DNA of 37,819 nucleotides from an uncultured Flavobacteriaceae bacterium (GTDB taxonomy: Bacteria > Bacteroidota > Bacteroidia > Flavobacteriales > Flavobacteriaceae). The stretch lies in the NCBI GenBank assembly GCA_947500445.1, contig CANMSB010000040.1:1-37819 (forward strand), given 5' to 3'. A program made the position numbers and the translations under genes. Numbering within the stretch: position 1 is the stretch's first letter; the number at the start of each line of letters is the position of its first letter. Below the pieces are notes generated by a model. It saw nothing but the letters and a program-made list of their open reading frames with translations. It had not been told where the DNA came from and did no database searches. Below, one piece after another: positions 1-37,819 of the stretch.

Positions 1-86
1 CTTACATTCATAAAATGTCATATTTTATCGCAGCTAAAAGCTTCATTACGAAGTTCTAATGCATAATCCGGGTTTAACGGTATGGT

Positions 87-455
87 TCATCCTGATTTTG
101 CTTTATGGAGTTCATAACGGACCAGAACCAAAATCAAAACGATCTCTAAAAAAAAGTAACCCAGGCCCAAAAAGGTCATTTTGGTGTAATACCGTAAAAC
201 CAGTCCGGCGGTAAGGACGCAATAAAGGAGGTTGGCCAGTGCAATACCTCTTAGATACCTATGCCATAAGAGCGGTTTTAGCGCAAAACAGGAAAAAGAA
301 TAGAACGCAAATACTATTGCGATCGACCCCAAAACAACTAAAGCGGGCCTCGGCATACCGAATAAGGGTTGAAAGGGAATTAAAATTGTTCCCACTAGTA
401 CCGCGGAGAGTAATGCTCCAATAGCATCTATTAAAAAAGAAGTGTGCCGATCCAT
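87..455 (-). CDS. Small four-helix membrane protein, unknown function
   Basis: The 122-residue product is almost entirely hydrophobic. Four likely transmembrane helices are visible at about residues 8-28, 38-58, 70-90 and 95-113, separated by short loops, and it ends in a basic, hydrophilic tail. There is no signal peptide cleavage site and no catalytic motif. The start follows the unusual opening MDRHTSF and no better ATG lies upstream in frame. I do not recognise the family; such 4-TM proteins are common in flavobacteria. It stands alone: no gene is close on the same strand within the window, and what lies downstream beyond the left edge is not visible. Confidence 0.7.
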   Translation of the reverse strand: MDRHTSFLIDAIGALLSAVLVGTILIPFQPLFGMPRPALVVLGSIAIVFAFYSFSCFALKPLLWHRYLRGIALANLLYCVLTAGLVLRYYTKMTFLGLGYFFLEIVLILVLVRYELHKAKSG

Positions 456-950
456 TCTCCCGAGGTTTTATTACCGGTCGCTTACAAACGGGGTGTCCGT
501 TAGGTAATATAGGGAAATAATGGCATTTATGTAACGGCTACTTTTTACGTTTAATGGCCGACGAAGTACATTGGCCTTTGTCAATTTCTTTTTGCAAACA
601 GTGGTTTTTGGTCTGGCCTGGTCTGGTCTGGTTGGTGAAGTTCTTTTCGTTTTTTATATTTCCTACGCTTTCCGGATTACGTTGATGGCTATGGCCCATT
701 TCACTCTCTTGGATGTGCCTCTTTACATATTCAAAACGTTTGAGAGTGCCCGAACAGATTGTAAAGTTGAAATACGGAATACAGAAAGCGTTGACTCTAC
801 GAAAATGTACCGGGATGCCAAAACCCGGTAGTTCAGTTTAGTTTGTTTTATAGCAGTTTAAAAGCACGACTGTAATTTGGGTAAGTAGTGTCTTATTCAA
901 AATAGTATGCCTATCCAATACTATCGATTTAACCATAAAAAGAAGGAGTT
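456..950. other. Intergenic stretch, no confident gene
   Basis: This interval separates two divergent genes. A TTG-started 86-codon reading frame (571-831, + strand) begins with a hydrophobic stretch, but it has a GTCTG-type tandem run inside it (about 611-635), no recognisable family and a hydrophilic tail that looks random. I do not call it a gene. The purine-rich AGAAGGAG just before position 950 is a plausible ribosome binding site for the following gene. Confidence 0.5.
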
Positions 951-1883
951 ATGAGCACAGTAAAATATTGCCTGAACCGTATATTGATGCTACTGTTGGT
1001 AGTATCCTGTTCCCAAAATATGGAACAGGAACCCATGAAAAAAACAAACGGTAAAGATGAAATACCACCTATTTCGGTGGAACAAGAAGTATTGGATATG
1101 TTGGATGACCTTTCCTTGAATACAACGCATGTCGGCATTGAAAAAGTTCCCTCCATTTATGGAGAGAATCAGAAGGGCTACGTGGTAGAGAAAGATATTT
1201 TCTTGTTGAAGACAGAAATCCAGGATATGCATAAAGCGCACTTGGCGCTAAAAGATAAAAAGCGATCCGTTTTAGGGCGACATTACCGAAGCAGGTTTTT
1301 AGTGGCATTGGGAGCAAATGGCAAAAAGAATCTGAAAGTCTTTGCATTTAAGAACCTGGTTACCGCTGACGGGCAGCTCGGTTTGTCCAAAAGGGAACGT
1401 AGGGCTTTAAGAAGTGCGGTAAACAGATACAATGGGTTAAACAGGTTGGATATTTCGTTTACGGTTAAATTTTCCAATGAGGTAGAAGACTTTCAGGAGG
1501 CGGATATTTGGGTGTTTAACGATCCGTTAAAACCAGAAGATGTAAGTGGTGCCAATGCGAGATTTCCGAAAAGGAACGGGAAGCCGGGAGAGTTTGTTAA
1601 GATTTTTAATTTGAACGGGCTGTCCTTTGGGCGACTGGAGGCGGTTTTGACCCACGAACTTGGGCATACCATAGGATTGCAGCATACCGATTACTATACT
1701 TTGGAAAGTTGTGAGGGTAGGGACGTGAACCTTGCCGATCCAAACCCGTTGAACGGGGTCGCGATTGAAGAAACTCCCGTAGAAACGGACTCTAAATCGA
1801 TAATGCTTAGCTGTTTGGATCCGAATAGGACCACAGGCAAATTGAGTCGGTTCGATAAACGGGCATTACGGGCGCTCTACTGA
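951..1883 (+). CDS. Lipoprotein zinc metalloprotease, M57/metzincin-like
   Basis: Predicted secreted or surface-attached protease of 310 residues. A type II signal peptide ends at VVSC (Cys20), so the mature protein should be lipid-anchored. The zinc-binding metzincin signature HELGHTIGLQH lies at residues 235-245, with His235, His239 and His245 as ligands and Glu236 as the catalytic base. A Met in SIML near residue 287 is a good Met-turn candidate. Residues 150-200 (RRALRSAVNRYNGL and later ADIWVF) match the pattern of the M57 family, in which a helix precedes a beta strand leading to the HExxH helix. An AGAAGGAG ribosome binding site 6-7 bases upstream supports this start. It is a monocistron. 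The substrate is unknown. It could equally be assigned to a related M10/M43-type family; the metalloprotease call itself is secure. Confidence 0.85.
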   Translation: MSTVKYCLNRILMLLLVVSCSQNMEQEPMKKTNGKDEIPPISVEQEVLDMLDDLSLNTTHVGIEKVPSIYGENQKGYVVEKDIFLLKTEIQDMHKAHLALKDKKRSVLGRHYRSRFLVALGANGKKNLKVFAFKNLVTADGQLGLSKRERRALRSAVNRYNGLNRLDISFTVKFSNEVEDFQEADIWVFNDPLKPEDVSGANARFPKRNGKPGEFVKIFNLNGLSFGRLEAVLTHELGHTIGLQHTDYYTLESCEGRDVNLADPNPLNGVAIEETPVETDSKSIMLSCLDPNRTTGKLSRFDKRALRALY

Positions 1884-2021
1884 TTACCGCCGAGCGTTGC
1901 CCCATGGCCAATATATGAGGCTATGCTTGGAATGATACATGGGTGTACTAACAGTGGGTGTTTGCCGGAAAACAAGCGGATATTATCCGAGCCTCTTATC
2001 GGCGCTACAGCTATAACAAAA

Positions 2022-2050
2022 CACATCTTTTGGGTATTCGGAAAGATGTG
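2022..2050. other. 9-bp hairpin in a 372-bp gene-free gap
   Basis: Between two convergent genes (1884-2255) the only clear structure is a perfect inverted repeat CACATCTTT...AAAGATGTG with an 11-nt loop. No U-tract follows directly; a run of six T lies about 40 bases later. It may contribute to 3'-end formation of the upstream protease gene, but it is not a classical terminator. Nothing else is recognisable in the gap. Confidence 0.4.
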
Positions 2051-2255
2051 CGTGGAACATCATCAAGTGGGCTAAAAGCGCTGCTTTTTTAAAGGGGCCC
2101 CCGGAATCACAAAAGGTGTAGAAACTGCACCGTGACAACACTTCTGGATCTACCGGAGACCTACCATTTAAAATGGTTTGGTCTGCAGGTTTTGGTTTTG
2201 CTTTCTTTTGCGCGAATATATTGTTTTATCTTATTTCATTTAAAAAAAGCGCTAA

Positions 2256-4016
2256 TTATTCGTTTAGGTGCAATGCCTTGGCCAATGAAATGCCATCATC
2301 GACCAAATGGGCCACCTTTTGATCATTTGACACTACCGTGTTGAGGTGGTCGGCGATTTCCTTAGCAAAATCGGAGTCGCCACTTTTTATCGCGAGTTCA
2401 AAGAGCTCCACCGGCAACAACCAATCGTTGGGATGTGATGTTTTTATCGCCTCAAATACCTTGTGCCGCGAAATAGTGGTATTGGTCCCTTCCCTAAATT
2501 CCCGAATTTGACGGTAGTATCCCTCCAATTGCCTTTGTTCGGCGGAAGCGGTCGGTTTGATCGTAGTCGAATGGATGTCGTGCGACACCAGGTCAAAACT
2601 ACCAACATCTGCCGGGCCGTTGAATGCCGACACGATACGGACCCCAACGGCCATATTATATAGGCGGTCATGTGATGCGAACAATATCTTGTTTTTGTGG
2701 GTTACCTTGCAATCTTTAAAAGTGATCAGAATGATTTCCCCTTGTAGGTTCCGGGTTCCGGTTACGATTTCCCCTGTTATTTTAATATGTCCCTCGAATT
2801 CAAGGGTAATGGTCTGGCCTTCAAAAATGGCATAGGCCTTCAAATCTCGTGGTCCCATGGCCTCAATGGGAAGGTTGATGCCTTTGAGTCTGCCGAGCGG
2901 TGTTCCAAAGCCATCGAAATGTTGTAAGGTGCCATGCCCTACCAATTCCTTTTCGCGATAGGAAAGTGCCGTTGGGCCTTTCGTTTGCACGAATACCGGT
3001 TCGCCCTCAAAAGAAATGACACGACTGAAGTTCCCTGAAATCTGTAGGCCCGTACTCAATTCGATGGTGCCCAGTTCCTTCGAATCGATAAGTTTTTGTA
3101 CACCGCTAAGTCCGCCTTTGCGCAAGGCCATGGTATTTGCGAACTCCTCCAATACTTGGCTTAGATAAGCGAAGTCGGGAGTAACAAAGAGTTGGGGCTG
3201 GGTTCGGGTAATATCGAAAGGGGTGGCCGCGGCCGCAATGGAGTAGGGCCGTTTTTCCACCTTGTCGGTCATACAGAGGGCACTTTCCCCGATAGAGGAC
3301 AGTAAGCCCGCGCCATAGATTTTGGGGTCGGTCACCGTGCCGATAAGGCCGTATTCCACCGTCCACCAGTGTAGGTTTCGGATCAGGGCCATTTCGCTGG
3401 GCTCCCCCATGTTTTGCTGTAAGGTTTCAATATGTCGCTCGGCTTTTTGGATTTCCCTGGCCGGTGTGCCTTTTGCCTCTTTTATAATGGACAAATGACG
3501 TACCGCTTCATACAGTTCAAAGTCTTTGGCGCTTGAAATGGCCTTGCAACCGATTTCGCCAAAACGCCTTAAATACTCGGCATATTCGGGGTTTGCTATA
3601 ATGGGGGCATGGCCAGCTCCTTCGTGTATGATATCCGGGGCTGGGGTGTATTCGATGTTTTCGAGCTGTCGGATGTCACTGGCAATGACCAGCACGTTAT
3701 AGGCCTGAAACTCCATAAAGGCCGCAGGGGGAATAAAACCGTCTACCGCTACCGCGGCCCAACCAATTTCCTCCAAAATCCGGTTCATACCGTACATGTT
3801 CGGAATATGATCTATGGAAATACCGGTTTTTTGAAGTCCGTTCAGGTAGGAGCTATGGGCCACCGTACTCAAATAGTCTACGTTTTTACGCATAACATAA
3901 CGCCATACCGCCTGGTCGATAGCGGAGTACGCCTCATAGGCCTGCGGCTTGATATACTGTCGCAGGTGTTTGGGCAGTTTGTCCAAAATGGGATTGCTTT
4001 CGTAAGTGGTTTCCAT
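2256..4016 (-). CDS. phhA: Biopterin-dependent aromatic amino acid hydroxylase (phenylalanine 4-monooxygenase type), long form
   Basis: Predicted iron- and tetrahydropterin-dependent enzyme that hydroxylates phenylalanine to tyrosine; tyrosine or tryptophan cannot be excluded as substrate. The iron-binding facial triad is visible: His131 and His136 in PDIIHEGAGHAPIIA, and Glu221 in WWTVEYGLIG. The catalytic domain covers roughly residues 20-310. The protein is 586 residues, about twice the length of typical bacterial PhhA. The extra half (about 320-586) has a beta-rich segment (residues 330-470) followed by a helical tail and matches no domain I know. Long forms of this kind are known from Bacteroidota. 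It is divergent from an Lrp/AsnC regulator, an arrangement that suggests amino-acid-responsive control. No pterin carbinolamine dehydratase is adjacent. Confidence 0.9.
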   Translation of the reverse strand: METTYESNPILDKLPKHLRQYIKPQAYEAYSAIDQAVWRYVMRKNVDYLSTVAHSSYLNGLQKTGISIDHIPNMYGMNRILEEIGWAAVAVDGFIPPAAFMEFQAYNVLVIASDIRQLENIEYTPAPDIIHEGAGHAPIIANPEYAEYLRRFGEIGCKAISSAKDFELYEAVRHLSIIKEAKGTPAREIQKAERHIETLQQNMGEPSEMALIRNLHWWTVEYGLIGTVTDPKIYGAGLLSSIGESALCMTDKVEKRPYSIAAAATPFDITRTQPQLFVTPDFAYLSQVLEEFANTMALRKGGLSGVQKLIDSKELGTIELSTGLQISGNFSRVISFEGEPVFVQTKGPTALSYREKELVGHGTLQHFDGFGTPLGRLKGINLPIEAMGPRDLKAYAIFEGQTITLEFEGHIKITGEIVTGTRNLQGEIILITFKDCKVTHKNKILFASHDRLYNMAVGVRIVSAFNGPADVGSFDLVSHDIHSTTIKPTASAEQRQLEGYYRQIREFREGTNTTISRHKVFEAIKTSHPNDWLLPVELFELAIKSGDSDFAKEIADHLNTVVSNDQKVAHLVDDGISLAKALHLNE

Positions 4017-4219
4017 AAATTAAGCAAAATTGTCTTCCCTGTTCCATTCTAGGAATACGGGTGGGCCATACCAAAATAACGTTGTTTTCCCTAATAAAGG
4101 TATTGCTTATGGAATAAAAAATCGATAAATGCTATTAAAGACCTAATTTTTCCTAATATTAATGCATTTAAAAGGAAAAAGTGTAAATTTATGGAAGGAA
4201 GAAAGTAAAATCAGGAAAA
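4017..4219. promoter_or_regulatory. Divergent phhA/lrp control region with repeated GGAAAAA motifs
   Basis: The AT-rich intergenic region carries an inverted repeat TTTTTCCT (4147-4154) and AGGAAAAA (4173-4180) separated by 18 bp. The same core recurs as TTTTCCCTAATA near 4086 and as AGGAAAAA immediately before the lrp start (about 4213-4219). Lrp/AsnC proteins bind several phased, degenerate inverted repeats, so these are candidate operator sites for autoregulation and for control of phhA. A TAAATTTA just downstream of the inverted repeat (about 4187-4194) resembles a flavobacterial -7 box for lrp. The operator assignment is inference. Confidence 0.45.
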
Positions 4220-4690
4220 ATGACTGCGCAAAAATTGGATGACATCGATCGTAGCATCCTAAAATTACTGGAGGCCGATGCCAAGGTGAACATTAAAGTG
4301 ATTTCCGAACAGCTCGGCATTACCAAAACACCGGTATATGAGCGTATTCGAAGGCTGGAAAAGGAAGGCTATATCAAAGGATATGTGGCCTTGTTGGACC
4401 GGCCAAAAATCGCCAATGCCATCACTGTTTTTAGTTTTGTTTCCTTGGAGGCACAGAAGGGGAAAATGATGGATGCGTTCGCGGAAAGTGTGCAACGCTA
4501 TCCAGAAGTGGTAGAGTGTTTTGTGGTAGGAGGGGAGTTCGATTTTTTATTAAAGATCATTGTTGCCGATCTGGATGCCTACTTTACATTTTCCAAAGAT
4601 AAAATAGCATCCTTGCCACACATCGGTACGGTAAAGAGTGCCTTCGTTTTAAACGAGGCAAAGTACAGTACCTCGTTTCCTTTGGTTTAA
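4220..4690 (+). CDS. Lrp/AsnC family transcriptional regulator
   Basis: A 156-residue regulator with the standard two-domain layout. The N-terminal winged helix-turn-helix (residues 6-55) opens LDDIDRSILKLLEADAK and contains the recognition helix in TKTPVYERIRRLEKEGYI. A C-terminal RAM (AsnC ligand-binding) domain (about 65-150) contains the characteristic V-V-E-C-F-V-V-G-G-E-F-D-F-L-L-K pattern. Such proteins form octameric or hexadecameric assemblies that bind amino acids. The gene is divergent from the aromatic amino acid hydroxylase, which makes phhA the obvious target and an aromatic amino acid a plausible effector; both are inference from context. Length and start are normal for the family. 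Confidence 0.93.
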   Translation: MTAQKLDDIDRSILKLLEADAKVNIKVISEQLGITKTPVYERIRRLEKEGYIKGYVALLDRPKIANAITVFSFVSLEAQKGKMMDAFAESVQRYPEVVECFVVGGEFDFLLKIIVADLDAYFTFSKDKIASLPHIGTVKSAFVLNEAKYSTSFPLV

Positions 4691-4705
4691 TACCAAAAAT
4701 GGTAT
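4690..4705. repeat. Short ATACCA/TGGTAT hairpin at lrp stop codon
   Basis: ATACCA, a 4-nt A loop and TGGTAT form a 6-bp hairpin that begins on the last base of the lrp stop codon. A further AATACCATTT follows at about 4706-4715. The stem sequence is the same as the outer arm of the long palindromic element at 16127-16311 and of the hairpin at 25490-25515. It may be a minimal or collapsed member of that family, or only a weak terminator. Confidence 0.35.
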
Positions 4706-4763
4706 AATACCATTTCCTCCTTAAAATTACCCATTAAAAATTGTCCTCTTCCGTTTATGCCCC

Positions 4764-4792
4764 AAAAAAAATCCCCTCCAAGAAGAGGGGAT
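4764..4792 (-). terminator. Rho-independent terminator of the DUF4136 gene
   Basis: ATCCCCTC/GAGGGGAT pair around a short loop (4771-4792), and on the minus strand the hairpin is followed by a run of eight T. It lies 9 bases past the stop codon of the DUF4136 lipoprotein gene. Confidence 0.85.
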
Positions 4793-4800
4793 GTCGATTT

Positions 4801-5409
4801 CTAATTTACCGCTAGGGCATCCGGCGGATATGCTTTCATGATTTCGGAAACGAACTCACGTATGCGCTGTTCCTTTTTCTCGATTTTTCTAATGTTGTTG
4901 AGCGTTCCCACGCCACGGCCTTGCCATACCAACGATTTTGTTTTGGTGTCGACCAGGTCAATGTATAGCGAGCCCTGGGTATTTGTGCTTACCTGGCTGC
5001 CTCCCCAACCGGGACCCCAGCCCCAGCCAGCGCCCCAACCGGGACCCCAGCCCCAGCCCCAGCCCCAGCCTGCGCCCCAACCCCAACCGCCCCAGCCGCC
5101 CCAGCCGAAGTTGTTGTTGTAGACGTTTACTTGCTCCCGTTCCTTGGTGAAAATACTCACCAACATGTCCGGTTGTTCGGATTTTGTGAAGCCGCGGTTC
5201 GCCATTTCCGTTTCGATCGCTTTTAAGATCCGTTTTTTGTCCAAATCGGATATTTGGGCCTTATCGATGCCCGTTTTATAAAACGCATAGGTCTTATAAG
5301 AAGTAAAATTGGCTTCCCGGTCATAATCGGCCAATACCCGTACCGAAGAACAGGAACTGAGGAACAACATCACGACCATCGGCAATACAAATGTCTTAAG
5401 TGCCTTCAT
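4801..5409 (-). CDS. DUF4136 lipoprotein with Trp/Gly-rich insert
   Basis: A 202-residue envelope lipoprotein. The signal peptide ends in the lipobox LSSC (Cys20). Residues 21-95 (SVRVLADYDREANFTSYKTY and following) and 140-200 (SLYIDLVDTKTKSLVWQGRG) are the two halves of a DUF4136 domain. Between them, residues 101-138 are a low-complexity run of GWG, GWGW and GPGW units, encoded by tandem CCCCAG-type DNA repeats (about 4997-5108) that could expand or contract by slippage. DUF4136 proteins are found in many Gram-negative envelopes, without an assigned function. A dedicated terminator follows. The Trp/Gly segment is likely flexible and aromatic, perhaps surface-interacting; that is inference. 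Confidence 0.9.
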   Translation of the reverse strand: MKALKTFVLPMVVMLFLSSCSSVRVLADYDREANFTSYKTYAFYKTGIDKAQISDLDKKRILKAIETEMANRGFTKSEQPDMLVSIFTKEREQVNVYNNNFGWGGWGGWGWGAGWGWGWGWGPGWGAGWGWGPGWGGSQVSTNTQGSLYIDLVDTKTKSLVWQGRGVGTLNNIRKIEKKEQRIREFVSEIMKAYPPDALAVN

Positions 5410-5479
5410 ATCAATTTTTTTAATAACGTTACGTACTATTTTTCATCTACGGTTAAATCTCAAAAATCATGCCGGAAAA

Positions 5480-5674
<195 letters not shown>

Positions 5675-5882
5675 TCAACTTGGCCCAATTCTTGAACTTT
5701 GTATGGTCAAAAATAGACGATCTGTGTTGATAACGACCGAAAGGGGCGCTTAAAACGTACCTATTATAGGGATTTATGGGGTGTTCGTCGTAAAATGACA
5801 ATTGTTGGAAACTAAAAACGCTTGGTAATCATAGGACCTTCTTTACAATTATCTTTGAAAAGGTCCGTTTAAATGATGTTCT

Positions 5883-6206
5883 ATGATTCTAATATTCAAA
5901 CATCTTTTTTATAGTAACTACGTAGGGCTTTCGGTATGGCCTTTTATCATTTTGAAAGAAGACGCCCTAAAGTCCGATACGGTACTGATCAATCACGAAA
6001 AAATACATTTGAAACAACAACTGGAGTTGTTGGTGGTGCCTTTTTATATCTTGTACTTAACCGAATGGCTGTTACGTTCCTTGTTTTATCTCGACTTTTA
6101 TAAGGGCTATCAGAACATTAGCTTTGAACGCGAGGCGTATTACAACGAACACGACCTTTCTTATCCACAACAACGGCGTTGGTTCAGTTTTATTAAATAT
6201 CTTTAG
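5883..6206 (+). CDS. Minimal membrane protein with HExxH zinc motif
   Basis: A 107-residue protein containing HEKIH at residues 38-42 (His38, Glu39, His42) directly before a hydrophobic helix (about 46-70). After it comes the segment FEREAYYNEHD (residues 81-91), where Glu82 or Glu84 could supply the third ligand, as in gluzincin peptidases. The layout resembles a stripped-down M56/BlaR1-type metallopeptidase core without the usual extra helices. Homologous small proteins appear to occur across flavobacteria without a named function. The gene starts 17 bases upstream of the TTG of the ACC deaminase-like gene and may be cotranscribed with it. The protease function is inferred from the motif only. 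Confidence 0.75.
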   Translation: MILIFKHLFYSNYVGLSVWPFIILKEDALKSDTVLINHEKIHLKQQLELLVVPFYILYLTEWLLRSLFYLDFYKGYQNISFEREAYYNEHDLSYPQQRRWFSFIKYL

Positions 6207-6222
6207 GGCAAGCTACCTTTAG

Positions 6223-7128
6223 TTGAAGACCCGGAACCAGCAAATTCATTTCCCGTTATTGGAACGAAAAAAAGTAACGCTACATGTAAAGCGGGACGAT
6301 TTGATACACCCTTTTGTATCAGGAAATAAATTTCGAAAACTCAAATACAACCTAAAGGAAGCGCAGAAAACGGGGGCGCAAACGTTGTTGACCTTTGGTG
6401 GTGCCTATTCGAACCATATTGCGGCTACCGCTGCGGCGGCAAAGGAAAATGGACTCCATAGTATCGGGGTGGTCCGGGGCGAGGAACTGCAGTGCCGTTG
6501 GCATGATAATCCTACCTTACAATTCGCCGTGCGTCAGGGAATGCAGCTTCATTTCGTTACCAGGCACGCCTACAGGACCAAAACACGGCCCCAATTTTTA
6601 GCGGAACTTGAAAATCGCTTTGGGCCGTTTTATCATATTCCCGAGGGAGGCTCCAACACTTTGGCGGTAAAGGGGTGTGAAGAAATACTGACCGATGCCG
6701 ATGCGGTTTTTGATGTTATTTGTTGCTGTACCGGAACGGGAACTACCTTTGCGGGTATCGTCAATTCGGCCAAAACTACACAACGGTTGATCGGTTTTCC
6801 TGCATTAAAAGGTGATTTTTTAAGGGAAGATATTCGTAAATTTGCCAATAACGGGGACTGGGAGTTGCAAACCGACTTTCATTTTGGCGGCTATGCAAAG
6901 GTCGACGAAGCGTTGATCCATTTCATCAACGATTTTAAAAGAAAGACCGATATTCCGCTAGATGCCGTGTATACCGGAAAAATGTTTTACGGGATCATGC
7001 GCCTGATCGAAGATGATTTTTTTCCGGAAAATACCAAGATATTGGCCATCCATACCGGGGGTCTACAGGGAATAGCGGGAATGAACGCGCTATTGAAAAA
7101 GAAAGGATTACCACAAATAGACATATGA
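6223..7128 (+). CDS. PLP-dependent ACC deaminase/D-cysteine desulfhydrase family enzyme
   Basis: A 301-residue fold type II PLP enzyme. The PLP-binding lysine is Lys36 in FVSGNKFRKLKYNL. GGAYSNH (about residues 66-72) provides the substrate carboxylate pocket and CCCTGTGTTFAG (about 167-178) is the phosphate-binding loop. The family contains 1-aminocyclopropane-1-carboxylate deaminase and D-cysteine desulfhydrase, and the exact substrate cannot be read from the sequence. The start is TTG at 6223: an in-frame TAG lies directly in front of it, so no longer start exists, and homologues begin near this point. The gene overlaps the next one by 4 bases (ATGA), so translation is probably coupled. 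Confidence 0.9.
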   Translation: MKTRNQQIHFPLLERKKVTLHVKRDDLIHPFVSGNKFRKLKYNLKEAQKTGAQTLLTFGGAYSNHIAATAAAAKENGLHSIGVVRGEELQCRWHDNPTLQFAVRQGMQLHFVTRHAYRTKTRPQFLAELENRFGPFYHIPEGGSNTLAVKGCEEILTDADAVFDVICCCTGTGTTFAGIVNSAKTTQRLIGFPALKGDFLREDIRKFANNGDWELQTDFHFGGYAKVDEALIHFINDFKRKTDIPLDAVYTGKMFYGIMRLIEDDFFPENTKILAIHTGGLQGIAGMNALLKKKGLPQIDI

Positions 7129-7955
7129 TACAAAAGGTATTGTTCTGTATTGCTTTGGGAGTAACGCTGGTCGGCTGTAAGATCAAAAAACGGACCACCT
7201 ATGGCAACAACACCCCAAAGGAACAAGTAACGAGCAAACCTGTAAAACAGCCGGTATACGACGATAATGGGTATTACAGCTTGCCGGAGGATACCGGAAA
7301 ATTCGTAGCCTTCCCAATCAATTCCGTAGCGGAATATATCGACACCTTTTCGGAAGTGGCTCAAATGGAAATGAAGGCCTATGGCATTCCTGCGAGCATC
7401 ACATTGGCGCAAGGGCTTTTGGAGAGCGGTTTTGGAAAAGGGGCTTTGGCCATGAAGACCAATAACCATTTTGGTATAAAATGCCATAAAGGATGGGAGG
7501 GCGATCGCGCCTATCATGACGACGATGAGGCCGGCGAGTGTTTTCGCAAATACAATCATCCCATGTACTCCTTTAGGGACCATAGCATATTTCTTTCCGG
7601 GCGGTCGCGTTACGCCTTTTTGTTCGAACTGGACAATGATGATTACAAACGTTGGGCGAAAGGATTGAAGCAGGCCGGTTATGCCACCGATAAGCGGTAT
7701 CCCCAAAAATTGATTTCTTTGATCGAACAGCACAAACTCTATCGGTACGATCGCGGTGTCATTCGGGAAGGATATGGCCAGGTGGTCACCGCCGAACCCT
7801 TAACGCATACCGTAAGCGCTGGTGAAACCCTGTACTCCATTTCCCGAAAGTATAAGGTCGCTATTGAGGATTTGCGACGATTGAACGGTATCTCCGGAAG
7901 TACGATTTCCGTAGGGCAAGAGCTGCTGGTTGCCGCGGCCCGGACCAATAAATGA
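7125..7955 (+). CDS. Glucosaminidase lipoprotein with C-terminal LysM domain
   Basis: Predicted peptidoglycan hydrolase of 276 residues, anchored by a lipobox (LVGC, Cys18). The glucosaminidase domain spans about residues 75-205. It includes the catalytic-region motif ASITLAQGLLESGFGKG, where the Glu is the expected acid, followed by NNHFGIKC and the YSFRDHS and YATDKRYPQKL motifs typical of the N-acetylmuramidase/N-acetylglucosaminidase family. A single LysM module (HTVSAGETLYSISRKY... to VGQELLV) covers about 226-272 and should hold the enzyme on the sacculus. The gene overlaps the preceding PLP-enzyme gene by 4 bases and sits 80 bases before hemL. Confidence 0.93.
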   Translation: MIQKVLFCIALGVTLVGCKIKKRTTYGNNTPKEQVTSKPVKQPVYDDNGYYSLPEDTGKFVAFPINSVAEYIDTFSEVAQMEMKAYGIPASITLAQGLLESGFGKGALAMKTNNHFGIKCHKGWEGDRAYHDDDEAGECFRKYNHPMYSFRDHSIFLSGRSRYAFLFELDNDDYKRWAKGLKQAGYATDKRYPQKLISLIEQHKLYRYDRGVIREGYGQVVTAEPLTHTVSAGETLYSISRKYKVAIEDLRRLNGISGSTISVGQELLVAAARTNK

Positions 7956-8035
7956 TCGGTAACCGGGAATAAAGGGAATCCTTCCAAATTCAAATCTAAA
8001 TACAAAAGCACGGACCCAAATACAATAAAGAACCA

Positions 8036-9316
8036 ATGATATACCAACGTAGCAGTGCCCTGTTCGCCGAAGCAAAAAAGTATATCCCCGGAGGGGTAAA
8101 TTCCCCGGTAAGGGCCTTTGGGGCAGTAGGGGGTGATCCTATTTTTGTGAAATCGGCAAAAGGCGCCTATCTGTATGACGAGGACGGCAGACAACTTATC
8201 GATTATATCGCCTCATGGGGCCCAATGATCCTGGGCCACGCCTATGGCCCCGTAGTGAACGCTGTTGTGGAAAAGGCAAAAAAGGGAACGTCTTTTGGAA
8301 TGCCGACCGAAATAGAGACCGAACTGGCGCGTTTGGCCGTGGGCATGGTTCCCAATATCGACCGAATACGTTTTGTAAATAGTGGTACCGAAGCCTGTAT
8401 GAGTGCCGTACGTTTGGCCCGTGGGTATTCCGGAAAGGATAAGATCATAAAATTCGCCGGCTGCTATCACGGACATTCCGATTCTTTTTTGATACAGGCG
8501 GGCAGTGGGGCCGTCACCTTCGGTAGTCCTAACAGTCCGGGAGTGACCCAAGGAACGGCCAAGGACACCCTGTTGGCCGATTACAACGATTTGGAAGGGG
8601 TGAAAAGGCTGACGGCGGCGAACAAAGGGGAAATTGCGGCGATCATTATTGAGCCCGTAGCGGGCAATATGGGCTGTATTGTTCCGGAAAGATCCTTTAT
8701 AGAAGGCTTGCGACAACTTTGTACCGAGGAGAACATACTCCTTATTTTTGATGAGGTAATGACCGGTTTTCGTTTGGCCAGGGGCGGGGCACAGGAAGCC
8801 TTGGGGGTAAAGGCGGATATGGTAACCTTTGGTAAGGTGATCGGTGGCGGCCTGCCCGTTGGTGCATTTGCGGCAAATGCCGAAATTATGGCACATTTGG
8901 CCCCGGAAGGACCGGTGTATCAGGCCGGTACCCTTAGTGGTAATCCTTTGGCCATGAGCGCTGGCCTGGCTATGCTGACGGAGCTGAACGAACGCCCCGA
9001 AATATTTGACCGGTTGGAAAAGAAAACGGCCCATTTGGAAAACGGCCTTGATCGCGTACTGGCAAAAAAAGGAATACCCTATCAGATCAACCGTTTCGGG
9101 AGTATGCTATCGGTGCACTTTACGGATGTACCGGTGGTCGATTTTGCATCTTCGGCCAAGGGCAACAACGATACCTTTAAACGGTACTTTCACGGCATGT
9201 TGGAGCAGGGCATTTACTTGCCGCCCAGCGCATTCGAGAGCTACTTTTTAAACGACGCCCTGTCGTATGACGATTTGGATCGGACCATAGCGGCATTGGA
9301 TGCTTTATCCCTTTAA
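8036..9316 (+). CDS. hemL: Glutamate-1-semialdehyde 2,1-aminomutase
   Basis: Second enzyme of the C5 route to 5-aminolevulinate and thus haem. It is 426 residues long, the family norm. The N-terminal signature [17 protein letters not shown], the PLP phosphate site [16 protein letters not shown] (about 115-130) and CYHGHSDS (143-150), the Asp in [10 protein letters not shown] (about 237-246), and the PLP lysine Lys267 in [16 protein letters not shown] are all intact. It is the last gene of a same-strand group including the glucosaminidase; the other hem genes are not present in the window. Confidence 0.98.
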
Positions 9317-9458
9317 AGTCAATTGCTGTTTAAAACGGTATAACTTGTTCATTGCCCATTTGCCTTCTTGTAAGCGTTTGGCATTGTAGGGGCCGTTTTA
9401 CTAAAAGACCGCTTTACCAAGTCACAGAAGGCTCATGTTTGTTTCCAAACATATCCGT

Positions 9459-10136
9459 TCAAAAAATTTCCTTATGTAGTTTTATGATGTCCGTAATATG
9501 GGTGTAGATTACCAAGGGCACAATGGTAGCCGGCAGCAATACAAATGGAAAATAGGTGATACCGGTATTGGGCCGGTCGAACGCAAATTGTTGAAAAGGG
9601 AGTTCCGCAGAGAGTATTCCGTTAATTAGGATAAAGGAAACCAGGAACAGGCCGATGACGTTCCATGCCAAAAGGGCTTTTTTGGAAATCCGTCCAAGGT
9701 AAAATAGTGTTCCGATCAAAGGTGCCGTAATCCCTACCAGAATATCAAAGTTTCGGCCTTCGAACGTCATTAATTCAGGAACCGTACCGTAGCGGTAGAG
9801 GTACCACAACACTATTTCGACCGGTATACGTACCGTATGCAGAAAAGTGCTCAGGTGTGTAGTTCGTGCTGTAATGATAGCCTTTAGTGGTGCGGGACGT
9901 AATCCATAGCCCCAAAAAAGCAGGATCGGAAGTAGCACAAGGGCGAACCGTGGTGGAACGCTGTCGGTGACACGGTAGAACCCGGAATACCCCAAGAAGC
10001 CATGTATAAAGCACCAAATAACAATAAACCCCATGAGCTTTTTGGGTTTGCCATTGGCATTGTAAAAGAAGCCGAGGGTAGCGATCAAGGTTCCAAGAAA
10101 AAGGAAATTGATCCAGTTGGGAAGCTGTTCGATCAT
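9459..10136 (-). CDS. Polytopic membrane protein, unknown function
   Basis: 225 residues with six or seven predicted transmembrane helices, starting at about residues 8-25, 34-52, 63-80, 102-118, 130-150, 160-178 and 190-215. No transport, redox or catalytic motif is evident. It overlaps the upstream membrane-protein gene by 4 bases (ATGA), and that gene in turn overlaps the MarR-family regulator, so the three form one transcription unit and probably one functional module. I do not recognise the family. Confidence 0.8.
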   Translation of the reverse strand: MIEQLPNWINFLFLGTLIATLGFFYNANGKPKKLMGFIVIWCFIHGFLGYSGFYRVTDSVPPRFALVLLPILLFWGYGLRPAPLKAIITARTTHLSTFLHTVRIPVEIVLWYLYRYGTVPELMTFEGRNFDILVGITAPLIGTLFYLGRISKKALLAWNVIGLFLVSFILINGILSAELPFQQFAFDRPNTGITYFPFVLLPATIVPLVIYTHITDIIKLHKEIF

Positions 10137-10975
10137 ATGGTGTTTTTTGTGGATACGCCATTTCGAAGCGTACGTTTTAAACCTATCAACTGGTGCAGGG
10201 CCAATACCTCCAATACCAGTACTTGTGGTACCAGAACGAGGGGAATCAACGTTAAGGGGAGTTTTCCCATGGCTTCGGGCACCTGTCCGAGGGCGATGCT
10301 TACGGCAGTGGACGCCGGGGCAAGTACAAAGTCTAAAATTCCAAAACCGACCAATATCATGGCAATATGGAGGTTGCGGCCAAGGATTTTTTTGTTCCCG
10401 GAGAATGGTTTTTCCGTGGTAGCCTTCTTGAAGGCAGCAAGGGACCAGTGCTTATCGGACAAACCGGCCGTTTTTTGGAAAATGGCTAGATATCCTACAG
10501 CAAAAAAAGTGATAAAACCAGAAATCCAGTCCCCTGGACCGGCAATCCAAGCCACTATTCCGGGAAGTCGTTCCGCAAAGAACCAAACCAGAAATAGCAT
10601 GCCGACAATCATCCGTGCCGGTCCGGCAACGCTCTGTATCATCCATCGAAGGGACATGCGTTCAGTGAACGTTCTGAATTTTTGGGAAACCAACAATAGC
10701 ACCATTGCGGTCACCGAAGGCAGATATAAGCCGCACAATACATAAGGAACGGCGTTTACATATGACGGTATGGCGGTAACCGAACCAACGAACACAACGC
10801 CATAAACGATCCAAAAGAGTGTAACGGCCGCTGTCTTTAAAAAACGGCCTTTTGAATTTTTAAAAAATCTCCAACTCGCGACCGTATAGTGGGTCAACTG
10901 AAAGAGAACCAAAGCACCTAAAATAAATAGGGAAGCATCATCCAAAGCCCCGGTAGCTGTCCAAAACGTATTCAT
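10133..10975 (-). CDS. Polytopic membrane protein, unknown function
   Basis: 280 residues with about seven or eight transmembrane segments, an N-terminal hydrophobic helix at about 15-33 and a basic loop near 36-46 (SWRFFKNSKGRF). No known motif is visible. It is translationally coupled on both sides: its start overlaps the stop of the MarR gene and its stop overlaps the start of the next membrane gene. By context it is a target of the MarR regulator. MarR-controlled membrane pairs often handle toxic small molecules, but nothing in the sequence proves export. Confidence 0.8.
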   Translation of the reverse strand: MNTFWTATGALDDASLFILGALVLFQLTHYTVASWRFFKNSKGRFLKTAAVTLFWIVYGVVFVGSVTAIPSYVNAVPYVLCGLYLPSVTAMVLLLVSQKFRTFTERMSLRWMIQSVAGPARMIVGMLFLVWFFAERLPGIVAWIAGPGDWISGFITFFAVGYLAIFQKTAGLSDKHWSLAAFKKATTEKPFSGNKKILGRNLHIAMILVGFGILDFVLAPASTAVSIALGQVPEAMGKLPLTLIPLVLVPQVLVLEVLALHQLIGLKRTLRNGVSTKNTI

Positions 10976-11391
10976 TTTGATGAAATTTTAACGAGAAGTA
11001 CCCCTAATGCCTCCAAGCCATCCGATTGCAATAACTGCTCGGCTTCTCTCATGGCTTTTTCCCATTCGGGGATAATAGCGCGGACCAGCAGCTTCCCTTT
11101 TTTGGTGATGTTGATCTTTCGGGCATGATCACTAAAAATAAGGCCTGCTGCCAAAAGCCTTTTTAGGTTTCTATGAAGCGAGGATTTTTCAAGTACCGCC
11201 ATCTCGGAAAGCTGTTTTTGATTACGGTCTTTTGTCTTGGAAAGGATGAACAGAAGTGAAAGTTGGCTATCGGTCACCCCAAAGGGTTGCAAGTGCTTTC
11301 TAAAAATATTGGCAATGACCCGGTTGAGTCGCATAACCTTACTGGAAATGCATTGTTGGGGTCGAAATGTGCTAAGGTCTAAAAGTTCCAT
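10972..11391 (-). CDS. MarR family transcriptional regulator
   Basis: 139 residues from the ATG at 11389-11391 (MELLDLSTFRPQQ). The open frame extends 20 codons further up, but that part reads through the palindromic operator and is Cys/Asn-rich, so I reject the longer start. A helical dimerisation segment (residues 15-35) is followed by a winged helix (about 45-100) with TDSQLSLLFILSKTKDRNQK, the recognition helix in LEKSSLHRNLKRLLAAGLI, and the wing in SDHARKINITKKGKLL, which is the MarR layout. It is the first gene of a three-gene overlapping operon with two membrane proteins, and it is almost certainly autoregulated through the 34-bp palindrome just upstream. Confidence 0.93.
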   Translation of the reverse strand: MELLDLSTFRPQQCISSKVMRLNRVIANIFRKHLQPFGVTDSQLSLLFILSKTKDRNQKQLSEMAVLEKSSLHRNLKRLLAAGLIFSDHARKINITKKGKLLVRAIIPEWEKAMREAEQLLQSDGLEALGVLLVKISSK

Positions 11392-11402
11392 AGCGTAAAG
11401 AT

Positions 11403-11436
11403 AACAATAAAAGTTGTATATACAACTTTTATTGTT
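11403..11436. promoter_or_regulatory. Perfect 34-bp palindromic operator of the MarR operon
   Basis: A perfect inverted repeat with no spacer, centred at 11419/11420 on GTATATAC; the core is AAGTTGTATATACAACTT. It lies 12 bases upstream of the MarR start codon. MarR dimers bind 16-20 bp palindromes of the TTGTATATACAA kind. The extra 8 bp of perfect symmetry on each flank exceed what one dimer needs. Confidence 0.85.
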
Positions 11437-11541
11437 TTTACAACAGCTCAACAGAACATATAGAAAGCTTCATTGTACCGTATGAGACAATAGTAAAACG
11501 TAGTATTTTATACGGTAGCGGATGGACGTTGGGTACTGGCA

Positions 11542-11571
11542 TTTGTCAATGAATAGCCCTCGTTATCTTTG
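11542..11571 (+). promoter_or_regulatory. Flavobacterial-type promoter without a gene
   Basis: TTTG (11542-11545), an 18-bp spacer and TATCTTTG (11564-11571) fit the TTTG/TAnnTTTG promoter consensus. The only thing downstream on the + strand is a terminator about 20-45 bases later, so the transcript would be under 60 nt. Confidence 0.45.
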
Positions 11572-11590
11572 CAAACGGCATCTTGGTAAT

Positions 11591-11618
11591 AAAAAAAGCC
11601 CGATACTATCGGGCTTTT
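11591..11618. terminator. Bidirectional rho-independent terminator
   Basis: AGCCCGATA and TATCGGGCT form a 9-bp stem with a 1-nt loop inside matching A and T runs, so it can work on both strands. On the minus strand it follows the 57-residue membrane peptide gene by about 22 bases. Confidence 0.85.
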
Positions 11619-11640
11619 GAAGTAGGTTAAGTATGGTTAT

Positions 11641-11814
11641 CTATGGTAGATAATATGCGGTGTTGGTTTCGTTGTCGGAAGTACCGAGCGCTACGGGAAC
11701 GGTCTCTTTTTCGGCCGCCATTTCTTTGGCATCGTTCTGTTCAACTTGATAATAAAAGATGCTTACCGTCATCAATGCTAAAAAATAGAGAACACTTTTT
11801 TCTTTATACGACAT
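11641..11814 (-). CDS. Small single-pass membrane protein
   Basis: A 57-residue reading frame, MSYKEKSVLYFLALMTVSIF onwards. It has a basic N-terminus, one transmembrane helix (about residues 8-22) and an acidic, polar tail ending in AYYLP. It ends 22 bases before a strong terminator, which supports it as a real gene. No family is recognised; short proteins of this build are frequent in Flavobacteriaceae. On the opposite strand a longer frame (11643-11975) exists but has no coding character. Confidence 0.6.
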   Translation of the reverse strand: MSYKEKSVLYFLALMTVSIFYYQVEQNDAKEMAAEKETVPVALGTSDNETNTAYYLP

Positions 11815-11916
11815 GGTTTGCTGTTTTAACGTCTTTCTTACAAGATGATTTCGATACCTTAAATGTACGGCCCGGTCCCTTGGTATGGTGGCGTTTTGTT
11901 GTGAACCTGCCCTTTT

Positions 11917-12021
11917 TCAGTGGTCAACCCACTTTTTTTTGTGGTGCGCATGTCCGATACCTTAAAAAACGATGATGGCCCTATGGGACCAAAGGATATT
12001 TTTGCCCGATAAACGAGCGGA
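11917..12021. repeat. 105-bp direct repeat, copy 1
   Basis: Identical to 15721-15825 at 100 of 105 positions without gaps, in the same orientation. It begins TCAGTGGTCAACC, contains an 8-9 base T run, then GTGGTGCG and ATGTCCGATACC, and ends at ACGAGCGGA. Similarity stops abruptly at both ends. GTGGTCAAC motifs near insertion-sequence ends are known from several transposon families, so this may be an IS end left after decay; that is inference. It lies 34 bases beyond the 3' end of the AraC-type gene. Confidence 0.85.
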
Positions 12022-12055
12022 CATTGTTATTGTGAGCTGCCAAAGACGGCAATAT

Positions 12056-12962
12056 TTACAGTCGGCCACGTCGAAAGGCACTCGGCGTTTCGCCAGTTTT
12101 GTTTTTGAACAGTCGACTAAAATACTGAGGGTATTCAAATCCAAGACTATTTGCTACCCCAGAAATGGAATTGTTGGAAATGAGCAACCGTTTTTTTGCC
12201 GTGGAAACCAAGTGCATATGAATATGTTCCAAAGCTGTTTTTCCCGTAGTTGCCTTTAAGAGGTCGCTAAGATAGTTTGCCGAGAGATGTAGCGCGTTTG
12301 CAAAGTAATCTACGGTGGGTAATGTTACTTCAGTTTCGGATTTTATGTAGTATTGTTTGAGTTCCTTTTCAAAGGTTGTTAAAACATCCGGTTTTACTTC
12401 ATTCCGCATAATGAACTGCCTATGGTAATAGCGCTGGGAGTAGGCGAGCAATAAGGATATGTTGGATAGGACCACATTTTTACTATGTCGGTCGATAGGC
12501 AAATGGTATTCCGTTTCAATATTTTCGAATAACTTTTGAAGAGCGTTTTCTTCATCTTCGGACAAGTGCAATCCTTCGTTGACGTCGTAATTGAAAAAGG
12601 CGTAGGTGTCAAATTGATGTTCCGAAAGGGAATTTGCAATCAGGTTTTCATGTATCAGTAAGATCCAACCGGTTCCATTGTTCACGAGATCTGAATTAAA
12701 CTCCAATTACCTGAAATGGGGCCGTAAATCCCAATGCCCCTTGTTGAAAGTCGTAATGCGTCCTACCGTATTTCAAATAACCCCTTAGGTCTTTCTTCAA
12801 GCCGATGCTATAAAATCCATAAGACAACCGTTTTGGAAAATTAGGCCCTAGGTTTCTTAGGTTTTCTATTCTATGAACGCTAAAAAGTTGATGTTTGGGT
12901 GCCGAAATTCCGGCCAGTTCATGCAACTTTTGAATCGTAGCGATATGCAAGGTATTTTCCAT
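12056..12962 (-). pseudogene. AraC family regulator split by a frameshift
   Basis: Two adjacent frames together make one normal AraC-type regulator of about 300 residues. The first part (12696-12962, starting MENTLHIATIQKLHELAG) contains the cupin-like N-terminal region with YGFYSIGLKKDLRG and GALGFTAPFQV. It then runs into a stop. The second part (12056 to about 12706) continues without overlap of content as NSDLVNNGTGWILLIHENLI, YAFFNYDVNEGLHLSEDEEN, and the C-terminal double helix-turn-helix ending SLGFEYPQYFSRLFKNKTGE. The junction near 12700-12712 needs a one-base shift, so the gene is a recent pseudogene, contains a sequencing error, or is expressed as two pieces. The second piece could start only at TTG 12706. 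It is the last gene of a DoxX/outer-membrane-protein operon. Confidence 0.85.
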
Positions 12963-12975
12963 CGAAACAAGTTAC

Positions 12976-13602
12976 TTAAAATTGAATACCGATACCTACC
13001 AAGGGGGAGGGAAGTACCGAGCCTATTTGTGCCGTGGCTCCCGAGTTGAATGGTACGGTTCCATCATCAAAAATAGGAAAAACCACCACTGCTTCCCCTA
13101 CCACATAAAGCTGGGGCAGTTTGGCGGTAAAGGGATGCCATTTATATCCGATCCGCGGGGCAACAAAGAAGAAAGTATACGGAATTTGTTGACTGTCGTT
13201 CAAATTGGTAAGGGTGTAAAATTCCGCCCCTATTGCGGAACCCATGAACCAGTTGTGTTGGGGCTTGTTCTTATTTAGAAAATAGCGATAGGAAACGGAA
13301 AGTACGATATCTTGCTTCGCTTCAAGATCTAAAACACCTTGGGTATCCCAAACAAAATCGGTAATTCCTTCCGAAAGGGTCGCCGCGAATACGTTTAAAC
13401 CAAGTTGCGAACGTTCGCTAACGGCGTAATGGCCAACTACGGAATACCCACTTAAAAGAAATTGTATCGGTCGCAGTTCGAGATAGAATTTAGATGACAA
13501 GGGATCTGAACCTTTTGTGTTTTGACTTATACAGGGTACGATACCCATTAGGATAGCTAAAAGTGTGGGAAGCAGTAATTTTTTCATTTGAAATGATTTC
13601 AC
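12976..13602 (-). CDS. Secreted outer-membrane beta-barrel-like protein
   Basis: 208 residues. Starting either at the ATG that overlaps the DoxX stop (ATGA) or, more typically, at the sixth residue (MKKLLLPTLLAILMGIVPCI), it has a cleavable signal peptide ending near CISQ. The rest alternates polar and hydrophobic residues in about eight predicted strands and ends in the aromatic VGIGIQF, the usual outer-membrane targeting terminus. No specific family is recognised; it resembles OmpW/OprF-sized barrels. It is sandwiched between DoxX and the split AraC gene and is likely controlled with them. Confidence 0.75.
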   Translation of the reverse strand: MKSFQMKKLLLPTLLAILMGIVPCISQNTKGSDPLSSKFYLELRPIQFLLSGYSVVGHYAVSERSQLGLNVFAATLSEGITDFVWDTQGVLDLEAKQDIVLSVSYRYFLNKNKPQHNWFMGSAIGAEFYTLTNLNDSQQIPYTFFFVAPRIGYKWHPFTAKLPQLYVVGEAVVVFPIFDDGTVPFNSGATAQIGSVLPSPLVGIGIQF

Positions 13603-14006
13603 TGATTTTTTGTTTGTAAAGCATATTTGCCGCCATCAATCCAAAAAAGCGCCAGTATGGCAATTATGATAAGTTGTGGATACTCATAACCACCCCCAAG
13701 GTTGTGAAAGACCCAACCATAGGGTAGGTGATAATAGAAAATACCAAAGGCAACGGGTAACAGGAGCAAACAGCTGATTCTGGTATAGATTCCCAAGAGT
13801 AACGGTATTCCACCGACAAGTTCGATCAATGTGGCCGCATACGCCGTCCATGCGGGGAATCCCCGTTCTAGAAAACCAATGACGACCATATCCAACCCGA
13901 CGATGAATACTTTACCGATCCCATGCAACAAAAACATACCGCCAAGAAAAAGCCGCAATAGCAAAGCTGCGCTATCTGTTTTAGGGGGGAATCGTAAGTT
14001 ATTCAT
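13599..14006 (-). CDS. DoxX family membrane protein
   Basis: 135 residues with four transmembrane helices, matching DoxX length and layout. The first helix carries the family motif LLRLFLGGMFLLHGIGKV (about residues 16-33), followed by a short amphipathic segment, ATLIELVGGIPLLLGIYTR (about 59-77), and two further helices. DoxX proteins form small membrane complexes linked to thiol or redox homeostasis in some bacteria; the role here is unknown. It is the first gene of a coupled operon with a beta-barrel protein and an AraC-type regulator. A TAAATTTG on the minus strand about 150 bases upstream (14152-14159) resembles a -7 box, without a clear -33 partner. Confidence 0.88.
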   Translation of the reverse strand: MNNLRFPPKTDSAALLLRLFLGGMFLLHGIGKVFIVGLDMVVIGFLERGFPAWTAYAATLIELVGGIPLLLGIYTRISCLLLLPVAFGIFYYHLPYGWVFHNLGGGYEYPQLIIIAILALFWIDGGKYALQTKNQ

Positions 14007-14870
14007 GGTATGTGCTATGAACGATGATTTATATATGAGGTATGGCCCTTGCCCGGGTGCTAGTGTATACCGGTGCTATTTACGCCGATTACTGTCGGGT
14101 GTCCGATACAACAATAATGCAAGACAAATGGTATCCTCTTTTTTTTAACATACAAATTTAGCTTTGAAAGCTTTTTTTGGGGTACACATATTAAGGACCT
14201 ATGGATACAAATTACCGATTTGGGAGGTGCGGTCGGCGTTTTGAACAAAACTGTGACGATCCCGATGGAAGGGGTTAATGGACAACGGGGCAATTGGTAA
14301 ATATTACGTTTAGGGAATAAGGTGTTGCAAATTTGAGTATGACAGGATAGATAGGGTAGGTCACTGCATTCCCGATTGATGGTATGTTTTTATTTTTTCT
14401 CATTGGAAGTGTACTATAACAGTTAAAATGATTAACGAGCTACGGAAACGTACAGCATGGGAATTTCAGGTAAAAAATGGCTCGTTTAACAAATTAAGCA
14501 CTGTAAATAAGATATGTTTTAGTAAATCACAAAATCCAAACCCATTGAAAATAGATGGATTGAATATTAAAATGTTGTTTTAAAAAATTGATTTTCATTG
14601 TTTTAAAAAAAGATATTCTCACATGTTTTTCTAATGACGAAAACCAATACCTGCCTAAAGACAGTTCTCAATACACATTTTCAGGGTAGATTGAACTTGG
14701 CATGGGTAAAGCTCATTTTGCTTTTCCTACGCTCTCTTTGCAAGGTATAGAGCGTCACTTTCGACCACTTGGCGAACGCCTTCGACCATAAGGCCTCGGC
14801 TATAATGCTGTTTGTTTGCTCAACGCCCTCAAACAATGGATATTGACATCACACGATTTTTGTTTCATAC
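14007..14870. other. Long gene-poor, AT-rich stretch
   Basis: No reading frame here is convincing. Around 14690-14830 on the minus strand an ATG-less frame of roughly 50 codons ends in MSFTHAKFNLP. Its codons look used, and its DNA contains the near-repeat TTCGACCACTTGG / TTCGACCATAAGG. It may be a fragment of a former gene or of a dispersed repeat. The remainder (14300-14650) is strongly AT-rich, with several T runs, and shows no hairpin-plus-T terminator. Confidence 0.4.
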
Positions 14871-15179
14871 TTAAATATTGTTTTGAATAAAATTGGCTAT
14901 GATATACCAAACGCCAATCAAAAATGGAGTGGTATGTACAACTGTCCACAACCATTTATTTTCAAATTCAAATTCATTTTGGGTGAATTTATAAATTGAG
15001 AATATCACTATAATAGCGTATGGAATACAAAATAATAGACCTCCAATGGTGTTAAGCCCATCGGCAATACCTCTTCCCATAGCATCCGTTTGGGGAGGTT
15101 CAAAACAAAAGAAATAACATACCAAAAAAGTTATAGAAAGTATTGAAAAAAACGGGGAATATTTCGAAATAAATATCAT
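14871..15179 (-). CDS. Small three-helix membrane protein
   Basis: 102 residues with three predicted transmembrane helices (about 9-28, 42-64 and 80-97). Between the first two lies the polar segment FEPPQTDAMGRGIADGLNTI, and FTQNEFEFENKW lies in the last loop. No known motif is present. It is AT-rich relative to the operons to its left, as are its surroundings, which suggests a recently acquired or relaxed region. It is monocistronic. A long palindromic element begins 31 bases upstream of its start codon, in the place where its promoter should be. Confidence 0.65.
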   Translation of the reverse strand: MIFISKYSPFFSILSITFLVCYFFCFEPPQTDAMGRGIADGLNTIGGLLFCIPYAIIVIFSIYKFTQNEFEFENKWLWTVVHTTPFLIGVWYIIANFIQNNI

Positions 15180-15209
15180 GAAACTTTTGGTTACTTGTAA
15201 CTAATTCAT

Positions 15210-15371
15210 TGAACTCATTTAGACTTTTTGTATTGAAGCGAAAATTAGTGATTTAAAGGCCTGTTGAGGACTTTTTTGAGTTTCATAGCAGGGCTACGAG
15301 AGGAAAAAAAGGCAAAAACAGGGCTGTAAAGGACAATTTTTTAGCCAATTAAAAAAGTCTAAATGAGTTCA
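15210..15371. repeat. 162-bp long palindromic element, copy A
   Basis: The ends are a perfect 20-bp inverted repeat (15210-15229 with 15352-15371). The inside is a long imperfect palindrome that folds into one hairpin with the tip TAGC-AGG-GCTA (in CATAGCAGGGCTACG, 15284-15298). It shares ATTGAAGCGAAAATT, CTTTTTTGAGTT and TTTTTTAGCCAATT with the copy at 37059-37220, which has exactly the same length. The outer arms differ from that copy, yet pairing within each copy is kept. Confidence 0.85.
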
Positions 15372-15467
15372 TTTACTCGTCTCAGTTCAGGATTCAAAGT
15401 CCTGCAATGTTTTTGCAGTACTTTAGTAATGTGAGAAAATTCAATTTTTCATCACTACTTCGAACTT

Positions 15468-15720
15468 TTAAGTTGTTTTCGTTTGCAATTTAGCGATAAG
15501 TGAGAGTACCTCCATTATGTTCATACCGTTTTTGATTATGGTGTCCATAATCGATCTTTTTTTGGTAAACTGCTGTGGCGTCCTGTCCTTATGGTCTTGA
15601 ATTGCCTCGATATTTTTGTTTCACCATGAGGTTCCTAACGGCACGTTCGGGCCCGCAGTTGTCAGGCCGCACTTGTGGGGGAAAGAAAGGTGAACAGTTT
15701 CTGTTTTTCCCAGCTCAATT
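15468..15720 (-). pseudogene. IS66-like transposase C-terminal relic
   Basis: Reading on the minus strand, one frame gives RPDNCGPERAVRNLMVKQKY (from 15672), then hits a stop at 15589-15591. After a frame change the next frame gives RSIMDTIIKNGMNIMEVLSL followed by IAKL and a stop at 15468-15470. These blocks match the conserved C-terminal pattern of Bacteroidota IS66-type transposases (DNNGSERAIRNxKVKQK ... RSIIDTxIKNxxNVLxAL). Further upstream (15672-15715) a third frame continues with HLSFPHK. The gene is therefore truncated at its 5' side and carries at least two frameshifts. The family name is from memory of the motif, not from a search. Confidence 0.7.
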
Positions 15721-15825
15721 TCAGTGGTCAACCTGTTTTTTTTTGTGGTGCGTATGTCCGATACCTTAAAAAACGATGATGGCCCTATGGGACCAAAGGA
15801 TATTTTTGCCCGATAAACGCGCGGA
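15721..15825. repeat. 105-bp direct repeat, copy 2
   Basis: Second copy of the repeat at 11917-12021, with five substitutions and no gaps. It directly abuts the 5' side of the IS66-like relic, which supports an insertion-sequence origin. The two copies bracket 3.7 kb holding the split AraC gene, the barrel protein, DoxX, a small membrane protein, palindromic element A and the transposase relic. Confidence 0.85.
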
Positions 15826-16018
15826 AGAAACGGCGCCGCGCTATCGACGAGGATGTGTTTGGGCCTGTTGACAGCAAAAGTACGCTGCTGTTTCGCCGGT
15901 ATTCCTTGCATGTATCGCAAAGCGACTGAAGCGCATCGGTTTTGGGTTAGGTGATTACCTGGGTGTAATGTATTGCAAGGTAAATGACACGGGCCTAGCT
16001 AAGGGAAGCGTGCTTAAA
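15826..16018 (+). other. Gene-free segment ending in a terminator
   Basis: About 190 bases with higher GC than the surroundings, no reading frame that I can support on either strand, and a strong terminator immediately afterwards. It could be the remains of a gene or a small non-coding RNA; no known RNA family is recognisable. Confidence 0.3.
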
Positions 16019-16053
16019 TAAAAAGCCATTTCGGAATACGAAATGGCTTTTTT
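16019..16053 (+). terminator. Rho-independent terminator with no assigned gene
   Basis: AGCCATTTCG and CGAAATGGCT form a perfect 10-bp stem around GAATA, followed by six T on the + strand; five A precede it, so it could also act on the minus strand. Confidence 0.85.
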
Positions 16054-16126
16054 AAGTTAGTCGTAGGAAGATTGCTGATTTTCAATCGTTTCAACAACAC
16101 CGTTATGCGTGTTTGTAGAACGTATT

Positions 16127-16311
16127 ATACCATTTTAACTTTGAAATCGCGCGTATAGAAATTGAATTATTTTTTAGTTGTTTGAGGCAAAAAATGAAAG
16201 CATAGCCTTAGCTACGGTTATATCCCCGTTCAAGCCGGGGACAGGCTTTTTAACGAAGAACAGCTGAAAAAGAAACGATTTATTAGTGCTATTTCAAAGT
16301 TAAGATGGTAT
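16127..16311. repeat. 185-bp long palindromic element, copy C
   Basis: The outer arms are ATACCATTTTAACTTTGAAA and its complement (16127-16147 with 16291-16311, 20 of 21 paired plus one G-T wobble). The centre contains CATAGCCTTAGCTACGG (from about 16201), equivalent to CATAGCAGGGCTACG in copies A and B. An additional small hairpin, CCCCG...CGGGG, is inserted near 16225-16240. The right end overlaps the first base of the stop codon (TAA, minus strand) of the DUF4890 gene. Confidence 0.75.
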
Positions 16312-16754
16312 TATCTATCTGATCGCGATTTGTGATGTTCCCCTTTTCGCCGTTTGTGCTTGTATAAGACCATTTTTTCCCAACGTTGGTATTGTGAGTC
16401 GTCAAGAATTGCCCTCATTTTTGCTTTTTCTGCAATTTGATCGTCCAGCCGTTGACTTTTTCTAGCGTACCGCTCATCAGGACTTAAATTGTTCCGTTCC
16501 TCCGTATCACCTGACTTTTGCCGTTCTTCCATTTTTTGTTTTCGGTTTTTTGCTTTTTCCAGATGCAACGCTTGAACGTGTTTTTGCTGCGCATCGGTAA
16601 GGTCGAGGTGTAGGGTCATTTTTTTGGTATGTAATGTGGCCAATTGCTCAGGGCTAAGGTCTTTCGCATGTCTTTTGCCTTCATGTGGTGTACGCTCTTG
16701 TGCCATGGCACCTAAGGTTACGAATAATACGGACAACATCAATAGTTTTTTCAT
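16311..16754 (-). CDS. DUF4890-like periplasmic protein
   Basis: 147 residues, with a signal peptide (MKKLLMLSVLFVTLGAMAQ) and a highly charged helical mature part. The repeated pattern LSPEQLATLHTKKMTLHLDL (about 33-52), TDAQQKHVQALHLEKAKNRK (53-72) and then LDDSQYQRWEKM is typical of DUF4890 proteins of Bacteroidota and loosely resembles CpxP/Spy-like helical chaperones (LTxxQ motifs). It is rich in Lys, His and Arg at the C-terminus. A palindromic element is fused to its stop codon and may serve as its transcription end. The function is unproven. Confidence 0.8.
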   Translation of the reverse strand: MKKLLMLSVLFVTLGAMAQERTPHEGKRHAKDLSPEQLATLHTKKMTLHLDLTDAQQKHVQALHLEKAKNRKQKMEERQKSGDTEERNNLSPDERYARKSQRLDDQIAEKAKMRAILDDSQYQRWEKMVLYKHKRRKGEHHKSRSDR

Positions 16755-17099
16755 GGGTTTTGATTTTTTGGATTATACCTCTTTAGGACGCTGTTTTGGG
16801 AAAATGGTTTAACCGGGCCAACTTTTTTGGCAGCTTTTTAACGTTCCCATACTCCGCTGATGGAAATAGCGTTCTTGAAAAAATCACGAGATGCCTTATT
16901 TGAAGTTTAATGGTATTGGACGCTCTTGGTGTATCTAATCCATAAACATATAAAACCTCTTGGTCGGCCGGACTGGCGCTCGTACTTTCAAATACATCGT
17001 TCAGACGCAAAAATGGTCACTTGGCACATAATTGCTGCTGAATTGATATGGATATCGTTACATTTCCAAGTAATCTATATTTCAACAAAATAACAGCCT
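16755..17099. other. Intergenic stretch before the LanC gene
   Basis: 345 bases without a supported gene. A 75-codon minus-strand frame (16783-17010) has no recognisable product and no terminator or promoter. Translating the + strand just before the LanC start gave no trace of a LanB dehydratase end. Upstream of 17100 the sequence is AT-rich and presumably holds the LanC promoter; no clear TTTG/TAnnTTTG pair is visible. Confidence 0.4.
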
Positions 17100-18299
17100 T
17101 TGTTAGCACAACACCTTAAAAGCATCAGTCAAAACATTCAGGAAAACTATAAAAAAGAAAAAAATATAGGAGTGCTTTCCGGTATTTCGGGATGCGCATT
17201 GTTTCAGTTCTATTATTCCAAATGGACGGATGTAGATAACCATGCCGATTTGGGTGTGGCCATTATTGCAACGTGTATAGATCGGATCAACAGTGGATTT
17301 TCATATCCGACCTATTGTGATGGAATTGCAGGTTTTGGTTGGGCCATTCAACATTTGACCATGGAAAACTTCATCGATGTGAATTGTGATGAGCTTTTAT
17401 GTCCTTTTGATGATTATTTGTTTTCCCAAATGAAGATAGACCTTTCCACTGGAAAGTACGACTTTTTACATGGGGCCCTTGGCTATGGTTTTTTGTTTTT
17501 AAAAAGGTATCAGTTTACAACGGACGAAAACTTGAAGAAGCGGTACGCGTATTTTCTTGGAGCGCTCTTGACCGAGCTGGACGAACTTGCCCATGAAAGC
17601 GGGGATACGGTAAAATGGGAAATGGTTATGGATCAAGAAAAGCAACAGCCCGTGAGCAACCTTGGGCTATCGCATGGGATGGCGAGTATTGTTAATTTTT
17701 TGTCCCGTCTGTTGCCGTTAGGATTGTATCCGGAAAAGGTGATGCGCCTGCTAACAAAAAGCACGCGGTATATCGTACAACAGCGAGCGGACCAAAGAAA
17801 TACCTTGTCAAAATTTCCCAATGTTATCCAGAACGGAAAAAAGCCAAATTATAACAGCAGATTAGCCTGGTGTTATGGTGATTTGGGAATCGGAATTTCC
17901 CTGTTTCGTGCAGGTTCGGAATTGAAAGATGGCGCTATACAGGCTAATGCCTTGGATGTTCTGATATACAACTCGGGACGACGGTCAAAAAAGAGTACGA
18001 TGGTGGTCGATCCCGGACTGTGTCATGGGTCATACGGGAATGCACAAATTTTTGGTTTTTTGAACAAGGAACATTCAAACGACTCGTTTCAAGAAGCTGC
18101 GGACTTCTGGGTTCGTGATGGTGTTTCCAAAAGCACTTTCACAGATGGTTACGCAGGCTATAAACGTTGGGATGGGGCAACCGAATCCTATCGGCCGAGC
18201 CTTTGCCTTTTAGATGGTGTAGCTGGTATAGGCTTATCTATGATCGACTCCCTTACCGTACAAAAAAACAGTTGGGACGAGTGCTTATTGATCAGTTGA
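17100..18299 (+). CDS. LanC-type lanthionine synthetase (cyclase)
   Basis: 399 residues, the usual size of class I lanthipeptide cyclases. The zinc-site motifs are intact: Cys258 in LAWCYGDLGIG, and Cys308-His309 in GLCHGSYGNA. The family's catalytic-region His is seen at His192 in LGLSHGMASIV. Double GxxG-type repeats of the alpha/alpha toroid are visible (GVLSGISGCALF, YCDGIAGFGWAI, FLHGALGYGF, LLDGVAGIGLS). LanC enzymes add Cys thiols to dehydrated Ser/Thr to form lanthionine rings. The start is TTG at 17100 because an in-frame TAA sits three codons upstream and no ATG follows early. No dehydratase is adjacent. The natural substrate candidate is the precursor peptide 3 kb downstream on the same strand. 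Confidence 0.92.
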   Translation: MLAQHLKSISQNIQENYKKEKNIGVLSGISGCALFQFYYSKWTDVDNHADLGVAIIATCIDRINSGFSYPTYCDGIAGFGWAIQHLTMENFIDVNCDELLCPFDDYLFSQMKIDLSTGKYDFLHGALGYGFLFLKRYQFTTDENLKKRYAYFLGALLTELDELAHESGDTVKWEMVMDQEKQQPVSNLGLSHGMASIVNFLSRLLPLGLYPEKVMRLLTKSTRYIVQQRADQRNTLSKFPNVIQNGKKPNYNSRLAWCYGDLGIGISLFRAGSELKDGAIQANALDVLIYNSGRRSKKSTMVVDPGLCHGSYGNAQIFGFLNKEHSNDSFQEAADFWVRDGVSKSTFTDGYAGYKRWDGATESYRPSLCLLDGVAGIGLSMIDSLTVQKNSWDECLLIS

Positions 18300-18342
18300 A
18301 TTTTTAAAATACGGCACCCCCAACAGTATTTTCCGAGGAAAT

Positions 18343-18444
18343 ATGGTTTGGTCTATACAAATAGAAACAGGAAAGCGTAAACCGATGTATGAGGTGCCAT
18401 TTTTAAAGAAGGAAGTGCTTTACAAAAACAACGATAAAAGATAG
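18343..18444 (+). other. Possible 33-residue peptide or gene remnant
   Basis: Within the 230-bp gap after LanC an ATG-initiated frame encodes MVWSIQIETGKRKPMYEVPF and 13 more residues, ending KNNDKR. The same frame stays open back to just before the LanC stop. The residue mix looks protein-like, but it matches nothing I know. It could be the last part of a deleted gene or chance. There is no recognisable leader or Cys-rich core, so it is not an obvious second precursor. Confidence 0.25.
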
Positions 18445-18529
18445 TTGTGCTTTTAAAAACGGGATAAGGTAATACAGGTCTTAAACAATGATTTTACGAG
18501 CTTACCATTTCGGTATGGAACGGAACTGT

Positions 18530-19291
18530 TTAGCGTAACGAAAAAGTATTGTATTTTTCGATGAGTTCGGACAGTCTTTCCCTGTTTCTAGAGCTCAAGT
18601 TAATAGAGCTACCGTCGGTCAATACGATCGCCTCTTTTTTATGTATGGCTTTAATATGTTCTACGTTAATGAGGTAAAAACGATTGATTCGGTAAAATCC
18701 TTTTGGTTCCAATAGTTTTTCATGATGTTTGAGTGCATTGGAAGCCATAATTTTTTTGCCATTGTCCATAAAAAAAAGCGTATAGTTACCATCCGCTTTG
18801 CAGTATATGAGATTCTTAAGGTCTATTGCCTCGTGGTTGGATCCGGTATGCACTAAAAACCGAGTGCCTTTGGTACTTATAAAATCTTGTAACACACGAA
18901 TTTTAAAAGAGGCGTATAACCGTTCCTTTTTAGTAAGGTATCTGTTAATAATGGTAACCAAATCTTTTTTGTCAAAAGGTTTGCACAAATAGGAAAAAGC
19001 AAAATTTTCAAAAGCCCGTTGCATGTATAGGCCGTGTCCCGTAATAAAGATGACTTCAAAATCCGGATTTGGAAAAGCTTCCAGAATTTCAAAAGCATCA
19101 CCGTCCTTTAAACGAATGTCCATTAAAATTAGATCTGGCCGGTATTCGGCAATACATTTTTTTGAATCGACAACGGTATCGCAAGAAGCAACGATCTGCA
19201 ACGGATGCAGTTCTTTAACGATAATTTTGGTGATGAATTCCAAGGTGTCCTGGTTGTCTTCTATAAGGAGTGTTCGTACCACTTGACCCAT
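18530..19291 (-). CDS. LytTR family response regulator
   Basis: 253 residues. An N-terminal receiver (6-125) has acidic pocket Glu11-Asp12, phosphoacceptor Asp58 in LILMDIRLKDGD, the Thr in FITGH and Lys in CKPFDKKD. A C-terminal LytTR DNA-binding domain (about 150-248) contains KNLIYCKADGNYTLFFM, FYRINRFYLINVEHIKAI and SSINLSSRNRERLSEL. LytTR regulators bind paired 9-bp direct repeats and classically control bacteriocin and pheromone genes (AgrA, ComE, PlnC types). It is divergent from its presumed partner kinase with 46 bases between the starts, and it lies inside the LanC/precursor locus, so regulation of that locus is the likely job. Confidence 0.95.
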   Translation of the reverse strand: MGQVVRTLLIEDNQDTLEFITKIIVKELHPLQIVASCDTVVDSKKCIAEYRPDLILMDIRLKDGDAFEILEAFPNPDFEVIFITGHGLYMQRAFENFAFSYLCKPFDKKDLVTIINRYLTKKERLYASFKIRVLQDFISTKGTRFLVHTGSNHEAIDLKNLIYCKADGNYTLFFMDNGKKIMASNALKHHEKLLEPKGFYRINRFYLINVEHIKAIHKKEAIVLTDGSSINLSSRNRERLSELIEKYNTFSLR

Positions 19292-19337
19292 ACTGTTTAT
19301 TTAGATTTGAAACACCCTTAAAGTAAAGAATATTTCT

Positions 19338-21230
19338 ATGAGAATTGTACTGGCCCTCTGTTTTTTGCTCACTGTTGGCATAACCCACTCCCAAACCAAG
19401 CAATTACAACAAGCGCAGATCGATGCATTTATTGAAGATAGCCTAAACCGAGAGAATTTCGAGCTTTTGAAGCGAAAGCTTTCTTCCGATCCAAACTTGA
19501 AGGGTTGGTCCAAGTATTACTCCAGCAAAGCCTTTTCGTTGTACCGGGCAGGACAGTATGACTCGGCCATTGTTCAGGCAAAAAAAGCGATTTCCAGCTT
19601 TGATGAAAGTGAGCCAAAGTACCATGTTGACGAAAAAAGTCTGTTGCAGGCAAACTATCTATTGGGGTTGATCAACAGACTTCAAAAACAGTATGTAAAA
19701 TCCAATGCGTATCTCTACAGATCATTGGAATTGAATGAAAAGTACCCTTATAAGTACATCGGATACATTATAGGCACGCTAGCGGCCAATCACTTGGCTT
19801 TGGGCAATAATGAAAAAGCATTGCACTATTACCGACAAAACCTTAGGGATTCTATTTGTATGGGGCTTTCCCAGCCATCGGTAGTGGTTCTAACGCGCAT
19901 GGGAGTACTTTATTCCAAAAGTTATTTGAATATGCCGGATTCTTCCTTATTCTATTTTAACAGGGCCAAAAATAGAAGCCTACAAAATGGCTACAGCGAC
20001 AATTTACCCTTTATCTATTGCAACATCGCAAATTTTTACAAGGAACATAATAAGGATTCCACCTTGCATTTTTATCGAAAATCCAAGGAAACTTTCGAAA
20101 CCTACGTTCCCGATTGGAGGGTGGCACCGTCAACCACGGAATTTTTGCAATTGGTAGTCAATAGTTATGTGGATATACATGAGGGAAAAACGCAAGAGGC
20201 GATTGACAATCTAAAATTGGTAACGGACAGTTTAAGGCAAAACGTTACCAATAAAGATGATAAGGATATCCTCGATTTGGCCTACCAACATCTTGTTATG
20301 GCACATGAATATCAAGGAAATCAATCTATGGCCGTCGAGGTACTTAAAGAAAGAAACGGATTTTTAGAAAACTTTCATAAGAAAGAGCTGAAACAGGAGC
20401 TGGCCGAGTTGGAGTTACAATACGAAACGGTGAACAACAAACGGAAAATTTCAAAATTGGAAGAGATTTCAAAGGTAAATGCCAAATTGTTAAAACAGCA
20501 ACGGTTATTGCTGTTGGGTCTTGTTGGTATCCTTTTATTGTCGACCTTCGTTGGATTGCTGTTGTTCCGACAAAAAAACTTGAAAAACAAACTTGAAAAC
20601 GTATCGTTGCAGCAGCGGTTGCTCCGATCTCAAATGAACCCTCACTTTCTGTTCAATGCATTACAAAAGGCCACGATGTTGATTACTGTAAGGCCCGATG
20701 CCGCAAAGGATTATATTATTAAACTGGGTAACCTGCTAAGGTTGACTCTGGAGAATTCCCGAAACGATCGTGTGGCTTTGGCGGACGAGCTTACCGCGCT
20801 GCGCTCCTATTTGGAACTGCAGTCCGATTTTTCTAAAAATTTCGATTTCTATTTTGATGTAGATCAGAACATTGATAAGGAAATGATCGAGTTGCCCCCT
20901 ATGTTGATCCAACCATTGATCGAAAATGCGGTACAACATGGTTTTGGCGCAATAACATATAAGGGTTCCATAAAAATTTTGCTTAAAAAACTAAACCCTA
21001 CCACAATGCTCTGTACAGTGACGGACAATGGTATCGGATATCGTGAAAGTAGTACGGGTTCCATAAGGGACCATCGGTCACTGTCCTTACAGATCGTACA
21101 AGAACGATTGGCCCTATTCCATAGAAAAGCAGGTACATTGCCATTATTTGAAATACGACAAATTTCGGAAGAACCGAATGGACCGGGCGGTACCGAGGTG
21201 AAAATTTCCATTCCTTTTGTAGCGGTATAG
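19338..21230 (+). CDS. LytS-type histidine kinase with periplasmic TPR sensor
   Basis: 630 residues. A signal peptide (MRIVLALCFLLTVGITHSQ) is followed by about 340 residues of helical repeats, including TPR-like units such as YRAGQYDSAIVQAKKAI, ALGNNEKALHYYRQNL and HEYQGNQSMAVEVL. A coiled coil (about 350-385) leads to one transmembrane helix (about 390-412). The cytoplasmic part is a His_kinase domain with phosphoacceptor His436 in QMNPHFLFNALQKAT. It ends in a HATPase with the N box in LIQPLIENAVQHGF and a G box in TVTDNGIG and GPGGTEVKISIP. The 5-TM LytS and 7TM sensor types are ruled out. The precursor peptide gene follows 128 bases downstream. The periplasmic TPR array could bind a peptide; that is inference. 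Confidence 0.95.
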   Translation: MRIVLALCFLLTVGITHSQTKQLQQAQIDAFIEDSLNRENFELLKRKLSSDPNLKGWSKYYSSKAFSLYRAGQYDSAIVQAKKAISSFDESEPKYHVDEKSLLQANYLLGLINRLQKQYVKSNAYLYRSLELNEKYPYKYIGYIIGTLAANHLALGNNEKALHYYRQNLRDSICMGLSQPSVVVLTRMGVLYSKSYLNMPDSSLFYFNRAKNRSLQNGYSDNLPFIYCNIANFYKEHNKDSTLHFYRKSKETFETYVPDWRVAPSTTEFLQLVVNSYVDIHEGKTQEAIDNLKLVTDSLRQNVTNKDDKDILDLAYQHLVMAHEYQGNQSMAVEVLKERNGFLENFHKKELKQELAELELQYETVNNKRKISKLEEISKVNAKLLKQQRLLLLGLVGILLLSTFVGLLLFRQKNLKNKLENVSLQQRLLRSQMNPHFLFNALQKATMLITVRPDAAKDYIIKLGNLLRLTLENSRNDRVALADELTALRSYLELQSDFSKNFDFYFDVDQNIDKEMIELPPMLIQPLIENAVQHGFGAITYKGSIKILLKKLNPTTMLCTVTDNGIGYRESSTGSIRDHRSLSLQIVQERLALFHRKAGTLPLFEIRQISEEPNGPGGTEVKISIPFVAV

Positions 21231-21358
21231 TTTGATTTTTTTTAAACCAAAAAAGAAGACGTTTATACGATCCAACGGTACTTTCAAATCTTTTACCTTC
21301 CCTTTGGACATGTTCATCGGTATCTTCTTGTATTATTAATTGTTAAATATATACCGAT

Positions 21359-21571
21359 ATGAAAAAAATGAAAAAAATTGGCCTTTCCTTAAACAAGAGG
21401 GTCATTTCTAATTTGGAAGCCAAAGAATTGAACGGTGGTGTAGGTTCCGGTTTAAATATGCCCGTGAATTCCTGTAATGCCGATCAAAACCCATGTTACG
21501 GTGATGGCCCTGGCAATTTAACGGAGAACGGTTGCAGGAGCGGTGGAATGGCCAATTGTAAAATGGAATAG
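21359..21571 (+). CDS. Putative class I lanthipeptide/RiPP precursor with GG leader
   Basis: 70 residues. The first 27 (MKKMKKIGLSLNKRVISNLE, then AKELNGG) match the Bacteroidota lanthipeptide/ComC-like leader pattern: a basic start, LSLNK-type motif, amphipathic helix with E-L at -4/-3 and a double Gly at 26-27. The predicted core (28-70) is rich in Gly, Asn, Ser and Cys and holds exactly four Cys (39, 46, 59, 67) and four Ser/Thr (30, 38, 55, 61), which allows up to four thioether rings. A LanC cyclase on the same strand and a LytTR two-component system are its neighbours, and a strong terminator follows. An alternative is a non-lanthionine double-glycine peptide, such as a disulfide bacteriocin or pheromone. 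Confidence 0.8.
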   Translation: MKKMKKIGLSLNKRVISNLEAKELNGGVGSGLNMPVNSCNADQNPCYGDGPGNLTENGCRSGGMANCKME

Positions 21572-21579
21572 TTTTATAA

Positions 21580-21615
21580 AAAAAAGGCCACCTTAAGTTT
21601 TAAGGCGGCCTTTTA
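21580..21615 (+). terminator. Terminator of the precursor peptide gene
   Basis: AAAGGCC-A-CCTTAA pairs with TTAAGG-C-GGCCTTT around a 3-nt loop (one internal mismatch), with A and T runs on the two sides. It starts about ten bases after the precursor stop codon. Confidence 0.85.
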
Positions 21616-21778
21616 TGTTTCCTTATCCCAAACTTTACGTTTCAATATAGGATTTTTGCCTGAACTCCTTCACAACAACATTAAGGGTATCGATGTCCAC
21701 ATAAGTGAATTTTATAGGTGATACACCCCATCAGTTGTTTTGTCCTCTTCCATACGTTTCCCCTTTTTGCACATTCCC

Positions 21779-24280
21779 CTACTGCACAGGATCCAAGATC
21801 AAGGCAATGCGTTTTTCGGCATCTTGTAAATGATACTTGCTCATACGATCTCCCGTTCTATTGATGGCGTTTTTAATGGAACGCTGTAACGAGCGCAGCT
21901 GTGCACGGGCCACTGATCGAATATCGGATTGGCTGGTATGGACCACGGTAGATTTTTGATATCCGCCAAATACCGGTTGTTTTTTCTGATTCTCCGCGGT
22001 CATGAGATACGCAAGCCGATCAATATGGGCCTTTTGCAAATTCCGGCGATAGGTGTCAATGGTACTTCCGTTACGTAACTCGGACCAAAGCCCTTTTCTA
22101 AGGTCGTCCATCATTTCCAAAATACCATAGGCATCTTTTTCGTTGACGGTCTCATTCTCGATCAAACGGGCCAGTTTACCCAAACTTAAAATCCGTTCAA
22201 GGGTGCGTACCTGCATTTCTCGCACTTGCTCTACCGAACCGGAATACTGTATTTTTTGAAAAATCTGCTGATCTAATAGCCATTCCGGAGTGGTAAATAG
22301 TTCGGTATGTAAAAAGGCCATACAGTTTTTTTGGTGTTCCTTGGCGACATGCTCGTATACCGCTCCTTCTTGATCGTATGTTTTTTGGTACTCGTAAACC
22401 CCACCGATATTATTGGAAACATGTCCCATATATCTATTGAACTGGCCTACGAGCTGCTCATAAAGTTTTTCAAGGTCCTCATAATTTTTTCCTTCTTCAG
22501 CGGTCCATTCCTCCAGTTTCGGGAGAATACGTTTTAAATTTGCAATGCCGTACGCACTGGCCAGTATGGCATTGTCTCCCAAGTCCTCGGTTTGGGAACT
22601 GGGATCGACCACATCTCCGACCTGTTGGTGTCCAAAACGGTACAATGGATCTCCGGCATGGGCCAATATCCACTGATCCAGGGTTTTCTTCTCCTCTTCG
22701 GCCGTTTTCCCTAAAATAGGTCGGTATCCCCACGAAATAGCGTATTTATCGTAAACACCAATATCCGGCATGAGGGCCACGCCTTCGTCTTCCGGTTGGG
22801 CCACGTAATTGAAACGGGCGTAGTCCATAATCGAAGGTGCCGTTCCATATTTTTGGGTGAAAGATGCCGATCGTAACGAGTCTACCGGATAGGCAACACT
22901 ACTTCCCATATTGTGGGGAAGCCCTAAAGTATGTCCCACTTCATGGGCCGATACAAAACGGATCAACCTGCCCATGACCTCGGCCTTGAAAGCCGTGCTT
23001 CTTGCTTCGGGATTTATGGCCGCGGTCTGTATAAAAAACCAATTGCGCAAGAGGGTCATTACGTTATGGTACCAATTGATATCGGATTCCAAGATCTCGC
23101 CCGTCCTGGGATCGCTTACATGGGGGCCGTTGGCATTGGGGATAGGGGAGGCCAAATACCGTACAACGGAGTACCGCACATCTTCGGGAGACCATTCGGG
23201 GTCCTCTTCGGGCGAAGGCGGATCCTTGGCCAAAATGGCATTTTTAAAGCCGGCGGCCTCAAAGGCTACCTGCCAATCTTCGATACCCTGTTTGATAAAG
23301 GGCACCCATTCTTTCGGTGTGGCCCGGTCTATATAGTAAACTATGGGTTTCTTAGGTTCCACAAGTTCTCCATTATTGAACTTTTCCCTGTCCGCTTCCT
23401 TGACTTCCAAGCGCCACCGATCTAAAAAACGGACCGTCTTGCTCTCTTGTGCATCCAAACCGTAGTCAACCTGTCCTCTGGCAAACCATCCTACACGTTC
23501 ATCAAAATACCGCCTTTTCATAAGCGTTTTCGGAAGCAGGATCATAGAGTTGTTGATCTCGACCGAAATGGACCCCAAACTGGTATTGCTCGGTGGTTTT
23601 TTGGCAAAGTAGGTTTTTACATGGCGTGCTTCGATATTCAGCGGGTAGCTTTTAATGGATTCGATATAACTTCTGCTTTCGTCCAAACGGGATACTTTAT
23701 ACCGTTCCCTAAAAAAACTGGGCATGCCCAAGGCCTGAACATCTTTGATCAGCAGGTCGTTCACCTCGATTACCGTAGCCGGGGCGACCGAATCCTTTTT
23801 AAAGGCCTTGATGTCAAAGGCGTGCAATACCGGTTCAAAGTTTGAATTTACCACTGCCTCGTGCACGGGTAGGGAGTCCGCCGCCACAACGTCATAGGAG
23901 ACCACGCGCAGCAACACCTTTGTGGGCTTCTTTTCCCATCGTAACACTTGGGTGTTTATTTTTCCGCCACCAAAACCGATGCCGCTTGCCGTTTTTGAGA
24001 TCCGAGTGACCATAAGCATTTCTTTGTTGAACAGCGAGTCCGGAATCTCATAATAAAAACTTTCTTTTACCTGGTGCGTAGTGAACAAGCCTTGGTCACT
24101 TTTGGCCTCTTTGGTAATGACCTTGTCATAGGGCTTTATCTTATCCTTCTTATCCCCTTTTTTACCGGAACCCTGGGCACTGGTATTCTTTTTCTTTTTA
24201 AACAACTGGGCTTCCACCGTGGCCGTTTGTAGGGTGAGAAAAAGGATGAGTATTCTGGTCCAAACAGAAATTGATAGCAT
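21779..24280 (-). CDS. Large secreted zinc metalloprotease, DUF5117/DUF4953 type
   Basis: 833 residues from the ATG at 24278-24280, which gives a proper signal peptide (MLSISVWTRILILFLTLQTA, cleavage after VEAQ). The open frame runs 25 codons further upstream, but that extension is not a signal sequence, so I reject it. Residues 45-60 are lysine-rich. DUF5118- and DUF5117-like parts (about 50-300) precede the catalytic region with the metzincin signature HEVGHTLGLPH (His446, Glu447, His450, His456) and a probable Met-turn in SIMDYARFNY (about 477-486). The C-terminal part (560-833) is helical. Homologues are widespread in Bacteroidota as zinc-dependent metalloproteases of unknown substrate. 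It is convergent with the precursor peptide gene and no link to peptide maturation is evident: leader peptides are normally removed by other protease types. Confidence 0.92.
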   Translation of the reverse strand: MLSISVWTRILILFLTLQTATVEAQLFKKKKNTSAQGSGKKGDKKDKIKPYDKVITKEAKSDQGLFTTHQVKESFYYEIPDSLFNKEMLMVTRISKTASGIGFGGGKINTQVLRWEKKPTKVLLRVVSYDVVAADSLPVHEAVVNSNFEPVLHAFDIKAFKKDSVAPATVIEVNDLLIKDVQALGMPSFFRERYKVSRLDESRSYIESIKSYPLNIEARHVKTYFAKKPPSNTSLGSISVEINNSMILLPKTLMKRRYFDERVGWFARGQVDYGLDAQESKTVRFLDRWRLEVKEADREKFNNGELVEPKKPIVYYIDRATPKEWVPFIKQGIEDWQVAFEAAGFKNAILAKDPPSPEEDPEWSPEDVRYSVVRYLASPIPNANGPHVSDPRTGEILESDINWYHNVMTLLRNWFFIQTAAINPEARSTAFKAEVMGRLIRFVSAHEVGHTLGLPHNMGSSVAYPVDSLRSASFTQKYGTAPSIMDYARFNYVAQPEDEGVALMPDIGVYDKYAISWGYRPILGKTAEEEKKTLDQWILAHAGDPLYRFGHQQVGDVVDPSSQTEDLGDNAILASAYGIANLKRILPKLEEWTAEEGKNYEDLEKLYEQLVGQFNRYMGHVSNNIGGVYEYQKTYDQEGAVYEHVAKEHQKNCMAFLHTELFTTPEWLLDQQIFQKIQYSGSVEQVREMQVRTLERILSLGKLARLIENETVNEKDAYGILEMMDDLRKGLWSELRNGSTIDTYRRNLQKAHIDRLAYLMTAENQKKQPVFGGYQKSTVVHTSQSDIRSVARAQLRSLQRSIKNAINRTGDRMSKYHLQDAEKRIALILDPVQ

Positions 24281-24452
24281 TATCGTCGGTTTTTTTGAAT
24301 TTTGCCAAAGAACCGAAAAAAACGAAGGAAGAGATGTTAAGAAAATCATAAGCATACCCGTGCAGGGGAACGGGCCATTAACACATTACAGGAGGTGCCG
24401 ATATTTTGGCGATATCGAACGTGGTATGCATTGTTCTTTTACCTGCTCCTGA

Positions 24453-24689
24453 TGCGTTCGGACGCTTATTTGGGGCCTTTATCGCGATATTTTTAGCTTC
24501 CTTAAGCCCGAAGGGTTAGAGGCCTTGCAACCGAAAAATACCGTCGTTCTTGTATACAAACAACAACCGGAGCCCAAATCGTCGTTTACAGGCCGTTTCG
24601 AAAAAAGTAAAAATAATTTGGTGAATACTGTAACAATTGCCGCTTTTTCCAGTCTATTAGATAGAAAATTTCTCATTTTTTCGAATTAG
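24453..24689 (+). pseudogene. Possible 5'-broken gene in front of a terminator
   Basis: A frame open from just after a TGA (24450-24452) to TAG 24687-24689 gives a protein-like 78-residue sequence (RTLIWGLYRDIFSFLKPEGL... then VVLVYKQQPEPKSS...) that stops five bases before a strong + strand terminator. It has no ATG. The part before it, in another frame (about 24390-24480), is hydrophobic and contains FWRYRTWYALFFYLLL, which suggests a frameshift near 24450. A real gene with a wrong base or an eroded gene are both possible. No family is recognised. Confidence 0.35.
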
Positions 24690-24694
24690 TCATG

Positions 24695-24732
24695 AATAAA
24701 GCTGTTCTCGGGGGAGAACGGCTTTATTTTTT
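24695..24732 (+). terminator. Strong rho-independent terminator
   Basis: AATAAAGC-T-GTTCTC pairs with GAGAAC-G-GCTTTATT around GGGG (24695-24728) and is followed by further T. No intact + strand gene precedes it, only the broken frame ending at 24689. Confidence 0.9.
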
Positions 24733-25097
24733 TCGGTACCCATCAAAAACTTAATTGCTATAGGGCCTTGCCAGTATCGGTGACAATATGTTCAAGACAA
24801 GTTATTTTGGGACACCTACTACCTATTTGAAATGATATTTATCGAAAAAAACATCGATAAACGGTTCATCTACAACTTCTTAACATAAGCATAACACTTT
24901 TTTTCTCTTAAAAATTAGCTGGTATTGTTACCGGGATGTGAACAAATCGATGTGAAAATTGAAGAGTCGATGTGCTTTTGAACCAAAAAGTACGAAATCC
25001 GAACATTGGGCCGATTTTGGTCGATTCGCGTGTAGGATAGGTTTACAATAATAACCGACAACTGCGTTATACAGATGCATACAATTAACCTACAGTT
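24733..25097 (+). promoter_or_regulatory. Long upstream region with phased repeats
   Basis: The gap of 365 bases before the secreted repeat protein holds an 8-bp inverted repeat TTTATCGA/TCGATAAA (24838-24845 and 24854-24861). It also holds two direct copies of TCGATGTG exactly 20 bp apart (24947 and 24967), that is, on the same face of the helix. These look like binding sites for one or two regulators. No coding frame is evident and no clear promoter pair was found. Confidence 0.4.
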
Positions 25098-25406
25098 ATG
25101 AAAAATTACAATTTGAAATTAACCATTATTATTGGGCTGCTCGCAGCGAATACCGCATTGGCGATAGACCCGGTAAAAGAGGCATCGGATTTTGATGTAA
25201 ACAGCATTCGTGAAATCGAAAACGAAATTGAAATCGATCTCGGGTTCGATACGGCCGATTATCTTCCGGAGAATTTTGATCCTTATGCCTACCCGACCAA
25301 TGTGGAGGGAATCAACTTTATTGACCCAAAAGATGACTTTGAGGTCGATTTTGATACTAAAAAATACTTGCCGGAAGGCTTTGACCCCTATAAGCGTAAC
25401 CGCTAG
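25098..25406 (+). CDS. Small secreted acidic repeat protein
   Basis: 102 residues. The signal peptide is clear (MKNYNLKLTIIIGLLAANTA, cleavage after ALA). The mature protein is strongly acidic and contains two copies of the unit FDTxxYLPExFDPY, GFDTADYLPENFDPYA (about 49-64) and DFDTKKYLPEGFDPYK (about 84-99). These are joined by a spacer with a similar shorter D-F-D-V motif near residue 33. No catalytic residues are apparent. I recognise the repeat style from flavobacterial hypothetical proteins but know no function; acidic DxD-rich units could bind cations. It is followed by its own terminator, and the long regulated-looking upstream region suggests conditional expression. Confidence 0.85.
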   Translation: MKNYNLKLTIIIGLLAANTALAIDPVKEASDFDVNSIREIENEIEIDLGFDTADYLPENFDPYAYPTNVEGINFIDPKDDFEVDFDTKKYLPEGFDPYKRNR

Positions 25407-25441
25407 CGGATACTTTTTTTTGGATAGATTGGTATGATAGG

Positions 25442-25467
25442 GCCTCCTGAATCAAGGGGGCTTTTTT
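25442..25467 (+). terminator. Terminator of the secreted repeat protein gene
   Basis: GCCTCCT pairs with AAGGGGGC (7 bp, one G-T pair) around GAATCA, followed by six T. It starts 36 bases after the stop codon. Confidence 0.8.
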
Positions 25468-25489
25468 ATTGCTTCGCGCCATAGCTGTT

Positions 25490-25515
25490 ATACCATTTCA
25501 AAGTTAAAATGGTAT
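25490..25515. repeat. Collapsed palindromic element (ATACCATTT hairpin)
   Basis: ATACCATTT and AAATGGTAT pair around an 8-nt loop. The right part, ATTTCAAAGTTAAAATGGTA plus T, matches the right arm of the long element at 16291-16311 except for one base. This looks like an internally deleted member or a solo end of the same family. Confidence 0.5.
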
Positions 25516-25573
25516 TACTATACGCGGAAAAGAACAATTTTTAGGGGGCAAACCAATGTCGGGAATGGTAGTA

Positions 25574-27004
25574 CTAGAACAGTAGTGGGGTCCCGAACTG
25601 AAAAAGCAATACCAACAGCAGCACCGCAACAAGGTTCAAAACAATGCCGACCTTTGCCATATCATATACCTTTACATAACCACTCGCAAAAACAATGGCA
25701 TTGGGAGGTGTGGCCATTGGCAACATAAAGGCGCAACTACTGGCCATGGTTACGGGAATCAACATATGAAGTAGGGGAACATCGAGCCCAATGGCGATGC
25801 CGGCGATTACAGGGGCCAAAACGGCCACTAAGGCTACGTTGCTCATAAGTTCCGTCATAAAAAGCATCAAAAATATCAGCAGCACAGCGGTGAACAGCAC
25901 GCTGATGTCACTACTGGCAATGGCATTGGCCACGACGTCGACAATACCGCTTACCGACATGCCCTTGGCCAATGCCAAGCCTCCCCCGAACAATATTAGA
26001 ATGCCCCAGGCAAGTTTTGAGGTATCTTTCCATTGAATGATAAAATCGCCTTTTTTTAAATTGTAGGGTATGGTGAAGAGCGCCAAGGCCGCAAAAATAC
26101 TGATCATGGTGTCGTTCAATTTTAACCCGATAAAAAGCTGGTTCAGTACGGTTCGGAACACCCATAGAAAAACGGTCACGCCAAAAATGCCCAATACCAT
26201 TTTTTCCTTACCGCTAATGTTGCCAAGGGCGTCGAGTTCGTTTTGAATGACTTCCTTGGAAGCGCCAAAGGTCTTTTTGCTGTTGGGGAACATCCATTTC
26301 ACTAGAACAACATAACTGATGGCGATCATGACCACGGAAAATGGAAGGCCTACCGCCATCCATTTCAAAAAGGAAATTTGAATGTCATATTCATTTTCCA
26401 ACAGTCCGATCATTACCGAATTGGGCGGTGTACCGATTACGGTCGCAATGCCGCCGGCATTTGCCGAAAAAGCGATACCGAGCATAACGCTCAAGGCAAA
26501 ATTGTTGTCGTCCTTGGTAAAACCATCCGCATCATCGATTAACAAGCGAATGACCGATGTGGCGATAGGGAGCATGACCACCGTGCTGGCGGTGTTGCTG
26601 ATCCACATGCTCAAAGTGGCGGTAGCGATCATAAACCCGAGCACCACCCTATCGGGGCTTGTGCCGGTGATCTTGATGATACCCAGCGCGATACGCTTGT
26701 GCAGATTTACCTTTTCCAAGGCCAAGGCCAATACAAAACCGCCAAAAAAAAGAAACACAATAGGGCTGCCGTAATTGGCGCCTACTTCCGCAATGGGCAT
26801 TACTTTTAACAGAGGAAAGAGCAATAGGGGCAGTAGCGCCGTAACCGATATGGAAACGGCTTCGGTAATCCACCAAACAATCATCCATAACGCTATCGCA
26901 ATAACCACATCGCCGGTAGTGGAAATCAATTCGACCGGGAGCAAGTAGACGATTAAAAACGCTAAAGGTCCCGTAAAAAGGCCAATTTTACTGCTTAATT
27001 GCAT
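25574..27004 (-). CDS. SLC13/DASS-family sodium/anion symporter
   Basis: 476 residues with about 11-12 transmembrane helices and two re-entrant hairpins. The family signature SNT is present in MWISNTASTVVMLPIA (136-138). The pseudo-symmetric second site reads SNV in ELMSNVALVAVLAP (about 385-400). The motif PIVFLFFGGFVLALALEK near residues 81-98 and a C-terminal HMLIPVTMASSCAFMLPMAT segment are typical. Members import dicarboxylates, sulfate or similar anions with sodium. Substrate prediction is not possible here, although the similarity to VcINDY-type segments favours dicarboxylates. It is a monocistron, convergent with the small repeat protein, and about 110 bases separate it from lysS, which is on the same strand. 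Confidence 0.93.
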   Translation of the reverse strand: MQLSSKIGLFTGPLAFLIVYLLPVELISTTGDVVIAIALWMIVWWITEAVSISVTALLPLLLFPLLKVMPIAEVGANYGSPIVFLFFGGFVLALALEKVNLHKRIALGIIKITGTSPDRVVLGFMIATATLSMWISNTASTVVMLPIATSVIRLLIDDADGFTKDDNNFALSVMLGIAFSANAGGIATVIGTPPNSVMIGLLENEYDIQISFLKWMAVGLPFSVVMIAISYVVLVKWMFPNSKKTFGASKEVIQNELDALGNISGKEKMVLGIFGVTVFLWVFRTVLNQLFIGLKLNDTMISIFAALALFTIPYNLKKGDFIIQWKDTSKLAWGILILFGGGLALAKGMSVSGIVDVVANAIASSDISVLFTAVLLIFLMLFMTELMSNVALVAVLAPVIAGIAIGLDVPLLHMLIPVTMASSCAFMLPMATPPNAIVFASGYVKVYDMAKVGIVLNLVAVLLLVLLFQFGTPLLF

Positions 27005-27118
27005 TGTTTTTGTTATCGTTCGGCAACCGACAGCAGTTTTGAGGACAAAAAAGGATAGCGCAGCACGTACCCCTTGATCCGTTTTCCGGTGGGTTTCTGC
27101 CTTATCCGCTGTCCACTG

Positions 27119-28810
27119 CTAACTATTCAATACTACGGATTTTTGGTCTCCCGCTACTACCACTTTTATAAGTTCGGCCTTGGAGAGGCTTTTCATAGAT
27201 CTGTCCCATTTTTTTCCGCTCAAACCCGCTTGCGATTTCAGCTGCGCCAAATCCATATTACCGTTCGGTTTTAAAAGGTCTAAAATGATTTTTTCTTCCC
27301 CGGTCAATTCCACCTGCTTTTTTTCGGGCCGCATCTGTGGAAAAAACAACACTTCCTGAATAGAGGAGTTATTGGTCAACAACATCACCAAGCGATCGAT
27401 GCCTATGCCGATACCGGAAGTGGGCGGCATTCCATATTCCAAGGCCCGTAAAAAATCTTGGTCGATGAACATGGCCTCGTCGTCCCCTTTTTCCGAAAGG
27501 CGTAACTGTTCTTCGAACCGTTCCCGTTGATCGATCGGGTCGTTCAGCTCGGAATAGCAGTTGGCGAGTTCCTTTCCGTTCACCATAAGCTCAAACCGTT
27601 CCGTAAGGTCGGGATTGTCGCGATGCTGTTTGGTCAAGGGGCTCATTTCCTTTGGGTAGTCGGTAATAAAAGTCGGTTGGATATAGTGGTGTTCGCACTT
27701 TTCCCCAAAAATTTCATCGATTAGTTTTCCCACGCCCATCGTTTCATCCACATCGAGTCCGAGGGTTTTTGCAGTGGTGCGCAATTGGTTTTCGTCCATA
27801 CCCGCCACGTCTACTCCGGTATGTGTTTTTATAGCTTCTAAAATTGGGACCCGCGCATAGGGTGCCTTGAATTCGATTTCGTTTTCCCCCACCGTAACTT
27901 TGGACGTGCCGTTCGCATCAATGGCCACTTGTTCCAATAATTGCTCCGTGGTGTCCATCATCCAATGGTAGTCCTTATAGGCCACATAGAGCTCCATTAC
28001 GGTAAACTCCGGGTTATGGGTGCGGTCCATCCCTTCGTTTCTAAAATCCTTTGAAAATTCGTAAACCCCATCGAATCCACCTACGATAAGCCTTTTCAAA
28101 TAGAGTTCGTTGGCGATCCGTAGATACAAGGGAATATTAAGGGCGTTATGGTGGGTAAGAAACGGTCGTGCCGCCGCTCCCCCCGGAATCGGCTGTAAAA
28201 TGGGTGTTTCTACCTCCAGGTATCCACGATCGTTATAAAATTGTCGGATACTATTGGTGATTTTGGTCCGTTTTACAAAGGTTTCCTTTACCGAAGGGTT
28301 TACTACCAGATCCACATACCGTTGCCGGTACCGTGTTTCCGGATCGTTAAATTCGTCGTACACATTGCCCTCCGCGTCTTTTTTAGGTAAGGGTAGCGGC
28401 CGTAGCGCTTTGCTAAGCATGCTAAAATGCTTTACCATTATGGTACGTTCCCCTACCTTGGTGGTGAACAAAGTCCCCTCTATTCCTATAATATCCCCAA
28501 TATCGAGTAGTTTTTTATACACCTCGTTATAGAGGGTCTTGTCGTCATCGGGGCAAATTTCGTCACGATTAAAATAGACCTGTATACGTCCGGTACTATC
28601 CTGCAATTCGGCAAAGGAGGCCTTTCCCTGAATCCGTCTGGACATCAAACGACCGGCCAAAACCACAGGTTTTCCTTCCGTATAGGCCTTATCGATTTCA
28701 GCAGCGGTGGTATCCACTGGATAAAGGGCGGCCGGGTAAGGGTCAATACCAAGTTCCCGAAGTCTGGTTAACTTTTCTCTCCTAACGATTTCTTGTTCCG
28801 ATAGTTGCAT
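27119..28810 (-). CDS. lysS: Lysyl-tRNA synthetase, class II
   Basis: 563 residues. The N-terminal OB-fold anticodon-binding domain (about 55-150, [20 protein letters not shown], then [12 protein letters not shown]) precedes the class II catalytic core. Motif 2 is [19 protein letters not shown] (about 260-280) and motif 3 is [20 protein letters not shown] (about 455-475). The last 75 residues form a helical extension ([20 protein letters not shown]... to VVLNS) that is absent from E. coli LysS but usual in Bacteroidota, and may be a winged-helix tail. The start ([14 protein letters not shown]) is the family's usual one. A TATCTTTG -7 box lies 21-28 bases upstream. Confidence 0.98.
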
Positions 28811-28830
28811 ACAGTCGTATATTAAGCCTG

Positions 28831-28838
28831 CAAAGATA
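28831..28838 (-). promoter_or_regulatory. -7 element of the lysS promoter
   Basis: On the minus strand the sequence reads TATCTTTG, the TAnnTTTG box of flavobacterial sigma-A promoters, followed by GCA. The -33 element is poor. The distance to the lysS start is 20 bases, so the leader is short. Confidence 0.55.
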
Positions 28839-28977
28839 CTATTTCATGCATTTATTGTGGTACTCCACTTGAATGAAAATTGGGGCATAGGGCATGGAAG
28901 CATAATTTTTATGGCGTTGTAACAAAACGTATAGGTTTGCGACCAATAGGTACATCAATCATCAAAAATCGAAATCA

Positions 28978-29133
28978 ATGAGTTTTTTACGCGTATTATT
29001 GGCCATCATCTTTCCCCCGCTTTCCGTTATTGGCAAGGGCTGCGGTTCCTTTTTAATTGTATTGCTGCTCACCCTCTGCGGTTGGGTTCCCGGTGTAATC
29101 GCCGCTTTGGTCATTTTGAACAATCCCAACTGA
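28978..29133 (+). CDS. Pmp3/UPF0057 family membrane peptide
   Basis: A 51-residue protein, MSFLRVLLAIIFPPLSVIGK onwards, with two transmembrane helices. The family signature is complete: IFPPLSV in the first helix, a short GKGCGSFLI turn, and the second helix LLTLCGWVPGVIAALVIL. Pmp3/YqaE proteins are stress-linked membrane peptides; in yeast Pmp3 affects membrane potential and salt tolerance. It is short enough to be overlooked by size filters. Confidence 0.92.
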   Translation: MSFLRVLLAIIFPPLSVIGKGCGSFLIVLLLTLCGWVPGVIAALVILNNPN

Positions 29134-29147
29134 TCGTTGTACCTTTG
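29115..29147 (+). promoter_or_regulatory. Promoter of the lipoprotein-lipB operon
   Basis: TTTG (29115-29118), a 21-bp spacer and TACCTTTG (29140-29147) resemble the flavobacterial consensus. It overlaps the end of the Pmp3 gene and lies 22 bases before the lipoprotein start. Confidence 0.5.
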
Positions 29148-29169
29148 CCGTTAAAACGCAAAGTATACC

Positions 29170-29961
29170 ATGAGAAAAATATGTTTTGGCCTATTGGGGC
29201 TTCTTTTTTTTACCGCCTGCCAGATACGGGAAGAAATAACTTTTAACGACGACGGTAGTGGAAGTTATGCCGTTGGTTTCGACCTTTCGGAAATGATGGG
29301 TATGGCGCCAGCTACGGAAAATGATACGGTCGTACCACAGACGATAGATACCGTTGTGGTTTTTGCCGATTTTTTAGAGGAGAAAAAAGATAGCATCGCC
29401 ACCCTGTCCAAGAAAGAGCAACAGCGGCTGGAGAACTTACGGCCACTGCGGTTTAGCATGAAAATGGACGATAGCGAAAAAAAGATGGACATGCACCTAT
29501 CCTACGCCTTTGAAACCCTGGATGATATTGACAAATTTGCCGAGGCCATTGCGACCGCCGATATTAAGGAGCTGAACCAGACTATGGATCCCTTGGCAGG
29601 TATGATGGGGGGGAAAGGCGCAAAAAAAGATTCGACCGAAAAAGGTGGTTTGGAGGATATTTTTAAAATGGCCGAGTCCTTTGATACCCGTTTTAGCAAA
29701 AAAGGATTTTCCCGAAAAATCACGCAGGATGCTATAGCCGAAATGGCAAAGAAGAAAGATACCAGCTTAAAGGCCGACGATCCTTTTGTAGATATGATGC
29801 GCTTTAAGCAGGTATATCATTTTCCCTACAAGGTGAAAAGCGTGAGCAACCCAAATGCTAGGATCCTTTCCGATTTTAAGGGAGTGGAACTGGAGGCGAA
29901 CATGTATCAAATGAACAATGACCCCGATTACTTCGATATTGAGGTCGCCTTTGAGAAATGA
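29170..29961 (+). CDS. Lipoprotein of unknown function, coupled to lipB
   Basis: 263 residues, with a lipobox TAC at Cys17 (LLGLLFFTAC). The N-terminal part begins QIREEITFNDDGSGSYAVGF, a pattern seen in Bacteroidota lipoproteins that carry one beta-sheet domain. The centre (150-175) is Met, Gly and Lys-rich (DPLAGMMGGKGAKKDSTEKG). The C-terminus (KQVYHFPYKVKSVSNPNARI, then LSDFKGVELEANMYQM) is a plausible second beta-sheet. No enzyme motif is present. The stop overlaps the lipB start by 4 bases (ATGA), so the two genes are translated together. No mechanistic link to lipoate synthesis is apparent. Confidence 0.85.
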   Translation: MRKICFGLLGLLFFTACQIREEITFNDDGSGSYAVGFDLSEMMGMAPATENDTVVPQTIDTVVVFADFLEEKKDSIATLSKKEQQRLENLRPLRFSMKMDDSEKKMDMHLSYAFETLDDIDKFAEAIATADIKELNQTMDPLAGMMGGKGAKKDSTEKGGLEDIFKMAESFDTRFSKKGFSRKITQDAIAEMAKKKDTSLKADDPFVDMMRFKQVYHFPYKVKSVSNPNARILSDFKGVELEANMYQMNNDPDYFDIEVAFEK

Positions 29962-30659
29962 ACAGGGAAATTATAGTAAAGGACCTGGGCCGAAAGGACT
30001 ATAAGGACACCTGGGACTATCAAGAAACACTTTTTAAGGAAATTCTTGATGTCAAGATAAAGAACAGAAGGGAAAATGCCGGAGCGGCCACTCCCAACTA
30101 CTTACTGTTTGTAGAGCACCCTCATGTATATACCCTAGGAAAGAGCGGGGATATTTCCAACCTTTTGGTCAACGAAAAGGAGTTGGCAAAAAAAAGTGCG
30201 CAATTTTATAAGATCAATAGGGGAGGGGATATCACCTATCATGGCCCGGGACAAGTGGTGGGATACCCGATATTGGATCTGGAAAACTTCTTTACCGATA
30301 TTCACAAGTATTTACGGTTGCTCGAGGAAATGGTGATCCGTACCCTAGCTGATTACGATATTAAAGGGGACCGTTCGAAAGGCGAAACAGGGGTGTGGTT
30401 GGACGTTGGGACGCCAAGGGCACGAAAGATCTGCGCCATGGGCGTTCGGGCCAGCCGATGGGTGACCATGCATGGCTTTGCCCTAAATGCAAATACCGAT
30501 TTAAGCTATTTTGATCTGATGATCCCCTGCGGGATAAAGGATAAGGCGGTGACCTCCATGCAGGCCGAGCTTGGTGGCCGTGCAGTGGATGAAATGGTGT
30601 TAAAACAAAAATTGATCGAACATTTTACAAGCTTGTTCGAAGTGGAAGGTATCCATTGA
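29958..30659 (+). CDS. lipB: Octanoyltransferase (lipoate biosynthesis)
   Basis: 233 residues, normal length. LipB transfers octanoyl from acyl carrier protein to lipoyl domains, the first step of de novo lipoylation. Visible motifs are HPHVYTLGKSG (54-64), RGGDITYHGPGQVVGYPI (88-105), the catalytic Lys157 in ARKICAMGVRASRWVTMHG and the nucleophile Cys191 in LMIPCGI. The start overlaps the preceding lipoprotein gene. A strong terminator directly follows the stop. The partner lipA is not in the window. Confidence 0.98.
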   Translation: MNREIIVKDLGRKDYKDTWDYQETLFKEILDVKIKNRRENAGAATPNYLLFVEHPHVYTLGKSGDISNLLVNEKELAKKSAQFYKINRGGDITYHGPGQVVGYPILDLENFFTDIHKYLRLLEEMVIRTLADYDIKGDRSKGETGVWLDVGTPRARKICAMGVRASRWVTMHGFALNANTDLSYFDLMIPCGIKDKAVTSMQAELGGRAVDEMVLKQKLIEHFTSLFEVEGIH

Positions 30660-30686
30660 AAAAACCGGGTGTTCGCCCGGTTTTTT
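30659..30686 (+). terminator. Terminator of lipB
   Basis: AACCGGG and CCCGGTT pair around TGTTCG, with six T following, immediately after the stop codon. Confidence 0.95.
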
Positions 30687-30782
30687 GCTTGGTTTTTCAG
30701 TTTTGGTAAAAACTGAAGCCGCTTTCAGCGGTGAGTGGTAATCAAGGTTGGCTAGTGGTATAACGGAATATGGTCGATTGTT

Positions 30783-31481
30783 TTATTGGGTAAACTCCGA
30801 AAGTTGGGTGCTGCTCATCAGGTTGCCGTTCTTTTTATAAAGCTCTTGTTTGACCATACCGACCCCCTCGGCAAGCCATAGTTTGGAACGCATTTCTTGT
30901 TTCGCCCCCATGGTCTGGGAGGTATTGGTCTCCGAAATCACATAGCAATCGAAAGTTCCCGCGGCGGTAGTGACCGATTCTTTCTTCTCCACTTTACGAT
31001 CGGTCATGTCCACTTTAATTTTCATGTTCATCCCCGACATACTAAGGTCTATCGCCACATTGGCATCTTCCAAAGTTTGCCCTACGGTAAGCTCGTTCGG
31101 TATTTCAATATCGGTACCATCCAACTCCATTTCCATCCCCATGTCCTCATACTGTTTCATCATGGCATTGGGAAACAGTGACTTGTAATCGATCTGTATG
31201 GTGCCATCGCTACAGCTGATCTTATAATCGGAGGCGTATACCTCTTTTCCCTTTTTATCGGAAAACGTTAAGGCCATGGTCGCTTTTGTGGCGCCGTTGT
31301 CGTTGATTGCGGACGCAATGGTGTACCGGGTGGTACCTTCAAGCTTATTTTTTTTATCGAAGTTGGTATAGGTATAGGTTGCCCCTTCGTTCAAAGGGTA
31401 AAATCTGCTGCAATTGTTTTGTGCCTTTAGGCAGAAAGAACCCGAATATAGTACGACCAGTATGAACAGTAGATTTCTCAT
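30783..31481 (-). CDS. Secreted TapB/DUF3108-like protein
   Basis: 232 residues with a signal peptide (MRNLLFILVVLYSGSFCLKA, cleavage after KAQ). The mature part is a beta-rich domain of the type seen in TapB/DUF3108 proteins: the opening FYPLNEGATYTYTNFDKKNK, ATYTIAS-like strands, IPNELTVGQTLEDA, then the block SVTTAAGTFDCYVISETNTS and the end LWLAEGVGMVKQELYKKNGN. A Met-rich segment (AMMKQYEDMGMEMELDG, about 120-137) is unusual. The family probably forms a lipocalin-like barrel of unknown ligand. It is monocistronic. Confidence 0.75.
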   Translation of the reverse strand: MRNLLFILVVLYSGSFCLKAQNNCSRFYPLNEGATYTYTNFDKKNKLEGTTRYTIASAINDNGATKATMALTFSDKKGKEVYASDYKISCSDGTIQIDYKSLFPNAMMKQYEDMGMEMELDGTDIEIPNELTVGQTLEDANVAIDLSMSGMNMKIKVDMTDRKVEKKESVTTAAGTFDCYVISETNTSQTMGAKQEMRSKLWLAEGVGMVKQELYKKNGNLMSSTQLSEFTQ

Positions 31482-31653
31482 GTTTTGTATCAGTTATAGG
31501 GAAGATTCCGATGGCAATTGGTATTATACCGCTGAAACCCCAGGTTACGGGAGGAAAAGTAGCAAGCTTTCCTTAGGATGACGGACGAAACTATATCGTT
31601 GGTAGGTAACTTTGTATAAGTGGTCGCGGAGGCTGTATAGGTTGCAATCGCGA

Positions 31654-34101
31654 TTAAAGGCCAAGACGATACAATAGTAGTGTATTGCTATCTTTCTTAA
31701 CGGCAAGCAACAGTTTGGAGTCCCGTTTGGTCGTAGAAAGGGCGATACTACCATTTCCGTAAACCGGAAAATCGGAAATAGCGCGGCCCTGGTTGTCGAA
31801 CAGGTATGTATTTTGATTTTGAATATCGGTAACGGAAACATAAAGCTCGTCCTTGATTGAGAATAGTTTCGGTACGGTATAGATGCCCAAATCAAGTGTA
31901 ATGGTTTTTCCGTTGATATGCAGCTCATTATCGTTTTGGTACACCAGGGAATTTTGGCTTCCCGTTGATCCGTGGTCGGTGTTGAGTGAAAGATCGGTGC
32001 GGGTGTGTTCTCCGTTCGGCGCTATTTGGTGCAGTACCCCTTTAGCATCGGAGAAGGTGAAACGATCTTTATGCATAAATACGGGGTTGCCGGAAAATTC
32101 GAATTTTTTGGAAACCGGCACCCTTACTTTTCCAGTTCTGCTCAAAATTTTTAGGCTGCCATCGGCCAATTGAAATACAATATGGTCCTTGTTTCCGATA
32201 ACCAGGTGTTGTGGTGTACCGATTACGGGGCTCTTGGCCTTACGATAGGTAAACCCGGATACGTCTTTACCGGCTCGGTCGAACATAAAAATGCGTTCCC
32301 CTTGGGTAACCACAAAGCGGTATTCCTTGTTGTTCTCATAGTCAAATACGGCCAAGGGGTTTAGGTTCCCTCCTTCAAACGACCTACTGAGTCCATCCAC
32401 CGATTTGCCGTTTCGGTCGAGGACTATCAACTGTCGGTCTGTGGTAAAAGCGAGCTGTAGCCTTCCGTTTTTGAAGAGGTCTACCTGATGTATGCGCCCC
32501 TGTATTTGTCCGTCCAGCTGTTTCTTCCATAGAATTTCACCTTTTTCCGATATTAAATACAAGCGGTTTAGATTATCCTGTACCACAATTTCCCTGCTTT
32601 TGTCGGTATGGTTGAGGACCAATTGCGGGGTCATACTGAATTCATCTTCCAGGGCAATGGTAATAGGTTTCGATAAGGGCTCTTTCAGGGTTCCGTCCTT
32701 TTGACGTACCGTAATGTCGGTTAAAAAGAAATCGCCTTCCGCCACTAACTGTGCCGTTACAAAATTCCCTTTGAACATGAAATGTTGACCCTTTGTATGT
32801 GCGTCCTTCATGAGCTGCCCATCCAACAGTTGTTGCATGTAGGATGCATTCCCGACAAACAGAATGCTTGCGGTGGAAGCGATCCTTTCGCTCATAAGGG
32901 TGTAAGCGGGCGATCGGTCAAAAGTATTTCCGTTTTTAAAAGCGCTTATGCTTTCCTCCAAGAGTTCTTTATGGGGCGAGAATAGAAAGGCATTGTCCAA
33001 AATCGTATAGTAACCGGCATTAAAATCGGTGACCAAAGGTGTTAGGGACATATTCAAAAAGTCGGTTTGGGTGAGCTTAAAAATAGGATTGCCCTGATAT
33101 TCGTATCCATTTTGTCGAATGTTGCCTAAAAAATCGGACAAGGTTTCCGACCCATAGGTATTCAACACCACTGCTTTTTTATTCTTTTTAAAGATGACAC
33201 CTACTTCTTCTACTGCGTTGAAAATAGGGTCTTGGGTACTTTGCAGTGAAGTATAATGTTGTCGGTTGGTGCTAAAACGCTCAAAATCGGCAAAGGAATA
33301 CGATAGTATGGCATCACTACTGGAAGGGGCAAAACCGGCCGCAGTGTTGGGAAGGGGAGCGGTATTTTTAAAAAGCCCCAAAAAATCGGTAACTGAAGTA
33401 TCCGATACGGCAATACCCTCCAGGCGAAGTTCGGAAGGCGACGATGCAAGATCGAGCGACATCCATTTGCCAAAGCTTTTAAGATCTAATGTTGTTTCGC
33501 TACCAAATATTTGGGATAGTAAGGTGTCCTGTTCGTGTAGGGAAAAGAGAAGGTTTAGGGGCAGTCTTTCATTGGAAGTGGCATACAGCTTTTTGAAAAT
33601 CGGGTTTGGTTTCTGTTCCGCCTGCAATAGGGCCGCTGAAATAAGAGCTTTTTCCGATGCGACCAATACTACGGAATTGGAGCGGGTGGCATAAACGTCA
33701 GCACCTTCAAGGCTGTGTTTTAAAATGCTGCCCTCCTTGGGGGTAAAAAGTTTTTCGGGCGTAGTTGCGGTACTGTCATTGGGGTTTTCTTTGGCGGTTT
33801 CACCGATGTAGAGTACCTCGCCCGAAGGGGTGAAAACCAGAAGACATTTAGCGCTCAGGGATGCAATTTGTAACAGTTCGATTTTTGGCAACACCTTTGC
33901 CAGGGGTATCTTGTCGTTCAGGTTCCGAAGAAAAAAGTTATTGGAAATACTGTCCCGTAGGTACCCAAGGTCGTTTATCATTAAAACCAAACTACTGTTC
34001 GGGGGAATGTAGCGGTGGTGTTCGGTAGTTTTTTGGGAATAATCGGTAGCACAGCCGAAGGCGAGTACGAAACAGACCAAAAGCGATAATACCCGTATCA
34101 T
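31654..34101 (-). CDS. Large lipoprotein with C-terminal beta-propeller-like half
   Basis: 815 residues. The lipobox is LAFGC (Cys17). The N-terminal half (40-440) has mixed alpha/beta character, with the typical opening HHRYIPPNSSLVLMINDLGY and repeated VLVASEKALISAALLQ / DNAFLFSPHKELLEESI-type units. It resembles proteins annotated as DUF3352-like. The second half (500-810) carries repeated four-strand units such as LYLISEKGEILWKKQLDGQI, LIVLDRNGKSVDGLSRSF, IFMFDRAGKDVSGFTYRK and LKILSRTGKVRVPVSK, each with a D/R-x-G-K turn, which suggests a propeller. It lies upstream of a gap before rnhB on the same strand. The function is unknown. A CAAAGGTA (minus strand TACCTTTG, 34117-34124) is a possible -7 box. 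Confidence 0.85.
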   Translation of the reverse strand: MIRVLSLLVCFVLAFGCATDYSQKTTEHHRYIPPNSSLVLMINDLGYLRDSISNNFFLRNLNDKIPLAKVLPKIELLQIASLSAKCLLVFTPSGEVLYIGETAKENPNDSTATTPEKLFTPKEGSILKHSLEGADVYATRSNSVVLVASEKALISAALLQAEQKPNPIFKKLYATSNERLPLNLLFSLHEQDTLLSQIFGSETTLDLKSFGKWMSLDLASSPSELRLEGIAVSDTSVTDFLGLFKNTAPLPNTAAGFAPSSSDAILSYSFADFERFSTNRQHYTSLQSTQDPIFNAVEEVGVIFKKNKKAVVLNTYGSETLSDFLGNIRQNGYEYQGNPIFKLTQTDFLNMSLTPLVTDFNAGYYTILDNAFLFSPHKELLEESISAFKNGNTFDRSPAYTLMSERIASTASILFVGNASYMQQLLDGQLMKDAHTKGQHFMFKGNFVTAQLVAEGDFFLTDITVRQKDGTLKEPLSKPITIALEDEFSMTPQLVLNHTDKSREIVVQDNLNRLYLISEKGEILWKKQLDGQIQGRIHQVDLFKNGRLQLAFTTDRQLIVLDRNGKSVDGLSRSFEGGNLNPLAVFDYENNKEYRFVVTQGERIFMFDRAGKDVSGFTYRKAKSPVIGTPQHLVIGNKDHIVFQLADGSLKILSRTGKVRVPVSKKFEFSGNPVFMHKDRFTFSDAKGVLHQIAPNGEHTRTDLSLNTDHGSTGSQNSLVYQNDNELHINGKTITLDLGIYTVPKLFSIKDELYVSVTDIQNQNTYLFDNQGRAISDFPVYGNGSIALSTTKRDSKLLLAVKKDSNTLLLYRLGL

Positions 34102-34324
34102 GAAAAAGGTTTGCTACAAAGGTATAGGAAGTAACTGCTCATTTTTTTTGATGGGGCGATTTTTTATCCGGCTTTTACCTAGGTTTTGCAGTAACACATC
34201 TTGATCAGGGGCGAAAACGCATTAAAACCAAATGTTTTCCAAGTTTGGTCATAACATCATTACGCTTAGGGTTTTCGTATAAGCAAATAGTTGCTGCCGC
34301 TATATTGCGGTTTAAGCAGTTTGC

Positions 34325-34921
34325 TCATATCTCCAATGAAAGTTGTTCCGGTAGCAGTCGAAAGCTCTTGCGGTGATACTTTGTTACCCCGTGTTTTCGA
34401 ATGGCGGCACGATGCTCTTTGGTAGGATATCCTTTATTTTTCTTCCAATTGTACATGGGGAACTCCTCATGAATTTTTTCCATGTAGGCATCCCGATACG
34501 TTTTCGCCAATACCGAGGCCCCCGCAATGCTCATAAACTTACTATCGCCTTTTACGATGCATTCGAACGGTATTTTTTGGTATGGTTTAAATCGGTTTCC
34601 ATCAACGATGAGGTGCTCGGGTTTTTTATCCAGTTGATCGATGGCATGGTGCATCGCTAAAATAGAGGCGTTTAAAATATTGATCTTATCGATCGTTTTC
34701 GGATACACGTGGGCCACCCCAAAACAAACGGCCTCTTTTTCCAGTAAGGGTAACAACGCCAATCTTTTGGTTTCCGAGAGCAGTTTGGAATCGTTGAGAA
34801 TGTCGTTGGAAAAGCTATTGGGCAACATAAGGGCCGCCGCGGTTACCGGTCCGGCAAGGCAACCCCGTCCCGCCTCATCGGTACCTGCTTCGTTTTCGGA
34901 TTTTAAGAAGAGTTGTAACAT
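34325..34921 (-). CDS. rnhB: Ribonuclease HII
   Basis: 198 residues from the ATG at 34919-34921 ([20 protein letters not shown]). The frame extends 33 codons upstream, but those residues are not part of the family and overlap the divergent promoter region, so I choose the shorter start. The catalytic Asp15-Glu16 in [27 protein letters not shown] and the third acidic residue in HLIVDGNRF, plus the C-terminal VTKYHRKSF, are all present. RNase HII removes RNA from RNA-DNA hybrids and ribonucleotides from DNA. It is divergent from the porin gene, with 132 bases between. Confidence 0.96.
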
Positions 34922-35053
34922 GGAATGCCATCCAAATTTAAACGAAGATACTTTTTTGCCGGGACAGCTTATGGTCCTATCAAGAACTTCTTGCAAACTT
35001 TCACATTTAATTACGAACAAAAAAAATTAACTTTACCCGCCTAATAACGGTCA

Positions 35054-37060
35054 ATGAAATATTATCTCCTTTGTTTTTTACTCCTAATGGGAGCGGTATC
35101 GTTAGCACAAGAAGAGGGACTTCCGCCACCGCGGGAAACGGATAGCTTGGGAAATGACCGGAAATCCGGTCCGAAACCATTCGGAAAGAATCCCGAGGAT
35201 TCCAAGGCGCCCGAAGTGACGATCAAGGACTACAAGATCATTTCGCATGCCAGGGATACCGTTTTTTTGGATACTACGTTGACCATACAAAAAGAATATC
35301 GTTATAATTATCTAAGACGCGACGATTTTGAATTGATGCCTTTTGCGAACGTGGGACAGCCCTACAATAGTCTGGGAGTCAATTTTGAGCGTAAACAGCT
35401 GTACCCTGCCATGGGAGCGATCGCAAAACATTTCAACTACGCTGAAATACAGGACATCGATTACTATAATGTAGCGACCCCGATGACCGACATCATGTTC
35501 AAAACAACGTTTGAACAAGGACAGCTTTTGGATGCGCTGTTGGCTTTTAACACTTCTCGAAGGTTGAATTTTTCGATAGCCTATAAAGGGTTCCGTTCTT
35601 TGGGCAAATACCGTTTCAACCAATCGCAATCCGGGAACTTTCGGACCACCACAAACTATGAGAGCAAAAACAAAAGATACCTTTTAAGGGCGCACATCGC
35701 TGCCCAAAATATAGAAACGGAAGAGAACGGGGGGCTTGTTTCCGCTGATGATCAGTTTGTCAACGGGGGAGCCGATTTTTCGGATAGGGCCAGGGTGGAA
35801 ATACGCTTTGACGACGCAAACAATAGAATTCTGGGGAAGCGTTACTATCTTGACCATCGATACAAACTGGTGCGAAAACAAAAAGATTCCAGTAAAGTGG
35901 AAAAGACTTCCTTGGCTATTGGGCACGAGTTCAACTACGAAACCAAATTCTATCGATACGATCAAGAGGTACAAGATGCCTTTTATGGAGATGGTATCGT
36001 TTCGGAAATAGATGACCGCGCGTCCTTAAAAACAATGTACAATCAGTTTAATGCCACCTTTTACAATGCTACCTTGGGTCGGTTGGAAGGAAACCTTAGC
36101 CTGTACAACTATAATTATTTTTTCAATAGCATTTTGATTACGGACGACGGACGTGTGGAAAATCAGCTGAAAGGGGAAGAGATCGCTATTGGGGCGGATT
36201 ATGAAAAACGGATCGGAGGTTTTGACATTGAAGGTGCGTTCCGGTATACCATATCCGGGAGATTGACCGGAAACCTTCTCGATGCGTCTGCAGGGTATCG
36301 TATAAATGAGAACAATCGGTTTCGATTTATGGTCCATTCCTCGGCCAACTTGCCCAATTTTAATTTTTTATTGTACCAGAGCGACTACTTGAATTACAAC
36401 TGGCAGAACGATGAACGGTTCGAAAACGAGCGGGTCAATAGCTTTCAATTCGATCTGGAATCCAAGTTGTTTGGAAACCTAAGCGCGAAATATACACGAT
36501 TGGATAACTACGCCTATTTTGCTCCGGATACCGATGCCGCTTCGGCGGAACAGATAGAAGCGGGTCTTGACAATGCTTTTATCAAACCGTTTCAAGAAAC
36601 GAACAGTATCAATTATATAAAAGTAAAGTACAATAAGGAGTTCAAGCTAGGCAAGTTCGCCTTGAACAATACGGTAATGTACCAGAACGTTACCCAAACG
36701 AACCAGGTGTTGAACGTTCCTCAGTTGGTCACTAGAAATACCTTATACTTCTCATCGGAGGTTTTTAAGAAGGCGATGTACATTCAGACGGGCATTCATT
36801 TCAAATACTTCAGCGCTTATAATATGAACGGTTATAATCCGGTCCTCGGGGAATTCTATCTTCAAAATGAAACGGAGCTTGGAGGATATCCGCTAATGGA
36901 TTTTTTCATTAATGCAAGGGTCCAGCAGACGCGCATTTATCTAAAAGCCGAACATTTTAATTCCTCCCTGGGCGAAACCAGCGAATTTTTTGCTGCGCCT
37001 AATTACCCTTATCGCGATTTTGTAATTCGTTTCGGGTTGGTCTGGAACTTCTTTTCTTAG
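35054..37060 (+). CDS. Putative outer-membrane porin (Porin_10 family)
   Basis: 668 residues. After a signal peptide (MKYYLLCFLLLMGAVSLAQ) and a Pro/Lys-rich linker (20-60), the protein contains the typical start of Bacteroidota Porin_10 proteins: TIKDYKIISHARDTVFLDTT, YNYLRRDDFELMPFANVGQP and YFNYAEIQDIDYY-like motifs. The remaining 500 residues are alternating aromatic beta strands ending in a terminal Phe (FVIRFGLVWNFFS). Porin_10 members are predicted large barrels for small-molecule passage. Possible promoter elements (TTAACTTTAC, just before 35040) precede it. A long palindromic element starts on the last two bases of its stop codon, so transcription of the gene probably reads into or ends in it. 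Confidence 0.9.
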   Translation: MKYYLLCFLLLMGAVSLAQEEGLPPPRETDSLGNDRKSGPKPFGKNPEDSKAPEVTIKDYKIISHARDTVFLDTTLTIQKEYRYNYLRRDDFELMPFANVGQPYNSLGVNFERKQLYPAMGAIAKHFNYAEIQDIDYYNVATPMTDIMFKTTFEQGQLLDALLAFNTSRRLNFSIAYKGFRSLGKYRFNQSQSGNFRTTTNYESKNKRYLLRAHIAAQNIETEENGGLVSADDQFVNGGADFSDRARVEIRFDDANNRILGKRYYLDHRYKLVRKQKDSSKVEKTSLAIGHEFNYETKFYRYDQEVQDAFYGDGIVSEIDDRASLKTMYNQFNATFYNATLGRLEGNLSLYNYNYFFNSILITDDGRVENQLKGEEIAIGADYEKRIGGFDIEGAFRYTISGRLTGNLLDASAGYRINENNRFRFMVHSSANLPNFNFLLYQSDYLNYNWQNDERFENERVNSFQFDLESKLFGNLSAKYTRLDNYAYFAPDTDAASAEQIEAGLDNAFIKPFQETNSINYIKVKYNKEFKLGKFALNNTVMYQNVTQTNQVLNVPQLVTRNTLYFSSEVFKKAMYIQTGIHFKYFSAYNMNGYNPVLGEFYLQNETELGGYPLMDFFINARVQQTRIYLKAEHFNSSLGETSEFFAAPNYPYRDFVIRFGLVWNFFS

Positions 37061-37220
37061 AAGTGATTTAAACTTTTTGGATTGAAGCGAAAATTCATGA
37101 TTTTTTGCTCTTTTGAAGCCTTTTTTGAGTTGCATAGCAGGGCTACGGAAAGAAAAAAAGTCGAAAAAAGTGTGAAAAAGCATCATTTTTTAGCCAATTG
37201 GAAAAGTTTAAACCACTTCT
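37059..37220. repeat. 162-bp long palindromic element, copy B
   Basis: The outer arms AGAAGTGATTTAAACTTT and AAAGTTTAAACCACTTCT (37059-37076 and 37203-37220) pair at 17 of 18 positions plus one wobble. Inside, it shares ATTGAAGCGAAAATT (37081), CTTTTTTGAGTTGCATAGCA (37119) with GGGCTACGG, and ATTTTTTAGCCAATT (37185) with copy A. The whole can fold into a single 80-bp imperfect hairpin with the tip TAGC-AGG-GCTA. The left end lies within the porin stop codon. Confidence 0.85.
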
Positions 37221-37635
37221 TAGGCAAAACTGAAAATTATATTGGGTAGCTGCCCAAAAACGCTTTTTTGGTCACCTTTGCTCTAAAAATGGTATAGCAT
37301 GCTGTTTTTGAGTTGAATACTGTTGAAATTGCGCGTTCTCCCCTTTCTTTGTACGATTAAGCCTCTGGGTTATTTTAAAAAGATTGCCATTATTTTTTAG
37401 GAAGAGGGATTTGTTGCCTTTGTTTGGTCGGATTGGGGAAAGTTATAGGGATTTTGTTCATTTCCAACAGGTTATATTTCTGAGGAAACAATTAGGATAC
37501 TAATGGGGTAATGTCGGACAGCGACCTTTTCAAAAACGATTAATTTTTTTTAAATTTTATTTCGGATTTAATATATTGATTTTCAATTGATTGTTGAATT
37601 TTTTAAAAACCTTTTCAAAAAAAAGTGCCTAGGTA
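37221..37635 (+). other. AT-rich region upstream of an rRNA-type promoter
   Basis: No coding frame is visible. The last 120 bases (37530-37630) are very rich in A and T runs and may act as an upstream activating (UP-like) stretch for the promoter that follows. A lone ATGGTATAGCATG at about 37289-37301 shares ATGGTAT with the palindromic family. Confidence 0.5.
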
Positions 37636-37666
37636 TTGTGTAAGCAAAAAAACCCTCTTATATTTG
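37636..37666 (+). promoter_or_regulatory. Strong flavobacterial promoter, probably of an rRNA operon
   Basis: TTGT (37636-37639), a 19-bp spacer and TATATTTG (37659-37666) match the flavobacterial consensus closely; the start site should be about 37672 near CACCCGC. Confidence 0.75.
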
Positions 37667-37819
37667 CACCCGCTTTGGCACTGAGGCGTGATAATGAAGA
37701 GAGGGCCGAGCGAGTTTCCGGACGGATAATTTGGGCCGGATAATAGGAGTTCATTGACATATTGTAAAGACAACGAATAACCGATGGGAGCTACTCCTAT
37801 CGGAACCTTTTCCCTTCTT
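37667..37819 (+). ncRNA. Leader of a probable 16S-23S-5S rRNA operon (partial)
   Basis: The transcribed region after the promoter has no reading frame. At 37749-37764 it contains GTTCATTGACATATTG, closely resembling the boxA-type GTTCTTTGACAT antitermination motif that precedes 16S genes in Bacteroidota. CCCTCTT (37653) and AAGAGAGGG (about 37697) could pair. The 16S gene would begin shortly beyond the right edge. If it is not an rRNA operon, a tRNA or other stable RNA leader is the alternative. Confidence 0.6.

Follow-up and report, generated by a model that had tools for sequence, protein, structure and literature searches.

The window, that is, the whole stretch of 37,819 nucleotides that was analysed, lies on contig C40 of a Flavobacteriaceae genome (G000; 5.18 Mb in 177 contigs, 99.82% complete, 0.18% contaminated). 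The locus of interest contains the following features.

16982..16993, + strand: 12-mer GTACTTTCAAAT before LanC, a possible shared control site (one of two exact copies in the genome)
17100..18299, + strand: LanC cyclase (PF05147 LANC_like, 2.6e-40; zinc ligands C258, C308 and H309)
18530..19291, - strand: LytTR response regulator (Response_reg and LytTR domains)
19338..21230, + strand: TPR histidine kinase, divergent from the regulator (TPRs and His_kinase PF06580)
21278..21289, + strand: 12-mer GTACTTTCAAAT before LanA (the other exact genome copy)
21359..21571, + strand: class I lanthipeptide precursor, LanA (NF038153, 22.8 bits against a cut-off of 22)
21359..21439, + strand: leader with an LxLxKx5L motif and GG at its end (read from the sequence; motif as given in PMC7268733)
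21582..21614, strand not assigned: terminator-like stem-loop after LanA (15-pair stem; the scan listed the - strand only)

The reading frames at the locus are open. The LanC is 399 amino acids long and begins at a TTG; the original prediction had placed its zinc ligands at Cys258 and Cys308-His309, where they were indeed found intact, and these three residues showed no variation among the 27 class I-type LanCs that were aligned. Its top NCBIfam match was LanM, with a score below the cut-off, which agrees with a remark in passages of PMC7268733 (Walker et al. 2020) that certain Bacteroidetes class I LanCs are similar to LanM cyclase domains. Among PDB matches, LANCL1 and GCR2-type proteins ranked above NisC. 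A scan of the genome contigs of named relatives with the window LanC gave no match, and a search of plasmids and phages gave distant LanCs only (27% identity or less among the matches listed); there is therefore no sign of a plasmid or phage origin.

The precursor has the predicted 70 residues and double-glycine leader: 27 residues of leader, closed by GG, are followed by a core of 43 residues with four Cys, three Ser and one Thr. A class I leader is thus combined with Cys and Ser/Thr in the core, and passages of PMC7268733 describe Bacteroidetes class I precursors as having an LxLxKx5L leader ending in GG. The leader score is marginal, as the cut-off of the class I leader model NF038153 was passed by a narrow margin; in a search of the whole G000 genome with this model the precursor was recovered at 6.2e-4. 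It had no match in Pfam. We nevertheless consider it more than a chance open reading frame, because in three other genomes of the genus the orthologous kinase is likewise followed by a peptide that passes NF038153 (see below).

It had been noted that the window holds neither a LanB dehydratase nor a C39 transporter. The genome search places Lant_dehydr_N, Lant_dehydr_C and C39 peptidase domains on other contigs only, and they are therefore absent from the window. The dehydratase turned out to be encoded elsewhere, one of three explanations that had been offered. The sole PF04738 LanB of G000 (C15:56603-58558, 1.0e-143) adjoins a separate PF14028 protein (1.7e-71), so that LanB is split in this genome. 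C39 exporters (PF03412) are encoded on C15 and C2; the genome thus has both a GG at the end of the window leader and exporters of C39 type. On C15, C39 and HlyD lie on the + strand, and the LanB C-part and LanB on the - strand; neither BLAST nor tblastn (E<=10) detected a LanC at this locus. From LanB to the nearest end of C15 is 49.4 kb, and from the window LanC to the nearest end of C40 it is 17.2 kb; the two are therefore at least about 66 kb apart. LanB and C39 on C15 and the window genes on C40 do not form a single cluster. G000 encodes three LanCs, on C31, C40 and C2, and two leaders over the NF038153 cut-off, on C31 and C40; the C31 leader-bearing precursor adjoins its LanC. No leader-type peptide was found near the C2 LanC, whose neighbourhood contains a C39 exporter followed by two Cys-free GG-leader peptides (L013 15658-15997). 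As a side observation, the C39 exporter encoded beside LanB (L011 5955-8156) shares 75 to 89% identity with its counterparts at seven LanB loci from other genomes, and 57% with that of G148; this is higher than for LanB itself, which is mostly 45 to 58% identical across those loci.

The recurrence of this arrangement was examined in 10 genomes of the genus and 249 of the family. Within the genus, a single LanB was found in each of 6 of the 10 genomes, and these six are also the ones with class I-type LanC; LanC lies beside LanB in five of them, the exception being G000. In the family sample, 13 genomes had LanC and 21 had LanB; a leader passed the cut-off in 12 genomes, and 15 had one at E<=0.01. 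LanB accompanied 11 of the 13 LanC genomes (Fisher, about 6e-12) and 11 of the 12 leader genomes (about 9e-13). Over both samples, we counted 13 class I-type LanCs that are detached from LanB, spread over nine genomes that each have a single LanB: three in G000, two each in G254 and G255, and one each in G102, G138, G177, G179, G217 and G251. Detachment was called by contig, and draft contigs could conceal closer placements; in G102, LanC and LanB are on one contig, about 284 kb apart. A leader-type peptide lies 0.07 to 3.1 kb from 11 of the 13 detached LanCs, most islands of genus-mates being judged with our own leader model rather than NF038153, and the peptides of G102 and G217:C26 being below the NF038153 cut-off; no such peptide was found near G000:C2 and G177:C76.

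Several proteins were excluded from the class I-type counts. These are the LanC-like protein of G249, which has a very long branch and a lipoprotein-like N-terminus (L097 8292-9653) and occurs in a genome without LanB; G251:C126, which is weak (47.5 bits); G179:C10; G179:C2 (a 975-residue frame, LanM-like); the second, weak LanC of G039; and that of G079, which had no BLAST match to the LanCs of G000. G179:C10 and G079 carry another LanC type (420 amino acids), each near a protein starting with FFHGCGIPP repeats (L056 and L103). LanC without LanB was found in G122 (99% complete), with a C39/HlyD pair near the LanC (L061), and in G079 (81% complete). In G190, which lacks LanB, a leader passes the cut-off, and its peptide is Cys-free. 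Conversely, LanB without LanC was seen in 10 of the 249 genomes (G010, G026, G045, G050, G085, G123, G127, G131, G195 and G224). Finally, G179 has 45 leader-type peptides (own model, at least 12 bits) at 18 scattered loci (L063-L080) and one LanB; at least 24 peptides on 11 contigs have NF038153 E<=0.01, with 30 of 110 candidates scored. They resemble dispersed prochlorosin precursors, yet are of class I, and the genome also encodes the LanM-like and other LanC frames.

The LytTR regulator and the divergent TPR histidine kinase were confirmed in domains and strands, the kinase having one hydrophobic segment from about residue 387. A genus search gave as top kinase matches outside G000 those of G251, G253 and G255 (44 to 45% identity), and the window regulator is 44 to 46% identical to the regulators of these genomes. 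Each of these three genomes has a divergent regulator, and an NF038153-passing leader peptide starts 130 to 133 bases past the kinase, versus 128 in the window. Among themselves the three are 71 to 82% identical and were therefore counted as one lineage; the genes that flank this trio of regulator, kinase and precursor are unlike those of the window. No LanC was found beside the trio (19.9 kb is visible in G255, and contig ends limit the view in G251 and G253); in these genomes the LanC adjoins LanB, away from the trio. Comparison with relatives bears out the order of the trio and not the adjacency of a LanC. The original prediction that a LytTR system between cyclase and precursor is an unusual layout holds for the layout itself; judging from the genus-mates, the regulator and kinase appear to go with the precursor and not to be a divider between the two.

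This linkage was compared with other loci. No leader peptide was found at six less similar kinase loci, nor at the next kinase paralogue of G000 itself (on C10, 34%), and none of 28 leader loci outside the genus (L063-L090) had a match to the window kinase or regulator at 1e-8. Within the sampled set, the linkage is therefore specific to the window kinase type. A scan of the genome contigs of named relatives with the kinase gave 19 distant matches, mostly from Bacillota and covering the catalytic part only.

Whether cyclase and neighbouring peptide belong together was also examined. For 14 chosen pairs, LanC identity was correlated with similarity of the neighbouring cores (r 0.74, 0 of 10000 permutations); the pairs comprise 10 detached and 4 LanB-linked among the 27 class I-type LanCs, loci with several unlike peptides being mostly omitted. 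With two near-copies removed, r was 0.45 (41 of 10000 permutations). G254:C4 has almost the same core as C31 of G000, although the LanCs are 44% identical; these two LanCs are sisters on the tree (100/99). On this tree, in which the rows of G249 and G039 are long branches, detached and LanB-linked LanCs are interleaved: the labelling of the detached group takes eight changes, of which at least four are forced. The detached LanCs showed no significant clustering (101 of 500 shuffles were as low).

In the upstream regions, GTACTTTCAAAT lies 107 to 118 bases before LanC and 70 to 81 before LanA, with no further copy in G000; a reversed control pattern also has two genome copies. Of 2010 upstream pairs, 15 had some 12-mer in common, as did 111 of 50000 simulated pairs. 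The element was spotted by eye and the background test is post hoc; as a candidate shared control site of LanC and LanA it is therefore suggestive only. A further element, TATTATTAA, at -27/-28 before LanA, is kept in the window, G251 and G253.

Taken as a whole, the locus is fairly likely to be a detached part of a class I lanthipeptide pathway of Bacteroidota, with dehydration and export in trans. The precursor would be made from the gene at 21359, and its Ser/Thr dehydrated in trans by the sole LanB of the genome, split over two C15 proteins. The window LanC (17100) would then close the thioether rings, and the C39 exporter adjoining the C15 LanB would cleave after GG and export the product. 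The LytTR regulator and TPR kinase, tied to the precursor, would turn it on or sense it. We infer the mutual action of the proteins, ring formation, the action of LanC on the window precursor and the kinase signal from the genes and their positions. The biochemistry is probably that of an ordinary class I system; less ordinary is the layout, in which a single dehydratase is accompanied by cyclase-peptide islands at several detached sites, and one of these islands has a two-component system linked to it. In related bacteria as well, a number of dispersed cyclase-peptide pairs appear to be served by one dehydratase. A broader model can be put forward as a tentative possibility: each genome would have one dehydratase/exporter hub and mobile spokes of precursor and cyclase, some with their own two-component system reading the finished peptide, the window being a regulated spoke and its product an autoinducing signal.

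It is also conceivable, if rather unlikely, that the trio and the LanC are independent units and neighbours by chance, in which case any one of the three LanCs would cyclise the precursor, or none at all. Since no LanC lies beside the trio in the three genus-mates, where it adjoins LanB instead, the window LanC may be such a chance neighbour. It also branches first in a clade (99/96) with the LanB-linked LanCs of G251, G253, G254 and G255; from this position, it may once have been part of a LanB operon, and could be a general cyclase that has left it. Chance proximity is, however, at odds with the leader-type peptides found no more than about 3.1 kb from 11 of the 13 detached LanCs, and with the 12-mer common to the LanC and LanA upstream regions.

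The two other explanations offered at the outset fare less well. It is improbable that the LanC has another job, for example as a LANCL-like thiol addition enzyme, and that the peptide is not a lanthipeptide. The ranking of LANCL1 and GCR2-type structures above NisC is in its favour, as are Bacteroidales LanC-like proteins that occur without LanB and are unrelated to lanthipeptides according to passages of PMC10352776; the curated clusters described there lack the zinc motif, whereas the window protein keeps its ligands. Moreover, the precursor passes the leader model, LanC co-occurs with LanB, and most detached LanCs have a leader-type peptide close by. Loss of the dehydratase from the cluster was rejected, as one LanB is present in the same genome. 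A decayed remnant that is no longer functional is very improbable indeed: nothing more than the absence of LanB from the window speaks for it, and open frames and intact zinc ligands, together with the LanB on C15, speak against it.

The preferred reading, a detached class I pathway, can be set beside known systems. Pinensins of Chitinophaga pinensis are class I lanthipeptides from Bacteroidota, made with a split LanB from one contiguous cluster. Compared by description only, the window shares with them class, phylum and split LanB, and differs in not being contiguous. In prochlorosins (class II) precursors are likewise encoded far from the modifying enzyme; there, one LanM performs both steps, whereas here the dehydratase would be common and the cyclases would travel with the precursors. 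In nisin-type autoinduction by NisRK, too, a two-component system is encoded beside the lanthipeptide precursor. Here, unlike NisRK, the regulator is of LytTR type and the kinase a TPR protein of PF06580 type, and the tie is gene linkage only. Reports on Pedobacter lusitanus by Caetano (2020) and Bothwell (2021) could contain related observations.

The leader type, maturation by GG/C39 and a split LanB have all been described before: passages of PMC7268733, which mention pinensins and prochlorosins, give for Bacteroidetes class I lanthipeptides the LxLxKx5L/GG leader, the C39 protease, split LanB and LanM-like LanC. The class I call in those passages required LanB within seven genes of LanC, whereas the LanB and exporter of G000 are encoded on a different contig from the window LanC; unlike the class I systems that they describe, the precursor here is tied to a LytTR pair. 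Proteases encoded outside clusters appear in passages of PMC8960859. Among the matches listed in searches of an open-licence paper library, which mostly lacks subscription papers, none described LanC-precursor islands that are detached from a common LanB.

If the preferred reading is right, searches for LanB beside LanC overlook part of the class I lanthipeptides of the family, and the sharing of a dehydratase among precursor-specific cyclases becomes directly testable. Should the model of one hub with mobile spokes be true, ring pattern and signalling would evolve apart from dehydration. A conserved linkage of kinase and precursor would give a candidate peptide-signalling system in Bacteroidota.
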